A DNA stretch of 64,000 nucleotides from Inquilinus sp. Marseille-Q2685 (GTDB lineage Bacteria; Pseudomonadota; Alphaproteobacteria; DSM-16000; Inquilinaceae), in assembly GCF_916619195.1 (NCBI RefSeq), contig NZ_CAKAKL010000001.1, positions 930,001 through 994,000 on the forward strand, given 5' to 3'. The stretch's first letter is position 1, and each line of letters begins with the position of its first letter. Shown here piece after piece: positions 1 to 64,000 of the stretch. Both the position numbers and the translations under genes were made by a program. Under the pieces are notes generated by a model. The model searched no databases and was not told the DNA's origin. It saw only the letters and a program-made list of their open reading frames with translations.

Positions 1-1954
1 CAGCCTGATCACCAGAACCGGATCAGGCGGCTCGGCCGAAGGAGACACCTACGTCTCGATCGAGAACATCGTCGGCGGCGATTTCGCCGACACCCTGACC
101 GGGGACGACGGCGCGAATGTTCTTTCCGGCGGGGATGGCCAGGACATCCTCGAGGGCGGAGCCGGAGCCGACATTCTCGAAGCCGGCGACGGCGGCGGGA
201 TGCTGACCGGCGGAGCCGGGGCCGATTATCTCATCGGCGGCAATGACTACGACACGGCCGTCTACACCGACAGCACGGTGGGGGTGACCGTCAACCTGAC
301 GACCGGGGTCGGCACGACCGGCACGGCCTATGGCGACACCTTCTTCTCGATCGAGAACATCGTCGGCAGCGATCACGATGACAGGCTGACCGGCGGCAAC
401 ACGTACGGCATCCTCTCCGGCGAGAACGGCAACGACATCGTCATCGCCGGTGCCGGCGTCACGAACATCACCGGCGGGGATGGCGACGATACGCTGCGGG
501 GCGGGGCCGCGAACGATACCGTAACCGGCGATGCCGGCGCCGATGCCCTGGCGGGCGGCGCCGGCGATGACAGATTGAGCGGCGGTGCGGGTGCGGATCA
601 TCTCGACGGAGGTACCGGCAGCGATACCATCTCCTATGACGACAGCGCGGTCGGGGTGACCGTCGACCTGACCGGGACCGGGTCGGGCGGCACTGCCGAG
701 GGCGATGCCTATGCTTCGATCGAGACTGTCTTCGGCAGCGATTTCGACGACACGCTGATCGGCGACAGCGGCGCCAACAATCTCGACGGCCGCGACGGCA
801 CCGATCTTCTCATCGGCGGCGCCGGCGCCGATCACTTCACCAACGGAACCGTCAGCTACGTCGACAGCCTCGTTGGCGTGGCTGTCAATCTCGCCACGGG
901 AACCGCTTCGGGCGGCACCGCGGAAGGCGACACCTTCAACAATCAAGACAACTCCTTCAACGCTATTGTCCATGTCGTCGGCAGCAATTTTGCCGATACC
1001 CTGACAGCTGGCGAGGACCGATATTACTCGTTGGGCGGCGGAGCCGGCGATGACGTCCTGATCAGTGGCGAACACGACGGCGAGTGGCTGGATCCTCACG
1101 CCGACCTGTTCGGCGGCGCCGGCAACGATATCATAAAGGCCAATCTGGGCGCCGAACACTTCGACGGCGGCGCAGGCATCGACACCGTCGACTATTCCAT
1201 CGGAAGCGCCCAAACCGGAGGAGCGATCATCGACCTGGAGCGGACCGTATGGGGGCGCTACGGCACCGGCCTCTACGATGGTGACGTCTATTTTTCGGTC
1301 GAGAACGCGATCGGCACCAGCGTCTCGGATAAGCTGTCCGGAACCAGCGGTGTCAACGTCCTGACGGGCGGAAGCGGCAACGACACCCTCATGGGCCGGG
1401 CAGGCGCCGATCGCCTCGACGGCGGAGAGGGCGCCGATACCGCCATCTACGCCGACAGCACCGTCCGCGTGATCGCCAACCTCACGGCCGGCGTCGGATC
1501 GGCCGGCACCGCCACAGGCGACGTCTACACGTCGATCGAGAACCTGACCGGCAGCGGCTTCGCGGACACGCTGGCCGGCAATGACGTCGCCAATGTCCTG
1601 ACCGGCGGAATGGGCCGCGACACGCTGACCGGCGGCGCCGGCGCCGACCGTTTCTTCTATGCCTCCGTGGCCACCAGCCCGGCCTCGGGCCGCGACCTGA
1701 TCACGGATTTCAGCCATGTCCAGGCGGACAGGATCGACCTGTCGACGATCGATGCGAACAGCCGCGTCACCGACAACCAGGCCTTCACCTTCATCGGCAC
1801 CGCCGCCTACACCGATCAGGCCGGGCAGCTTCGCTACACCGTCTCGGGCGAGAAGACGGTGATCGGCGGCGACGTCGATGGCGACGGCGTCTCGGATTTC
1901 CAGATCGAGCTGCAGGGGAAACACTCTCTGGTGGCCGCCGACTTCGTCCTGTGA
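1..1954 (+). CDS. RTX (hemolysin-type) calcium-binding repeat protein, 5' end missing
   Basis: The frame is open from the first bases of the window, so the N-terminus lies upstream. The 650 visible residues are made of GGxGxDxLxGG-type nonapeptide repeats, which in this family bind calcium in a parallel beta-roll outside the cell. They are interrupted by about six copies of a longer module with the pattern DSTVGVTVNLTTG, then a GTAxGDxYxSIEN stretch, then VGSDFDDTLTG. The last 100 residues (DLITDFSHVQADRIDLSTID onward) resemble the C-terminal domain of serralysin-type M10 proteins, which includes the type I secretion signal. No protease motif is visible in this part. No T1SS genes are nearby. 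The function of the whole protein (adhesin, enzyme or S-layer-like) cannot be told without the N-terminus. Confidence 0.9.
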   Translation, partial: SLITRTGSGGSAEGDTYVSIENIVGGDFADTLTGDDGANVLSGGDGQDILEGGAGADILEAGDGGGMLTGGAGADYLIGGNDYDTAVYTDSTVGVTVNLTTGVGTTGTAYGDTFFSIENIVGSDHDDRLTGGNTYGILSGENGNDIVIAGAGVTNITGGDGDDTLRGGAANDTVTGDAGADALAGGAGDDRLSGGAGADHLDGGTGSDTISYDDSAVGVTVDLTGTGSGGTAEGDAYASIETVFGSDFDDTLIGDSGANNLDGRDGTDLLIGGAGADHFTNGTVSYVDSLVGVAVNLATGTASGGTAEGDTFNNQDNSFNAIVHVVGSNFADTLTAGEDRYYSLGGGAGDDVLISGEHDGEWLDPHADLFGGAGNDIIKANLGAEHFDGGAGIDTVDYSIGSAQTGGAIIDLERTVWGRYGTGLYDGDVYFSVENAIGTSVSDKLSGTSGVNVLTGGSGNDTLMGRAGADRLDGGEGADTAIYADSTVRVIANLTAGVGSAGTATGDVYTSIENLTGSGFADTLAGNDVANVLTGGMGRDTLTGGAGADRFFYASVATSPASGRDLITDFSHVQADRIDLSTIDANSRVTDNQAFTFIGTAAYTDQAGQLRYTVSGEKTVIGGDVDGDGVSDFQIELQGKHSLVAADFVL

Positions 1955-2017
1955 ACCGATAGTCCGAGCCGGGTCAGCGAGCGTGCCGGGTGTTGCCGAT
2001 CCGGTTTGATTTCCCTT

Positions 2018-2032
2018 CATCAAATTTTGATG
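2018..2032. promoter_or_regulatory. Candidate LacI-family operator
   Basis: A perfect 15-bp palindrome with a single central base (CATCAAA T TTTGATG) lies 29 bases before the GTG start of the LacI-family gene. Its AT-richness stands out from the surrounding GC-rich DNA. LacI-family regulators often bind such palindromes and repress their own operon, so autoregulation of the sugar ABC operon is likely. The binding itself is inferred. Confidence 0.5.
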
Positions 2033-2061
2033 ATATCCCTTCAATCGAGGGAGGGGCTTCC

Positions 2062-3087
2062 GTGGCCAGGACGACGCTGCAAGACGTCGCACGGGAAGCC
2101 GGCGTCAGCGTCGCGACCGTCGATCGCGTGCTGAACGGACGCGCCGGCATCCATGCGCGCATGGTCGACCGCGTGAAGGCGGCGGTCGAACGGCTGCAAT
2201 ACGAGCCGGACCGGCTGGCCTCGCGCCTGTCGCGGGCGCGCGATTTCCGCTTCACCGCGATCCTGCCGGCCGGCACCAACGACTTCATGGACAATCTGGA
2301 GCGGGAGTTCCGCACCCTCGCCCGCCGCTACGAGGCCGAGCGGGTGGCGATCGACGTGCTGCAGGTCGACGTCTTCGACGGCGACGCCCTGGCCGAGGCG
2401 CTGGAAAGGCTGCCGGCGGGGCTGGACGGCGTCGCCGTGGTGGCGCTGGACCATCCGGCGGTGGCCGAGGCGCTGAACGCCCTGGCCGCCCGCGGCACCC
2501 AGGTCGTGACGCTGGTCTCCGACCTGCCGAGCGCGAAGCGGCGCCACTATGTCGGCCTCGACAACCATGCCGCCGGCCGCACCGCCGCCAGCCTGCTGGG
2601 CCGCTTTCTCGGTTCCCGCCGCGGCAAGGTCGGGCTGATCGCGGGCTCCTTGCAGCTGCGCGACCATATCGAGCGGCAGTTCGGCTTCGAGCAGGTCATC
2701 GCCCGCGAATACCCCCAGCTTGAGGTGCTGCCGCTGCGCGAGGCGCGGGACGATCCCGGCCGGGTCGAGGCCGCCGCCCGCACCCTGCTGGACGAGAACC
2801 CCGACCTGGTCGGCCTCTACAATGTCGGCGGCGGCCAGCAGGGCGTGGTCGCGGCGCTGGAGGCGACCGGCCGCGCCCGCGACGTCGTCTTCATCGGCCA
2901 CGAGCTGACCGAATTCCCCCGCCGCCACCTGATCCGCGGCACCATCGACGCCGTCATCAACCAGGATGCCGGCCACATGGCGCGCAGCAGCATCCGCGTG
3001 CTGCTGGCCCTGCGCGAGGGCGCGCCGATCGTGCCGGACCAGGAGCGGATCCGGATCGACATCTTCATCCGGGACAACATGCCATGA
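2062..3087 (+). CDS. LacI-family transcriptional regulator of the sugar ABC operon
   Basis: The protein has 341 residues. An N-terminal LacI helix-turn-helix (VSVATVDRVLNGR, about residues 14-26) is followed by a periplasmic-binding-protein-like effector domain of the ribose/xylose type. The GTG at 2062 is preferred over the upstream in-frame start at 1990. GTG-2062 has a strong GAGGGG ribosome site and puts the helix-turn-helix at the N-terminus as usual, and the candidate operator would otherwise lie inside the gene. Its stop overlaps the start of the ABC ATPase gene (ATGA), so it is the first gene of the transporter operon. It probably senses the transported sugar. The sugar cannot be read from the sequence. 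Confidence 0.9.
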   Translation: MARTTLQDVAREAGVSVATVDRVLNGRAGIHARMVDRVKAAVERLQYEPDRLASRLSRARDFRFTAILPAGTNDFMDNLEREFRTLARRYEAERVAIDVLQVDVFDGDALAEALERLPAGLDGVAVVALDHPAVAEALNALAARGTQVVTLVSDLPSAKRRHYVGLDNHAAGRTAASLLGRFLGSRRGKVGLIAGSLQLRDHIERQFGFEQVIAREYPQLEVLPLREARDDPGRVEAAARTLLDENPDLVGLYNVGGGQQGVVAALEATGRARDVVFIGHELTEFPRRHLIRGTIDAVINQDAGHMARSSIRVLLALREGAPIVPDQERIRIDIFIRDNMP

Positions 3088-4631
3088 CCGCCGCCCCCTC
3101 CCCTGCGACGTCCGGGCCGGTGCTGTCCGTCCAGGGCCTCCGCAAGACCTTCGGCACCGTGGCCGTGCTGCAGGAGGTCGGCTTCGACCTGCAGCCGGGC
3201 GAGGTCCACGCCGTGATCGGCGAGAACGGCGCCGGCAAGTCGACGCTGATGAAGATCCTGGCCGGCCATCTGGCGCCGACCGCCGGCGCCATCAGCATGA
3301 ACGGCGCGCCGATCCGCTTCGCCGGCCCGGTCGACGCCGAGCGGCACGGCATCGTGCTGGTGCATCAGGAGATCCTGCTGGCGCCGCACCTGACCGTCGC
3401 CGAGAACCTGTTCCTGGGCCGCGAGCTGCGGCGCGGACTGGCGGTCGACGACCGCGCCATGAACGCCCGCGCGGCCGAAGCGGTGCGGTCGCTGGGGGCG
3501 GAGATCGACCCGGCAGCCATCGTCGCCCAGCTGTCGATCGCCCAGCGCCAGCTGGTGCAGATCGCCCGGGCGCTCCTGGTGCCGCACAGCGTGGTGATCT
3601 TCGACGAGCCGACGGCGTCGCTGACGACGCACGAGACCGACGCGCTGCTCCAGGTCATCCACGACATCCGCGCCAAAGGCGTGGGCGTGCTCTACGTCTC
3701 GCACCGTCTGCCGGAGGTGAAGGCGATCGCCGACCGGGTCACGGTGCTGCGCGACGGAAGGCTGGTCGGCACCCGGCCCGCCGCGGGGCTGGAGCCGCTC
3801 GACATGGCTCGGATGATGGTCGGCCGCGACATGGCCAATCTCTACCCGCCGCGCACCGACGCGCCCGCCGGCGATCCGGTGCTGGAGGTCCGGGGCATGA
3901 CCGTGCCGCGCCATGCCGAGGATGCGTCCTTCACCCTGCGGCGCGGCGAGATCCTGGGCTTCGCCGGGCTGGTCGGCGCCGGCCGGACCGAGTTGCTGGA
4001 GGGCGTGCTGGGGCTGCGCACGGCCCATGGCGAGGTCCGGCGCGACGGCCGGCCGGTGCGCTTCGCCACGGTGCGCGACAGCATGGCGGCCGGCATCGTC
4101 TATCTCAGCGAGGACCGCAAGGGCAAAGGCCTGCTGCTGGCCCAGGACCTGCGCATCAACCTGACCCTGGCGGCGCTGAAGCGCTTCCCCCGCGGGCCGG
4201 TGATCGACACGGCGAAGGAGTGGGCCGAGTTGGACCGGGCCATCGCCGACTTCGACGTGCGCACCCGCCGGAAGGACCTGCTGGCCGGGCAGCTGTCCGG
4301 CGGCAACCAGCAGAAGCTGCTGCTCGGCAAGATGATGCTGCTGGAGCCGGAGATCGTGGTGATCGACGAGCCCACGCGGGGCATCGACATCGGCACCAAG
4401 CAGCAGATCTACCGCTTTGTCGCCGAGCTGGCGACCCAGGGCAAGTCGGTGATCGTGATCTCCTCGGAGATGCAGGAGCTGATCGGCCTGTGCCACCGCA
4501 TCCTGGTGATGCGGTCCGGCCGCATCGTCGGCGAGGTCGCAGGCGAGGCGATGACCGAAGACGAGATCGTGACTTACGCCACCGGCGTGAAAACCATGGA
4601 ACCGGCGCCAGCGCCGATGGGACAGGCATGA
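3084..4631 (+). CDS. Sugar ABC transporter, tandem ATP-binding protein (RbsA/XylG type)
   Basis: At 515 residues this has the normal length of the double-ATPase subunits of CUT2 monosaccharide importers. The first domain has Walker A GENGAGKS (about residues 47-54), the signature-like LSIAQRQLVQIARALL and Walker B VVIFDEPTAS. The second domain has a degenerate P-loop (GLVGAGRTELL), typical for the family, a clear LSGGNQQKLLLGK signature and VVIDEPTRGID. It energises import through the permease encoded next. Both ends overlap neighbours by four bases (ATGA), which suggests translational coupling. Confidence 0.95.
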   Translation: MTAAPSPATSGPVLSVQGLRKTFGTVAVLQEVGFDLQPGEVHAVIGENGAGKSTLMKILAGHLAPTAGAISMNGAPIRFAGPVDAERHGIVLVHQEILLAPHLTVAENLFLGRELRRGLAVDDRAMNARAAEAVRSLGAEIDPAAIVAQLSIAQRQLVQIARALLVPHSVVIFDEPTASLTTHETDALLQVIHDIRAKGVGVLYVSHRLPEVKAIADRVTVLRDGRLVGTRPAAGLEPLDMARMMVGRDMANLYPPRTDAPAGDPVLEVRGMTVPRHAEDASFTLRRGEILGFAGLVGAGRTELLEGVLGLRTAHGEVRRDGRPVRFATVRDSMAAGIVYLSEDRKGKGLLLAQDLRINLTLAALKRFPRGPVIDTAKEWAELDRAIADFDVRTRRKDLLAGQLSGGNQQKLLLGKMMLLEPEIVVIDEPTRGIDIGTKQQIYRFVAELATQGKSVIVISSEMQELIGLCHRILVMRSGRIVGEVAGEAMTEDEIVTYATGVKTMEPAPAPMGQA

Positions 4632-5632
4632 GCACCACCACCTCCACGACATCCGCCGGACGGGGCTTCAAGTTCGACATCCGCACTGCTGCGCCCTTCT
4701 TCGCGCTGGCCGTGCTGATCGTCGTCGGCGCCCTGCTGAACCCGAACTTCCTCAGCGCCGACAACCTGCTGAACGTCGCCACGCGCAGCGCCTTCATCGC
4801 CATCATCGCGGTCGGCGCCACCTTCGTGATCACGGCGGGCGGGCTCGACCTGTCGGTCGGGTCGATGTCGGGCTTCGTCGCCGGCGCCATGATCCTCTTG
4901 ATGAACGCGGCGCCGCTGGGCGACGGGGTCAGCCTGATCGCGCTGGCCATGGCGTCCGCGATCATGCTCGGCGCGCTGTGCGGCCTGGGCAACGGGCTGA
5001 TCACCACGGTCGGGCGGATCGAGCCCTTCATCGTCACCCTCGGCACCATGGGCATCTTCCGCGGCCTCTTGATCTGGCTGGCCGAGGGCGGCTCGATCGC
5101 GATGAAGGCGTCGGACCTGCGGGCGCTGTACCGCCCGGTCTATTTCGGCACCGTGTTCGGCGTGCCCGTGCCGATCCTGGTGATCCTGGCGGTCGGCGCG
5201 CTCGGCGCCTTCGTGCTGTACCGCACCGCCTTCGGCCGCCATGTCCGCGCCGTCGGGTCGAACGAGGATGTCGCCCGCTATTCCGGCATCGCCGTCGACC
5301 GGATCCGCACCCTGACCTACGTCATCCAGGGCGTCTGCGTCGCCGTGGCGGTGCTGGTCTATGTGCCGCGGCTCGGCTCCGCCACCTCGACCACCGGGCT
5401 GTTGTGGGAGCTGCAGGCGATCACCGCCGTGGTGGTCGGCGGCACCGCGCTGCGCGGCGGCGTCGGCCGGATCTGGGGCACGATCTGCGGTGCCCTGATC
5501 CTCGAGGTCGTCGGCAACATCATGACCCTGTCCAACCTGGTCAGCGAATACCTGATCGGCGCGGTGCAGGGCGCCATCATCATCATCGCCATGCTGGTGC
5601 AGCGGTCGCTGCTGCGCCGGCCGGGCACGTAA
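4628..5632 (+). CDS. Sugar ABC transporter permease (RbsC type)
   Basis: This is a 334-residue very hydrophobic protein with about 8-10 membrane helices and the CUT2 permease features ITAGGLDLSVGSMSGF and GRHVRAVGSNEDVARYSGI. It forms the membrane channel of the importer as a homodimer. The ATG at 4628 overlaps the stop of the ATPase gene. The open frame runs further upstream, but there it is only the shadow of the ATPase gene. Confidence 0.95.
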   Translation: MSTTTSTTSAGRGFKFDIRTAAPFFALAVLIVVGALLNPNFLSADNLLNVATRSAFIAIIAVGATFVITAGGLDLSVGSMSGFVAGAMILLMNAAPLGDGVSLIALAMASAIMLGALCGLGNGLITTVGRIEPFIVTLGTMGIFRGLLIWLAEGGSIAMKASDLRALYRPVYFGTVFGVPVPILVILAVGALGAFVLYRTAFGRHVRAVGSNEDVARYSGIAVDRIRTLTYVIQGVCVAVAVLVYVPRLGSATSTTGLLWELQAITAVVVGGTALRGGVGRIWGTICGALILEVVGNIMTLSNLVSEYLIGAVQGAIIIIAMLVQRSLLRRPGT

Positions 5633-5683
5633 GCGGGGCAGAGCCGCCCGTCCGCAAGGGGCTCGATTCCAGGGGAGGAATTC

Positions 5684-6622
5684 ATGCATCTCAAATTGAT
5701 TGGCCTGGCCGCCGCGGCCCTGTTGGCCTTCGGCGCCGCCCAGGCGCAGGAGAACAAGACCATCGCCGTGTCGATCCCGGCCGCCGACCACGGCTGGACC
5801 GGCGGTGTCGTCTATCATGCGCAGGAGCAGGCGAAGGCGCTTGAGGCCCGCTATCCGGGGCTGAAGGTGATCGTCAAGACCTCGCCGGACGGCGCCTCCC
5901 AGGCCAATGCACTGGAGGACCTGACCACCCAGGGCATCAACGCGCTGGTGGCGCTGCCGCACAACTCCGACGAGCTGACCGACCCGATCCGCCAGGTGAA
6001 GGACAAGGGCGTCTTCGTCACCGTGGTCGACCGGGCGCTGAGCGACCAGTCGATCCAGGACCTCTACGTCGCCGGCAACAATCCGGAGCTCGGCCGCGTC
6101 GCCGGCAAGTACATCAAGGACACGCTGGGCACCGGCGACGTCGTGGTCATCCGCGGCCTGCCGATCGTGATCGACGAGGAGCGGATCAAGGGCTTCGACG
6201 AGGCGATCGCCGGCAGCGGCATCAAGGTGCTGGACAAGCAGTTCGGCAACTGGAGCCGCGACGACGCCTTCAAGGTGATGCAGGACTACCTGGCCAAGTA
6301 CCCGAAGATCGACGCGGTGTGGTGCCAGGACGACGACATGGCCGTGGGCGTGCTGGGGGCGATCCAGCAGGCCACCCGCACCGACATCAAGTTCGTGGTC
6401 GGCGGCGCCGGCATGAAGGACATGGTCAAGCGGGTGATGGACGGCGACAAGATGACCCCCGTCGACGTGCTGTCCCCGCCGGCGATGGTCGCCGTTGCCA
6501 TGGATCTGACCGCCGCCAACCTCTACGACCATCTGCCGGTCCGCGGCCGCTACATCCTGGACGCCACGCTGGTGACCAAGGAGAACGCCAAGGAGTTCTA
6601 CTACCCGGACTCGCCGTTCTGA
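5684..6622 (+). CDS. Sugar ABC transporter periplasmic substrate-binding protein
   Basis: The protein has 312 residues and a Sec signal peptide ([20 protein letters not shown], probable cleavage after AQA). A periplasmic binding protein type 1 fold of the ribose/galactose-binding family follows ([20 protein letters not shown] near the mature N-terminus, [13 protein letters not shown] in the C-terminal lobe). It lies 51 bases after the permease gene and has a GGGAGGAA ribosome site. This gene order, regulator-ATPase-permease-binding protein, puts the binding protein last. The substrate is unknown. Confidence 0.93.
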
Positions 6623-6642
6623 GGCTGTCCCCTGCCCCTGTT

Positions 6643-6718
6643 GTCATGCCCGGGCTTGACCCGGGCATCCAGAGAGCGTCGACATCTTCTGGATTGCCGG
6701 GTCAAGCCCGGTAATGGC
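6643..6718. repeat. Palindromic intergenic repeat, CCGGGCTTGACCCGG family
   Basis: Two inverted arms, each containing a CCGGG-CTTGA-CCCGG core and a CCAGA/TCTGG tip, face each other downstream of the binding-protein gene. A second copy of the same family is at 43938-44028. In RNA each would form a long hairpin. This resembles the REP/BIME class of extragenic repeats. Confidence 0.75.
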
Positions 6719-6740
6719 AGGGTGGAGTGATCAAGACAGA

Positions 6741-6770
6741 AACCCCGGCCCGAGGCCGGGGTTTTCCTTT
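6741..6770. terminator. Bidirectional intrinsic terminator between the ABC operon and serA
   Basis: An 8-bp perfect stem (CCCCGGCC/GGCCGGGG, loop CGA) is followed on the plus strand by TTTTCCTTT. On the minus strand it has a shorter T run. It sits between the convergent ABC operon and serA. Confidence 0.8.
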
Positions 6771-8347
6771 CAGAAGTTCAGCGCCTTGGCCTGGACCACG
6801 CTGGGCAGGCCCAGCACGGTCTTGACGATCTCCTCCGGCACCGGGCTGTCGACCGAGACCAGGGCCAGCGCGCTGCCGCCCTCCGGCCGGCGGCCGAGGT
6901 TGAAGTTGGCGATGTTGATCTTGGCGTCGCCCAGCACCGTGCCGAGGCGGCCGATGAAGCCCGGCTTGTCCTCGTTGCGCACGAACAGCATGTTGCGCGC
7001 CACCTCGGCCTCCAGCGCGATGCCCTCGACCTCGACGATCCGCGGCTTGGTGCCGGCGAAGAGCGAGCCGGCGACGGTCCGGGTCTGCCGCTCCGTCGTT
7101 ACCGTCAGCCGCACCAGCGTGTGGTAGTCCTCGCAGGTCTCGCGCTTGGTCTCGCTGACGTCGATGTCGTATTCGCGCGCCACCACCGGCGCCGACACCA
7201 TGTTCACGCTGTCCAGCAGCGGCCGCAGCAGCCCGGCCAGGATCACGCTGGTGATCGGCTTGGTGTTGAGCTGGGCGACGTCGCCTTCATAGGTGATATT
7301 GACCGCCTTCAGCCGGGTCTCGGTGATCTGCCCGGCGAAGCTGCCGAGCTGCTCGACCAGGGCGAGATACGGCTTCAGCTTCGGCGCCTCCTCCGCCGTC
7401 ACCGACGGCATGTTCAGCGCGTTGGTCACGGCGCCGGAGAGCAGGAAATCCGAGATCTGCTCGGCCACCTGCAGGGCGACATTCTCCTGCGCCTCGGTGG
7501 TGGCGGCGCCGAGATGCGGGGTGCAGACCACGTTCGGCAGGCCGAAGAAGGCGCTCTCCTTCGCCGGCTCGACCGCGAAGACGTCGAGCGCGGCGCCGGC
7601 GACATGACCGGACTTCAGCGCCGCCAGCAAATCCTCCTCGACGATCAGCCCGCCGCGGGCGCAGTTGATGATGCGCACGCCCGGCTTCATCTTCTGGATC
7701 GCCGCAGCGTCGATGATGTTGCGGGTCTGGTCGGTCAGCGGCGTGTGCAGGCTGATGAAGTCGGCGCGCTGGAACAGCCCGTCGAGCTCGACCTTCTCCA
7801 CGCCCAGGTCCAGCGCCCGCTCCGGCGACAGGAACGGATCGTAGGCGATCACCTTCATCTTCAGCCCGATGGCGCGGTCGGCGACGATCGAGCCGATATT
7901 GCCGCAGCCGATCAGGCCCAGCGTCTTGCCGAACAGCTCGACGCCCATGAAGCGGGATTTCTCCCACTTTCCGGCATGGGTCGAGGCGTTGGCGTCCGGC
8001 AGCTGCCGGGCCAGCGCGAACATCATGGCGATGGCGTGCTCGGCGGTGGTGATGGAGTTGCCGAAGGGCGTGTTCATCACCACCACGCCGCGCTGGGTGG
8101 CGGCCGGGACATCGACATTGTCGACGCCGATACCGGCGCGGCCGACGACCTTGAGGTTGGTCGCGGCGGCCAGCACCTCCTTGGTCACCTTGGTGGCCGA
8201 GCGGATGGCGAGGCCGTCATACTGGCCGATGATCGCGCGCAGCTCCTCGGGCTTCAGGTCGGTCTTGACGTCGACCTCGACGCCGCGGTCGCGGAAGATG
8301 GCGACGGCGGCCGGGGACAGGCTGTCGGAAATGAGAACCTTGGGCAT
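6770..8347 (-). CDS. serA: D-3-phosphoglycerate dehydrogenase, long form
   Basis: This enzyme oxidises 3-phosphoglycerate to 3-phosphohydroxypyruvate with NAD, the first step of serine synthesis. At 525 residues it is the long type: substrate domain, NAD-binding domain (LGLIGCGNIGSIVADRA, about residues 144-160), intervening domain and a C-terminal ACT domain (about 450-525). The ACT domain often mediates serine feedback. The catalytic HLGAATTEAQ segment and the DVFAVEPA loop are present. serC is transcribed just upstream on the same strand, 122 bases away, with a palindromic repeat in the gap, so the two probably form one serine operon. Confidence 0.97.
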   Translation of the reverse strand: MPKVLISDSLSPAAVAIFRDRGVEVDVKTDLKPEELRAIIGQYDGLAIRSATKVTKEVLAAATNLKVVGRAGIGVDNVDVPAATQRGVVVMNTPFGNSITTAEHAIAMMFALARQLPDANASTHAGKWEKSRFMGVELFGKTLGLIGCGNIGSIVADRAIGLKMKVIAYDPFLSPERALDLGVEKVELDGLFQRADFISLHTPLTDQTRNIIDAAAIQKMKPGVRIINCARGGLIVEEDLLAALKSGHVAGAALDVFAVEPAKESAFFGLPNVVCTPHLGAATTEAQENVALQVAEQISDFLLSGAVTNALNMPSVTAEEAPKLKPYLALVEQLGSFAGQITETRLKAVNITYEGDVAQLNTKPITSVILAGLLRPLLDSVNMVSAPVVAREYDIDVSETKRETCEDYHTLVRLTVTTERQTRTVAGSLFAGTKPRIVEVEGIALEAEVARNMLFVRNEDKPGFIGRLGTVLGDAKINIANFNLGRRPEGGSALALVSVDSPVPEEIVKTVLGLPSVVQAKALNF

Positions 8348-8370
8348 CGGTGTGCTCCATGAATTCGGCC

Positions 8371-8450
8371 GTCATCGCGAGCCCCGAAGGGGCGTGGCGA
8401 TCCAGGGCGGCTCGTGCGGCCCTGGATCGCTTCGCTGCGCTCGCGATGAC
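8371..8450. repeat. Palindromic repeat (GTCATCGCGAGC...GCTCGCGATGAC) between serC and serA
   Basis: The terminal inverted repeats are GTCATCGCGAGC and GCTCGCGATGAC. The inner GATCCAGGG/CCCTGGATC pair gives a second stem. This type of element is common between genes in alphaproteobacteria. It differs from the two other repeat families in the window. Lying inside the serC-serA transcript, it may shape mRNA stability. Confidence 0.75.
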
Positions 8451-8469
8451 GAAAAAACGGGAGAAGGAA

Positions 8470-9654
8470 TCAGGCGGCCAGCTTCAGCTCGGCCCGGGCG
8501 CGGTCGAAGGCCCAGTCCAGCCAGGGCAGCAGCGCCTCGAGATCGGCGGTGTCGATCGTGGCGCCGCCCCAGATGCGCAGGCCCGGGGGCGCGTCGCGAT
8601 AGCCGTTGATGTCGAAGGCGACGCCCTCCTTCTCCAGCAGCGAGGCGATCTTCTTCGGCACCGCGGCCTGCGCGTCGGCGTCCAGCGCCGTGACCGCGGG
8701 ATCGACGATCTTCAGGCAGATCGAGGTGCAGGACCGGACCGCCGGATCCGCGGCCAGGAAGTCGACCCACGGCGTGCGCGCGACCCAGGCGGCGACGGCG
8801 GCGAGGTTGGCCTCCGACCGCTCGATCAGCTTGTCCAGGCCGCCGATCTCCTCGGCCCAGGCGAGACCGTCGATCGCGTCCTCGACGCACAGCATCGACG
8901 GGGTGTTGATGGTCTCGCCCTTGAACGGGCCCTCGGCCAGCTTGCCCTTGGAGGTCAGGCGGAACACCTTCGGCAGCGGCCAGGCCGGGGTGTAGGATTC
9001 CAGCCGCTCCACCGCGCGGGGCGACAGGGCCAGCATGCCGTGCGCGCCCTCCCCGCCCAGCACCTTCTGCCAGGACCAGGTGACGACGTCGAGCTTGTCC
9101 CAGGGCAGGTCCATGGCGAAGGCGGCCGAGGTGGCGTCGCAGATCACCAGGCCCTGGCGACCGGCCGGGATGGCGTCGCCGCTCGGCATGCGGACGCCGG
9201 AGGTCGTGCCGTTCCAGGTCAGGACCACGTCGCGGTCGAAATCGACCTGCGCCAGGTCCGGCAGCTCGCCATAGGGCGCCTTGAAGGTGCGGACGTCCGG
9301 CAGCTTCAGCTGCTTGACGACGTCGGTGACCCAGCCCTCGCCGAAGCTTTCCCACGCCAGCAGGTCGACGCCGCGGGCGCCGAGCAGGGTCCACAGCGCC
9401 ATCTCGACGGCGCCGGTGTCCGATCCCGGCACGATGGCCAGGCGCCAGCCGGCGGGCATGCGCAGCACGCGCTTCGACCGCTCGATCACGTCGGCCAGCC
9501 TGGCCTTGCCGATGCCGGCGCGATGCGACCGGCCGAGGGCAGCGTTCTGCAGCGCCTCGAGCGACCAGCCGGGACGCTTGGCACAGGGACCGGAGGAGAA
9601 ATTGGGGTTGCGCGGACGGAGTCCGGGCGTAGGGGCGAGCGCACTCGCAGTCAT
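8470..9654 (-). CDS. serC: Phosphoserine aminotransferase
   Basis: This PLP enzyme converts phosphohydroxypyruvate and glutamate to phosphoserine and 2-oxoglutarate, the second step of serine synthesis. It has 394 residues, the length of the alphaproteobacterial/archaeal SerC subgroup. [14 protein letters not shown] lies near the N-terminus and the PLP lysine is in [12 protein letters not shown]. The ATG at 9654 is chosen because GGAAGG lies directly upstream and because family members begin near this point. The longer in-frame extension to 9747 would run through the leader RNA structure. Confidence 0.95.
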
Positions 9655-9655
9655 G

Positions 9656-9700
9656 TCTATCCTTCCAGATAGCAGCGTCCCGGTGGGGGGACGTGGCCCG
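9656..9700 (-). promoter_or_regulatory. serC-type leader RNA (candidate cis-regulatory element)
   Basis: On the minus strand immediately upstream of serC there are two consecutive hairpins: GTCCC-CCCACC-GGGAC (9677-9692) and CTATC-TGGAAG-GATAG (9657-9672). The serC Shine-Dalgarno GGAAGG overlaps the second loop and arm. The serC motif known from alphaproteobacteria is a short two-hairpin structure just before serC, in which the last hairpin can hide the ribosome site. Position, architecture and host group match. The match was made by eye, not with a covariance model. Confidence 0.65.
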
Positions 9701-9976
9701 CCGCCGAGCATATGGATCGGCGGGTCCGCGTCAATCGCTATCTGCAAAGCGTCCGGCGCAGGTCAGGTTGCGCAATTTTGCGCAAGGCTGCCGCTGGCAG
9801 GATCTTGGTCCGATTTGCCGGCATCTCATCGATCATGCCCTCCAAAAGCCGCTTTCCAGGCATCGTATCCGAAGTAACGGCGATCGGTCCGTACCGAGCG
9901 TACAAACCAGAGCCTTGCGCGCTCTATGCTTGAGCCACATAGGACGTGGAATAAAAATCAATGAAGGCGAATAAAG

Positions 9977-10582
9977 ATGAAAATTCGAATCGTTTTAATA
10001 TTAACAATTTTTCTCTTCGGTTGCCAAAATTCGATCCAAACAAATGCGAAAAAACAATCATCGCAAAACCTCGACACCAAATCAGAATATATGAAATTCA
10101 CCGTTCCCACCGATTCAAAAATTGGATACGAGGCCTACAATTCCTCTCTCCACATTGTGGAATACATAAAAAACAATGAATCCGTCCACAAATGGACAGC
10201 CATGATCACGTTATTGGCCCTGAACCGCAGCTCACATTCCGATATAGATGAATTCTTCCGGACCGCGTCGGACAGGCTGCGTTCAGGATGTGCTGTGGAA
10301 GCGATCGTAGAGTCACCGCGACGCTTTGTCGACGGCCCGCATCCAGCCGGAATGCAGACGGCGATATGCGGTAGGACCAAGAGTTTCGGCCAAGGAGAAA
10401 TCCTGATCTACAAGATGATCGAAGGAAAATACGGCTTTTATCAGTTGCAGTATGCGTGGAGGGTTCCTCCCGTCGCTGACTCCCGAGAGATCACTCTGCC
10501 GGAACAGGCACGCAAAGGCGCAGCGGAACTCCTCGCCCAGGCTCACCTGTGCGATCGAGAGCAGCCGCGCCCGGAGTGCTGA
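9977..10582 (+). CDS. Putative lipoprotein of unknown function, AT-rich
   Basis: The gene encodes 201 residues with a lipoprotein signal (MKIRIVLILTIFLFGC), where the LFGC lipobox predicts acylation at Cys16. The rest shows no family I recognise. Four further cysteines in the second half (CAVEA, ICGRT, HLCDR, PEC) might form disulfides. The first 250 bases are strikingly AT-rich with AAA/AAT/ATA codons, unlike all neighbours, while the second half is closer to the local composition. That suggests recent acquisition or a composite origin. It converges on glmM with a 12-base gap. Confidence 0.7.
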   Translation: MKIRIVLILTIFLFGCQNSIQTNAKKQSSQNLDTKSEYMKFTVPTDSKIGYEAYNSSLHIVEYIKNNESVHKWTAMITLLALNRSSHSDIDEFFRTASDRLRSGCAVEAIVESPRRFVDGPHPAGMQTAICGRTKSFGQGEILIYKMIEGKYGFYQLQYAWRVPPVADSREITLPEQARKGAAELLAQAHLCDREQPRPEC

Positions 10583-10594
10583 TACGAAGAAACG

Positions 10595-11953
10595 TTACGC
10601 CGCCGCGGTCTCGATCGTGGCGCAGATCTCGCCGACCAGGGTCTCGATCAGCCCGGCATCCTCGCCCTCGGCCATCACCCGGATCACCGGCTCGGTCCCC
10701 GACTTGCGGATCAACAGCCGGCCGTCCTTGCCCAGCCTGGCCTCGGCCGCGGCGATCGCCTGCTTGACCGGCGCCTGCTCCAGCGGCGACGGCGCGCCCG
10801 GCACCGGAGTGAAGCGCACGCTGCGCAGCCGCTGCGGCATCGGCTCGAACACCCGGAACACCTCGCTGGACGGCCGGCCGGACTGCTGGATCACCGCCAG
10901 CACCTGCAGCGCCGCGATCAGCCCGTCGCCGGTGGTGGCGTAGTCGCTCATGACGATATGGCCGGACTGCTCGCCGCCCAGGTTCAGGCCGCGCTCGCGC
11001 ATGGTCTCGACGACGTAGCGGTCGCCCACGGCGGTGCGGATCAGGCTGATGCCCAGCCCGTCCAGGAACCGTTCCATGCCCAGGTTGGACATCACCGTGG
11101 CGGCCACGGCCGGCTGGGCCAGGCGGTCGCCCGTCGCCCAGTCGCGCGCGATCATCGCCATCAGCTGGTCGCCGTCGATCTGCCGGCCGGTCTCGTCGGC
11201 CATGATCAGCCGGTCGGCGTCGCCGTCCAGCGACAGGCCGAGATGGGCGCCATGGGCCACCACCGCCTGCTGCATCACGTCGGTCGCGGTGGCGCCGCAG
11301 CCCTTGTTGATGTTGAGGCCGTCCGGCGAGACGCCGATGGTCACGACCTCGGCCCCCAGCTCCCACAGCACCGCGGGGGCGACCTTGTAGGCGGCGCCGT
11401 TGGCGCAGTCGACCACCACCTTGAGCCCGTCGAGGCGGAGGCCCTTGGGGAAGGTGTTCTTGGCGTATTCGATGTAGCGGCCGGAGGCGTCGTCCAGCCG
11501 CCGGGCGCGGCCCAGTCGGGCCGGCGGCGCCAGCTGGTCCTCGGTCGGCTGGGCGATGCGGTCCTCGATCGCCTTCTCGACCTCGTCCGACAGCTTGTAG
11601 CCGTCCGGCCCGAACAGCTTGATGCCGTTGTCCTCGAACGGGTTGTGCGAGGCCGAGATCATCACCCCGAGATCGGCGCGCAGCGACCGGGTCAGCATGG
11701 CGATGGCCGGGGTCGGGATCGGGCCGACCAGGGTGACGTCCATGCCCGCGCCGATGAAGCCCGCGGTCAGCGCCGGCTCCAGCAGATAGCCGGACAGGCG
11801 GGTGTCCTTGCCGATCACCACCAGGTGGCGGTGGTCGCCGCGGCGGAACTGCGCCGCCGCCGCCGTCGCCACCTTCAGCGCCGTCTCAGCCGTCATCGGT
11901 TCGACATTCGCGCGACCGCGGATGCCGTCGGTCCCGAACAGCTTGCGCGTCAT
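10595..11953 (-). CDS. glmM: Phosphoglucosamine mutase
   Basis: GlmM interconverts glucosamine-6-phosphate and glucosamine-1-phosphate on the route to UDP-GlcNAc for peptidoglycan and LPS. The protein has 452 residues, the family length. It begins [16 protein letters not shown]. The phosphoserine loop is [17 protein letters not shown] (about residues 97-113) and the metal-binding loop is LDGDADR. The sugar-binding GEQSGHIV and the C-terminal [14 protein letters not shown] phosphate loop are also present. The start codon directly follows the folP stop, with no intergenic base, as in the widespread folP-glmM pair. Confidence 0.97.
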
Positions 11954-13252
11954 CTAATCCCCTGCCTCCAGCTCCGTCCCCACCTGCAGCGCCGACCACA
12001 CGGCCAACGCCTGCCGCGTCTCCGCGACATCATGTACCCGCAGAATCTGCACCCCTTGGGCCACGCCGTACAACCCCGCTGCGATCGACCCCGATACCCG
12101 CCCCTTCGGATCCGCGGCGCCGGAGAGGGTGCCGATGAAGCGCTTGCGCGACACGCCCAGCAGCACGGCGCAGCCGAGTCCGTGCAGCAGAGAGAGACCA
12201 CGCAAAAGCGGCAGATTGTGGGTCAGCGATTTCTTGCCGAAGCCGATGCCGGGATCGACCGCGATGCGGCCGGGCGGGATGCCGGCGGCCGCGCAGGCCG
12301 CGACCCGCTCCTCCAGCCAATCGAACACGTCGAGCAGGACGTCGTCGTAGACGGGGTTCTCCTGCATCGTCCGCGGCTCGCCCCGGATGTGCATCAGCAC
12401 CACCGGGCAGCCGGCGCGGGCGACGACGCCGAGGCTGGCGGGATCGCCGGTCAGGCCGGTGACGTCGTTGACGATCCGGGCGCCGGCGGCCAGCGCCGCC
12501 TGCATCACCGTCGCATGGCGGGTGTCGACCGATACCGTCAGGCCGCGATGGGCCAGGTCACGGATCACCGGCTCGATCCGGGCAATCTCCTCCGCCGGCG
12601 ACACCGGGGCGGATCCCGGCCGCGTGGATTCGCCGCCGATGTCGAGGATCTCGGCCCCCGCCTCGGCCAGGGCCAGGCCGTGCGCGACCGCGCGGCGGGC
12701 GTCGGCGAAGTCGCCGCCGTCGGAGAAGCTGTCGGGGGTGACGTTGACGATGCCCATCAGCCGCGGCCGGTCGAGATCGAGCCCGGCGAAGGCCGGACGC
12801 GGACGGCTCAGCCGGTCGAGCCGATCGTCGACCGCGGCGCCAAGGCCGTGGCGCCCGGCCCAGCGGCGGAGCGTGGAGAGATCGGCGACCGCGCGGACGG
12901 TTTCCGACGACGGATAGGCCGGCGCCACCCCCTCACCCGGAACCGCTGACGCGGTTCCGACCTCTCCCCGGGGGAGAGGTGACGGTTCCCCTCTCCTCGG
13001 GGAGAGGGAGGGGCCCGTTCGCGTTGGCGAACGGGAGGGTGAGGGGGACTCCCGCCGCAGGATCAGCTCGACCCGGTCGAAGGACAGCGGCCCGCCGGCG
13101 AGCGGCAGCGCGCCGGGCGCGGCGTCGGCCAGGCCGGGAGGGCGCAGATACAGTCGCACCCCGGGCTTTCCGGCCCAGGGCGCGAAATCGTCGGAGAAGA
13201 AAACGGCACGGGCCGCGTCGGAACGCGGCCCGTGGTCGGTCTGGGTCGTCAC
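11954..13252 (-). CDS. folP: Dihydropteroate synthase with an in-frame repeat insertion
   Basis: FolP joins p-aminobenzoate to the pterin pyrophosphate in folate synthesis and is the sulfonamide target. The catalytic half carries LMGIVNVTPDSFSDGG, DIGGESTRPGS, DVTGL and the C-terminal GVSRKRFIG. The start is taken as GTG at 13252, 20 bases after ftsH, because the longer frame upstream is antisense-like shadow of ftsH. It gives 432 residues, well above the usual 270-300. The excess is an N-terminal region of about 150 residues, which includes a proline/serine/arginine-rich segment encoded by a palindromic repeat (12928-13047). That repeat is probably a non-essential loop. The exact start is less sure than the identity. 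Confidence 0.92.
   Translation of the reverse strand: MTTQTDHGPRSDAARAVFFSDDFAPWAGKPGVRLYLRPPGLADAAPGALPLAGGPLSFDRVELILRRESPSPSRSPTRTGPSLSPRRGEPSPLPRGEVGTASAVPGEGVAPAYPSSETVRAVADLSTLRRWAGRHGLGAAVDDRLDRLSRPRPAFAGLDLDRPRLMGIVNVTPDSFSDGGDFADARRAVAHGLALAEAGAEILDIGGESTRPGSAPVSPAEEIARIEPVIRDLAHRGLTVSVDTRHATVMQAALAAGARIVNDVTGLTGDPASLGVVARAGCPVVLMHIRGEPRTMQENPVYDDVLLDVFDWLEERVAACAAAGIPPGRIAVDPGIGFGKKSLTHNLPLLRGLSLLHGLGCAVLLGVSRKRFIGTLSGAADPKGRVSGSIAAGLYGVAQGVQILRVHDVAETRQALAVWSALQVGTELEAGD
12928..13047. repeat. Palindromic repeat pair inside folP
   Basis: The element starts CCCCTCACCC and ends GGGTGAGGGG. It contains CCTCTCCCC-GGGGGAGAGG and CCCCTCTCC-GGAGAGGG inner stems and a GTTCGC/GCGAAC stem. 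It is closely related to the intergenic element at 52781-52916, sharing CCCTCACCCGGA-CCGC and CCGACCTCTCCC blocks. It is about 40 codons long and keeps the folP frame open. Confidence 0.8.
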
Positions 13253-13272
13253 CCGGTCAGGTTCCCGCCCGG

Positions 13273-15207
<1,935 letters not shown>

Positions 15208-15311
15208 GGACGGTCGCCTCATGTCCCGCGCATACCGCTTGCGCGGCGCCACGGCGTCGTGGGTCCCCGGAACGCTCCGGGGGCTGGCTAGTAGATAATA
15301 TAGCGCCGCCT

Positions 15312-16601
15312 CTAAACAACCGGGAATCCATTCGGCAGCAGCGGCCGAAGCGGCTCGAACCGCAGGAACAGGCCGGTTTCGGTCGCTTCCATGACCGGCC
15401 GGCGCAGCACACGGCCGTTCCGCCACAGCGCCGGCAGCACCGCGGCGGCGTCGAAGGGCAGGCCCTCGGGACGCCCCTCCCCGGCCGCGGCGTCGCCCCA
15501 GGCTGCGATCCGATCGTCCGGCGCGGCATCCGCAGGCGTTTCGATGCGGAAACGGCCGTCCCAGAGCAAGGATGTGCCGGGCAGCGGGCCGGCCACCTCG
15601 GGCAGGCGGCGGCGCTCGCGGAACACCAGCAGCCGGTCGCCGGCCGCGCGAAGGCGGCAATGGCCGAGGGTGCGACCCAGCAGCGCACCGCCCTGCACCG
15701 CGCCGGCCAGCCGTTCCAGCGCGTCGAAGCGGGCCTCTGTGCCGCCGCCGATGCAGGCGGTGACGGAGGCGAGCAGCCGGCGGGCGATCTCCGGATCCGC
15801 CTGGCGCAGGGCCGGAAGGTCGATCGCGGCATAGCCGGCGGGGTCCAGCCGCACGATGCGCGCGCCCAGCTCGGCGGTGAAACGCTCCAGCGCCGCCCGG
15901 GCCTGGCCGGCGCGGCGGGCCAGGGCGAACAGCCGGTCGTCGGTCAGCCCTTCCGCCGCCAGCACCTCGCGGGCGGCCCGCAGCCGGGCGCGGGCGTAGC
16001 GGCTGCGGCGGTTGGAGGGATCGTCGGCCGGGACCACGCCGAACCCGGCGCAGGTGGCGACCAGCCGGGCCTTCGGCAGGTCCAGCAGCGGCCGCAGCAG
16101 CCGGCCCCAGGGCGCCGGGCGCCAGGCGGCCATGCCGGCCAGCCCGTCGACGCCGCTGCCCTTGGCCAGGCGCAGCAGCACGGTCTCGGCCTGGTCCTCG
16201 CGGTGATGGGCGACAGCCAAGTCGCGGATGCCGGCCTCACGGCAAGCCCGGTCCAGCAGGGCGTAGCGGGCGCAACGCGCCTGGTCCTGCGAGGCCCGGG
16301 CGGGGGCATCGGTCCAGGTCAGGATCCGGTGCGGAATGTCGTGGCGGGTCAGGGAAGCGCCTGTGGCGGCGGCTTCGGCGGTCGAGTCCGGGCGGAGCCG
16401 GTGGTCGACGGTCAGGGCCAGGATCTGGCCGCCCCTCTGCCGGACCCAGCGTGCGGCGAGGAGGCTGAGCGCCATGCTGTCGGGGCCGCCCGAGACGGCG
16501 ACGGCAAGGCGGAAAGGCCGGTCGAACGGGCCGAGGCGGTCGAGCCGCGCGGCGAATTCCTCATCCGAGACGGGCTCGGCGACGACCGGGTTGGCCTGCA
16601 T
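15312..16601 (-). CDS. tilS: tRNA(Ile)-lysidine synthase
   Basis: TilS attaches lysine to C34 of the CAU-anticodon tRNA-Ile so that it reads AUA. The 429-residue protein has the N-type ATP pyrophosphatase P-loop SGGPDS (about residues 36-41), the HHREDQAET motif and the [21 protein letters not shown] segment. The C-terminal substrate-binding domains are less conserved. It is followed on the same strand by ftsH, the classical tilS-ftsH order. Confidence 0.95.
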
Positions 16602-16731
16602 ATCTCACCCCCCTTGCGCCCTGCGTCGCCTTGCGGCGAGTCGGATGAGGGCGCGGGCCACGAAGAGCGTATCGGGTTATACGGGCGAGTGGCCCGCGCC
16701 CGCAGGCGGCCGTCGCGAGGCGACCCTCCGG

Positions 16732-16828
16732 GCCGGTTGAACATGCCGGCAGGGTGCGTCGAACGGCTTCCGCGATGTATCACATCGCGCTGCACCGCTC
16801 TCCTGCCCTGCCAGCATGTTGAACCGGC
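16732..16828. repeat. Long imperfect inverted repeat in the tilS-cpoB gap
   Basis: A 23-base left arm (16732-16754, GCCGGTTGAACATG start) pairs with 16806-16828 with about two mismatches. The 51-base interior holds a perfect 8-bp hairpin CGCGATGT-ATC-ACATCGCG (16771-16789). A transcript across the gap would fold into one long structured arm. It is unlike the other repeat families in the window. Confidence 0.7.
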
Positions 16829-16867
16829 GCAGGACGTAAGGGGGGTGGGATATGCAGGCTTCATGCA

Positions 16868-17788
16868 TCAGCAGCGCATCAGCAGCTGCTGGTCCTTGGC
16901 ACGGCGCAGCATCTGCGCCGGGGCGTCGGGATAATCCGCCACCAGCCGGGCGAAGGCGTCGCAGGCCGAACGCTCCTGCCGGGCGGCGACCAGCGACTGG
17001 CCCAGGCGCATCAGGGCGTCCGGCGCCCGCGGTCCGCGCGGATCCATCGACCAGGCGGCGTTGAAGGCGTTGGCCGCCTCGCCCGGCCGGCCCTTGGCCA
17101 GCAGGGACTCGCCGAGCCAGTAATTGGCGTTGCCGGCCAGGCCGCCGCCGGGGTCGGCGGCGATGACCTGGCTGAATCCAGCGATGGCGCCGTCATAGTC
17201 GCCCTGGTTGTACAGGCCCTGGGCCTGGTTGTACCAGGCCGTGGCGTCGCCCGGCGCCGCCCCGCCCAAGCCGTAGGATTGCGGCTCGGTCGAGGCGAAG
17301 GCCGGGACCGGGGGCGCGGAGCCCGGATCGGCCGCGCCCATCTCCTGCGGCGCGCCCAGGCTGTCGCCCTGGCCGTCGTAGACCGGGGGCCGCGGCTCGG
17401 CGTCGGACCGCTTCGGCGGCACCAGCGGCGTCGGGGTGAAGGGCTGCGGCGTCCGTGGCGCGGCCGGGGCGGTCTGGGCCGGCGCCCGCTTGGCGGGAGC
17501 CGGGGCCGGGGCAGCCTTGGTGCTGCCGCCACCGCCGCCTTCGAGCTCGTTCAGCCGGAACTCGATATCGGCCTGGGCCCGCTTCAGCTGATCGGCGAGC
17601 TGCTGGTTCTGATACTGCAGCTGCTCGATCTGGCCGGTCAGCTGCGAGATCTGCTGCTCCAGCGTGCTGACCCGGACCTCGAGCTGGGCCTCGTAGCTCT
17701 GCGCCCGTCCGGGCCCGGACGGGGCCAGGACCGCGACGGCGAGCGCCGCGGCCGCAAGAATACTCCATCGCCTCTGCGAAACCGGCAT
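16868..17788 (-). CDS. cpoB: Tol-Pal associated TPR protein CpoB/YbgF
   Basis: CpoB is a periplasmic coordinator of outer-membrane constriction and peptidoglycan synthesis at division and works with Tol-Pal. The 306 residues show a signal peptide ending GRAQ, a coiled coil with heptads of Leu/Gln (STLEQQISQLTGQIEQLQ, about residues 38-80) and a long Pro/Ala/Lys linker. C-terminal TPR units follow (YNQAQGLYNQGDYDGAI; NYWLGESLLAKGR; ALMRLGQSLVA). The ATG at 17788 has a strong GGAGGTGGAGG ribosome site. It follows pal, the standard order. Confidence 0.93.
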   Translation of the reverse strand: MPVSQRRWSILAAAALAVAVLAPSGPGRAQSYEAQLEVRVSTLEQQISQLTGQIEQLQYQNQQLADQLKRAQADIEFRLNELEGGGGGSTKAAPAPAPAKRAPAQTAPAAPRTPQPFTPTPLVPPKRSDAEPRPPVYDGQGDSLGAPQEMGAADPGSAPPVPAFASTEPQSYGLGGAAPGDATAWYNQAQGLYNQGDYDGAIAGFSQVIAADPGGGLAGNANYWLGESLLAKGRPGEAANAFNAAWSMDPRGPRAPDALMRLGQSLVAARQERSACDAFARLVADYPDAPAQMLRRAKDQQLLMRC

Positions 17789-17984
17789 GTCGCCTCCACC
17801 TCCTGGTTCGGGGCACGGGTTCGGTCTTGGCCGCAGGACCGATCCTGAGCCGATCCCAGCGGCGAAAATAAGACGCGCCGGTCGCAGCGACAACGGCAAT
17901 GCCGCTGCCGCCGCCCGGCGCGCAAGTCGTCCGACCGGCCGGCGGGCCACGCCGCGAAGGCGCCGCCCGCCGTCCCGGCGGCGA

Positions 17985-18461
17985 TCAGTTGACGACGGTG
18001 ACCGCCCGGCGGTTCTGCGCCCAGGCCGACTCGTCGTGGCCCGGCACCGCCGGACGCTCCTTGCCGTAGCTGATGGTGGTGACCCGCGACGGAGCCACGC
18101 CATTGGCGATCAGGTAGTTGCGCACCGAGTTGGCGCGGCGGTCGCCGAGCGCGAGGTTGTACTCGCGGGTGCCGCGCTCGTCGGCGTGGCCTTCGACGGT
18201 CACGGCGACGTTCTGGTACTGCTGCAGCCAGCCGCTCTGCTTGTTCAGCGTGGCCTGGGCCTCGGGGCTCAGGTCGAAGCCGTTGAGCGAGAAGAACACC
18301 CGGTCGCCGATGTTCTGAGCCAGATCCTGCTGCGAGCCGGGAACGGCGGTGCCGCCCGTGCCGAGGCCGCCGGCGCCGGCACCGGTGCCGGCGTTCTGGG
18401 TGGAGCTGCAGGCGGTGGCCAGCAGCAGAGCCCCCATGAGGGACACAATCTTGAGACGCAT
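17985..18461 (-). CDS. pal: Peptidoglycan-associated lipoprotein Pal
   Basis: Pal anchors the outer membrane to peptidoglycan and is pulled by TolB/TolA at the division site. The protein has 158 residues. It has a lipoprotein signal with lipobox TACS and a short Gly/Ala linker. The OmpA C-like domain contains VEGHADERGTREYNLALGDRRA, the peptidoglycan-binding signature, and NRRAV near the end. It lies downstream of tolB with a 122-base gap that contains a stem-loop. Confidence 0.97.
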   Translation of the reverse strand: MRLKIVSLMGALLLATACSSTQNAGTGAGAGGLGTGGTAVPGSQQDLAQNIGDRVFFSLNGFDLSPEAQATLNKQSGWLQQYQNVAVTVEGHADERGTREYNLALGDRRANSVRNYLIANGVAPSRVTTISYGKERPAVPGHDESAWAQNRRAVTVVN

Positions 18462-18536
18462 GGTTCTTTGCCCCTGACGTGGATCCGACTTTACGATTCG
18501 GAAAGCGGTTGAGGGAAAAGCAGGTTACTGCCCGCT

Positions 18537-18556
18537 CCGCAAGGTATTTCTTGCGG
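18537..18556. other. Stem-loop between tolB and pal
   Basis: A perfect 7-bp inverted repeat with a 6-base loop lies 27 bases after the tolB stop (plus-strand arms CCGCAAG and CTTGCGG). There is no T run, so it is not a convincing terminator. It may mark the 3' boundary or stabilise one part of the transcript. Confidence 0.4.
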
Positions 18557-18583
18557 TATTTCTAGCATTTCTGCGGCTTGTCG

Positions 18584-19888
18584 TCACGGCAGCAGCGGCG
18601 ACCAGGCGGCGTCGGACGCGTCGAAGGGCGTCGGCACCGCGGCGCTGACCCGCCCGGTGATGTCGACGGTGACCAGCTTGCTGCTGCCGCCGCCGCTGGC
18701 CGTGTACATCAGCACGCGGCCGTTCGGCGCCCAGGTCGGGCCTTCCGCCAGGAAGCCGGAGGCCAGGTCCCGCTCGCCGGTGCCGTCCGGGCGCATCACG
18801 CCGACCGAGAAGCTGCCGCCCGTGATCTTGGTGAAGGCGATCAGGTCGCCGCGCGGCGACCACACCGGGGTGCCGTAGCGGCCCTGGCCGAAGCTGAGGC
18901 GGCGCACGCCGGAGCCGTCGGAGTTCATGATGTAGAGCTGCTGGCTGCCGCCGCGGTCGCTCTCGAACACGATCTGCGACCCGTCCTTGGAATAGGAGGG
19001 CGAGGTCTCGATCGAGGGGTCGGAGGTCAGGCGCTGCACCGACCGGGTGCGCAGGTCCATGACGTAGATGTCGGTGTTGCCGGCCTGCGCCATGCTGAAG
19101 ATCACCCGGTTGCCGTCCGGGCTGAAGCGCGGCGAGAAGGTCATGTTGGCGAAGTCGCCCAGCGATTCCTGCCGGCCGCTGCCGAGGTCGAGCAGATAGA
19201 CCCGCGGCTTGTTGTTCACATAGGCCAGGTAGGTGATCTGCTGCGTGTTGGGCGAGAAGCGCGGCGTCAGCACCAGCTGGGAGCCATCGGTCAGGAACTG
19301 ATGGTTGGCCCCGTCCTGGTCCATGATCGCCAGGCGCTTGACTCGGTTGGTCTCGGGCCCGGTCTCGGAGACGTAGACGACGCGGGTGTCGAAATAGCCA
19401 TCCTCGCCGGTGACGGCGCGATAGATCTCGTCCGCGATCTTGTGGGCAACGCGGCGCATCAGGGCGCTGTCGCCGGTCAGGGTCAGGCCGGTCAACTGCT
19501 GCTCGGCCGCGACGTCCCAGAGCCGGAAGTCGACGTCGAAGCGGCCGTCGCCGCGCGGCCGGACCTGGCCGGTGACCAGCGCCTGGGCCGCCAGCACCTT
19601 CCAGTCGGCGAAGCGCGGACCCTGCTGCAGCGAGGCCGCATCCTGGGTGAAGGCGCGCGGGTCGATCGGCGCGAACAGGCCGGAGCGCTGCAGATCCGCC
19701 GTGATGATCTGGCTGATCTGGCTGCCGACCGAGTCACCGGGGAAGTCGGTGATCGCGATCGGCATCGGCTGGGTCACGCCCTGGTTGATGTCGATCCGGA
19801 TCTCGGCCTGGGCCGGCGCCGCCGTCAGGGAGAGGGATACGACCGCAGCCAGGGCGGCCAGCGTGGTCTGGAGGAAGCCTCGTTTCAT
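18584..19888 (-). CDS. tolB: Tol-Pal system protein TolB
   Basis: TolB is a periplasmic protein that cycles between Pal and TolA. The 434 residues include a signal peptide (cleaved near APAQA), an N-terminal alpha/beta domain and a C-terminal six-bladed beta-propeller. Repeated blade motifs such as TPRFSPN, SPRFSPDGNRVIFS, SPSYSKDGSQIVFESDRGG, TPVWSPRGDLIAF and GPTWAPNGRVLMY are clear. ATG 19888 has GAGGTGCAGAG upstream. It starts 25 bases after tolA. Confidence 0.97.
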   Translation of the reverse strand: MKRGFLQTTLAALAAVVSLSLTAAPAQAEIRIDINQGVTQPMPIAITDFPGDSVGSQISQIITADLQRSGLFAPIDPRAFTQDAASLQQGPRFADWKVLAAQALVTGQVRPRGDGRFDVDFRLWDVAAEQQLTGLTLTGDSALMRRVAHKIADEIYRAVTGEDGYFDTRVVYVSETGPETNRVKRLAIMDQDGANHQFLTDGSQLVLTPRFSPNTQQITYLAYVNNKPRVYLLDLGSGRQESLGDFANMTFSPRFSPDGNRVIFSMAQAGNTDIYVMDLRTRSVQRLTSDPSIETSPSYSKDGSQIVFESDRGGSQQLYIMNSDGSGVRRLSFGQGRYGTPVWSPRGDLIAFTKITGGSFSVGVMRPDGTGERDLASGFLAEGPTWAPNGRVLMYTASGGGSSKLVTVDITGRVSAAVPTPFDASDAAWSPLLP

Positions 19889-19913
19889 TCTCTGCACCTC
19901 GGTTCCTGGCTGG

Positions 19914-21085
19914 TCAGAACATGTCCTTGGGATCGAACACAAGAAGGAACGAATCGTTCGGCCACCCGCCGCTCGGCATCGGCCAGGGCTGGCAGGTCGG
20001 GTTCGCGACGGCCCGCCGGGCGGCATTGGCCCAGGCGCGATCGCCGCCATCGTCGGCGACAGTGATGTCCTGGGGCCGGATGGTGCCGTCGGGCTGGACC
20101 TGGGCGACCCGGATCTGGACGACCGGCTTGTTCATCGCGCCTTCCAGTGGGCCGGTGTTCCAGCACTGCTTGACCGTGTCGCGGATGGCGCCTTCGTCGC
20201 CGCGCGACAGGCGGGTCTCGCGGCCGCCCTGCCCTGCCGCCCGCTGCTGGCGGTTCGACTGGCGGCTGGACTGGCGCCCGCCGGTCTGGCCGTCCAGAAG
20301 GCCCGCGATCTCGTCGTTCTGCGGCTGCGACGGCGCAGTCGACCGCGTCGGCGTGGCCGCGCCCTGCTGCGTCGGCGCCGGCGGCGGCGCTTTCGGGCGC
20401 GATCCCGGACGCGGCGCCTCGGTCGGCGAGATCGCCATCGGGTCGGCCTGCGCCGTCTCGGCCGGCGGGGTCGGCGGCGACGGCGTCGGGGTCGGCTCCG
20501 CCTGCGGCTTGCCCGAGGGCGGGTTCGGCCGCTGCTGCGGCGGGGGGGGCGGCGGTTGCGTCGTCGGCGGAGGTGGCGGCGGCGGGCGCGTTGCCTCGGG
20601 CGACGGCGCCTGCACCGGCGGTGGCGGCGGCGCGGGCGGCGGCGAGTCGGGGTCGGCGGCGTCGGCAGCTCCGGCGCCTGCGGCGTGGCCTTGGGCGTCG
20701 GCGGGGTCGGCGGCGGAGGCGGCGGCGAGGCCGGCTCGGGCTCCGGCGCCGGCCGCGCCTGCGGCGTCGGCTCGGACTGGCGCGGCTGCGGCAGTTGCGC
20801 CACCTTCGGCGGCTCCGGCCGCTGCGCCGGCGGCTTCGGCGCCGGCGGGGTCTTGGCCGCGGCCGGCGGCGGCGGCGCATCGGCGTCGCCCGTGGCCTCG
20901 GGGGCCGGCGGGCGGTCCGGCGCGATCTCGCCGGTCGCGCCTGCGCCGACCGCGTCGGCGCTGACGATCTCCACCGGCACGACCGCGATCGCCGGCGCGT
21001 CGCGCCGGAACAGCGGCAGCCCGAACATCAGCACGACCAGCAGGATCGCGTGCAGGGCCAGGGAGATGATGAGACTGGGACGCAT
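19914..21085 (-). CDS. tolA: TolA, split between two reading frames in this sequence
   Basis: TolA spans the periplasm and links the TolQ-TolR motor to TolB and Pal. The N-terminus has a membrane helix (LIISLALHAILLVVLMFGLP) and a Pro-rich linker in one frame, from 21085 to about 20655. The rest of the linker and the globular C-terminal domain (IRDTVKQCWN, VVQIRVAQVQPDG, FLLVFDPKDMF end) continue in another frame to 19914. Reading one extra C at the minus-strand CCCC run (20649-20652) joins them smoothly (PTPPTPDSPPPAPPPPP). Beyond that point the first frame becomes implausible Arg-rich sequence. This is either a sequencing error in GC-rich DNA, a true frameshift, or slippage. Neighbours tolR and tolB are intact and correctly spaced, so a sequencing error seems most likely. 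Confidence 0.85.
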
Positions 21086-21095
21086 GGGGCTCTTG

Positions 21096-21610
21096 TCAGC
21101 GCCTCGGTACCGGTGCGGCGGCCGCCGGAGCCGGCGTCAGGGCAGCCTGCCCCTTCGGCGTCTCGGAGATCAGCGCCACCCGGGTGAAGCCGGCGGAGGT
21201 GATCGCGCCCATCACCTGCATGATCCGGCCATAGGCCAACGCCTGGTCGCCGAACACGAAGATCCGGGTCTCGTTCGGGCCGCCGCCCGCGGCCGAGGCC
21301 TGGGCCTTGGCGATCGCGGTCAGCATAGGCACCAGGTCCTCCATCGCCACCTGCTTCTTCTGCACGTAGATCTGGCCCTGGGCGTCGATGGTGACCTGCA
21401 GCGGCTCCTCCTTGGTCGGGATGTTCTGGGCCCGGGTCTGCGGCAGGTCGACCGGCACGCCGACGGTCAGCAGCGGCGCCGTGACCATGAACACGATCAG
21501 CAGCACCAGCATGACATCGACGAAAGGCGTGACGTTGATGTCGGCGTTGGGGCGGAGGGTGCGGCGGCCGCCGCGCCCCCGGCCGGTGGCGTGGGAGAGC
21601 GAGACACCCA

Positions 21611-21611
<1 letters not shown>
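21096..21611 (-). CDS. tolR: TolR, ExbD/TolR-family proton-motive subunit
   Basis: TolR forms, with TolQ, the inner-membrane proton channel that energises TolA. The protein has 171 residues. The single N-terminal membrane helix has the conserved aspartate in [19 protein letters not shown], and a periplasmic domain with VPVDLPQ and [17 protein letters not shown] follows. Its start shares one base with the tolQ stop (TGATG). tolA begins 10 bases after it. Confidence 0.96.
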
Positions 21612-22342
<731 letters not shown>

Positions 22343-22353
22343 ACCTTCGCCCT

Positions 22354-22788
22354 TCACTCCGCCGCGTGCGACGCGGTCTGGTCCTTGATCGCGTTGAAGA
22401 CCTCGCGAAGCCGCGGCGGCATCCGCGCCGCCCGGCCGTCACGAGTGATGCAGGCCAATTTCAGCAGCAATGTGACGATGTCGTCCCCATCGCGCCGGAT
22501 CGCCTGCGACATTTCGAGACTGGCGCCGCCGATCGCCGTCACCCGCGTCTCGACCAGAAGCTGGTCGTCCAGGCGGGCCGAACGGCGGAAATCGATGGCG
22601 CAGTGGCGCACGGCGAAGGCGATGCCGGTCTCTGCCAGCATCGACCACTGCTCGAACCCCGCCGCGCGCAGCAGCTCGGTCCGCGCCCGCTCGGCGAAGC
22701 GCAGATAGGAGGCGTGGTAGACGATTCCCGATCCGTCCGTGTCCTCCCAATAGACCCGGACGGGGAAGCTGTGCGGCGCTGCGGTCAC
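22354..22788 (-). CDS. ybgC: Tol-Pal system acyl-CoA thioesterase YbgC
   Basis: This 144-residue hotdog-fold thioesterase hydrolyses short-chain acyl-CoA or acyl-ACP and is linked by gene order to the Tol-Pal system. The catalytic motif [24 protein letters not shown] (first and last halves visible near residues 14-37) includes the conserved Asp and Tyr-His. It begins with GTG overlapping the ruvB stop (GTGA). Confidence 0.95.
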
Positions 22789-23822
22789 GGCTCGTCTTCC
22801 AGCAGGTCGAGCTGGGAGGCGGCACGCTTCGGCTCGGCCAGGCCGAGCGCGCGGTAGCCGCGGTCGCCCAGGACGCGGCCGCGCGGCGTGCGCTGCACCA
22901 GGCCCTGCTGCAGCAGATAGGGCTCGATCACGTCCTCGATCATGTCGCGCTGCTCGCTCAGCGCCGCCGCCAGCGTCTCGACCCCGACCGGGCCGCCGCC
23001 GTAATGCTCCGCGATCAGGCGCAGATAGCGCCGGTCCATGGCGTCCAGCCCGGCCTCGTCGACGTCGAGGCGGCGCAGCGCCTGGTCGGCGGCGCGAGCG
23101 TCGATCTGCGCCAGCCCGGCAACCGCGCCGAAATCGCGCACCCGGCGCAGCAGCCGGCCGGCGATGCGCGGGGTGCCGCGGGAGCGCTTGGCGATCTCGT
23201 GCGCCCCCTCGCCGGTCAGCGGGCAGCCGAGCAGCCGGGCGCCGCGGCTGACGATCGATTCCAGCTCCGGCGTGCCGTAGAAGTTCAGCCGCAGCGGGAT
23301 GCCGAAGCGGTCGCGCAGCGGCGTGGTGATCAGCCCCGACCGGGTGGTGGCGCCGACCAGGGTGAAGGGCGGCAGGTCGATGCGGACCGACCGCGCGGCC
23401 GGCCCCTCGCCGATGATCAGGTCGAGCTGGAAGTCCTCCATCGCCGGGTAGAGGATCTCCTCCACCGCCGGGTTCATGCGGTGGATCTCGTCGATGAACA
23501 GCACGTCGCGCGGCTGCAGGTTGGTCAGGATCGCCGCCAGGTCACCGGCGCGGGCGATCACCGGGCCGGAGGTGGCGCGGAAGCCGACGCCGAGCTCGCG
23601 CGATACGATCTGGGCCAGCGTGGTCTTGCCCAGGCCGGGCGGACCGAACAGCAAGACGTGGTCCAGTGCCTCGGCCCGGCTGCGGGCGGCGGTGACGAAG
23701 ACGCGGAGATTTTCGCAGACCTCGCGCTGGCCGACGAAATCCTCCAGCGTCTGCGGCCGCAAGGAGGAGTCGTCGTCGCCCTGGCGCTCGCCCGTGACGA
23801 TGCGGTCGGTGTCGCCGGTCAT
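22785..23822 (-). CDS. ruvB: Holliday junction branch migration helicase RuvB
   Basis: RuvB hexamers drive branch migration of Holliday junctions with RuvA. The protein has 345 residues with Walker A GPPGLGKT (about residues 60-67), Walker [10 protein letters not shown], sensor [18 protein letters not shown] and a C-terminal winged helix ([27 protein letters not shown]). It overlaps ruvA upstream and ybgC downstream by four bases. Confidence 0.98.
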
Positions 23823-24445
23823 GACGCCAGCTCACGCAGCGCGGCGGGGATGATCGCCGACACGGTCGCCTCGGGCCCCAGCTTGCCGCCGGCCCTGGCC
23901 ACGGCGGCGAAGGCCTCGGCCCGGCCGTAGCCGAGATTGACCAGGGCGGAGACCGCATCGGCCGCGGCGCCCGCCTCGGCCGGCGCGGCAGGGGCTGCAG
24001 CGCCGCCGCCATGGAAGGCGGCGACGGCCGGCCCGAGGGCGATGCCGCCGACCTTGTCCTTCAGTTCCGACGCGATCCGGCCGGCCAGCTTCGGCCCGAC
24101 GCCCTCGGCCCGGGCCAGCATCGCCTTGTCGCCGGCGGCGATCGCGGTCGCCACCTGGTCCGGCGACAGCACCGACAGGATGGCCAGCGCCACCTTCGCG
24201 CCCACCCCCTGCACCGTGGTCAGCAGGCGGAACCAGTCCCGCTCCGCCGTATCGGCGAAGCCGTAGAGATGGATGTGGTCCTCGCGCACATGCGTCTCGA
24301 CGTGCAGCGCCACAGCCTCGCGCGGGCCGCCGAGCAGGCCGAGGGTGCGGCGCGAGCAGAAGACCAGATAGCCGACGCCGTTGCAGTCGATGACCGCATG
24401 ATCGGCCCCGGCGCTGTCCAGCAGGCCGCGCAGCCGGGCGATCAT
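23819..24445 (-). CDS. ruvA: Holliday junction DNA-binding protein RuvA
   Basis: RuvA tetramers hold the four-way junction open for RuvB and RuvC. The 208 residues contain the N-terminal OB domain ([26 protein letters not shown]), helix-hairpin-helix motifs ([33 protein letters not shown]), an Ala/Gly-rich flexible linker and a C-terminal RuvB-contact domain ([12 protein letters not shown]). It overlaps ruvC and ruvB by ATGA. Confidence 0.97.
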
Positions 24446-24951
24446 CGCGCCACCTGCAGCCGGATGCCGGCGATGCTGGCCTCGGTCTGGCGGTGATGGG
24501 CGTGGCAGATCGCGACCGCCAAGGCGTCGGCCGCGTCCGGGGTCCGGAAGGTGGTGCCGGGCAGCAGCATCCGCACCATGTGCTGGACCTGGGTCTTGTC
24601 GGCATGGCCGGCGCCGACCACGGACTTCTTGATGTGGTTGGCGCCGTATTCCGCGACCCGGATTCCGGCCAGGGCCGGCACCAGCAGCACCACGCCGCGG
24701 GCCAGGCCCAGCTTCAGGGTCGAGGTCGGGTTCTTGTTGACGAAGGTCTCCTCGACCGCCGCCTCATCCGGCGTCCACTCCCGCAGCACCGAGGCCAGCC
24801 CGTCATGCAATTGCACAAGCCGCGTGGCGAGATCGGCCTTGTCGTCGGAATCGACGCTGCCGTCGGCGATGTAGCGCAACCGGTTGCCGTCGACATCGAG
24901 GACGCCCCAGCCGGTGTGGCGCAACCCGGGGTCGAGGCCGAGGATCCTCAT
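24442..24951 (-). CDS. ruvC: Crossover junction endodeoxyribonuclease RuvC
   Basis: RuvC is the nuclease that cuts Holliday junctions. The protein has 169 residues. It shows the RNase H-like first strand with catalytic Asp ([16 protein letters not shown]), the conserved [16 protein letters not shown] with catalytic Glu, and the C-terminal [15 protein letters not shown] with the last acidic residues. It is the first gene of the ruvCAB run. yebC precedes it, 59 bases away. Confidence 0.98.
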
Positions 24952-25010
24952 CGGCGCTCCATCCCCCCTGCCCTCGCCATCCCCCGAAATTCCATCACCC
25001 CTCCGCCGGC

Positions 25011-25760
25011 TCAGGCCGTGAGCCGCGCCATGATCTCGTCCGGGATCTCGAAATTGGCCGAGACCCGCTGCACGTCGTCGCTGTCCTCGAGCGTGTCGAG
25101 CAGCTTCAGCAGCGACGCCGCCTGCTCCTCGTTCAGCGCCACGCTGTTCAGCGGCCGCCAGACCAGGCCCGAGGAATCCGGCGTGCCGAACTTCTCCTCC
25201 AGCGCGTCGCGCACCGCGGCGAAGCCCTCGACCGTGGTGGTCACGGTATGGGTCTCGTCGTCGCTCTGCACGTCGTCGGCGCCGGCCTCCAGCGCCGCTT
25301 CGAACATCGCGTCGGCGCTGGCGGCCTTGGCCGGGAACACCAGCTCGCCGACCCGGTTGAACATGAAGCTGACCGAGTTGGTCTCGCCCAGCGATCCGCC
25401 ATGCTTGGCGAAGATCGACCGGACCTCGGCGGCGGTGCGGTTGCGGTTGTCGGTCAGCGCTTCGACGATCACGGCGATGCCGGCCGGGCCGTAGCCCTCG
25501 TAGCGGATCTCGACATAGTCGCTGTCGTTGCCGTCGCCGGTGGCGCGCTTGATCGCCCGCTCGATATTGTCCTTCGGCATGTTCTCCTTGCGCGCGGCCT
25601 GGATGGCGGCGCGCAGGCGCGGATTCATCGCCGGGTCGGGCAGGCCGAGCTTGGCGGAAACGGTGATCTCGCGCTGGAGCTTGGTGAAGATCTTGGCCCG
25701 CTTGGCGTCCTGGGCGCCTTTGCGGTGCATGATGTTCTTGAACTGTGAATGACCGGCCAT
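25011..25760 (-). CDS. yebC: YebC/PmpR-family protein
   Basis: The protein has 249 residues, beginning [18 protein letters not shown], the family hallmark. Other family blocks are [14 protein letters not shown] and [23 protein letters not shown]. The family was long annotated as DNA-binding regulator; members also act on translation of proline-rich stretches. The gene sits upstream of ruvC, the usual yebC-ruvC arrangement. ATG 25760 is chosen for the invariant N-terminus. Confidence 0.97.
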
Positions 25761-25978
25761 GGGGCTGCGCCTGACTGACTTGGAGAACTCGCGGCGGGAG
25801 ACATATGCGGCCGGCCCGGCGACGGCAAGCGCCACCGCACGGTCACCCGCGCCGCGTTAGGCCCAGACTATGGCGCTTTTGTGGCCCGGAGGAAAGGGAC
25901 ACGAAAATTTCCGGTCCCGGATATTCCGTTTCCCAGCAATCGGATAGACGCAATTGTAGAGAAACAAGGTGAATAGGA

Positions 25979-26818
25979 TCAGCTTGCCGAGTCGGCAGGG
26001 GCGAAGCCGGCCGGCCAAGCCGGGGCCAACCGTCCGCCGAGGCGCAGAGGCTCGGCCCTTCGGGCGAGTCCCGTGGTCTCGTCGGTCTCCAGCACCAGGC
26101 CGCAGATCGTCGGCTGGCCGTCGGCCGGGGTCAGCCGCTCGGTCGGCATCTTGCGGATGAAGCGGGCGATCGCCGGCTCCTTCACCATGCCGATGACGCT
26201 GTCGTAGTCGCCGCACATGCCGGCATCGGTCTGATAGGCGGTGCCGCCGCGCAGGATGTGCAGGTCCGCGGTCGGGACATGGGTGTGGGTGCCGACCACC
26301 AGCGTCACCCGGCCGTCGAGATGGTGGCCCATCGCCATCTTCTCGCTCGAAGCCTCGCCGTGGAAGTCGACGATGATAGCGTCGACCACGCCCGGCATGG
26401 CCATGTCGGCCAGCAGCCGGTCGACCGCGGCGAAGGGGTCGTCCAGCGCGTCCATGAACAGCCGCGCCATCAGGTTGATCACCAGCACCTGCCGGCCGCC
26501 GCGGGCCTGCAGCAGGGTCGCGCCGCGCCCGGGCGTGCCGGCCGGGAAATTGGCCGGGCGCACGATCCGCGGGTCGCGGTCAATCGAGCCCAGCAGCTCG
26601 CGCTGGTCCCAGACATGGTTGCCGGTGGTCAGGCAGTCGACACCCGACTCGTAGAACTCCTCGGCGATCTTCTGGGTGATGCCGAAGCCGCCGGCCGAGT
26701 TCTCGCCGTTGACCACGACGAAATCGAGGTCGAGGCGCTGCCGCAGCCGCGGCACCTGCTCCATCACCGCCAGGCGGGCGGCGCGGCCGACGACGTCACC
26801 CAGGAAAAGAATGCGCAT
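25979..26818 (-). CDS. YmdB-type metallophosphoesterase (TIGR00282 family)
   Basis: The protein has 279 residues with dinuclear metal phosphoesterase motifs: GDVVGRA, NGENSAGGFG, TGNHVWDQ, VDFHGEASSEK, GTHTHVPTAD and MCGDYDSVIGM. Characterised relatives hydrolyse 2',3'- or 3',5'-cyclic nucleotides. It lies 12 bases after fau and is probably cotranscribed with it. The last 30 residues are an Ala/Pro-rich tail. Confidence 0.93.
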   Translation of the reverse strand: MRILFLGDVVGRAARLAVMEQVPRLRQRLDLDFVVVNGENSAGGFGITQKIAEEFYESGVDCLTTGNHVWDQRELLGSIDRDPRIVRPANFPAGTPGRGATLLQARGGRQVLVINLMARLFMDALDDPFAAVDRLLADMAMPGVVDAIIVDFHGEASSEKMAMGHHLDGRVTLVVGTHTHVPTADLHILRGGTAYQTDAGMCGDYDSVIGMVKEPAIARFIRKMPTERLTPADGQPTICGLVLETDETTGLARRAEPLRLGGRLAPAWPAGFAPADSAS

Positions 26819-26830
26819 CCGAAATCCGTC

Positions 26831-27421
26831 TCAAACAGCGATGCGGATCGCCTCGCGATCCGTCACGATCCAATCCAGGGCCTCGTCGTGCAGGCCGACC
26901 GGCACCGCCGTGACCTCCTGCCCGGCATAGCCGATGCCGACCGCGACCACCCGCCGCTGCGCCCGCAGCCCCGCCAGGGTGCGGTCGTAGAAGCCGGCGC
27001 CGTAGCCCATGCGGAAGCCCTTGCGGTCGAAGCCGAGCAGCGGCACGAACAGCAGGTCGGGCACCCGCTCGGCCGCCGAAGGCGCCGGCACCGACACCCC
27101 GAACACGCCCTCGACCAGCGGCGCCTCGGGCGTCCAGTCGCGGAAGATCAAAGGCTGGCCCTTGCCCTGAACCACCGGCACGCAGGCGGCATGGCCGCGG
27201 TCGATCGCGGCGCGCAGGAGCGGCAGCGGGTCGAGCTCGTCGTCGATCGGCAGGTAGCCGCTGACCACCCCGCCCGGCGGCAGGGGAATCGCCTGCAGGA
27301 CGATGTCGCGGAGCCTCTCGCCCGCCTCGGCGCCGTGGTCCCGGTGGTAGGCCGCACGCCGCTCACGCGCCACGGCCCGGAACGCCCTCTTGGCGTCGCG
27401 CAGCTCGGTCCCGTCAGGCAT
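26831..27421 (-). CDS. 5-formyltetrahydrofolate cyclo-ligase
   Basis: This enzyme converts 5-formyl-THF to 5,10-methenyl-THF using ATP and recycles a dead-end folate. The 196-residue protein has the N-terminal KRAFRAVARERRA basic segment, the VPLLGFDRKGFRMGYGAGFYDRTL signature (in two halves, about residues 125-148) and VGIGYAGQE. It is the gene immediately downstream of the 6S RNA, the arrangement found widely in proteobacteria. Confidence 0.95.
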   Translation of the reverse strand: MPDGTELRDAKRAFRAVARERRAAYHRDHGAEAGERLRDIVLQAIPLPPGGVVSGYLPIDDELDPLPLLRAAIDRGHAACVPVVQGKGQPLIFRDWTPEAPLVEGVFGVSVPAPSAAERVPDLLFVPLLGFDRKGFRMGYGAGFYDRTLAGLRAQRRVVAVGIGYAGQEVTAVPVGLHDEALDWIVTDREAIRIAV

Positions 27422-27449
27422 GGCGGCTGGGAGAGAAGGAAAAAGAAGT

Positions 27450-27620
27450 GGCAGCGGAGCCGCATCGGCCGGTGGTCATATCGTCTCCTCTTGGGCCCTG
27501 CAACAGCAGGTGGGTGCCGTGTGTCCAGGACCACGATCCCGGCAGGGACAGCCCCCTAAGAGAAGCGCATCGGCCCCAGGGACAAAGCGACCTGTCGCAC
27601 CGCGCAGCCCCGCTCCGCGA
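27450..27620 (-). ncRNA. ssrS: 6S RNA
   Basis: The 205-base gap between zapA and the cyclo-ligase gene can fold on the minus strand into a long rod. The closing stem GCGGAGC (27613-27619) pairs with GCTCCGC (27452-27459 region). A further hairpin with CCTGC/GCAGG arms sits around the GCACCCACCTG segment typical of alphaproteobacterial 6S RNA. 6S RNA mimics an open promoter and sequesters the housekeeping RNA polymerase. The zapA-ssrS-cyclo-ligase order is the conserved home of this gene. Ends are approximate. Confidence 0.75.
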
Positions 27621-27626
27621 ACAGAT

Positions 27627-27953
27627 TTAGGGCGTCTCGACCCGGGCTGCAATGGCCTCGATCCGATCGGCGAGTTTCTGCAGCCGCGACGCCAGCTCCG
27701 GGTCGTCCAGCGGCGACGGCGCCGGGGCGGGCGCGCCCGGGACCTTGCCCTCGCGCAGGTCCAGCAGCTCGTCGCCCAGCATCAGCGCGACCATGACCAG
27801 GAGATGGGTGTCGGTCGCGGTCCGCACCGAGCCCTGGATCTCGCGGATCCGCTCCGCCACGAAGGCAGCGACCTCGCGGACGCGACCTTCCTGCCCGTCC
27901 TCGCAGGCGATCGGATACGGACGGTTGTTCAGAGTGATTTCGACCCGGGCCAC
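27627..27953 (-). CDS. zapA: Cell division protein ZapA
   Basis: ZapA binds and bundles FtsZ filaments at midcell. The 108-residue protein starts MARVEITLNNRPYPIACEDG with RVREVAAFVAERI, the family N-terminal domain, followed by a coiled-coil part (DPELASRLQKLADRIEAIAARV). It lies 4 bases after the small coiled-coil gene and just before 6S RNA. Confidence 0.92.
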   Translation of the reverse strand: MARVEITLNNRPYPIACEDGQEGRVREVAAFVAERIREIQGSVRTATDTHLLVMVALMLGDELLDLREGKVPGAPAPAPSPLDDPELASRLQKLADRIEAIAARVETP

Positions 27954-27957
27954 GGCG

Positions 27958-28188
27958 CTACTTTTCCAAAAGGGTCTCGATGCGCTGGATCACCTGGTTG
28001 ACCCGCGCCGCCACCGTCGCCGTGTCCTCGCGCAGCTCGGTCTCAATCTCGGTCACCGCCTGCGAGCGCACGCGGTCCGCGATCTCGTCGATCTGCGTCT
28101 GGCGACGCTCCTCCTGGGCCGCCACGGCGGCGTCCAGGCGCTCCAGGGCGCGCTCCAGGCGGTCGAGCTCCGCGGTCAACCCGCTCAT
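27958..28188 (-). CDS. Small coiled-coil protein (DUF4164-like)
   Basis: The protein has 76 residues, almost entirely a charged heptad coiled coil (ELDRLERALERLDAAV, VNQVIQRIETLLEK). This kind of small protein is usually encoded before zapA in alphaproteobacteria, and a division role with ZapA is only inferred from that. No membrane segment is present. The stop is 4 bases from the zapA start, so the two are cotranscribed. Confidence 0.8.
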   Translation of the reverse strand: MSGLTAELDRLERALERLDAAVAAQEERRQTQIDEIADRVRSQAVTEIETELREDTATVAARVNQVIQRIETLLEK

Positions 28189-28224
28189 GGGCGGGACTCC
28201 AGATCCAGCGTCATCCGGGTGAAA

Positions 28225-29310
28225 CTATGCGCCGGCCTGCGCCCCGTCAACGGAAGCCTCCGGTACCGCGACGCCGACGGTGCCGGCGAAGGCTACGAGA
28301 CGCTCCCAGGTGCGGCGGTCCAGCGGCACGCCGAGCCGGGCACGCTCCGCCGCCTCGCGCTTCTCCGGATCGCCCGGCGCCATCACCTCCTGCCCGGCCT
28401 GGGCCGGCTGCGTCCGCAGGTCCGAGAGAATCGCCGCGAGCGATTCCTCGAAGCCGCCGGCGGCGAAGGCCCGCGGCTTCAGCAGCAGGAAGAAATGGCC
28501 GATCTGCACCGGCTGGCCCGGGCCGGTGAACTTGGTCATGCGGAAGCCGTGCGGCATGCCGGTCAGGCTGGCGCACAGGATCTCGACCATCATCGCCAGG
28601 CCGGCGCCCTTGTAGCCGTAGCCCAGGCCGCCGACCGGGATCAGGCCGGTGGCGACATGCGGATCGGTGGTGGCGATGCCGTCGTCGCCGACCGCGACCT
28701 CCGGCGGCAGCGGGGTGCCGGTGTCGCGGCGCAGATGCACGCGGTTCAGCGGGATGGCGCTGGTCGCCATGTCCAGCAGCACCGGCTCCTCGTCCCGCGC
28801 CGGGGCGGCGAAGCTGATCGGGTTGGTGCCGAAGAACGGCCTCACCCCGCCATGCGGCACCACCAGCGCATCGGCATGAGTGCAGCCGAAGGCGACGAAG
28901 CCGCGCTTCGCCGCCGCCAGGGTGTAGACGCCGGTGGCGCCGTGATGGGAGGAGCGGGTGACCACGGCGGCGGCCAGTCCGGTCCCCTCCGCCAGGCTTG
29001 CTGCCTCTTCGATGGCGCGGTAGCTGGCGAGGTGGCCGAGCCCGCCATCGGCGTCGACCACGACGCAGGCCGGCGCGGTTCGGGTGGCGGTCACCGCCGG
29101 TGCCGGATTCACACGCCCGTTCTGCAGCTGGTCGAGATAGAACGGCACCAGCCGCACGCCATGGGTGTCGACGCCGCGGGCCGAGGCGTCGGTCATCGCC
29201 CGCGCCGTCGCCGCCGCGCTGTCCTCCGACATCCCGGCGCCGCGCAGCAGCGCCGCCGCGAAGTCCTCCAGCGCCGCCCGCGTCAGGCGCACCCCGTCGA
29301 AACGCTCCAT
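28225..29310 (-). CDS. Ldh-family NAD(P)-dependent oxidoreductase (malate/L-lactate dehydrogenase type II)
   Basis: The 361-residue protein belongs to the malate/L-sulfolactate/ureidoglycolate dehydrogenase-like family, which is unrelated to classical LDH. Family markers are RGVDTHGV near residue 50, the catalytic SSHHGATG, FFGTNPISFAAP for cofactor binding, DMATSAIP, and GYKGAGLAMMVEIL. Substrate cannot be assigned, since the family covers 2-hydroxy acids and cyclic imino acids. It lies between the zapA group and a GH3 gene on the same strand, and may be transcribed with either. Confidence 0.9.
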   Translation of the reverse strand: MERFDGVRLTRAALEDFAAALLRGAGMSEDSAAATARAMTDASARGVDTHGVRLVPFYLDQLQNGRVNPAPAVTATRTAPACVVVDADGGLGHLASYRAIEEAASLAEGTGLAAAVVTRSSHHGATGVYTLAAAKRGFVAFGCTHADALVVPHGGVRPFFGTNPISFAAPARDEEPVLLDMATSAIPLNRVHLRRDTGTPLPPEVAVGDDGIATTDPHVATGLIPVGGLGYGYKGAGLAMMVEILCASLTGMPHGFRMTKFTGPGQPVQIGHFFLLLKPRAFAAGGFEESLAAILSDLRTQPAQAGQEVMAPGDPEKREAAERARLGVPLDRRTWERLVAFAGTVGVAVPEASVDGAQAGA

Positions 29311-29393
29311 CCCTCGTCTCCGAAAACCCTCTCGCCGGCGCCGCCGCCGTTATGTCCGACGTATGTAGCGCGGCGCCGGGACGGTCTCCAGAC

Positions 29394-31418
29394 TTATTCG
29401 GCCGACGCGACAGGCCCGCCGTAGCGGAGGCCGAAGCCGAACGGGTACAGCGGCGCCCGGCTGTCATAGGGCGCGTCCGAGGCCTGGGCCAGCACCGCCG
29501 CCATCGAGGACGGCAGCTCGAAGGGCAGCCGGCCGCGCGGCCGGGCCTTGCCCTGCAGCACGTCCAGCAGGGCGTCGTCGGTGACGCCGAAATTGCCCAG
29601 CAGCGCCGCGGCGCGGCTGGCGACGTTGGTCAGCACCGCCGGCCGGTCGAGATAGACCGTAACCACCGTCGGCACCACGGCCGAGGCGCGCTTGATCGCC
29701 TCGTAATCGGCATCGCCGTCGCGGAAGTCCAGCCGCCCTTCATGCTGCCGGCTGCCGAAGGTGTAGTTCGGGTGCAGGATCTCATAGGGCGTCGCCGTCC
29801 GCACCAGGGCGAAATCGGCCAGGGCCGGGTCGTCGACCACGGTGAAGCCGCGGGCGCGCACCGCCGCCGCGTCGACATTGTGCAGCCAGACCCGCTTCAG
29901 CGAGGGGTTCAGCGGCAGCATCGGCCGGCCGCGGCCGGCGCCGCGCACCGCCGCGGGCCTGTTCTCCAGCAGCACCAGCGAGGCCTGCTGGGCGGCCTTG
30001 CCCTCCGCCACGAAGCGGGCGTTGCCGGCGATGCGGCCGGCCGCCGCCTCGTCGACATAGGGGTTCTCGAACAGGCCGAGGGCGAATTTCTGCACCAGGA
30101 TACGGACCACCGACTGATCGATCCGGCGCTCGCTGACCTGGCCATCGCGCACCGCCTGCACGATCGGCGCCGGATCGTCGCTGGTGCCGCCGAACTGGTC
30201 GATGCCGGCGTCGATCGCCTTGACGAAGCGCTGCTGGACCGTGGCCTGCTCCATCCCCCAGGGCGTGCCGAAGCCGGCGAAGCCCGGCGCCTGCCCGTCC
30301 GGCCAGCCGTCGCGGCAGTGGGCGTCGCAGTCCTGGGTGATCGCCCAGTCGCTGAGGATCAGACCGTCGAAGCCGTAGCGGCCGCGCAGCAGGTCGGTCA
30401 GCAGCTGCTTGCTGAAGCCGGCGCCGACCCGCTCCAGCGGCCGGCCGAACAGGGTCAGCCCCGCCGGCGGCACCGAATAGGTCGGCATCACCCCGGCCAC
30501 GTCGGCGGCGAAGGCGCCGCGGAAGGCCCGGACATGGTCCTGGAAGCGGCCGGCCGGGAAGGTCAGGTCCTGGCCGTAGTGGTTGTGGCCGTCGAAGCCG
30601 TCGACCGCGGCGCCGTAGCCGACCCAGTGTTTCACCACGGCGACGACGCTGCCGCGGTTGAGGCCGCGCTCGCCGTTCTGGAAGCCGGCGACATAGGCCT
30701 CGACCAGGCGGCTCGCCAGGTCCGGATCCTCGCCGAAGGTGCCGTTGATGCGCGGCCAGCGCGGCTCGGTCGACAGGTCGGCCTGCGGCGACAGGGTCAT
30801 GCGCAGGCCGATCGCCTCGTATTCCTGCCGGGCGATGTCGCCGAAGCGGCGCACCAGCCGGGGATCGCCGATCGCTGCCAGCCCGGTCGTCTCCGGCCAT
30901 TGCGAGAACGCCGTGTTCTCGACGCTGGCGCCGGGCACGTACTGGAAATGGTTGCGGGGGTCGGAGGCGAGCATCACCGGGATGCCCAGCCGGGTCTGCT
31001 CGGCCGCCGCCTGCGCCTGGTTGGCGGCCAGCGCCTGGGCCTGCGCCGTGCCGGCCAGGCGGCTGATCATGGCGCCGACATGCCGGCCGCCGATCAGCGC
31101 CGACAGCGACTCCGCGGTCCAGCCGTCGCCGGTCGCGGTCGAGACCGGCGTGGCGTGCAGCATCTGGCCGGCCTTCTCCTCCAGCGTCATGCGCCGGACC
31201 AGGTCCTGCGCCCGTACCGCCGGCGGCAGGCGGCGGTCCTCATAGGGATCCAGGCGGCCGTTGCGGTTCAGGTCCTTGTACGGGAAGCCGCGCTCCGCCA
31301 GCAGCGGCGCCGAGCGCGCGGCCAGGGCCGGCATGGAATCGGCGAGGGCCGGGCCGCAGGCCAGCCATCCACCCAGGCCGATCGCGGCCGCGGCAGGCCA
31401 GAAACGGGACAATTTCAT
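29394..31418 (-). CDS. Secreted glycoside hydrolase family 3 (beta-glucosidase-like)
   Basis: The protein has 674 residues and a signal peptide (ending CGPALAD). The GH3 N-terminal barrel includes the catalytic nucleophile Asp in GLILSDWAITQD (about residue 357). The C-terminal alpha/beta sandwich domain follows (SLVLLENR, TVVTVYLDRPAVLTNVA, GRLPFELPSSMAAV). A short DLNRNGRLDPYEDRRLP segment near residue 55 looks like an EF-hand calcium loop. It probably hydrolyses beta-glucosides in the periplasm or outside. It is divergent from tkt. Confidence 0.93.
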   Translation of the reverse strand: MKLSRFWPAAAAIGLGGWLACGPALADSMPALAARSAPLLAERGFPYKDLNRNGRLDPYEDRRLPPAVRAQDLVRRMTLEEKAGQMLHATPVSTATGDGWTAESLSALIGGRHVGAMISRLAGTAQAQALAANQAQAAAEQTRLGIPVMLASDPRNHFQYVPGASVENTAFSQWPETTGLAAIGDPRLVRRFGDIARQEYEAIGLRMTLSPQADLSTEPRWPRINGTFGEDPDLASRLVEAYVAGFQNGERGLNRGSVVAVVKHWVGYGAAVDGFDGHNHYGQDLTFPAGRFQDHVRAFRGAFAADVAGVMPTYSVPPAGLTLFGRPLERVGAGFSKQLLTDLLRGRYGFDGLILSDWAITQDCDAHCRDGWPDGQAPGFAGFGTPWGMEQATVQQRFVKAIDAGIDQFGGTSDDPAPIVQAVRDGQVSERRIDQSVVRILVQKFALGLFENPYVDEAAAGRIAGNARFVAEGKAAQQASLVLLENRPAAVRGAGRGRPMLPLNPSLKRVWLHNVDAAAVRARGFTVVDDPALADFALVRTATPYEILHPNYTFGSRQHEGRLDFRDGDADYEAIKRASAVVPTVVTVYLDRPAVLTNVASRAAALLGNFGVTDDALLDVLQGKARPRGRLPFELPSSMAAVLAQASDAPYDSRAPLYPFGFGLRYGGPVASAE

Positions 31419-31759
31419 TGCTCTCCCCTCCTCCGATGTCTTCGTTGGCTATAGAGCGATTCCACATTTCATCAATTCAAATCCGAGACCGTGAATGTTT
31501 ATGCAGAGAGGATCAAAGATTTCGATTTGAATTCTCTAAAACTTTATGTTTTCGAACCAGTGAAGCCGGCAATCAGCCATGCGTGACCGGGAAATTCCGC
31601 TTCGCCAATGTCCGACCTTTCCGCCGGCATTTCGGGCCCGAATTGGGCATTTGGTGGCATTGACGCGAGGGCACCGGGGCTGCATGGTGCCGCCGCCCCG
31701 ACGAGAACCACGCGCGGGTTCTCGTCGGGGGTCCCCGTGCCCCGCAACGGATCGATGCC
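31419..31759. other. Intergenic region between the divergent GH3 and tkt genes
   Basis: The 341 bases are relatively AT-rich near the GH3 start (31440-31560) and GC-rich near tkt. They should hold both promoters. The only clear structure is the 14-bp inverted repeat at 31696-31730, listed separately. I see no supported gene here. Confidence 0.6.
31696..31730. promoter_or_regulatory. Perfect 14-bp inverted repeat before tkt
   Basis: The arms CCCCGACGAGAACC (31696-31709) and GGTTCTCGTCGGGG (31717-31730) match exactly around a 7-base loop, ending 29 bases before the tkt start codon. It could be an operator for a regulator of central carbon genes or a 5'-UTR hairpin. There is no T run, so it is not a typical terminator. 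Confidence 0.55.
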
Positions 31760-33751
31760 ATGAGCGACAGCCCCCGGACCGTGACCCACTCAGACATGGC
31801 GAACGCCATCCGCTTCCTGTCCCTGGACGCGGTCGAGGCGGCGAAGAGCGGCCATCCCGGCATGCCGATGGGCATGGCCGACGTCGCCACGGTGCTGTTC
31901 AGCCGCTACCTGAAGTTCGACGCCGCCGCCCCGACCTGGGCCGACCGTGACCGCTTCATCCTGTCCGGCGGCCACGGCTCGATGCTGCTCTATTCGCTGA
32001 TGTACCTGACCGGCAACAGCAAGATCACGCTCGACGAGATCAAGCATTTCCGGCAGCTCGGCCACCACACTGCGGGCCATCCCGAGGTCGACCACGAGGC
32101 CGGGATCGAGACCACCACCGGGCCGCTGGGCCAGGGCCTGGGCAACGCCGTCGGCTTCGCCCTGGCGGAGCGCATCCTGAACGCCCGCTTCGGCGACGAT
32201 CTGGTGAACCACCACACCTGGGTCACCTGCGGCGACGGCGACCTCGAGGAGGGCATCAGCCACGAGGCCTGCTCGCTGGCCGGTCATCTCAAGCTCGGCC
32301 GGCTGATCGTGCTGTACGACGACAACCACATCACCATCGACGGCCCGACCAAGCTGTCCTTCAGCGACGACACCCAGAAGCGCTTCGAGGCCTATGGCTG
32401 GCACGTCCAGCGCATCGACGGCCACGACACCGACGCGATCGCCGCCGCGATCGACGCGGCGCTGGCCGATGACCGGCCGAGCCTGATCGCCTGCAAAACC
32501 ATCATCGGCTGGGGCGCCCCGAACAAGCAGGGCACCAGCGCCACCCACGGCTCGCCGCTGGGCAAGGACGAGGTCGCCGCGACCCGCGAGCACCTCAACT
32601 GGCCCTACCCGCCCTTCGAGGTGCCGGAGGCCACGATCGCGGCCTGGCGCGAGATCGGCAAGCGCGGCGAGGCCGAGCGCCTGGCCTGGGACCAGCGCCT
32701 CCTGAAGACGCCGGCCGAGATCCGCGCCGCCTTCCGCCAGGCCAACACCGGCGCCCTGCCCTCCGGCCTCGACGGCATCCTGGCCAAGTTCAAGGCCGAG
32801 ATCTCGGAGACCAGGCCGAGCCTGGCCACCCGCGTCGCCTCCGGCCAGGTGCTGGAGCTGCTGGTGCCGGCCATTCCGGAGCTGATCGGCGGATCGGCCG
32901 ACCTGACGCCGTCGAACAACACCAAGACCAAGGCCTCAACCGATATCGAGCCCGACAAGTACGGCGGCCGCTACGTCCGCTACGGCGTGCGCGAGCACGG
33001 CATGGCGGCGGCGATGAACGGGCTGGCGCTGCATGGCGGCATCATCCCCTACGGCGCCACCTTCCTGACCTTCACCGATTATTGCCGCCCGTCGATCCGC
33101 CTGGCGGCGCTGATGCGCCAGCGCGTCGTCTTCGTCATGACCCATGACTCGATCGGCCTCGGCGAGGACGGCCCGACCCACCAGCCGGTCGAACATGTCG
33201 CGGCGCTGCGGGCGATCCCGCATCTCCTGGTGTTCCGCCCTTGCGACGCGGTCGAGACCGCCGAGGCCTGGCAGATCGCGCTGGAGACCGAGGACGCGCC
33301 GTCGGTGCTGGCGCTGACCCGGCAGAACCTGCCGACGCTGCGCCGCAACGCCAATGCCGAGAACCTGTCGGCCAAGGGCGGATACATCCTCGAGGAGGCG
33401 ACCGGCACGCCGCGCGTGCTGCTGGTCGCCACCGGCTCGGAGGTGTCGATCGCCAAGGAGGCGCGCGACGCGCTGGAGGCCGAGGGCATCGGCACCCGCC
33501 TCGTCTCCATGCCCTGCTCGGCGCTGTTCGACCGCCAGCCGTCGGATTATCGCCGCCGGGTGCTGGGCCAGGGCGTGGTCCGCATCGCGGTCGAGGCCGG
33601 CGTGCGCCAGGGCTGGGACCACTATATCGGGCCGGAGGGCGGCTTCGTCGGCATGACGGGGTTCGGCGCCTCGGGCCCCTACGACCAGCTGTACAAGCAT
33701 TTCGGGATCACGGCCGAGGCGGTCGTCGCCGCCGCCAAGGCCAAGCTGTAA
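31760..33751 (+). CDS. tkt: Transketolase
   Basis: Transketolase moves two-carbon units in the pentose phosphate pathway using thiamine diphosphate. The 663-residue protein shows [20 protein letters not shown] near the start, [10 protein letters not shown], the TPP/Mg motif [13 protein letters not shown] (about residues 156-168) with NHITIDG, and [18 protein letters not shown]. gap follows 95 bases downstream on the same strand. Confidence 0.97.
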
Positions 33752-33846
33752 CGCCGAGGCCGGGAACCAGCCCTTCCCAGACGGAAGGGAACGGGTTGGT
33801 TTCCCATCCGCTATCGGTACGAGACCATCGGATCGGAGAAGACGAC

Positions 33847-34854
33847 ATGGCCGTGAAGGTTGCCATCAACGGGTTCGGGCGCATCGGGCGCCTGGTGCTG
33901 CGGGCGCTGATCGAATCCGGACGCAAGGACATCGAGGTGGTCGCGATCAACGACCTCGCCGACGTCAAGACCAATGCCCATCTGCTGAAATACGACAGCG
34001 TGCACGGCCGGGCGCCGTTCGACGTCCAGGTCGAGGGCGACACGCTGATCGTCAACGGCCACGGCATCAAGGCGGTGCAGCAGCGCGACCCGACCCAGCT
34101 GCCCTGGGGCGAGCTCGGCGTCGAGATCGCGCTGGAATGCTCCGGCATCTTCACCAAGCGCGACGACGCCGCCAAGCAGCTGACGGCCGGCGCCAAGAAG
34201 GTTCTGATCTCGGCCCCGGCGACGGACGAGGACCTGACCGTCGTCTACGGCGTCAACCACGACAAGCTGACGGCCGAGCACAAGATCGTCTCCAACGCCT
34301 CCTGCACCACCAACTGCCTGGCGCCCGTCGCCTGGGTGTTGCACGAGGCGATCGGCATCGATCACGGCTTCATGACCACGATCCACAGCTACACCGGCGA
34401 CCAGCGCATCGTCGACACGATGCACAAGGACCTGCACCGGGCCCGGGCCGCGGCGCTGAACCTGATCCCGACCTCGACCGGCGCCGCCAAGGCCGTCGGC
34501 AAGGTGCTGCCGGAGTTGAAGGGCAAGCTGGACGGCACCTCGATCCGCGTGCCGTCGCCGAACGTCTCGGTGGTCGACTTCAAGTTCGTCGCCAAGCGCC
34601 CGACCACGGTCGAGGAGATCAATGCGGCGATCAAGCAGGCCGCCGGCGGCAAGCTGAAGGGCATCCTCGGCTTCTACGAGGAGGATCTGGTGTCGACCGA
34701 CTTCAACCACGACCCGCACTCCTCGATCTTCGCGATCAAGGAGACCAAGGTCATCGACGGCACCTTCGTCCGGGTGCTGAGCTGGTACGACAACGAATGG
34801 GGCTTCTCGAACCGGATGGGCGACACGGCGATCGCCATGTCCCAGGCCCGCTGA
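33847..34854 (+). CDS. gap: Glyceraldehyde-3-phosphate dehydrogenase, type I
   Basis: This enzyme makes 1,3-bisphosphoglycerate in glycolysis or runs in reverse in gluconeogenesis. The 335 residues begin MAVKVAINGFGRIGRLVLRA (NAD site). The catalytic Cys is in NASCTTNCLAPV (about residue 154) and the C-terminus has SWYDNEWGFSNRM. The ATG at 33847 follows GGAGAAGACGAC. The usual next gene, pgk, is absent here; instead a terminator and a convergent amtB follow. Confidence 0.98.
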   Translation: MAVKVAINGFGRIGRLVLRALIESGRKDIEVVAINDLADVKTNAHLLKYDSVHGRAPFDVQVEGDTLIVNGHGIKAVQQRDPTQLPWGELGVEIALECSGIFTKRDDAAKQLTAGAKKVLISAPATDEDLTVVYGVNHDKLTAEHKIVSNASCTTNCLAPVAWVLHEAIGIDHGFMTTIHSYTGDQRIVDTMHKDLHRARAAALNLIPTSTGAAKAVGKVLPELKGKLDGTSIRVPSPNVSVVDFKFVAKRPTTVEEINAAIKQAAGGKLKGILGFYEEDLVSTDFNHDPHSSIFAIKETKVIDGTFVRVLSWYDNEWGFSNRMGDTAIAMSQAR

Positions 34855-34906
34855 CACGGATGCCGTACCGCAAGTCCGCTGACGCGGACGCGGTTCAGGA
34901 CTGCGG

Positions 34907-34938
34907 GAGGGCGGCTTCGGCCGCCCTCTTCCTTTTTT
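34907..34938 (+). terminator. Intrinsic terminator after gap
   Basis: A GAGGGCGGC-TTCG-GCCGCCCTC hairpin is followed by TTCCTTTTTT. The very stable TTCG tetraloop and T tract make it a textbook terminator for tkt-gap. Confidence 0.9.
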
Positions 34939-34968
34939 GCCCAAGAAATCGGCAGTCCGCCCCATGGG

Positions 34969-34999
34969 CAAAAAAGAGGGGCGTCCCGAGGGACGCCCC
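34969..34999 (-). terminator. Intrinsic terminator after amtB
   Basis: On the minus strand a GGGGCGTCC-CTCG-GGACGCCCC hairpin is followed by TC and six T. It lies just after the amtB stop and back-to-back with the gap terminator. Confidence 0.88.
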
Positions 35000-35025
35000 A
35001 AGTCTGGCCGCCACTTTGCGACGCG

Positions 35026-36372
35026 CTATTGCACCGCCTCGCCGTGCAGGGCGAGGTCGAGGCCGTCGCGCTCCGCCTCTTCCGAGACCCGAAGGCCCAT
35101 GACCGCCTTGATCAGGAACAGCAGCACCAGGGTGACGACACCGCTCCAGACCAGGGTCGCGATCACGCCTTCGGCCTGGACCCAGAGCTGGGCAGGATTG
35201 CCGTAGAGCAGGCCGGCATAGTCGCCCGCCCCGGCCGAGATCGCCGGGTCGGCGAAGACGCCGGTCAGCAGGGCGCCGACGATGCCGCCGACGCCATGGA
35301 CGCCGAACACGTCGAGCGAGTCGTCATAGCCGAACGCCTTCTTGACCGAGGTCGAGGCGATGAAACAGACGATGCCGGCGACGATGCCGATCACCAGCGC
35401 CCCGGTCGGGTTGACGAAGCCGCAGGCCGGGGTGATCGCGACCAGGCCGGCCACCGCGCCGGAGATGACGCCGAGCACGCTCGGCTTACCCTTGGCCGCC
35501 CATTCCACAAACATCCAGGCCAGCGCCGCCGCCGCCGTGGCGATGTGCGTCGCCGCGAACGCCATGCCGGAGCGGCCGTCGGCGGCGAGCCAGGAGCCGG
35601 CGTTGAAGCCGAACCAGCCCACCCACAGCAGCGAGGCGCCGATCACGCTGTAGACCAGGTTGTGCGGCGCGAAGGCATGCGCCGCGCCGGTGCCGTAGCC
35701 CTTGCGCTTGCCGATCACGATGCAGGCGACCAACCCGGCGATGCCGGCGTTGATGTGCACCACGGTGCCGCCGGCGAAGTCGAGCACGCCCAGGCCGAAG
35801 AGCCAGCCGTTCGGCTGCCACACCCAATGGGCCACCGGCGCGTAGACGAGCAGCGACCAGAGCAGCATGAAGACCAGCAGCGACGAGAATTTCATGCGGT
35901 CGGCGAAGGCCCCGACGATCAGCGCCGGCGTGATCGCGGCGAAGGTCATCTGGAACATCATGTAGACCGATTCCGGGATGACCGTGGCCACCGGCGTCGC
36001 CGCCCCGCCCTCGCCGAGCGTGAACACGCCCGAGACCGGCAGGCCGTTGAGGAAGAAGCGCGAGAGGTCGCCGAGATAGGGACCGCCATTGGTGAAGGCG
36101 AGGCTGTAGCCGAGCACCATCCAGGCGATGCTGATCAGGCAGGTCGTGGCGAAGCACTGCATCAGCATCGACAGCACGTTCGCCTTGCGCACCATGCCGC
36201 CATAGAACAAGGCCAAGCCCGGAATGGCCATCATCAGGACCAGCAGCGTGGAGGTCTGCATCCAGGCCGTCGCCCCCGCATCCGGCGTGGCCGGCGCGTC
36301 CTGCGCCAGCGCCGGCAGGGCCAGCAGCAAGGCCGCCCCGATTGTTCCTATCCCCCAAAACGTCCGCTTCAT
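35026..36372 (-). CDS. amtB: Ammonium transporter
   Basis: AmtB conducts ammonium/ammonia across the inner membrane under nitrogen limitation. It has 448 residues with a cleavable signal (ending ALAQ), as usual for Amt, and 11 predicted membrane helices. Family motifs are PGLALFYGGMVRKANVLS, FAGGTVVHINAG, GASLLWVGWFGFNAGS and DVFGVHGVGGIVGALLTG with the pore histidines. No glnK is adjacent. A sigma-54-like promoter sits upstream, consistent with NtrC control. Confidence 0.96.
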   Translation of the reverse strand: MKRTFWGIGTIGAALLLALPALAQDAPATPDAGATAWMQTSTLLVLMMAIPGLALFYGGMVRKANVLSMLMQCFATTCLISIAWMVLGYSLAFTNGGPYLGDLSRFFLNGLPVSGVFTLGEGGAATPVATVIPESVYMMFQMTFAAITPALIVGAFADRMKFSSLLVFMLLWSLLVYAPVAHWVWQPNGWLFGLGVLDFAGGTVVHINAGIAGLVACIVIGKRKGYGTGAAHAFAPHNLVYSVIGASLLWVGWFGFNAGSWLAADGRSGMAFAATHIATAAAALAWMFVEWAAKGKPSVLGVISGAVAGLVAITPACGFVNPTGALVIGIVAGIVCFIASTSVKKAFGYDDSLDVFGVHGVGGIVGALLTGVFADPAISAGAGDYAGLLYGNPAQLWVQAEGVIATLVWSGVVTLVLLFLIKAVMGLRVSEEAERDGLDLALHGEAVQ

Positions 36373-36459
36373 TGAGTGTTCTCCAGCCTACGTCCTTCCG
36401 GCTGACGGTCGGCAGCCGCCCTGTCGGCACCGGCACGAACCGCCCTTCGCCCCGGTCCA

Positions 36460-36475
36460 AGCAAGTGTCGTGCCG
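36460..36475 (-). promoter_or_regulatory. Sigma-54 (-24/-12) promoter of amtB
   Basis: On the minus strand the sequence is CGGCACG-ACAC-TTGCTT, one mismatch from the TGGCACG-N4-TTGC consensus with the invariant GG and GC at the right spacing. It lies about 90 bases before the amtB start. I could not identify convincing NtrC sites upstream. Confidence 0.6.
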
Positions 36476-36642
36476 ATTTTGCCGGAGTGAGCGAAGGCGA
36501 GCCTCTTCATCGACGAGCAGATCATGGCTGGTCAAATTTTAGGCAATGAATGCAGCGCTGACGAAAATTTGGACAGCATCGTGGCGGATGCCTTCCTGCG
36601 GCCGCTGCGCTAGGGTGCCGCGCCCTTAGCCAGAGTGCCGCC

Positions 36643-37782
36643 ATGAGCAAGACCGTCAGCCAGATTCCGCTGCCCTCTCCCAGCCCCGGGACCAGCCGCA
36701 CCGTGACCGTGCACCGCTACGGCCGGCCCGGAGCGCGCCCCAAGGCCTATGTCCAGGCCGGGCTGCACGCCGACGAGCTGCCGGGCATGCTGGCCGCCCA
36801 TCATCTGCTGCGCCGCCTGGACGCGCTGGACGCCGCCGGGGCGATCGAAGGCGAGATCGTGGTGGTGCCCGCCGCCAACCCGATCGGGCTGTCGCAGTCG
36901 GTGCTGGAGTATCATGTCGGCCGCTTCGCCCTGGATGGCCGCGGCAACTTCAACCGCCACTACCCGGACCTGGCCCCGATCGTGGCGCCGCGCATCGCCG
37001 GGCAACTAACCGGCGACGCCGACCGCAACGTCCGGCTGGTGCGCGCTGCCCTGCTGGCGGCGCTGGCGGAGCAGCAGCCGGTCGACGAGACCGGCGCCCT
37101 GCGCAAGACGCTGCTGGGCCTGTCGATCGACGCCGATCTCGTGCTGGACCTGCATTGCGACAACCGGGCGCCGGTGCATGTCTATCTCGGCACTCCGCTG
37201 TGGCCGGACGCCGAGGACCTGGCCTGCGAGTTCGGGGCCGAGGCGGTGCTGCTGGGCGAGGAATCCGGCGACAACCCGTTCGACGAGGCGAATTCGGCGC
37301 CGTGGTGGATCCTGCGCCGGCTGCTCGGCGACGAGCATCCGCTGCCGCCCGCCTGCCTGGCGGCGACGATCGAGTTGCGCGGCCAGGCCAATGTCGACGA
37401 CGACACGGCCGGGGCCGACGCCGACGCGCTGATCCGCTTCCTGCAGCGCCGCGGCGTGCTGGCCGGCGACCCCGGCCCGCTGCCCGCGGCGCGGTGCGAC
37501 GCCACGCCGCTGGCCGGCAACGAGATGCTGCGCGCCCCGGTCGCCGGCATCGTGACCTATTCCCGGCCGCTCGGCGCCCGGCTGCGCCGCGGCGAGCACG
37601 TCGCCGACATCGTCGACCCGACCGCCGATCCGGCGCAGGGGCGCACGCCGCTCCACGCGGGGGTCGATGGGGTGCTGTGGTCGCAGTGCCTGCACCGCCT
37701 GGTGCGGCCCGGCGACATCGTCGCCAAGATCGCCGGCGCCGAGCCGATCGAGGGCCGCGGGGCCATCCTGCTCACGACCTGA
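36643..37782 (+). CDS. Succinylglutamate desuccinylase/aspartoacylase-family zinc deacylase
   Basis: The 379-residue protein has carboxypeptidase-M14-like zinc ligands in QAGLHADELPGML (His and Glu, about residues 41-52) and the third ligand His in LVLDLHCDN. The C-terminal part (LRAPVAGIVTYSRPLGARLRRGEHVADI) is a lipoyl-like beta-barrel seen in this family. It likely removes an acyl group from an amino acid, but the substrate is unknown. ORF start and GC-rich codon use are normal. It stands alone between amtB and folB. Confidence 0.88.
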   Translation: MSKTVSQIPLPSPSPGTSRTVTVHRYGRPGARPKAYVQAGLHADELPGMLAAHHLLRRLDALDAAGAIEGEIVVVPAANPIGLSQSVLEYHVGRFALDGRGNFNRHYPDLAPIVAPRIAGQLTGDADRNVRLVRAALLAALAEQQPVDETGALRKTLLGLSIDADLVLDLHCDNRAPVHVYLGTPLWPDAEDLACEFGAEAVLLGEESGDNPFDEANSAPWWILRRLLGDEHPLPPACLAATIELRGQANVDDDTAGADADALIRFLQRRGVLAGDPGPLPAARCDATPLAGNEMLRAPVAGIVTYSRPLGARLRRGEHVADIVDPTADPAQGRTPLHAGVDGVLWSQCLHRLVRPGDIVAKIAGAEPIEGRGAILLTT

Positions 37783-37975
37783 TCCGTCCCGGATCCGCCT
37801 CGCCGCGGTGGCGGGAGCCATGCACGCCATGCGTGCACTTCCCTCTCGCCTTCCCCGGCCGATCACGGCAGGATGCTCCTGCTTGGGCCATTGCACGGCC
37901 AGACTGCCCGTGCCTCGCCATCGGACCCTCGGCCGGCAGAGTCACGGCCCAGGTCTCCGCCAATCGGATCGCCCC

Positions 37976-38428
37976 ATGAGTGCCCCGAACCGTTCCCCGA
38001 TCCCGCTCGTCACGCGCGCCGGATCGAAGCCGACATCATCCTTTCCGGCGGCCGAGACCGCCCGCGCGGCCACCTATCTGATCCGGCTGCGCCATTTCGT
38101 CGTGCCGATGTCGATCGGCGTCTATGCCCATGAGGAGGAGCGGCGCCAGCGCGTCCGCATCAGCGTCGAGATGGAGGTCGAGCTGCCGGCCGGCGGCATC
38201 GGTGACGACATCGGCCGCGTCCCCTCCTATGAGGGGCTGGTGCAGGGCCTGCAGGCGCTGGCCGAGAAGGAGCATGTCCGGCTGATCGAGACCGTCGCCG
38301 AACATGTGCTGGACCTCGCCATGGCCCATCCGATGGTGCTGCGGGCGGTGGCCGAGGTCGAGAAGCTCGACGTCTTCCCCGAAGCCGATTCCATCGGCGT
38401 CCGCTTCGAGCGCCGCCGCGAGGGCTGA
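37976..38428 (+). CDS. folB: Dihydroneopterin aldolase-like protein FolB
   Basis: The protein has 150 residues with the FolB pattern: an N-terminal strand YLIRLRHFVVPMSIGVYAHEEERRQRVRI, where IGVYAHE corresponds to the active-site Glu region. YEGLVQGLQALAEKEHVRLIETVAEHVLDLAM follows. In folate synthesis it cleaves dihydroneopterin. The first 35 residues are an unconserved extension. The ATG at 37976 is the best start I can see, though family members would start about 30 residues later. Confidence 0.88.
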   Translation: MSAPNRSPIPLVTRAGSKPTSSFPAAETARAATYLIRLRHFVVPMSIGVYAHEEERRQRVRISVEMEVELPAGGIGDDIGRVPSYEGLVQGLQALAEKEHVRLIETVAEHVLDLAMAHPMVLRAVAEVEKLDVFPEADSIGVRFERRREG

Positions 38429-38433
38429 GCCCC

Positions 38434-38808
38434 TCAGTCGTACTTCAGGTAGGCGAAGCGCGGGTCGGACGGCGTGCCGTCCAGCCCGGCGCCGTCGCGG
38501 GCCGGCTGCCAAGCCACCACCTCCTCGATCTTGCGGGCCAGGGCGAAGTCGCGGTCGGTGATGCCGCCGCCGGCATCGTGCGTGTTCAGCCGCACCTCGA
38601 CCCAACCCCAGGAGGCGGCGATCTCCGGATGGTGCCAGGCGGCCTCGGCCAGGTGGCCGATGGCGCCGACGGCCAGCATCGTGCCCTTCCAGCCATGCGT
38701 CTCGTAACGTCGGCGGATGGTGCCGCCCTCGAAACGCCAGCGCGGCAGGTCGCGGGCCAGGCGGGCCTCGACCTCCGCGGGCGGATAGGCGTGCGGTTTG
38801 GCGGCCAT
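38434..38808 (-). CDS. Pterin-4a-carbinolamine dehydratase-like protein
   Basis: The 124-residue protein has the PCD/DCoH features: GWKGTMLAVGAIGHLAEAAWHHPEI, containing the conserved HHP active-site triad, VEVRLNTHDAGGGITDRDFALARKIEEVV. It normally dehydrates 4a-hydroxytetrahydrobiopterin and may assist pterin recycling. It converges on folB with a 5-base gap, so two pterin-related genes abut. It is slightly longer than usual (about 95-110 residues) through its C-terminus. Confidence 0.9.
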   Translation of the reverse strand: MAAKPHAYPPAEVEARLARDLPRWRFEGGTIRRRYETHGWKGTMLAVGAIGHLAEAAWHHPEIAASWGWVEVRLNTHDAGGGITDRDFALARKIEEVVAWQPARDGAGLDGTPSDPRFAYLKYD

Positions 38809-38869
38809 CGCGGTTCTCCTGGTGGATCGGCGGCCCCGGCGGGCCGCCCCTTCCCGCAAGGATAGTGCG

Positions 38870-39463
38870 TCAGTCGCGGACGGCATCCCCCCGCGCCGCC
38901 ACCACGGCGAAGCGGTCGGCCAGGGCGGCCAGCGCCGCCCGGTGCACCTCCGCCGCCGGCCGCACGCCGCCCAGCGGGTCCGGCAGGTCGCGGCTGGCGC
39001 AGGCCGCGGCCACCACCGTGCTGAACAGGCCGTGATCAACCGCCGAGCGGGTGGTGGCGTCGACGCACATATGGGTCATGAAGCCGACCGTCACGAGCGT
39101 CTTGCGGCCGGTCGCGGCGATGCGCTCGGCCAGGTCGGTGCCGGCGAAGGCGTTGGGCAGGCCCTTCTTCACCACCACCTCACCCTGCGCCGGCGCCACC
39201 GCCGCGATCGGCGCGACATAGGGGCCGTCGACGTCGAACAACCCGCCCTTGCGCTCGTTCAACACATGGATGACCGGGGTGCCCAGGCGGCGCGCCCGGG
39301 CCAGCAGGGCCGCGGCTTCCTCCACCGCCGGGCCGACGCCCGGCAGGGCCAAGCCGCCATCGCTGTATTCGCGCTGCATGTCGATCAGGACCAGCACCGA
39401 CTCCGACAGGGCGGCAGGCTCCAGCTTGGCGCCGGCGTGGTCGAGCAGGGTCTTGGGATGCAT
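38870..39463 (-). CDS. Isochorismatase-family cysteine hydrolase
   Basis: The 197-residue protein has the family triad: Asp in VLVLIDMQREY (about residue 29), Lys in VVVKKGLPNAF and the nucleophile Cys in GFMTHMCVDATTRSA. Substrates in this family range from isochorismate to nicotinamide and carbamates; none can be assigned here. It starts 25 bases after the GST gene on the same strand, so they are probably cotranscribed. Confidence 0.92.
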   Translation of the reverse strand: MHPKTLLDHAGAKLEPAALSESVLVLIDMQREYSDGGLALPGVGPAVEEAAALLARARRLGTPVIHVLNERKGGLFDVDGPYVAPIAAVAPAQGEVVVKKGLPNAFAGTDLAERIAATGRKTLVTVGFMTHMCVDATTRSAVDHGLFSTVVAAACASRDLPDPLGGVRPAAEVHRAALAALADRFAVVAARGDAVRD

Positions 39464-39488
39464 GGATCGTCTCCTGGATGGCAGGGAA

Positions 39489-40103
39489 TCAGGCGGCCTG
39501 CGCCGACGTCTCGGCGGCCAGCGCGGCGGCCACCGAAGGGCGGGCGCCGATGCGCTGCACATACTTCGCGATCGCCGGCCAGCGGCCGAGGTCGATGGCG
39601 AAGAACCGGGTCCAGCCGAGCAGCGTGAACAAATACACGTCGGCGACGCTGAAGCCGCCCTCGAGCAGGTAATCCCGGGCCTGCAGCGCGTCCTCGACCA
39701 CGGCAAGGCGGCGGAACAGCTTGTCGCGCAGGATCGCCTTCGCCTCCTCCGGCAGCGCCGGGTTGAACAGCGGGCTGAAGCCGGCATGGATTTCGCTGGT
39801 GATGAAGCTGAGCCATTCCTGCAGCCGCACCCGCTCCCACGTCCCGCTGGCCGGCGCCAGACCGGCTTCGGGCTTGAGATCGGCGAGGTATTGCACGATC
39901 ACCGCCCCCTCGGTCAGCACCCGGCCGTCGTCGAGCTGCAGCGCCGCGACATAGCCCTTGGGGTTGACCGCCAGGAAGTCGCCGCCGTCGGCGGTTTTCT
40001 TGGTCCGGTTGTCGACCCGGACCAGGGTGTAGGGCAGGCCGAGCTCACGCAGCACGATGTGCGGCGACAGCGAGCAGGTGTCGGGGGCGTAGTACAGCTT
40101 CAT
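39489..40103 (-). CDS. Glutathione S-transferase family protein
   Basis: The 204 residues have the thioredoxin-like N-terminal domain (MKLYYAPDTCSLSPHIVLRE, LAVNPKGYVAALQLDDGRVLTEGAVIVQYL) typical of bacterial beta-class GST. The cysteine in TCSLSPH is the catalytic position for that class. An all-helical C-terminal domain follows. It is divergent from the LysR regulator and leads the GST-cysteine hydrolase pair. A detoxification role is probable. Confidence 0.93.
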   Translation of the reverse strand: MKLYYAPDTCSLSPHIVLRELGLPYTLVRVDNRTKKTADGGDFLAVNPKGYVAALQLDDGRVLTEGAVIVQYLADLKPEAGLAPASGTWERVRLQEWLSFITSEIHAGFSPLFNPALPEEAKAILRDKLFRRLAVVEDALQARDYLLEGGFSVADVYLFTLLGWTRFFAIDLGRWPAIAKYVQRIGARPSVAAALAAETSAQAA

Positions 40104-40206
40104 CGGACACTCCGGCATCAGGCCGCCGCAGGGAGCGCGGCGGTTCACGCACTCAGATTTGGCCGGCGCCCAGCCTGCAGGAAAGCCGAGATTCTGCCGA
40201 AGCATT

Positions 40207-40220
40207 CTGCAATACTGCAG
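40207..40220. promoter_or_regulatory. Candidate LysR-regulator binding site
   Basis: The inverted repeat CTGCA-ATAC-TGCAG ends two bases before the LysR ATG, in the 119-base divergent gap with the GST gene. A repressing position at the regulator's own start is typical of LysR autoregulation. No second half-site nearer the GST start was confirmed. Confidence 0.35.
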
Positions 40221-40222
40221 GC

Positions 40223-41089
40223 ATGGATTGGGATCTCGCCCGCTTCGTCCTGGCGCTCGCCCGGCACGGCACCGCCTCCGCCGCCGCGCAGGCGCTCGGG
40301 GTCGACCAGACCACCGTGTCGCGCCGCCTCGCCGCCGCCGAGGACGCCCTTGGCACGCCGCTGTTCGAACGGGTCGACCGGCGCTTCCGGCCGACAAGCG
40401 TCGGCGCCGCGGTCGCGGCCCAGGCGGAGGTCATGGAGCGCGCCGCGGCGGCCATCGAGCACGCCGCGCGCGACCGTGATGCCGCGGTCTCCGGCCCGAT
40501 CCGGATCGCGGCGCTTCCCAGCTTCGCCTCCTGGCTGATCCCGCGCCTCGGCGCGCTGTACCGGCACCATGCCGGGCTGCGGCCGACGATCCTGAGCGCA
40601 GAGACGAATGCGGATCTGGAGCGCCGCGACGCCGACATCGCCCTGCGCCTGGCCCGGCCGCGCGCCGGCGACCTGGCGGCGCGGCTGGCGGCCCGGGTCG
40701 GCCACGCCGTCTATCGCGCGCGGGGCACCGATGCTGCTGGCTGGATCGCCCTCGACGAGGCGCATGAGGAGCTGCCGCAGAGCGTCTGGCTGCGCGACCA
40801 GCCCGGCGGCCGCGACCCGCTGCTTCGGGTCAGCGGCGGCATCGAGCTGCTGGCCGCGGTGCAGGCCGGTCTCGGCCGCGCCATGTTGCCCTGCTTCATG
40901 GCCGATGAGGAACCGGGGCTGGAGCGCCTGTCGGGCCCCGTCCCGGTCGTCACGCGCGAGCTGTGGCTGCTGCTGCCCGGCCCGGCCAGGGACGTGCCGC
41001 GCATCCGCACCGTGGCCGACTGGCTGGCGGCCGCGCTTGCGGAAGACCGCGTCCGGCTGGAGGGCGTTCAGACCGGATCCGGCTCCTGA
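40223..41089 (+). CDS. LysR-family transcriptional regulator
   Basis: The 288-residue protein has an N-terminal winged helix (DLARFVLALARHGTASAAAQALGVDQTTVSRRLAAAEDALGTPLFERV, split here over residues 4-51) and a LysR effector domain. It is divergent from the GST gene, the usual LysR-target arrangement, so it probably controls the GST-cysteine hydrolase pair. Its 3' end overlaps the convergent HD-hydrolase gene by 22 bases. Confidence 0.93.
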   Translation: MDWDLARFVLALARHGTASAAAQALGVDQTTVSRRLAAAEDALGTPLFERVDRRFRPTSVGAAVAAQAEVMERAAAAIEHAARDRDAAVSGPIRIAALPSFASWLIPRLGALYRHHAGLRPTILSAETNADLERRDADIALRLARPRAGDLAARLAARVGHAVYRARGTDAAGWIALDEAHEELPQSVWLRDQPGGRDPLLRVSGGIELLAAVQAGLGRAMLPCFMADEEPGLERLSGPVPVVTRELWLLLPGPARDVPRIRTVADWLAAALAEDRVRLEGVQTGSGS

Positions 41090-41703
41090 ACCCAGCTGCC
41101 CTCCCGGTCGGCGTGACCGTAGAGGCGTTCGACCAGCAGCCGGACCGTCGGGTCGCTGTCCAGCGCCTCCTGCATCCGGCTGAAGGTGCGGGTCCGGGTG
41201 ACGCCGTGCTCGTGCCAGGACTTGCCGCCGCTCATGACGTTCTGGGCGAAGGCCTGCAGCCGGTCGAGGGCTCGGGCGAAGCGAGCCTCCGGCGTCTCGC
41301 CGGCCTCGAACTCGGTCCACCAGCCATGCACCCTGTCGCGCAGGTCGGGCGGCAGCAGGCCGAACAGCTTCACCGCCGCCTCGGCCTCGCGCGCCGCCTG
41401 GTCCTGCCGGCCGACATCGTCATAGGCGAAGGTGTCGCCGGCATGGATCTCGACCAGGTCGTGCACCAGGACCAGCGACAGGACCTTGGCGATGTCGACC
41501 TCAAAGCCGATCTCGTCCTTCAGCAGCAGGGCGTACAGCGCCATGTGCCAGGTGTGCTCGGCGTCGGTCTCGCGCCGGCTGCCGTCGGTCAGATAGTTCT
41601 GCCGGGTGACCTGCTTGAACCGGTCGCAGACCAGCAGGAACTCCTGGATCCGGGCCAGGCGGTCGCCAGGAATCGGGGCGGCGGGCGGGGGCGTTTCGCT
41701 CAT
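41068..41703 (-). CDS. HD-domain hydrolase (YfbR/HDDC2-like 5'-nucleotidase)
   Basis: The 211 residues have the HD-domain metal ligands: DAEHTWHMALYALLL and LVLVHDLVEIHAGD. Members act as 5'-deoxyribonucleotidases on nucleoside monophosphates. The ATG at 41703 is the natural start because the longer frame upstream is only shadow of the NUDIX gene. The 3' end overlaps the convergent LysR gene. The NUDIX gene upstream, 5 bases away on the same strand, suggests a nucleotide-housekeeping pair. Confidence 0.9.
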   Translation of the reverse strand: MSETPPPAAPIPGDRLARIQEFLLVCDRFKQVTRQNYLTDGSRRETDAEHTWHMALYALLLKDEIGFEVDIAKVLSLVLVHDLVEIHAGDTFAYDDVGRQDQAAREAEAAVKLFGLLPPDLRDRVHGWWTEFEAGETPEARFARALDRLQAFAQNVMSGGKSWHEHGVTRTRTFSRMQEALDSDPTVRLLVERLYGHADREGSWVQEPDPV

Positions 41704-41708
41704 GGAGG

Positions 41709-42185
41709 TCACCAGACGGGATCGATGCTGCGTTGACCGAGGATCTCCTGGATCCGGCGGTGGGTCGCGCCGTGGATGTCGCGCGGCAGGTCGTCGGCCG
41801 GGAAGAAGCGGGCCTCGGCGATCTCGTAGGACAGCCGGCCGCCGGAAGGGCGCCAGCGGTCGGCCAGGAACACCGCGACATGGTCGCAGCGCAGCTGGTC
41901 GAAATGGGCGTAGACCGAGAACAGCCTGGCGCCCGATTCGACCTCGACCGCCGCCTCCTCGCGCGCCTCGCGCACGGCGCAGGCCTCGAAGCTCTCCCAT
42001 TTCTTGACCCCGCCGCCGGGGAAGAACCAGCCGGGACGGTAGGTATGGTGCACCAGCAGGAAGCGCCCCTCCCCGTCCCGCACCACCATGCGGGCGCCGA
42101 GGGTCAGCGGCTTGCGCAGGCGCAGATAGGCGTTGTGGGCGCGGTGCAGCAGGCGCGGCAGGGTGGTGCGACGGGCCGAAGTCAT
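41709..42185 (-). CDS. NUDIX hydrolase
   Basis: The 158-residue protein carries a Nudix box: GGGVKKWESFEACAVREARE followed by EAAVEV, matching GX5EX7REUXEEXGU around residues 57-79, though the last glycine is replaced. It likely hydrolyses a nucleoside diphosphate derivative. The next gene is the HD hydrolase, 5 bases downstream. Confidence 0.92.
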   Translation of the reverse strand: MTSARRTTLPRLLHRAHNAYLRLRKPLTLGARMVVRDGEGRFLLVHHTYRPGWFFPGGGVKKWESFEACAVREAREEAAVEVESGARLFSVYAHFDQLRCDHVAVFLADRWRPSGGRLSYEIAEARFFPADDLPRDIHGATHRRIQEILGQRSIDPVW

Positions 42186-42257
42186 GGCCCGCAGATGACC
42201 CGGCGGAGCGGGCCCGTGTCAACCGCGCCGGATGCCGCCCTGCCTCCCCCGCGGCGC

Positions 42258-43838
42258 TTATCGCTCGACCGACAGCCAGCGCGTCGGGTGCTGGTCGCGC
42301 AGGTTGTCCTCCCAGCCCTTCACCGCCGGCGAGACCAGGTGCCGGCTGGTGTAGAAGAACAGCGGGATCACCGGCGTGTCGGCGATCATCAGCTGCTCCG
42401 CCTGCTGCAGGATCTGGGCCCGCTTGGCCGCGTCGGTCTCGGCCGAGGCCTGGTCCAGCAGCGCGTCATAGGCCGGGTTGGAATAGTCGGAGGTGCTGAG
42501 CTCGCCGATGCCGCTGCGCTGCAGCTCCAGGAAGAAGTTCGCGTCGTTGTACTGCCCGATCCAGCCGGTGCGGGCGAAGTCCTGGAACTCCTTCCGGTGG
42601 TGCTGGGTCAGGTAGGTCGACCATTCCAGGTTCTCGAGCGTGGTCTCGACGCCGAGCTTCTGCTTCCACATCGCGGCGATGGCGACGGCGATCTTCTTGT
42701 GGTTCTCCGAGGTGTTGTAGGTGATCTTCACCTGCAGCGGCCGGTCCCGGCCGTAACCCGCCTGGGCCAGGAGGGCCTTCGCCTCCTCGTCACGGCGCGC
42801 CTGGGTCCAGCCCGCCTCCTCCGGCTGCCAGGCCGGGAAGCCCTCGGTCCCCGGCGGCACGAAGCTGTAGGCCGGAGTCTGGTTGCCCTGCGCCACCTTG
42901 CCGATGATGACGTCGCGGTCGACCGCCAGCGACAGGGCGCGGCGCAGCGTCGGGCTGCTCTTCCACGGCTCGTGGTTCAGGTTGATGGCGTAGAAGTAGA
43001 TGCCGAGATAGGGCGCGATGTGCAGCTCGTCGGGATGGCTCTGCCTCAGCGCCGGCACCTGCTGGCTCGGCACTTCGGTGGTGACGTCGAGCTCGCCTGC
43101 CTGGAAGCGCGACAGCTCGCTGTCGACATCCTCGGTCACGACATAGCGCACCGCGTCGATCTTCACATTCGCCGCGTCGTGGAACTGCGGGTTCCGGCGC
43201 AGTGTGATGTGCGACTGCGGCACGTCCTCGGCCAGCACATAGGCGCCGTTCGAGACCAGGTTGCCCGGCCGGGCGAAGGCGTCGCCGAACTTTTCGACGT
43301 TCGCCCGGTTGACCGGGAAGGTCGAGTTGTTGACCAGCATCGACAGGAAATAGGAGGTCGGGCCGACCAGGCTGACCTCGAAGGTCCGGTCGTCGGCCGC
43401 GCGGACGCCGAGATCCTCGGGCGGCTTCTGCCCTAGCCGCACCTCCCTGGCGCCGACGATGCGGTCGAGGAAATAGGCGTAGGGCGCGGCGGTCTTGGGG
43501 TCGACCAGCCGGCGCCAGGAATAGACGAAGTCCTGGGCGGTCACCGGGCTGCCGTCCGACCATTTGCCGTCGGCGCGCAGCCTGAAGGTGTAGGTCCTGC
43601 CGTCGTCGGAGACGGTCCAGCTTTCGGCCGCGCCGGGCACCAGCTCGCCCTTCGGCCCCGGCGCCAGCAGCCCCTCGAACAGGTCGAGCTCGATCCAGGA
43701 TTCCGGGATGCCGACGGATTTGTGCACGTCCAGCGTCTCCGGCTGGCCGCCATTGCCGCGGGACAGGATGGTCTCGGCCCCGGCCGCGCCGCTCCACAGC
43801 GCGGCGGCGGCCAGACCGATGAGGATGTGATGGCGCAT
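42258..43838 (-). CDS. Oligopeptide-type ABC transporter substrate-binding protein (family 5)
   Basis: The 526-residue protein has a signal peptide (ending GAAGAE) and the SBP family 5 architecture of OppA: ILSRGNGGQPETLDVHKSVG at the N-terminus, GLLAPGPKGELVPGAAESW, YTFRLRADGKWSDG and the conserved YLGIYFYAINLNHEPWKSS. It binds peptides in the periplasm. ATG 43838 has GGAAGGA upstream, chosen over an in-frame start 57 bases earlier. No permease or ATPase gene is beside it, so it must use a transporter encoded elsewhere. Confidence 0.92.
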   Translation of the reverse strand: MRHHILIGLAAAALWSGAAGAETILSRGNGGQPETLDVHKSVGIPESWIELDLFEGLLAPGPKGELVPGAAESWTVSDDGRTYTFRLRADGKWSDGSPVTAQDFVYSWRRLVDPKTAAPYAYFLDRIVGAREVRLGQKPPEDLGVRAADDRTFEVSLVGPTSYFLSMLVNNSTFPVNRANVEKFGDAFARPGNLVSNGAYVLAEDVPQSHITLRRNPQFHDAANVKIDAVRYVVTEDVDSELSRFQAGELDVTTEVPSQQVPALRQSHPDELHIAPYLGIYFYAINLNHEPWKSSPTLRRALSLAVDRDVIIGKVAQGNQTPAYSFVPPGTEGFPAWQPEEAGWTQARRDEEAKALLAQAGYGRDRPLQVKITYNTSENHKKIAVAIAAMWKQKLGVETTLENLEWSTYLTQHHRKEFQDFARTGWIGQYNDANFFLELQRSGIGELSTSDYSNPAYDALLDQASAETDAAKRAQILQQAEQLMIADTPVIPLFFYTSRHLVSPAVKGWEDNLRDQHPTRWLSVER

Positions 43839-43937
43839 CGAATCGTCCTTCCTTCTGTTGGACGAAGCCGTGCCATCATGTGAAATTCGGATCAACTACG
43901 TATATTTTTTGCAAAATTAGCCAACCACCTCCCTTGC

Positions 43938-44028
43938 TGTCATTGCCGGGCTTGACCCGGCAATCCAGGGGCCACCGAGAACTGTTTTGAAAGCCCCTGG
44001 ATCCTCGGGTCAAGCCCGAGGATGACAG
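43938..44028. repeat. Palindromic intergenic repeat, CCGGGCTTGACCCGG family
   Basis: This is the same family as 6643-6718. It begins TGTCATTGCCGGGCTTGACC and ends GGTCAAGCCCGAGGATGACA, with an inner CCAGGGGC/GCCCCTGG stem. It sits between the solute-binding-protein gene and the hydrolase gene on the same strand. Confidence 0.78.
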
Positions 44029-44048
44029 TGGGAGCGGGGGAAGAACCT

Positions 44049-44909
44049 TCAGCCCGCCACGAACTCCGTGATCGCGGCCCGCAGCGCCTCCGGCTCGTCC
44101 ACGCGGATCGAATGGCTGCTGTCCTCGAAGATGCGCAGGGTCGAGCCCGGGATCAGGCGGTGGATCTCCTCGGAGAATTCCGGCGGACAGATCCAGTCGT
44201 AGCGGCCGGCCAGGATCAGGGTCGGGGCGGTGATCCGCGCCAGCTCCGGCCGCAGGTCGAGCCGGCGCAGGAAGCCGTCGGGGCCGAAGGCGCGGTTGAT
44301 CGCCTCGGGCGAATGGATCGCCCGCCCCCGTGTCGCCGCGGCCGCCGCCGGGTCGTACCGGCGGGAATAGAGCGAACCCATCGCCTCGTAATAGGCCTCG
44401 AGATCCGCCTCGCTGCGGAAGCCGCCGGCCCACAGGACCTCCCCGGCCGCGACCTGCTCGGCCGAGCCGCGCTCGCGCAGGATCTGCTGCGCCCGCGGGA
44501 TGAAGCCGGCATGGGCGGCGGTGACGATCAGCACCAGATGCGACACCGCCTCCGGATAGCGCGCCGCATGCGCCATCGCGACCATGCCGCCATAGCTGGT
44601 GCCGATGCTGGCGATCGGCCCGAGCCCGAGATGGCGGCGCAGCGCCTCCATGTCCTCGACATTCTCGTCCAGCGTGTAGCGCGCCGGATCGCCGCGGGCG
44701 GAGCGGCCCTGGCCGCGATGGTCGAAATAGACCAGCTGCATGTGCTGGGCCACCAGGCTCATGCTCGGCTTGAAGCCGCTGTGGTCGGAGCCCGGGCCGC
44801 CATGGACCAGGAAGCCGGTCGGCCGCTGCCGCATCGCGCCGCCGTCCGGCACCAGCCCGGCGCCGTCGATGTCGAACCAGATCTCGGTGTCGCGGATCTT
44901 CGCGCGCAT
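44049..44909 (-). CDS. Alpha/beta hydrolase, proline iminopeptidase-like
   Basis: The 286 residues have an alpha/beta-hydrolase core with FLVHGGPGSDHSGFKP (oxyanion region), the nucleophile elbow GTSYGGMVAMAHA (Ser, about residue 110), the acid in LAGRYDWICPPE and a C-terminal His (EDSSHSIRVDEP). Such enzymes release N-terminal proline or other amino acids from small peptides. It begins 11 bases after pxpC on the same strand and the peptide-binding protein follows. The ATG at 44909 has GAGGAACGG. Confidence 0.85.
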   Translation of the reverse strand: MRAKIRDTEIWFDIDGAGLVPDGGAMRQRPTGFLVHGGPGSDHSGFKPSMSLVAQHMQLVYFDHRGQGRSARGDPARYTLDENVEDMEALRRHLGLGPIASIGTSYGGMVAMAHAARYPEAVSHLVLIVTAAHAGFIPRAQQILRERGSAEQVAAGEVLWAGGFRSEADLEAYYEAMGSLYSRRYDPAAAAATRGRAIHSPEAINRAFGPDGFLRRLDLRPELARITAPTLILAGRYDWICPPEFSEEIHRLIPGSTLRIFEDSSHSIRVDEPEALRAAITEFVAG

Positions 44910-44920
44910 GCCGCCGTTCC

Positions 44921-45928
44921 TCACAACCCTGCGTGGACGGCGACGCCGGCGGCGAGGCGGCGCAGGTCCAGCCGGGCCTGCCGCCGCCGCTCCTCGGCCT
45001 CGGCCAGCCCGACCGGCACGAAGCGCAGCACGTCCCCCGGGCGCAGCTGGCCCAGCACCGGCAGGTCGGATTCGATCACCTGGGCGATGCGGGGATAGCC
45101 GCCGGTGCTCTGGGCATCGGCCATCAACACGATCGGCTTGCCCTCGGGCGGCACCTGGACCGTGCCGGTGGTCACCGCCTCGGACAGCAGGTCGCGCGGC
45201 TGCGACAGGGTCAGCGCCGGTCCGTCCAGCCGGTAGCCCATGCGGTCGGAGCGCGGGCTGACGGTGAAGCGCTCGCCGTGGAAGGCGGCCAGGCTGTCGC
45301 GGTCGAAGGCGGTCGCCTGCAGCCCGGGCAGCACCCGGACATGCGGCGACCGCCGCAGCGATGGGTCGAGATCGGCGGCGGCAGACCAGCCGGTGGTGGC
45401 GAAGGGCCGGTCGCCGCGCTCCGCCGCCAGCAGCCTGGCTAGGCGCTCGCCCAGCGCGGTCGGCGCGCCGGCCGGCAGCCGGTCGCCCGCCTTGAGCGCC
45501 CGCCCCTCAAATCCGCCGAGGCCCGCCCGCAGATAAGTCGAGCGGCTGCCCAGCATCGGCGGCACGTCCAGCCCGCCGGCCACCGCCAGATAGGTGCGGC
45601 AGCCGATATTGGTCGGGGTGAAGCGCAGCTCCGCCCCCTTCGGCATCAGCACCGGCCGGCGCGGCGGCACCGCCTCGCCGCCCACCGTCCCGCGCATGCC
45701 GCCGCCGGCCAGCGCGATCAGCGCGTCGGCCTCGAAGCGAAGCGCCGCCCCCATCAGCGTCATCTCCAGCGTGGCGGCGTCGGGGGCGTTGCCGACCAGG
45801 ATGTTGGCCACGGCGTGCGAGCGCCGGTCCATCGCCCCGCCCACCACCACGCCGTGGCGACGATGGCCGAAGCGGCCGAGATCCTGCACCGTCGACAGCA
45901 GGCCGGGTTCGAGAACGGCAATGCTCAC
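44921..45928 (-). CDS. pxpC: 5-oxoprolinase subunit C (biotin-dependent carboxyltransferase-like, KipA family)
   Basis: The 335-residue protein is of the PxpC/KipA family, with VLEPGLLSTVQDLGRFGHRRHG, AVANILVGNAPDAATLEMTL, SDRMGYRLDGP and the C-terminal TTGTVQVPPEGKPIVLMADAQSTGGYPRI segment (part shown). With PxpA and PxpB it uses ATP to open 5-oxoproline to glutamate. It starts with GTG overlapping pxpB. PxpA is not in the window, so the complex may be completed from elsewhere. Confidence 0.92.
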   Translation of the reverse strand: MSIAVLEPGLLSTVQDLGRFGHRRHGVVVGGAMDRRSHAVANILVGNAPDAATLEMTLMGAALRFEADALIALAGGGMRGTVGGEAVPPRRPVLMPKGAELRFTPTNIGCRTYLAVAGGLDVPPMLGSRSTYLRAGLGGFEGRALKAGDRLPAGAPTALGERLARLLAAERGDRPFATTGWSAAADLDPSLRRSPHVRVLPGLQATAFDRDSLAAFHGERFTVSPRSDRMGYRLDGPALTLSQPRDLLSEAVTTGTVQVPPEGKPIVLMADAQSTGGYPRIAQVIESDLPVLGQLRPGDVLRFVPVGLAEAEERRRQARLDLRRLAAGVAVHAGL

Positions 45929-46635
45929 TTGGCGTCTCCGGCCGGGGCCTCGAACTCCTCCGCCGCGATCGGGCGGAAGCGGATGCGGTCTCCCGCCTGC
46001 AGCAGGCAGGGCGGGTCCTGCCCCGGCAGGAACAGCGCCAGCGGCGTGCGGCCGATCAGGTTCCAGCCGCCCGGGGATTCGACCGGGTAGATCCCGGTCT
46101 GCGGCCCGCCGATCGCGACCGAGCCGGCCGGGATCTTCAGCCGCGGCGAGGCCCGGCGCGGTGTCGCCAGCCGCTCGGCCAGCCCGCCGAGGAAGGGGAA
46201 GCCGGGGCTGAAGCCGATCATGTGCACCCGGTACTCGCCGCCGGAATGCAAGGCGATCACCTCTTCCTCGGTCAGGCCGTGATGCTGCGCCAGCTCGGCC
46301 AGGTCCGGACCGAAGGCGCCGCCATAGGCGACCGGGATCTCGACCAGCCGCGGCTCGCCCAGCGCTGCGGGATCGAGGCCGCCGAGCCGCGCCTCCAGCA
46401 GGCGCTGCACCGTGGCCGCCGGCGGCTCGTCGCGGTCGCGCGGCACGGCGTCGGGGTCGAAGAACACGGCCAGCGTGGCGAAGCCGGGCGAGGCCTCGAC
46501 GAAGCCGGGGAACGGATCGCGCTCCAGCGACAGGGCCAAAGCGTGGATCGCGTCGGCGATCGCGGCGTCGATGGTCTCGCCGAAGCGCACCACCATCGCG
46601 GTCTCGGTCATCACGGCGATCGACGCAGCGGTCAC
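45925..46635 (-). CDS. pxpB: 5-oxoprolinase subunit B (KipI family)
   Basis: The 236-residue protein has the KipI signature pattern, including VRFGETIDAAIADAIHALA, FPGFVEASPGFATLAVFFDP and MIGFSPGFPFLGGLAERLATP. It partners PxpC in pyroglutamate hydrolysis. GTG 46635 has a GGAGAGG ribosome site; an ATG at 46611 is a possible alternative. It overlaps pxpC by four bases. Confidence 0.92.
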   Translation of the reverse strand: MTAASIAVMTETAMVVRFGETIDAAIADAIHALALSLERDPFPGFVEASPGFATLAVFFDPDAVPRDRDEPPAATVQRLLEARLGGLDPAALGEPRLVEIPVAYGGAFGPDLAELAQHHGLTEEEVIALHSGGEYRVHMIGFSPGFPFLGGLAERLATPRRASPRLKIPAGSVAIGGPQTGIYPVESPGGWNLIGRTPLALFLPGQDPPCLLQAGDRIRFRPIAAEEFEAPAGDAK

Positions 46636-46976
46636 GGGCCTCTCCTCTCTGCCTGCCGCCAAGCCATAGCGCGGCAACGCCGCGGGCGGAAGTACGGCAG
46701 GAGAGGCTCTACTGATCTCCGCCCTGATGCGCTGCCTTCGCCAGCCACCCTCAACTCGAAGCACAGACGCACGAGACGGTTTCAAGACCTGGTTCTCAGA
46801 ATCAGACAGCTATCGCCGCCTCGCCACGCGGCCCTTACACGGTGGACCGGCCTGCTGCCGGCGCGGCCCCATGCCCCTTGCACATATCTTCATCAGACAT
46901 CGTCATGCGCCGTCCGGAGACGCGCGGGCAATATTCGCTTCACCCGCCCCGACCTCAGACGAAGGAGACCGAGTCG
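46636..46976. other. Gap between divergent pxpB and an unknown gene
   Basis: This 341-base region must hold promoters for both genes. It includes GAAGGAGACC, the ribosome site of the gene at 46977. I see no supported ORF, RNA or repeat here. Confidence 0.5.
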
Positions 46977-47561
46977 ATGACCGATGCGCAGCGTTCCCCG
47001 ATCGACGACATCATCGAGACTGTGGACATCGAATCCGACCAGCCGCTCGATCAGGCGAAGGTGCGGGCGGATCTCGCCCGATATGCACGGATCCTGAGCA
47101 CGGGAACCGAGCTGTCCCTGCCCCCGGAACTCGACGAGGACACCCGCCGGGACCGGGTGCGGGCCATCCTCCTCAAGGCGAGCTACTTCTGCATGCTCGA
47201 TACCGCCGCCACCGACGCGGGTTCCGCCGACAACCAGCTCCGGATCGTCCTCGGCGGCCTCGACGGGCATGAATACAAGGGCCTGACGCGGAAGCAGGAG
47301 CGTGAGATCCGCACCTTCATCGAGGCGGCCCACGCTGACGGCAAGGTCACTTTCGAGGAGACCATCGACTTCCTCGTCCTGGTGAACCGCGCGACCGACG
47401 ACGCCGCACCCGACCTTCCAGCCTCCACCCTCGCCACGGCGAGGTTCTATCTGGAGGAGCACGGCATCGAGCCGACCGAGGCGCGGGTCCGGGCCCTGGC
47501 CGAAGCGGCGGAAACCACCGTGGCCGACACGATCGAGGAGGTCGAGGAGGCCGCCGCCTGA
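46977..47561 (+). CDS. Unrecognised acidic protein
   Basis: The 194-residue protein is acidic with no membrane segment, no cysteine-rich motif and no signal peptide. It has a predicted helical composition (RADLARYARILSTG, RKQEREIRTFIEAAHADGKV, VADTIEEVEEAAA at the end). I recognise no family. A strong GAAGGAGACCGAGTCG ribosome site before ATG 46977 and normal GC-rich codon use support it as real. It lies 52 bases before the convergent dctA. A longer in-frame extension to 46842 has no ribosome site and was rejected. Confidence 0.75.
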   Translation: MTDAQRSPIDDIIETVDIESDQPLDQAKVRADLARYARILSTGTELSLPPELDEDTRRDRVRAILLKASYFCMLDTAATDAGSADNQLRIVLGGLDGHEYKGLTRKQEREIRTFIEAAHADGKVTFEETIDFLVLVNRATDDAAPDLPASTLATARFYLEEHGIEPTEARVRALAEAAETTVADTIEEVEEAAA

Positions 47562-47613
47562 AGCCGCGGCCGGCGGGGCGGACGGCGATGATGCAGCCGC
47601 CCGCCCTGCCGCT

Positions 47614-48936
47614 TCACTCCGCCGGGGCGGGGACCGTGCCTTCGTCCGGCGCCGGCAGCGGGTCGCCGGACAGGGCGGCCTTCAGCCGGGTCTCGTCCAG
47701 CGCGCCTTCCCAGCGGGCGACGACGACGGCGGCCACAGCGTTGCCGATGAAGTTGGTCAGTGCCCGGCATTCCGACATGAAACGGTCGATGCCGAGGATC
47801 AGCGCCATGCCGGCGACCGGCACGGTCGGCACCACCGACAACGTCGCCGCCAGGGTGATGAAGCCCGAGCCGGTGACGCCGGCCGCGCCCTTGGAGCTGA
47901 GCATCGCCACCAGGAGCAGCAGGATCTCGTCGCCGAGCGACAGATGCGTGTCCGTCGCCTGGGCGATGAACAGCGCCGCCATGGTCATGTAGATGTTGGT
48001 GCCGTCGAGGTTGAAGGAGTGGCCGGTCGGGATCCCCAGCCCGACCACCGGCTTGGCGCAGCCCGCCCGCTCCATCTTCTCCATCACCGCCGGCAGCGCG
48101 GCCTCGGAGGAGCTGGTGCCCAGCACCAGCAGCAGTTCGGCCTTGATGTAGCGGATCAGCGCCAGGATCGAGAAGCCGTTGTAGCGGCACACGGCGCCGA
48201 GCACGACCAGCACGAAGATCAGCGCGGTGACATAGAAGGTGCCGACCAGATAAGCCAGGTTGGCGATCGAGCCGATGCCGAACTTGCCGATGGTGAACGC
48301 CATGGCGCCGAAGGCGCCGATCGGGGCCACCTTCATCAGGATGGCGACGACCTTGAACACGGCGCCCGACACCGCCTTCAGGAAGTTCAGCACCGGCGCG
48401 CCCTTCTCGCCGGTCATGGCGAGGCCGACGCCGAACAGCACCGAGACGAACAGCACCTGCAGGATGTCGCCGCCGACGAAGGCGCTGAACATCGTCGCCG
48501 GGATGACGTTCAGCAGGAAGCCCTGGATCGACTGGTCATGCGCCTGGGTGGTGTATTTCTCCACCGCCTTCGGGTCGAGCGTCGCCGGGTCGATGTGCAG
48601 GCCCGAGCCGGGCTGCACCAGGTTGGCGATCACCAGCCCGACGATCAGCGCCAGGGTCGAGAACACCAGGAAATAGATCATCGCCTTGGCGCCGACCCGG
48701 CCGACCTTCTCCAGGTCGTGCATGCCGGCGATGCCGGTGACCACGGTCAGGAAGATGACCGGCGCGATGATCATCTTCACCAGCTTGATGAAGCCGTCAC
48801 CGAGCGGCTGCAGCGCCGTCCCGGTCTCGGGGTAGAAATGGCCGAGCAGGACGCCGATCACGACCGCGATCAGGACCTGGACGTAGAGATGGCGGTAGAA
48901 GGGGATGGGACGCGGGGCGGCGTCGGCAGTGGCCAT
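47614..48936 (-). CDS. dctA: C4-dicarboxylate/H+ symporter DctA
   Basis: DctA imports succinate, fumarate and malate. The 440-residue protein of the DAACS family has about eight membrane helices and [40 protein letters not shown], the [17 protein letters not shown] hairpin motif, and [21 protein letters not shown]. The ATG at 48936 follows AGGAGTGTG. A sigma-54 promoter and DctD-type sites lie upstream, and dctBD is divergent. Confidence 0.96.
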
Positions 48937-49041
48937 GGCACACACTCCTCGGGGCGTGGACCGCGATGACCGCGGCGACGCCGGCATGGGGTTTCCTGCC
49001 GCCCCGGGGATGCCCCTTCTTGCGGACGGCGCCGGAGAGGG

Positions 49042-49057
49042 TGCAATCGCCGTGCCA
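49042..49057 (-). promoter_or_regulatory. Sigma-54 promoter of dctA
   Basis: On the minus strand TGGCACG-GCGA-TTGCA matches the -24/-12 consensus in every defined position. It lies about 105 bases upstream of the dctA ATG, which leaves a leader of roughly 90 bases. Confidence 0.85.
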
Positions 49058-49144
49058 GCCGAAGCGTGTACCTGCCTGAGTTCCGCCATCTTGTTGATCG
49101 GAAAGAATTACGGGTCCGAGGGCGCTCCTCGCCGACCGCCAATC

Positions 49145-49194
49145 TGTGCGGAATCCCGCACAAGTCTGGCCCGAGCCGGGCGGAGATCCGCACA
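49145..49194. promoter_or_regulatory. Two candidate DctD upstream activator sites
   Basis: Site one, TGTGCGG-AATC-CCGCACA (49145-49162), is a perfect inverted repeat resembling the known rhizobial DctD site. Site two, GGGCGGAGATCCGCACA (about 49178-49194), is a degenerate copy. The centres are about 32 bp apart, three helical turns, and 90-140 bp upstream of the sigma-54 promoter, as expected for an enhancer. The sites also lie just before dctB, which could allow autoregulation. Confidence 0.7.
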
Positions 49195-49239
49195 TCCGTC
49201 GCCGCAGTCATCCCGACCTCGCGGTGCTAGACTCCCGGC

Positions 49240-51123
49240 ATGACCGCCGTTGAGCGCCACCCGATCGCCGCCCCAGCAGCCCGGCCCGCCGCGCCGCACC
49301 GGTGGCGCAGCTGGGCGGTCTTCGCGGCGTTCGGCGCCGCCCTGTTCGCCGCCGTGGTCTGGCTGGCCGGGCCGGTCGGGCGCGACCGGGCGCTGGGCGA
49401 GATCGCGCGCTCGGCCGAGGCGGCGCTGGGCCTGCATGTGGCGATGCTGCGCAGCGAGCTGGAGAAACAGCGCTCCCTGCCCTTCGTCCTGGCCCAGGAC
49501 CCGGATGTCCGCGCCGCGCTGACCGCGTCGAACGACCGGCAGCGGCTGGATGGGATCAACGCCAAGTTCGAGGCGCTGAGCCAGGGCACGCGGGCGGCGG
49601 TGATCTATCTGCTGGACCGCGGCGGCACCGCGATCGCGGCCAGCAACTGGCGCGAGCCGATCAGCTTCGTCGGCCAGCATTACGCCTTCCGCGCCTATTA
49701 CCAGCGTGCGGTCGAGACCGGCTCGGCCGAGTTCTTCGCCATGGGCACGATGAGCCGCAAGCCGGGCTCATACCTGTCGCGCCGGATCGACGGCCCCACC
49801 GGCCTGCTGGGCGTGATCGTGGTCAAGGTCGAGTTCGACGAGATGGAGGAGGCCTGGGGCCGTTTCGCCGAGACCGCCTTCGTCACCGACGAGCGCAACG
49901 TCGTGCTGCTGACCGACGTGCCGGAATGGCGCTTCCGCAGCTTCGGCCCGCTGCCGGAGGCGGAGCGCGCGGCGGTGCGCGAGAGCCTGCAATACGGCGC
50001 CGCCCCGCTCGATCCGCTGCCGATCACGCCGGATGCGGCCTCGCCCCGGCCCGGGGCGGTGACCGCGACGCTGCCGGGCGCGCGCATGCCCGGCCGCTTC
50101 CTCGCCCTTTCGGCCCCGGTGCCGACCACCGGCTGGAGCCTGCATCTGCTGGCGCCGACCTCGCCCGCCGTCGGCCGCGCCGTGATGGACACGCGGCTGA
50201 TCGCCGGGCTGGTGACGCTGCTGGCCCTGGCCGCCGCCGCCGCCCTGCTCTACCGCCGCAACCGCGCCCTGACCAACGCGGCGCGGCAGGCGGCGGCGCG
50301 GGCGGAGCTGGAGCGCCGCGTCGCCGAGCGCACCCGGGCGCTGAACGACGCCAACCAGCGCCTGACCGAGGAGATCGAGGAGCGGCGCCGGGCCGAGCAG
50401 CGGCGACAACAGCTGCAGGAGGAGCTGACCCAGGCCAACCGCCTGGCCATCCTGGGCCAGGTCGCGGCCAGCGTGGCGCATGAGATCAACCAGCCAGTGG
50501 CCGCGATCCGCGCCTATGCGGACAACGCGTCGGTGTTCCTCGACCGCGACAAGCGGGAGGCGGTGCGCGAGAACCTGTCGACCATCGCCGGGCTGACCGA
50601 GCGGGTCGGCACCATCACCCAGCACCTCCGCGCCTTCTCGCGCAAGGCGACCAACCGGATCGAGGCCACCTCCTGCGCCGATGCGGTCGAGGGCGCGCTG
50701 ATCCTGACCCGGCCGCGGATCCGCCGCCAGTCGGTGCGGCTGGTGCAGGACCTGCCGCGGGAAGACGTCCGGGTGGTGGCGGAGCGGGTTCGGCTCGAAC
50801 AGATCCTGGTCAACCTGCTGCAGAATGCGCTCGATGCCGTCGCCGGCCTGCCCGAGCCCGAGATCCGCATCGCAGTGGACGCCACCGTGGACGCAGGGGG
50901 GGTCGAGGAGGTTAGGATCGCGGTTTCCGACACGGGCAAGGGCCTCGACCCCGACACGATGAAGGCGCTGTTCATCCCCTTCGCCACCTCCAAGCCGGCC
51001 GGGCTGGGCCTCGGCCTGGTGATCTGCCAGGACATCGCGCGCGAGTTCGGCGGCAGCATCGCCGCCGCCAACCGGGACGGCGGCGGGGCCGTGTTCACCG
51101 TGACGCTGAGACGGGCGCAATGA
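49240..51123 (+). CDS. dctB: Sensor histidine kinase DctB
   Basis: DctB senses C4-dicarboxylates in the periplasm and phosphorylates DctD. The 627 residues have an N-terminal membrane helix ([19 protein letters not shown]), a double-PAS-like periplasmic domain, a second helix ([19 protein letters not shown], about 325-345), a coiled coil, the phospho-His in [19 protein letters not shown] (about residue 414) and the ATPase boxes [18 protein letters not shown] and [12 protein letters not shown]. It diverges from dctA. dctD starts 22 bases after it. Confidence 0.95.
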
Positions 51124-51145
51124 GGGCGCCCGGGAAACGGGCCGC

Positions 51146-52498
51146 ATGAGCGCGGGGCAGGTCGTCTTCGTCGACGACGAGGCCGAGATCCGGCATGCCA
51201 ATGTGCAGAGCCTGGAGCTGGCCGGCTTCGAGGTCACGGCGCTGGACTCCGCCCGCGCCGCCCTCGCCGCGGTCGACCGCGACTTCCCGGGCGCCGTGGT
51301 CACCGACATCCGCATGCCGGAGACCGACGGGCTGGCGCTGTTCGGCCAGCTCCGTGAGCGCGACCCCGACCTGCCCGTGATCCTGATCACCGGCCACGGC
51401 GACATCGCCATGGCGGTCGGCGCGATGCGGGACGGCGCCTACGACTTCCTGGCCAAGCCCTACCCGGCCGAGCGGCTGGTCGACAGCGTCCGCCGGGCGG
51501 TGGAGAAGCGGCGCCTGGTGATCGAGAACCGGCGGCTGCGCGCGGCGCTGGAAGCGGCCGACGACCTCGCCTTCCTGGGCGACACGCCCGAGATGGAGCG
51601 GCTGCGCGATACCGTGCGCAACGTGGCGGACGCCGATGTCGACGTGCTGGTGCTGGGCGAGACCGGGTCGGGCAAGGAGGTGGTGGCAGAGGCGCTGCAC
51701 CGCTGGAGCCGCCGCCGGTCGAAGCCGCTGGTGGCGCTGAACTGCGGCGCGCTGCCGGAGAGCGTGATCGAGAGCGAGCTGTTCGGCCACGAGGCCGGCG
51801 CCTTCACCGGGGCGCAGAAGCGCCGCATCGGCCGGATCGAGCACGCCGATGGCGGCACCTTGTTCCTCGACGAGGTCGAGAGTATGCCGGCGGCGCTGCA
51901 GGTGAAGCTGCTGCGGGTGCTGGAGGAGCGGGCGGTGGAGCCGCTGGGCACCAATGAGCGCCGGCCGCTGGACCTGCGCGTGGTTGCCGCCACCAAGACC
52001 GACCTCGCCGCCGCGTCGCAGGAGGGGACGTTCCGGGCCGATCTCTACTACCGGCTCAACGTGGTGACGCTGCGCATCCCGCCTCTGCGCGAGCGCCGGG
52101 CCGACATCCCGCTGCTGTTCGCGCATTTCCTGGCCCGCGCCGCCGAACGCTTCCGCCGCGACCCGCCGCCGCTGGGCGACGCGGTGCGGCGGCACCTGCT
52201 GGACCATGACTGGCCGGGCAACGTCCGCGAGCTGGCGCATTTCGCCGACCGGGTGGCGCTCGGCCTCGGCGGCATCGACGCACCGCCGCCGCCCGAGGCG
52301 CCGGCCAGCCTGCCGGAGCGGGTCGAGCGCTACGAGGCCGCCCGGCTGCGCGAGGCGCGGGCGGCGCACAGGGGCGATGCCCGCGCCCCCACCGAGGCCC
52401 TCGGCCTGCCGCGCAAGACCTTCTACGACAAGCTGACCCGCCACGGCATCGACCCGAACGACTACCGGGCGGAGCCGATCGGGAAACGAGCGGGGTGA
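51146..52498 (+). CDS. dctD: Sigma-54-dependent response regulator DctD
   Basis: The 450-residue NtrC-type activator has a receiver domain ([13 protein letters not shown]; phospho-Asp in [12 protein letters not shown]), an AAA+ domain with [15 protein letters not shown], the sigma-54 contact loop [10 protein letters not shown] and [11 protein letters not shown], and a C-terminal helix-turn-helix ([21 protein letters not shown], slightly over residues 415-435). It should bind the sites before dctA and activate it through sigma-54. Confidence 0.95.
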
Positions 52499-52523
52499 GC
52501 GGGATGCGGCGGTCCGGGGTCGG

Positions 52524-52721
52524 TCAGCCGGGGCTGCACTGCTCGGCTTCAGCGATGATCCCGTCTATCTCCGCCAAAGCCTCGTCCAGCGTCACCGCCC
52601 CCTCGCAATTGGTCTCTTTCTCGACTTGCCGGAGCATCTCCATGAAGGCGCGGCGGCGCTCCTCAGCAGATTTGTAGGCAAAGCCTTCGAGCTTCGACGT
52701 CAGATCCGGATCGGTCGTCAT
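52524..52721 (-). CDS. Small unrecognised acidic protein
   Basis: The 65-residue protein has charged helices (EERRRAFMEMLRQVEKE; VTLDEALAEIDGIIAEAEQ) and two cysteines. No family is recognised. It might be an antitoxin-like or regulatory protein, but no toxin gene is adjacent. Start and ribosome site are weak, so the call is moderate. It converges on dctD, 25 bases apart, and is next to a palindromic repeat. Confidence 0.5.
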   Translation of the reverse strand: MTTDPDLTSKLEGFAYKSAEERRRAFMEMLRQVEKETNCEGAVTLDEALAEIDGIIAEAEQCSPG

Positions 52722-52780
52722 GATCAGTCCATATCAAGACAGAGACAGAATGAGGCTGGGCAATACCGAAGGCAACAAGC

Positions 52781-52916
52781 GTTGCCTCTCCCGCTTGCGG
52801 GAGAGGTCGGAGACGCGAAGCGGCTCCGGGTGAGGGGATTTTGTCGAGGCCGGTGCCGGCCCTCACCCGCCAGCGCTGCGCGCTATCGACCTCTCCCGCC
52901 CCGCGGGAGAGGCAAC
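52781..52916. repeat. Paired palindromic repeat units (BIME-like)
   Basis: The perfect 14-bp terminal inverted repeats are GTTGCCTCTCCCGC and GCGGGAGAGGCAAC. Inside, two units face each other. Each has the core CCCTCACCCG-CCGC-GACCTCTCCC and a GCGGGAGAGG hairpin. The same unit family forms the in-frame insertion in folP (12928-13047). Confidence 0.85.
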
Positions 52917-52941
52917 GCAAAAGTACGAGCCGGCCCTTCGT

Positions 52942-53499
52942 CTAAGGCAGCCTGACGAAATCCGCGTCGATCGTGGTCTCGATCTTGCCGTTCACCGCCC
53001 GCGTGTAGTGCAGCGACAGCTTGCCGGGCGCGATCAGGGTGCGGCGGTAGGTCTGCAGCTCCGTCTTGCCCCCGGCCTTCGCCGTCAGCTCGACGGTCAG
53101 CACCGATCCTTCCAGCCGCGCCTTGGCCTGGGCGCCGCTGTCCAGCCTGGCCGACCAGACATTCGGGGTCTTGCCGGGTGCGAAAACCGCTGTGTTCTCG
53201 CGCATCTTGAGCTGGTCGTCATTGGTCTCGCCGTCGCGCGGCCCCTCGGCGCTGCGCCAGCGCAGGAACAGCCCGCCATCGGCCGAGGCGTCGATCACCA
53301 GCGCCGCGGCCCGGCGGGTGTCGCCCTCGCCCTGGCTGGCGCCGACCCAGGAGCCGCGGAACGCCGCGATCCCGGTGGCCTCGGCCGCCGGTGCCGCAGC
53401 GACCGGAGCGGCTGGCGGCCTGGTCTCCCCCGATGCCGGAACGCAGGCGCCCAGCGCCGTGATCGCAGCCACCCCCAGGATGGCGTGCCGCAGCCTCAT
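52942..53499 (-). CDS. Putative lipoprotein of unknown function
   Basis: The 185-residue protein has a lipoprotein signal with lipobox LGAC at Cys19, an Ala/Pro-rich linker (TRPPAAPVAAAPAAEATG), then a beta-rich domain (GIAAFRGSWVGASQGEG, AALVIDASADGGLFLRW, TLIAPGKLSLHYTRAVNGKI). The domain looks like a small beta-barrel such as lipocalin-like folds, but I recognise no family. It is the last gene of a minus-strand region and lies between a repeat and dxs. Confidence 0.75.
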   Translation of the reverse strand: MRLRHAILGVAAITALGACVPASGETRPPAAPVAAAPAAEATGIAAFRGSWVGASQGEGDTRRAAALVIDASADGGLFLRWRSAEGPRDGETNDDQLKMRENTAVFAPGKTPNVWSARLDSGAQAKARLEGSVLTVELTAKAGGKTELQTYRRTLIAPGKLSLHYTRAVNGKIETTIDADFVRLP

Positions 53500-53587
53500 T
53501 CTGTCCCCCTTCCCGTCCCCTCGGGATCGATTCGGCCGCCATCATCGCCGATGCGGCGCCTCTGCCGCACGGGAAATCGGCCCGCCG

Positions 53588-53625
53588 CAAAGCAAAACGG
53601 CCGCCCCGACGGGTCGGGACGGCCG
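53588..53625 (-). terminator. Intrinsic terminator after dxs
   Basis: On the minus strand a 13-bp stem (CGGCCGTCCCGAC/GTCGGGGCGGCCG) is followed by TTTTGCTTTG. It lies 25-60 bases after the dxs stop. Confidence 0.82.
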
Positions 53626-53649
53626 CTTGTCGCGCGTCGGAGGAGAACG

Positions 53650-55566
53650 TCAGGCCCGGATGACGCCCGTGGCCGGAGCGTCAAGGCCGAGCGCCGCCGC
53701 GGCGGTGGCGACGATGTCCTGCGCCGACAGCGCCGCCTCGGCATATTGCAGCTCCGGCTTGTCGTGGTCCTGGAACCGGTCCGGCAGCGTCATCGGCCGA
53801 ACCTTCAGCCCGTTGTCCAGCAGGCCGGCGCGGGCCAGGTGATGCAGCACGATGCTGCCGAAGCCGCCTTCGGCCCCCTCCTCCACCGTGATCAGCACGG
53901 CGTGGTGGCGGGCCAGCTGACCGACCAGCTCGGTGTCGAGCGGCTTGGCGAAGCGGGCGTCGGCGACGGTGGTCGACAGGCCCATCCCGCCCAGGGCATC
54001 GGCCGCCGCCAGGCATTCCTGCAGCCGGGTGCCGTAGCTGAGCAGCGCGATGGTCGTGCCTTCGCGCAGCACGCGGCCCTTGCCGAGCGCCAGCGGCCGG
54101 CCGCGGGCCGGCAGCTCGACGCCGACGCCGTCGCCGCGGGGGTAGCGGAAGGCAGAGGGCCGGTCGTCCAGCGCGGCAGCGGTGGCCACCATATGCACCA
54201 GCTCGGCCTCGTCGGCCGCGGCCATCAGCACCATGCCGGGCAGGCAGCCGAGATAGGAGATATCGAAGGCGCCGGCATGGGTGGCGCCGTCGGCGCCGAC
54301 CAGCCCGGCCCGGTCGATGGCGAAGCGCACCGGCAGGTGCTGGATCGCCACGTCGTGCACCACCTGGTCGTAGGCGCGCTGCAGGAAGGTCGAATAGATC
54401 GCGCAGAACGGCCTGAAGCCTTCGGTCGCCATGCCCGCCGCGAAGGTCACCGCATGCTGCTCGGCGATGCCGACGTCGAAGCTGCGGTTCGGGAAGCGCT
54501 GGGCGAACTTGTCAAGGCCGGTGCCCGAGGGCATGGCGGCGGTGACGGCGACGATGCGCTCATCCTCCTCCGCCTCCTGGATCAGGGCCTGGGCGAAGAC
54601 GCCGGTGTAGCTCGGCGCGTTGCTCTTCGGCTTGGACTGGGCGCCGGTGATGACGTCGAAGCGGGTGACGCCGTGATACTTGTCCGGCGCCGCCTCGGCC
54701 GGGCCGTAGCCCTTGCCCTTCTGGGTGACGACATGGACCAGCACCGGGCCGTCATCGGCGTCGCGGACATTCTCGAGCACCGGCAGCAGGTGGTCGAGAT
54801 TGTGCCCGTCGATCGGGCCGACATAGTAGAAGCCCAGCTCCTCGAACATGGTGCCGCCGGTGACGAAGCCGCGGGCGTATTCCTCGGCCCGCTTGGCGGC
54901 GCGCGCCACCGGCTTCGGGAACACCGCGGTGACGTCGCGCATCAGGTGCCGCAGCGAGCGGTAGGAGCGCGAGGAGATCAGCCGCGACAGATAGGCGCTC
55001 ATGGCGCCGACCGGCGGGGCGATCGACATGTCGTTGTCGTTGAGGATGACGACCAGGCGGCTCTTCAGTGCGCCGGCGTTGTTCATCGCCTCATAGGCCA
55101 TGCCGGCGCTCATCGCGCCGTCGCCGATCACGGCGACGACTCGGAAGTCCTCGCCCTTCAGGTCCCGCGCCACGGCCATGCCGAGGCCGGCCGAGATCGA
55201 GGTCGAGCTGTGCGCCGCGCCGAACGGGTCGTACTCGCTCTCCGACCGCTTGGTGAAGCCGGACAGGCCGCCGCCCTGGCGCAGGGTGCGGATGCGATCG
55301 CGCCGCCCGGTCAGGATCTTGTGCGGATAGGCCTGGTGGCCGACATCCCAGATCAGCTTGTCCCGCGGCGTGTCGAACACCCGGTGCAGGGCGACGGTGA
55401 GCTCGACCACGCCGAGCCCGGCGCCGAGATGGCCGCCCGTGGTCGAGACCGCGTCGATGGTCTCGGCCCTCAGCTCGTCGGCGACCTGCTTCACGTCGGA
55501 AGCCGGCAGGAGTCGGAGGTCTTCGGGGGTATGGATGGTGTCGAGCAGCGGCGTGACTGGCTTCAT
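53650..55566 (-). CDS. dxs: 1-deoxy-D-xylulose-5-phosphate synthase
   Basis: Dxs condenses pyruvate and glyceraldehyde-3-phosphate with thiamine diphosphate, the first step of the MEP isoprenoid pathway. The 638 residues show [19 protein letters not shown], the TPP motif [18 protein letters not shown] (about residues 148-165) with [21 protein letters not shown] and the C-terminal [18 protein letters not shown]. No ispA or xseB is adjacent upstream, unlike in many relatives. Confidence 0.97.
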
Positions 55567-56007
55567 TCAGCTTCGCTTTCGGCAGGCTTGATCCAGCGGT
55601 TCGGGCGGCATCGGCGTCGGTCTCTCTTGCACCGTGACGGCAGACATTCGGCCGAAGCACCCAACAATTTTCCTGCCCGGTAGTCTTTCCAGCACTATAG
55701 GGGAGCGATGGCGCGATCAAGAAAATCCGGTGACGGGCCCATGACCGGATGCCGATTTGCCACAGGCTGAGGCGGCTGCGCCACGTGTGGCGGCGGATGC
55801 TGTTTTCCACTGTTGTCCCGCCGATCTCTCTGCTCAAGCCCAGGAAGACGCCGGCGCAGCTCGCGAGCCCGTGGAACCGGATAAAGTCCGATTCCGTCCT
55901 CGACATGATCCCTCAAAAACGCAAGCGCCTCCTCCCCTCCCGCCGCGCGGGAAAGGCAAGAGCCATACGAACCTGTCAGCAGAAGCATCTTGTGGCGGCG
56001 CCAGCGC
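55567..56007. other. 441-base gap upstream of dxs
   Basis: The gap includes a decayed copy of the CTCTCCC-type repeat (around 55930-55960: TCCCGCCGCGCGGGAAAGGC). No gene is supported. The promoter of dxs should lie in the first 150 bases, but no clear -35/-10 was found. Confidence 0.5.
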
Positions 56008-56718
56008 TCAACTGCTGTCCGGCTTCGGAGGACTGGATGGCAGACGGCCGGCGTCGAGCGTGTCCGGCTGTTCGGGCCGGTCGTCCCCGGCGTCGGAAGC
56101 CATGGCGACGGCAGCCGTGCCGTCACCGGACGAGCCGGCGTTGTCGTTGGCCCCGAGGACGTCGTCCCAGCCCTGCGGCAGCCGGCTCGGGTCCAGCCGG
56201 CGGCCGAGCCAGCGGCAGACCTCCCGCACGAACTCGCCGGCCGGCAGGGTGTCGAGCTGCACGTCCAACACCTCGTCCTCGGTCAGCCGCTCCCACACCT
56301 CGGACCGCAGGCGCTCGGTCTCCTCGGGATCGACGGCCGCAGCAAGATCCGCGGCCTCGGCCGCCCCGACCGCCTCGACCACCGCCTGCACGGCCTGCTC
56401 GCGCCGCCGGCGGCGGCGCTCCAGCGCCCCGGACGCCTCGCCTTCGGCCCGGCGGTGCAGGTAGTCGCCCCGGATCCGCTCGGCCATGGCGATCGACAGC
56501 CGGATCGAGCGCGACAGGCGCGACTGCATCAGCGGGAAATCGGACGGCGTCTCCGACCCCGCCGGGGTCGCCTGCTGCTGCCGCTCGGTCAGCCGCTTGC
56601 AGCGGGCGTCGATCTCGACCACCTCGCGCAGCTTCTCCAGCGCCCATCCCGTCCACTTCAGATCGGGATCGGACGGCCGGGCCTCGCCGGAATCAGCATC
56701 GGTCTGCGCCATGGTCAT
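56008..56718 (-). CDS. Unrecognised protein with an Arg-rich helical segment
   Basis: The protein has about 236 residues: helical, highly charged (WALEKLREVVEIDARCKRLTERQQQ; ERRRRRREQAVQAVVEAVGAAEAADL), with an acidic Ser/Asp tail. No family or signal peptide is visible. The true start is unclear: several ATGs near 56710-56736, none with a good ribosome site. It is upstream of the tRNA-Ser promoter, in the opposite direction. High GC and consistent codon use suggest it is a real vertically inherited gene. Confidence 0.6.
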   Translation of the reverse strand: MTMAQTDADSGEARPSDPDLKWTGWALEKLREVVEIDARCKRLTERQQQATPAGSETPSDFPLMQSRLSRSIRLSIAMAERIRGDYLHRRAEGEASGALERRRRRREQAVQAVVEAVGAAEAADLAAAVDPEETERLRSEVWERLTEDEVLDVQLDTLPAGEFVREVCRWLGRRLDPSRLPQGWDDVLGANDNAGSSGDGTAAVAMASDAGDDRPEQPDTLDAGRLPSSPPKPDSS

Positions 56719-56801
56719 GGAACATATCATGAACATACTTGCAAATTAAAGCAACTGGTATCGTGTTCGGCGCCCGAATCCGTCCAGGCCGCGGGCCGTG
56801 A

Positions 56802-56830
56802 TTGACAAGCCCCGCCCGCCCCCTTAAGAA
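56802..56830 (+). promoter_or_regulatory. Sigma-70-type promoter of tRNA-Ser
   Basis: A perfect TTGACA at 56802-56807, 17 bases of spacer and TAAGAA at 56825-56830 lie 30 bases before the tRNA. Transcription would start near 56837. Confidence 0.75.
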
Positions 56831-56859
56831 CCCCGGACCGAGCGGCACCGCCGCTGGAC

Positions 56860-56951
56860 GGAGGGGTGGCCGAGTGGCTGAAGGCAGCGGTTTGCTAAAC
56901 CGTCCACGGGGGAAACCCCGTGCCCGGGTTCGAATCCCGGTCCCTCCGCCA
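56860..56951 (+). tRNA. tRNA-Ser, anticodon GCU
   Basis: The 92-base class II tRNA has the acceptor stem GGAGGGG/TCCCTCC (one G-U), D-arm GGCCGAGTGG, anticodon loop TTGCTAA reading AGC/AGU, a long variable arm typical of serine (CCACGGGGGAAACCCCGTG), T-arm GGGTTCGAATCCC, discriminator G and an encoded CCA. tRNA-Ser genes are frequent integration sites. The restriction island begins about 480 bases downstream. Confidence 0.97.
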
Positions 56952-57434
56952 TCCTATGCCTGCGGCTTCGGATGGCAGGCCATCTGATCCGGCAGCCAAC
57001 GCCGGCAGGCTCGCTCGGCCTTGGAACAGCGGTTTTGTAAGCCGGAGGTTGCGGTTTTCCCATATCCGGCTTGTTCTGTGTCATCGACCCGCATTCGTGG
57101 GCTGCTGAAATCCAGAGCGTCCACCTTCGAGTACCAGTATCGGCCCAGCTCCGATTCTCGGGACGGCCTTCCGCAGGAACAAGCCCCCCACTGTATTGTG
57201 AAGCGACCGATCGGCGCCGAACTGGCGCTTCGTGTCGCCCTGTGTCACAAATCGAGCGAATTTGAGGGAGGGGAATTCCGTTCATGCATTTGCTCGGCTT
57301 GAAGACTATTTTCCGCATAAGCGCGGCTGTCGGTCGTCCGTCGTAAGAGCGAGACCCCGGAGCCGCAGGCGGTGCGTGCACCGATGGTGCCCACGGCCTG
57401 CGCAAGCCCATTCCGATTCTGCTTCGACAGGCAC
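56952..57434 (+). other. Gap between tRNA-Ser and the restriction island
   Basis: No gene is supported in these 483 bases. A short stem CCATCC/GGATGG lies just after the tRNA. The stretch 57027-57063 resembles the middle of a tRNA-Thr(UGU), suggesting a decayed tRNA-derived scar. No integrase or duplicated tRNA-Ser 3' end was found. It should contain the promoter for the restriction operon. Confidence 0.5.
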
Positions 57435-60400
57435 ATGAGCCAGTTTTTCGAGTCACCGATCCTCAACTCGCCCTACGAGGCGCCGGGCCGCCATTGGGAG
57501 CTCGACGCCAACGGCCAGCCGACGACGCTGATCGTGCCGCGCCGGCGCCCCAGCGCGCTGGTCTCGCCGATCCCGAAGCCGAAGAAGGTCAGGGGCAAGG
57601 CGGTGCAGCCCGACCTGCTGGCCGATGCCGACACCGGCCAGGAATACAACCCCACCGAGGTCATCAACGGCATCCGCTCGGCGGTGGAAAGCTGGCGCAC
57701 GCTGCCCGAGAGCCAGTGGCAGGTGACGCCGTCTACGGCCCGGCTGCTGCGTCACTGGCGCAGCCACGAGTTCGCCAACCAGCGCCCCTTCTTCTGCCAG
57801 ATCGAGGCGGTCGAGACGGTGATCTGGCTGACCGAGGTGGCGCCGCGCAACTCCTCCCAGGGGCGCCGCTTCTGGACGCATCTGGACGCTGCCAACGCCG
57901 CGTCGAACCCCGAACTGCTGCGCCTGGCGCTGAAGCTGGCGACGGGCGCGGGCAAGACCACCGTCATGGCGATGCTGATCGCCTGGCAGACGGTGAACGC
58001 GGTGCGCCACCCCAATGCGCGGCGCTTCTCCAAGGGCTTCCTGGTGGTGACGCCCGGGATCACGATCAAGGACCGGCTGCGGGTCCTGCTGCCCAACGAT
58101 CCCGACAGCTACTACAAGTCGCGCGAGATCGTGCCCGAGGACATGCTGCCCGACCTCGGCCGCGCCAAGATCGTCATCATCAATTATCACGCCTTCAAGA
58201 AAAAGGACGAGCTGCCGCTGAACAAGGTACAGCAGGCGGCGCTGCGCGCCACGCCCAGGCCCGAGAGCGATGGTGCGATGATCCGCCGCGTGGCGGGCGA
58301 ACTGATGGGGCTGAAGAACATCGTCGTGCTGAACGACGAGGCGCATCACTGCTATCGCGAGCGCCCGCTGACGCCGGAGGAGCAGGCCGCGCTGAAGGGC
58401 GACGACCTCGCCGCGGCGAAGCAGAACAACGAGGCCGCACGGCTGTGGATCTCCGGCCTCGAGGCAGTGAAGCGCGAGCTCGGCCTGCAGATGGTCTACG
58501 ACCTGTCGGCCACGCCCTTCTTCCTCAAGGGCTCGGGCTACCGCGAGGGGTCGCTGTTCGGCTGGGTGATGAGCGACTTCTCGCTGATGGATGCGATCGA
58601 GTGCGGCATCGTCAAGCTGCCGCGCGTGCCGATCATGGACAACGTGCCGGGCGGCGACACGCCCCTGTTCCGCAACCTGTGGGAGCATGTCGGCAAGCAC
58701 CTGCCGAAGAAGGGGCGCGCCAGCGAGAAGGGGCTGGACCCGCAGAAGCTGCCGAACCAGCTGCTGACCGCGATCGACGCGCTCTACGGCCATTACGAGA
58801 AGACCCATAAGCTGTGGCGGGAGGCCGGGATCAGCGTCGACCCGGTCTTCATCGTGGTGTGCAACAACACCGCCACCTCCAAGCTGGTGCACGACTACAT
58901 CGCCGGCTACGTCCGCGACAACGGCGACGGCACCGAGACGCCGGTCGCCGGCCGCTGCCCGCTGTTCCGCAACTTCGATCCGGACGGCGCCGCTCTGCCG
59001 CGCATGCGCACCCTGCTGATCGACAGCCAGCAGCTGGAATCGGGCGAGGCGATCTCGGCCGAGTTCAAGGAGGCCGCGAAGGAGGAGATCGCCCGCTTCA
59101 AGGAGGAGCTGATCCAGCGCACAGGCGACCGCAGGGCAGCCGAGGCGGTCGGCGACGACGCGATCCTGCGCGAGGTGATGAACACCGTCGGCCGCAAGGG
59201 CGCGCTGGGCGAAGGCATCCGCTGCGTCGTCTCGGTGTCGATGCTGACCGAGGGGTGGGACGCCAACACCGTGACCCATGTGCTGGGCGTCCGCGCCTTC
59301 GGCACCCAGCTGCTGTGCGAGCAGGTGATCGGCCGGGCGCTGCGCCGCCAATCCTACGCCCTGCAACCGGACGGCAAGTTCAAGGTCGAATACGCCGACG
59401 TGCTGGGCATCCCCTTCGACTTCACCGCCCAGCCGGTGGTGTCGAAGCCGTCGAAGCCGGACGACATGGTGCGCGTCCATGCCGTCAGCCCTGAGCGCGA
59501 CGCGCTGGAGATCCGTTTCCCGCGGGTCGAAGGCTATCGCGCCGAGCTGCCGCAGGACACCTTGACCGCCGCATTCACGGCCGACAGCACGCTGGAGCTG
59601 ACGCCCGAGCTGGTCGGGGCGACCGAGACGATCAACGCCGGCATCATCGGCGAGCAGGCGGACCTGACGCTCGAACACCTGGCCGAGCAGCGCCCGGCAA
59701 CGATCGCCCTCAAGCTTGCCGTGCGCATCCTGCAGCGGCACCTGACCGACGCCGACAAAGTGCCGCAGCAGCATCTGATCATGCCGCTGAAGTCGATCGT
59801 CCGCCGCTGGATGACGGATCACCTGGTCTGTTCGGGCGGCACCTATCCGGCGCAGCTGCTCTACTACAACATCGCCGACCGGGCGGCGGAGCGCATCATG
59901 GCCGCGATCACCCGCGGCCAGGAGGGCGGCGGGGTCGTCAAGGTGATGCTGGATCCTTATAACCCGACCGGCTCGACCCGGCATGTCGGCTTCATGACCT
60001 CGCGCGACCGGTTCCAGACCGCGCCCGACAAATGCCACGTCAATTATTGCGTCCTGGACAGCGACTGGGAGGCCGAGTTCTGCCGGGTGGCGGAGCTGCA
60101 CCCGCGCGTCCTGGCCTATGTGAAGAACCACAATCTCGGCTTCGAGGTGCCCTACCAGTGCGGCGGCGAGGTGCGGCGCTATCGCCCCGACTTCATCGTC
60201 CGGGTGGATGACGGCCGCGGCTCCGACGATCCGCTGAACCTCGTCATCGAGACCAAGGGCTATCGCAAGGAAGACGCCAAGGATAAGGCGGCGACGATGG
60301 AGACCTATTGGGTGCCCGGCGTGAACCGCCTCGGCACCTATGGCCGCTGGGCGTTCAGGGAATTCAAGGAGGTCTGGACGATCCAGAGCGAGTTCGAGGC

Positions 60401-60461
60401 GGTGATCCGCAAATGGCTGGATCAGGTGACGGGCGTGACGGTGACGGAGGCGGCGGCGTGA
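57435..60461 (+). CDS. SF2 helicase/restriction endonuclease subunit (Res-like, BPTD_3080-type)
   Basis: The protein has 1008 residues and begins MSQFFESPILNSPYEAPGRHW, as do relatives of the BPTD_3080-type restriction enzymes. Helicase motifs: Walker A LATGAGKTTVMA (about 168-179), motif II LNDEAHH (about 300), motif III DLSATPFF (about 355), and motif VI CEQVIGRALRRQ (about 630). The C-terminal PD-ExK nuclease has RPDFIVRV (about 917) and LVIETKGY (about 936). It would translocate on and cut unmethylated DNA. Its stop overlaps the next gene (GTGA). The true start is taken as 57435 over an in-frame ATG at 57372, because the alternative N-terminus is not family-like. Confidence 0.92.
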   Translation: MSQFFESPILNSPYEAPGRHWELDANGQPTTLIVPRRRPSALVSPIPKPKKVRGKAVQPDLLADADTGQEYNPTEVINGIRSAVESWRTLPESQWQVTPSTARLLRHWRSHEFANQRPFFCQIEAVETVIWLTEVAPRNSSQGRRFWTHLDAANAASNPELLRLALKLATGAGKTTVMAMLIAWQTVNAVRHPNARRFSKGFLVVTPGITIKDRLRVLLPNDPDSYYKSREIVPEDMLPDLGRAKIVIINYHAFKKKDELPLNKVQQAALRATPRPESDGAMIRRVAGELMGLKNIVVLNDEAHHCYRERPLTPEEQAALKGDDLAAAKQNNEAARLWISGLEAVKRELGLQMVYDLSATPFFLKGSGYREGSLFGWVMSDFSLMDAIECGIVKLPRVPIMDNVPGGDTPLFRNLWEHVGKHLPKKGRASEKGLDPQKLPNQLLTAIDALYGHYEKTHKLWREAGISVDPVFIVVCNNTATSKLVHDYIAGYVRDNGDGTETPVAGRCPLFRNFDPDGAALPRMRTLLIDSQQLESGEAISAEFKEAAKEEIARFKEELIQRTGDRRAAEAVGDDAILREVMNTVGRKGALGEGIRCVVSVSMLTEGWDANTVTHVLGVRAFGTQLLCEQVIGRALRRQSYALQPDGKFKVEYADVLGIPFDFTAQPVVSKPSKPDDMVRVHAVSPERDALEIRFPRVEGYRAELPQDTLTAAFTADSTLELTPELVGATETINAGIIGEQADLTLEHLAEQRPATIALKLAVRILQRHLTDADKVPQQHLIMPLKSIVRRWMTDHLVCSGGTYPAQLLYYNIADRAAERIMAAITRGQEGGGVVKVMLDPYNPTGSTRHVGFMTSRDRFQTAPDKCHVNYCVLDSDWEAEFCRVAELHPRVLAYVKNHNLGFEVPYQCGGEVRRYRPDFIVRVDDGRGSDDPLNLVIETKGYRKEDAKDKAATMETYWVPGVNRLGTYGRWAFREFKEVWTIQSEFEAVIRKWLDQVTGVTVTEAAA

Positions 60462-62323
60462 GCTTCGATACGACGAAGACGAACCTCAAGGATCTCCTGG
60501 AGGATATCGACGAGGGCAAAATCCAGCTGCCGGAGTTCCAGCGCGATTACGTGTGGAACGAGGACGATGTTTGCAGCCTGATCGCCAGCATCGCGAAGGG
60601 CTTCCCGGTGGGCGCGCTTCTGATGCTCGAGCGCGGCGGAGACGTTGCGTTCAAGCCACGAGGCATCGAAGGCACGAAGGTCGAGGGTATTGAACCCGAG
60701 CTTCTGCTCCTCGACGGCCAGCAGCGGATGACCTCCCTGTATAAGACCATCTATTCCAAAGAGCCTGCCCGCGTCCGGACAGCGAAGGGCCAGGTGGTCG
60801 AGCGCCACTTCTATCTCAGGATTCCTGCCACGCTCGGCCCCCTGGTCGAATTCGAAAGTGCGATCGAAACCGTTCCGGCCGACCGGATCCGTCGTGTCAA
60901 CTTCGCCAAGGAGATCGAGCTCGACCTCTCCTCGATCGAACGTGAATACGAGAATCTCCTGTTTCCCCTCGACCAGGCTCTCGATCCCGTCGATTGGATC
61001 TTCGCCTGCCAGGAGTATTGGGCCGACCGGGATTCGACAGTCAGATCGCTGCTGACGGATTTCCGGAAATCCGTCCTCAGCCCAATTCAATCTTACGCGA
61101 TGCCGGTCATCAGGCTGTCCAAGGCGAATAGCCGGGAAGCGATCTGCACGGTCTTCGAGAAGGTCAACGTCGGAGGCAAGAAGCTCGACGCCTTCGAACT
61201 CGTGACGGCGATCTATGCCGCGTCCAGCTTCGACCTTCGGGAAGACTGGGCCGGCACGAAAGAAAAGCACGGACGCCTGGGCCGCATGAGAGCGTATCTC
61301 CCTGCTAAGGGCGTCTTCGCGGATCTGGCCAGCACCGACTTCCTTCAGGCCTGCACGATTCTTCATACCCTGGACCTCCGCAACACGGCCATTGCCGAGG
61401 GGAAGGCCGGCAAGGAGCTTCCGCCGGTCAGTTGCACGCGCGAAGCCCTGCTGGGCCTGCCCTTGTTGGCCTATCGCAAGCATGCCGATGCGGTCGAGAA
61501 GGGGTTTGTCGAAGCGGCCAAGTTCCTCAACGAGCAGAAGATCCTGTGGGGACGGGACTTGCCCTATCCGCCGCAGATGGTGGCGATGGCGGCGCTGTTC
61601 GCGCTGCTTCCGGCGGAGCGAAGGACTGCCGTTGCCTATGCTCGCCTCGCCGAATGGTACTGGTCGGGCGTCCTGGGGGAATTCTACGGATCGGCGACGG
61701 AAACCAAGATCGCCCGGGATGTACCCGACCTTCTGGCGTGGCTGGAGGGCGGACCACAGCCCCGCACGATCGCCGAGACGTTCTTCCAGGTCTCCCGCCT
61801 GGATACGATGCGGTCACGGCTCTCAGCGGCCTACAAGGGATTTCACGCCCTGCTCATGCGGCGCGGCTGCCGGGACTTCATCAGCGGCAAGGGTGTGGAG
61901 GTGATGACGGTCTATGCCGATGCGCTGGACATCCACCACATCTTCCCGCGGCGGTGGTGCGAGGATCGGAAGATTCCGCCATCTGTCTACAACAGCATCG
62001 TCAACAAGACCGCCCTTTCGGCCGCATCGAACCGGACGATCGGCGGGGATGCACCCAGCCGGTATCTCGCCCGCATCGAGACCAGGTCCGGAATCTCCTC
62101 CGATGATCTCGATGAGATTCTGCGATCGCACCTGATCGATCCCGCTGCGTTGCGCGCCGATGACTTCGAAGCCTTCTACAAGGCCCGCAAAGCTGCGCTG
62201 GCCAGCCTCGCTGCTGAAGCACAAGGCAAGCCGGTGATGGTCGATGCTGCGCCGCCCGAAGGCTTCGCCGATGACGACGGAATGACCGTCGACGAAGAAG
62301 AATCGCTGGAAGAGGTCGCCTGA
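60458..62323 (+). CDS. DUF262 and DUF1524-like (GmrSD-type) protein
   Basis: The 621-residue protein starts with GTG overlapping the Res stop. The N-terminal DUF262 domain has LPEFQRDYVWNEDD and the nucleotide-binding-like LLLDGQQRMTSLY (about 85-97). The C-terminal part has DIHHIFPRRWCEDR (about 491) followed by NKTALSAASNRTIG, a His-Me-finger/HNH-like (DUF1524) core. The two halves together resemble GmrSD-type modification-dependent restriction enzymes, which cut modified DNA. Here the gene is tightly placed between the restriction and modification subunits. The exact role in this operon is inferred. Confidence 0.88.
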   Translation: MSFDTTKTNLKDLLEDIDEGKIQLPEFQRDYVWNEDDVCSLIASIAKGFPVGALLMLERGGDVAFKPRGIEGTKVEGIEPELLLLDGQQRMTSLYKTIYSKEPARVRTAKGQVVERHFYLRIPATLGPLVEFESAIETVPADRIRRVNFAKEIELDLSSIEREYENLLFPLDQALDPVDWIFACQEYWADRDSTVRSLLTDFRKSVLSPIQSYAMPVIRLSKANSREAICTVFEKVNVGGKKLDAFELVTAIYAASSFDLREDWAGTKEKHGRLGRMRAYLPAKGVFADLASTDFLQACTILHTLDLRNTAIAEGKAGKELPPVSCTREALLGLPLLAYRKHADAVEKGFVEAAKFLNEQKILWGRDLPYPPQMVAMAALFALLPAERRTAVAYARLAEWYWSGVLGEFYGSATETKIARDVPDLLAWLEGGPQPRTIAETFFQVSRLDTMRSRLSAAYKGFHALLMRRGCRDFISGKGVEVMTVYADALDIHHIFPRRWCEDRKIPPSVYNSIVNKTALSAASNRTIGGDAPSRYLARIETRSGISSDDLDEILRSHLIDPAALRADDFEAFYKARKAALASLAAEAQGKPVMVDAAPPEGFADDDGMTVDEEESLEEVA

Positions 62324-64000
62324 TGGCCAAGTCCCCCCTCGAAGTCGAGGCGCTGACCCACAAGGAGGCGACCCGCCGCAATGCGCCGACGGCGGAGCTG
62401 GAGCCGTTCGTCGATGACGAAATCAAGCGGCCGATCCTGGCGGTCTATCGGCGGCGCGACCCCGATCTCGACCCCCAGCTGGTTTGGCGTGGGAAGGATG
62501 TGGCGGACTGGTCGGACCTGGTGGTCAACGCGCCGCCGCTCTACATCCAGGAGAAGATCCACCCCAAGGCGATCATCGAGGACCTGAAGCGTGCCGCCAG
62601 GCGCAAGGCCGAACCGGAGCCGATGGCCGACCTGTTCGCCGACTTCAACGGCCTGGACCCCGAGCAGCGCACCGAGTTCTACCAGCACGACCAGCACTGG
62701 TCGAACCGGATGATCCTGGGCGATTCGTTGCAGGTGATGGCGTCGCTGGCGGAGCGCGAGGGGCTGAAGGGGCAGGTGCAGTGCATCTATATCGACCCGC
62801 CCTACGGCATCAAGTTCAACTCCAACTTCCAGTGGTCGACCACCAGCCGCGACGTAAGGGACGGCAAGGCCGACCACCTGACGCGCGAGCCTGAGCAGGT
62901 GAAGGCATTCCGCGACACCTGGGCGGACGGCATCCACTCCTATCTCACCTATCTGCGCGACCGGCTGACCGTGGCGCGCGACCTGCTGTCAGAGAGCGGC
63001 TCGATCTTCGTCCAGATCGGCGACGAAAACGTCCATCGCGTGCGGGCGCTGATGGATGAGGTGTTTGGGAATGAAAACTTTGTTTCTCAGATACAGATGA
63101 AAAAGTCTGGCGGCGCTACCAGCTCCTTCTTGCCTGGCATTACCGATTTCTTGTGTTGGTTTGCGAAAGATAGATCAAAACTCAAATATAGAACTATCTA
63201 TCAGGCTGATGGATCACGTCGGGATGAGGATTATGGACTTATTGAGTTTGGCATCGATCAGTGGGCAACGGCGACCGAGGCCGAGGCAAATGGTCTTAGT
63301 GGTCGGGCACTACAGCTCATTACGCTGACCAGCCAACGGCAGGGGCGTGACACGTCTGAAGCTTCGGCAATGGGATATGCCTTTCCCTTTCGAGGCATCG
63401 ACTATCGACCTTCGAAAGGCCGGGGTTGGACGACGACCAAGGAAGGTATGAAGCGGCTTGACTTAGCCTGCCGAATTGCACGGTCCGGGTCGAACATTCG
63501 ATTGAAGAAGTATCTGGACGACGCGCCAGGTCAGGTGGTGACTGATTTCTGGGATGACATAATCGCCGGTGCCGGGCGGGATAAGGCATACGTGGTCCAG
63601 ACTGGAGCGGCGGTGATCCAACGCTGTATCCTGATGACCACCGATCCCGGCGACCTCGTGCTCGATCCTACTTGTGGGTCAGGCACGACGGCTTACGTCG
63701 CCGAGCAATGGGGGCGGCGGTGGATCACGATCGACACCAGCCGGGTGGCGCTGGCGCTCGCCCGGGCGCGGATCATGGGTGCGCGCTATCCCTGGTATCT
63801 GCTGGCCGACAGCCGCGAGGGGCAACTGAAGGAGGCCGAGGTCACACGCACGCCGCCTCGCGACGCCCCGACCCATGGCCGCATCCGCCAGGGCTTCGTC
63901 TACAGGCGCGTGCCGCACATCACGCTGAAATCCATCGCCAACAACGCCGAGATCGACACGATCTGGGAGCGGTATCAGCAGACGCTGGAGCCGCTGCGCG
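62323..64000 (+). CDS. DNA methyltransferase (type III Mod-like), 3' end beyond window
   Basis: At least 559 residues are visible, with the frame open to the window end. The order of motifs, catalytic DPPYGI (about residues 158-163) before the AdoMet motif LDPTCGSGTTAYVAEQWG (about 447-464), marks the beta class, typical of Mod subunits and N6-adenine/N4-cytosine enzymes. The segment between about residues 246 and 430 should include target recognition. Its start shares one base with the DUF262 stop (TGATG). Coding is continuous through a markedly less GC-rich stretch (63060-63600). Confidence 0.93.
   Translation, partial: MAKSPLEVEALTHKEATRRNAPTAELEPFVDDEIKRPILAVYRRRDPDLDPQLVWRGKDVADWSDLVVNAPPLYIQEKIHPKAIIEDLKRAARRKAEPEPMADLFADFNGLDPEQRTEFYQHDQHWSNRMILGDSLQVMASLAEREGLKGQVQCIYIDPPYGIKFNSNFQWSTTSRDVRDGKADHLTREPEQVKAFRDTWADGIHSYLTYLRDRLTVARDLLSESGSIFVQIGDENVHRVRALMDEVFGNENFVSQIQMKKSGGATSSFLPGITDFLCWFAKDRSKLKYRTIYQADGSRRDEDYGLIEFGIDQWATATEAEANGLSGRALQLITLTSQRQGRDTSEASAMGYAFPFRGIDYRPSKGRGWTTTKEGMKRLDLACRIARSGSNIRLKKYLDDAPGQVVTDFWDDIIAGAGRDKAYVVQTGAAVIQRCILMTTDPGDLVLDPTCGSGTTAYVAEQWGRRWITIDTSRVALALARARIMGARYPWYLLADSREGQLKEAEVTRTPPRDAPTHGRIRQGFVYRRVPHITLKSIANNAEIDTIWERYQQTLEPLR

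Follow-up and report, generated by a model that had tools for sequence, protein, structure and literature searches.

Why should a gene for a predicted nuclease of modified DNA lie between the restriction and modification genes of a type III-like system? The locus that raises this question lies at the end of the window, a 64,000-nucleotide stretch of the Inquilinus sp. Marseille-Q2685 genome; coordinates above 64000 continue the window numbering past its end. ARAGORN located a tRNA-Ser (GCT) gene at 56860..56951 on the forward strand, and the operon is inserted directly 3' of it. The first three genes, all on the forward strand, encode Res, an SF2 helicase with a PD-(D/E)xK endonuclease of the BPTD_3080 family, recognized from domain and motif matches (57435..60461); a DUF262-HNH protein, predicted to be a BrxU/GmrSD-like type IV nuclease (60458..62323); and Mod, a beta-class amino-methyltransferase of 937 aa (62323..65136), of which the window holds 62323..64000. 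The longest Res ORF spans 57372..60461 and starts with GTG, and the in-frame ATG at 57435 fits the start of the family because the NCBIfam model enters the long ORF at residue 26. Extension of the sequence past 64000 gave the end of Mod and, 3' of it, a 176-aa orphan gene (65133-65663) followed by a gene for a RelE-like/UvrD helicase of 672 aa (65660-67678). Res and the DUF262 gene overlap by 4 nt (ATGA), the DUF262 gene and Mod by 1 nt, and the two remaining pairs by 4 nt each. Gene calls, ARAGORN and domain searches therefore confirm the earlier note's observation of overlapping restriction genes linked to a tRNA-Ser gene. Its statement that the locus fuses a Res/Mod pair with a GmrSD-like protein holds for the one shared operon and not for the proteins, which are separate chains.

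Homology to the empty site of a same-genus genome stops at 56982 and restarts at 67681. Apart from a leader of about 0.45 kb the insert contains just the five genes, none of them an integrase, and it is not classed as an integrase-borne tRNA island. A search for a tRNA 3'-end repeat bounding the insert, restricted to exact copies, gave no match of at least 14 nt to the tRNA across about 96 kb. The scan for sigma-70-type promoters returned 0 sites, equal to chance expectation, the terminator count was not above chance, and the E. coli genomes searched held no near match. The reading we favor, with somewhat better than even confidence, is that this is a horizontally acquired five-gene anti-phage operon with a type III-like core and an embedded BrxU-type enzyme directed against modified phage DNA.

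The identity of the core is well marked. Res matches the Pfam models ResIII and RE_endonuc and scores 1279 bits with NCBIfam BPTD_3080 (cut-off 800), and it carries the motifs GAGKT, DEAH, SATP, QVIGRALR and PDF..ETKG; it thus has the SF2 helicase and PD-(D/E)xK endonuclease of a type III Res. Mod has the N6_N4_Mtase domain, a PADLOC MTase_III score of 1223 bits and the motifs DPPY and DPTCGSGT. In a phmmer search against structures it recovers Mod structures, EcoP15I among them (E 4.4e-12), as is appropriate for the beta-class amino-methyltransferase of a type III system. These matches bear out the earlier assignment of the first and third genes as type III-like Res and Mod. A BPTD_3080-type Res is present above the cut-off in 22/385 alphaproteobacterial genomes, and a literature search on BPTD_3080 by name found no paper. 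In pairwise distances the RelE-like/UvrD protein follows Res and Mod as tightly as Res follows Mod, and it is a testable third subunit. The model of a UvrD homolog is weak overall (pLDDT 72.4, pTM 0.41) and was used for N-terminal strand/helix order only. The type III systems with an extra helicase (PMC8259958) likewise have Res and a beta-class Mod, sometimes with a third conserved helicase-like gene; there, however, an extra gene of SF2 type precedes mod on its 5' side, whereas here an SF1 UvrD-type protein with a RelE-like N-terminus is encoded on the 3' side of Mod, and Res is the first gene.

The earlier note considered the middle protein GmrSD-like, and this is upheld. Residues 9-252 match GmrSD_N/DUF262 (Pfam, 103.9 bits, cut-off 33.2), and the nucleotide motif DGQQR is at 85-89 and HHIFP at 492-496 (P0003 numbering, without the first Met). 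The protein thus has both the N-terminal DUF262 domain with DGQQR and the C-terminal DUF1524-type His-Me (HNH) domain of GmrSD and BrxU, with no match to the Pfam DUF1524 model itself (PF07510) at E<=0.01. Its best PADLOC models are PDC-M55C and HEC-05. The entire chain models like BrxU, the top fold match, which ranks clearly above SspE and DndI, the next two; the model of the HNH region has high confidence. Foldseek gives a TM-score of 0.36-0.40 and an rmsd of about 20 A against BrxU, perhaps owing to different domain placement in the interlocked dimer, and identity in the structural alignments is 14-18%. The earlier note had offered loss of nuclease function as one option, in which case the protein would serve the restriction pair as a regulator or specificity factor. 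DGQQR is kept in 107/107 full-length homologs and an HHIFP-type motif in 106/107, and H492, H493, N515 and N524 are invariant across 72 aligned rows. This conservation and the BrxU-like whole-chain model lead us to reject a nuclease-dead protein. A regulator or specificity subunit that has lost nuclease function, for which the operon position and tight overlap speak, is extremely unlikely in view of the conserved motifs, the confidently modelled HNH region and the distribution of the gene.

In this distribution, the DUF262 gene is missing from the Res-Mod position in 19/22 alphaproteobacterial genomes with Res over the cut-off, and 17/35 Res-first loci have Res and Mod without it. Among 40 plasmid records with Res, the DUF262 search was empty in 39 and positive in one. 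Close kin of the protein accompany type I, IIG, DISARM-like and type III-like systems, and some have no recognised partner. The counts and the trees lead us to reject an obligate third subunit, and the fixed specificity or regulatory subunit of the earlier note is not supported; the counts approach, and do not fully reach, the absence or lack of linkage in nearly all homologous loci that the note had set as its own refutation. The type IV-like enzyme of the operon is probably swappable.

In all 16 other Res-linked rows examined the DUF262 gene directly follows Res, with spacings from a 4-nt overlap to a 29-nt gap. The DUF262 tree leaves out 7 incomplete homologs and two duplicates (L067 and L162), and its context labels were set by hand, with L114, which has an HsdR-like cluster member, kept as 'other'. 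On this tree the Res-linked label clusters, with 9 changes against a shuffled mean of 15.2 and 0/500 shuffles as low. Starred branches force at least 7 gains or losses of Res linkage, on what is a quick tree with some long rows. The correlation of DUF262 distances is 0.81 with Res, 0.78 with Mod and 0.83 with UvrD distances. The clustered linkage and these correlations count against the favored reading in that they leave room for functional pairing. Another reading is that the gene is an independent type IV gene, a translational hitch-hiker that landed by chance in a defence-gene sink and gains nothing from its position. Unrelated genes fill the same gap in relatives, kin exist without a recognised partner, and GC3 of the DUF262 gene (0.777) is below that of UvrD (0.918) and Res (0.928), all as this reading expects. 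Against it, the placement immediately after Res recurs across several gains or losses, and TgvAB gives a precedent in which embedded genes alone protect 10- to 100-fold less than the whole cluster against several phages (PMC11411939). Chance landing is quite unlikely.

Under the favored reading, Mod would methylate exocyclic amino groups of the host's DNA, as m6A or m4C, and Res with Mod would cut DNA that lacks this mark; the mark of type III systems can be m4C (PMC8259958). The DUF262-HNH protein would cut DNA with other, phage-made modifications through NTP-driven cycling, its substrate most likely being a modified cytosine, and phages that evade Res/Mod by modifying their DNA would meet it as a second arm. 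The host would be spared because its own Mod mark would not be a substrate; the earlier note had proposed that self-harm is avoided if the middle enzyme ignores the host mark, and we infer that this is right. Avoidance of C5 methyltransferases was rejected as backing for a 5mC target. The trend is the opposite, with C5 methyltransferases in 20/35 genomes carrying the DUF262 clade (the present one and those of 34 of 80 contig loci, hand-picked from several phyla; E-limit 0.001) against 132/385 in the class draw (E-limit 1e-8, which all 20 positives also pass). Since these enzymes are not depleted, a general 5mC target is unlikely.

A different logic operates in SspE and DndI, two-domain DUF262 and HNH nucleases within modification operons that use DUF262 in modification sensing and are phosphorothioate sensors (PMC10952713, PMC11662687). 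By analogy, the DUF262-HNH protein might read the methyl mark set by this operon, either as a stimulator or as a release signal, so that one self/non-self code would serve two effectors. The rank of SspE and DndI directly behind BrxU and the Res-DUF262 correlation fit this, as do the 16/91 loci where a same-strand amino-methyltransferase signature lies no more than 100 nt away (signature patterns used without a positive control). It is nevertheless unlikely: BrxU is the clearly better fold fit, the partner systems of the kin should mark different sites, 55/91 neighbourhoods, some on short contigs, have no same-strand amino-methyltransferase signature, and the repeated gains or losses of Res linkage speak against it.

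The earlier note also held the arrangement to be undescribed, which does not stand. BrxU sits within the BREX operon of pEFER, where the two activities were shown to complement each other against modified and unmodified phage DNA (PMC8565348). TgvAB sits within the type I RM operon of Vibrio cholerae VPI-2 and targets phages with hypermodified DNA, the RM system handling unmodified DNA (PMC11411939), and a 2015 listing has GmrSD neighbourhoods enriched in ResIII (PMC4619093). BrxU, the best structural match, is likewise a single-chain DUF262 and HNH protein encoded among the genes of an amino-methylating system, but its host system is BREX and not type III-like, and the first residue of its DHIYP motif is H here. 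TgvAB shares GmrSD-family genes within an RM operon, but there two proteins are required and the host system is type I, whereas here there is one protein and a type III-like system. HEC-05 and HEC-06 are also described in PMC11411939 as GmrSD-like genes embedded in operons, but in Hma. The Pfam and PADLOC matches listed for the five operon proteins (of the PADLOC models, for Mod the best 25 of 52 and for UvrD the best 25 of 32) included neither dnd/ssp modification genes, which the NCBIfam matches also lacked, nor PglZ/BrxC or DrmA/DrmB of BREX and DISARM. A literature search found nothing joining at least three of type III restriction-modification, UvrD, DUF262 and restriction operon. Of the earlier interpretation as a whole, the system identities, the operon, the tRNA link and the expectation of further sequence of interest past 64000, where two more genes lie, remain, and the undescribed arrangement, the nuclease loss and the fixed subunit are set aside. 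The operon looks like a new version of a known pairing of anti-unmodified restriction with an anti-modified enzyme.

The DUF262-HNH gene is one cargo among several in the Res-Mod gap of relatives. Elsewhere the genes in two gaps vary and are often nuclease-like or toxin-like, among them HNH, HepT, RelE-type, NYN, PD-(D/E)xK, AAA plus subtilase, and SNF2. Res-Mod-UvrD might on this account be a defence platform whose swappable effectors are triggered by the core beyond mere co-expression; restriction would act first, and a back-up effector might be triggered, for example, when the RelE-like/UvrD protein meets DNA that escaped it. Triggering of this kind is decidedly unlikely. The two gaps are in any case a cheap hunting ground for new effectors. 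For the family, the favored reading would extend the theme of embedded type IV enzymes, known from BREX, type I RM and Hma, to a type III-like system, and the close DUF262-HNH kin are shown to move among several methylation systems.

Five genes lie on the + strand 3' of tRNA-Ser(GCT) (56860-56951, + strand), each overlapping its neighbour by 1-4 nt: Res (57435-60461), DUF262 (60458-62323), Mod (62323-65136, crossing the window edge), a gene for a 176-aa protein (65133-65663) and a UvrD-type gene for a 672-aa protein (65660-67678; 9661-11679 of locus L003). The earlier note had suggested looking past 64000 for a fourth gene, and extending the sequence revealed the end of Mod and the last two genes. 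The next gene, an RTX repeat gene (67751-70972), is outside the set. Res, Mod, UvrD and DUF262-HNH have intact motifs and form a single overlapping run. Res scores 1279 bits against the NCBIfam cut-off of 800 for the BPTD_3080 restriction endonuclease family and keeps its helicase and PD-(D/E)xK motifs. Mod matches the PADLOC type III model (1223 bits) over nearly its full length. Its DPPY motif precedes DPTCGSGT, the beta order, and its predicted product is either m6A or m4C. Type III systems that make m4C exist (PMC8259958). UvrD domains are present in all 24 proteins compared (the operon's fifth protein and 23 aligned relatives), and a HigB-like RelE model matches 7 of the 24 at E≤0.01. The N-terminal 105 or so residues of these helicases form a conserved RelE/HigB-like domain, so that a fold of toxin type is joined to an SF1 helicase.

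The window spans C1:930001-994000, and the genome carrying the operon is 7.29 Mb. Same-genus genomes keep the left side of the site (tRNA-Ser and a dxs-like gene at 53650-55566, presumably dxs) and usually the RTX side too, without the operon, which is absent from all four same-genus tRNA-Ser loci compared (G419, G421, G422 and G423; a fifth genome, G420, has the tRNA region as well). Homology stops at 56982 and restarts at 67681 in G422 (L206), with about 150 nt in between, and stops at 56952 and restarts at 67701 in G419 (L207), with about 490 nt in between. In G423 (L205) the sequence from 71063 onward directly follows the tRNA, operon and RTX gene both being absent. No Mod homolog was found at E≤1e-30 in any of the five same-genus genomes. 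The insert consists of the five genes and a leader of about 0.45 kb; no integrase lies within it, and an exact-match search revealed no repeat of the tRNA. In G421 the RTX side comes after a tRNA-Ser that is inverted relative to its flanks (L204, 11798-11965), a hint that this site has been rearranged more than once. Between the dxs-like gene and tRNA-Ser lies a repeated element of roughly 1 kb (about 55790-56790), which encodes a 242-aa ORF on the minus strand (56008-56736). The query 55700-57000 has 20 matches in its own genome, counting itself and one tRNA match, including a 95% copy at C1:1220487. Many 66-92% copies occur across same-genus genomes, and the element is absent at the tRNA-Ser sites of all four relatives compared.

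Pairwise distance correlations over 14-15 DUF262-bearing loci are 0.93 (Res-Mod), 0.96 (Res-UvrD), 0.95 (Mod-UvrD) and 0.81 (Res-DUF262), every value lying above all 5000 permutations. These values suggest that UvrD behaves as core, with DUF262 a looser yet non-random partner. UvrD is frequent among such loci, not universal: of 20 same-class loci it is present in 10, missing from the sequence covered in 7, and in 3 the contig ends inside Mod. Third-position GC is 0.93 in Res, 0.78 in DUF262, 0.84 in Mod, 0.69 in the 176-aa gene and 0.92 in UvrD. Because DUF262 in 14 relatives averages 0.03 below its own core and is lower in 10 of them, the 0.12 drop in this genome points weakly to a separate origin.

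Res and Mod are listed together at 41 loci, with Res first in 35. The Res-Mod gap of these 35 holds DUF262 in 18, is occupied instead by some other same-strand ORF of at least 80 aa in 8, and contains neither in the remaining 9; the 18 are inflated because many loci were drawn from the DUF262 search, and drop to 16 once L067, which duplicates L084, and L162, which nearly duplicates L161, are removed. Clustered at E≤1e-3, the genes of the Mod-UvrD gap form groups with one to three members, and the 176-aa gene has no homolog among those of other loci at this threshold. Eleven of 20 cargo proteins scanned match Pfam (HNH_2, HepT-like, Gp49 (RelE-type), NYN, DUF2971, DUF4145, REase-ARP, AAA, subtilase, SNF2 and DUF429), and nine have no match at E≤0.01. 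A REase-ARP-type nuclease adjoins DUF262 in L088 (11900-13256), L089 (12326-14128), L103 (7976-9296) and L113, the Pfam match having been checked in L088 alone. A 112-aa repeat protein follows it in the first three, and the two form a two-gene cargo travelling with DUF262. L058 has an AAA ATPase and subtilase pair between Mod and UvrD (3126-6419); the AAA protein matches an L015 protein (37%), and PADLOC labels the L093 member of its cluster IetA.

Among 385 evenly drawn alphaproteobacterial genomes, Res exceeds the family cut-off in 22, and DUF262 homologs (E≤1e-20) occupy seven places in six genomes, three directly after Res (own genome, G159 and G169) and four elsewhere. Across 16 relatives, Res-linked DUF262 follows Res immediately (4-nt overlap to 29-nt gap). 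Among the best 80 of at least 544 DUF262 relatives on public contigs, a set biased to near kin, contexts labeled by hand link 10 to Res and 13 to type I genes; PADLOC confirmed type I MTase, S and R on cluster representatives. One further contig (L153) has DUF262 beside a distant Mod-Res pair. Other contexts are type IIG (L080), DISARM (L093 and plasmid L018) and DrmMI-like (L109, its near copy L110, and L140); no partner was recognised on the remaining contigs of the 80, many of them short. Plasmid records with Res number 40 and with DUF262 21; both occur only in NZ_CP131131.1 (Shinella), ordered Res-DUF262-x-Mod-x-UvrD. Plasmids of Gemmobacter and Pseudomonas avellanae lack DUF262 and carry the other three, Res, Mod and UvrD.

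On the DUF262 tree (107 rows, several long; quick method) the Res-linked label requires 9 changes, at least 7 forced by starred branches (shuffled mean 15.2, 0/500 as low), and the type I label 10, at least 9 so forced. On the Res tree (39 rows) DUF262 presence requires 5 changes, at least 4 forced (shuffled mean 12.7, 0/500 as low). Both trees suggest that DUF262 is inherited for a time and gained or lost over and over. Viral-classed contigs L161, L163 and L164 have the order Res-DUF262-Mod-x-UvrD, as does L162, where Mod is split between two ORFs and the contig ends within UvrD; L184 has Res-Mod-UvrD with no DUF262 of the operon's clade in between. These contigs may reflect phage carriage or misclassed host DNA. 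A 6-kb record of Salmonella phage S.Kent 1-2-1 (OR850898.1, 2982-4784) encodes a DUF262 homolog with 43% identity over 96% of the query.

The arrangement, which the earlier note did not know as described, has precedents: published reports describe GmrSD-type genes embedded in methylating defence operons of BREX (PMC8565348) and type I RM (PMC11411939), GmrSD genes that often sit in a type I setting and have ResIII enriched nearby (PMC4619093), and BREX systems with auxiliary effectors (PMC12839542). The literature searched, mostly outside subscription journals, contained neither BPTD_3080 by name nor a type III-like RM operon combining UvrD and DUF262. The operon therefore looks like a variant of a known theme, probably itself new.

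The operon's own genome has no PF00145 match. None of 91 neighbourhoods has a C5 signature within 9 kb of DUF262, and 36 (one doubtful) have a same-strand amino-methyltransferase signature, within 2 kb in 28 and within 100 nt in 16, which would fit a DUF262-HNH enzyme that ignores amino marks. Plain 5mC was considered as the target; C5 methyltransferases in 20 of 35 genomes searched, above the 132 of 385 in the class draw, count against it. If BrxU and TgvAB are a guide, the leading candidate substrate is modified cytosine of the T-even type. Judged from their families, Mod-Res would destroy DNA without the host mark, and the BrxU-like enzyme would destroy DNA carrying phage-made modifications.
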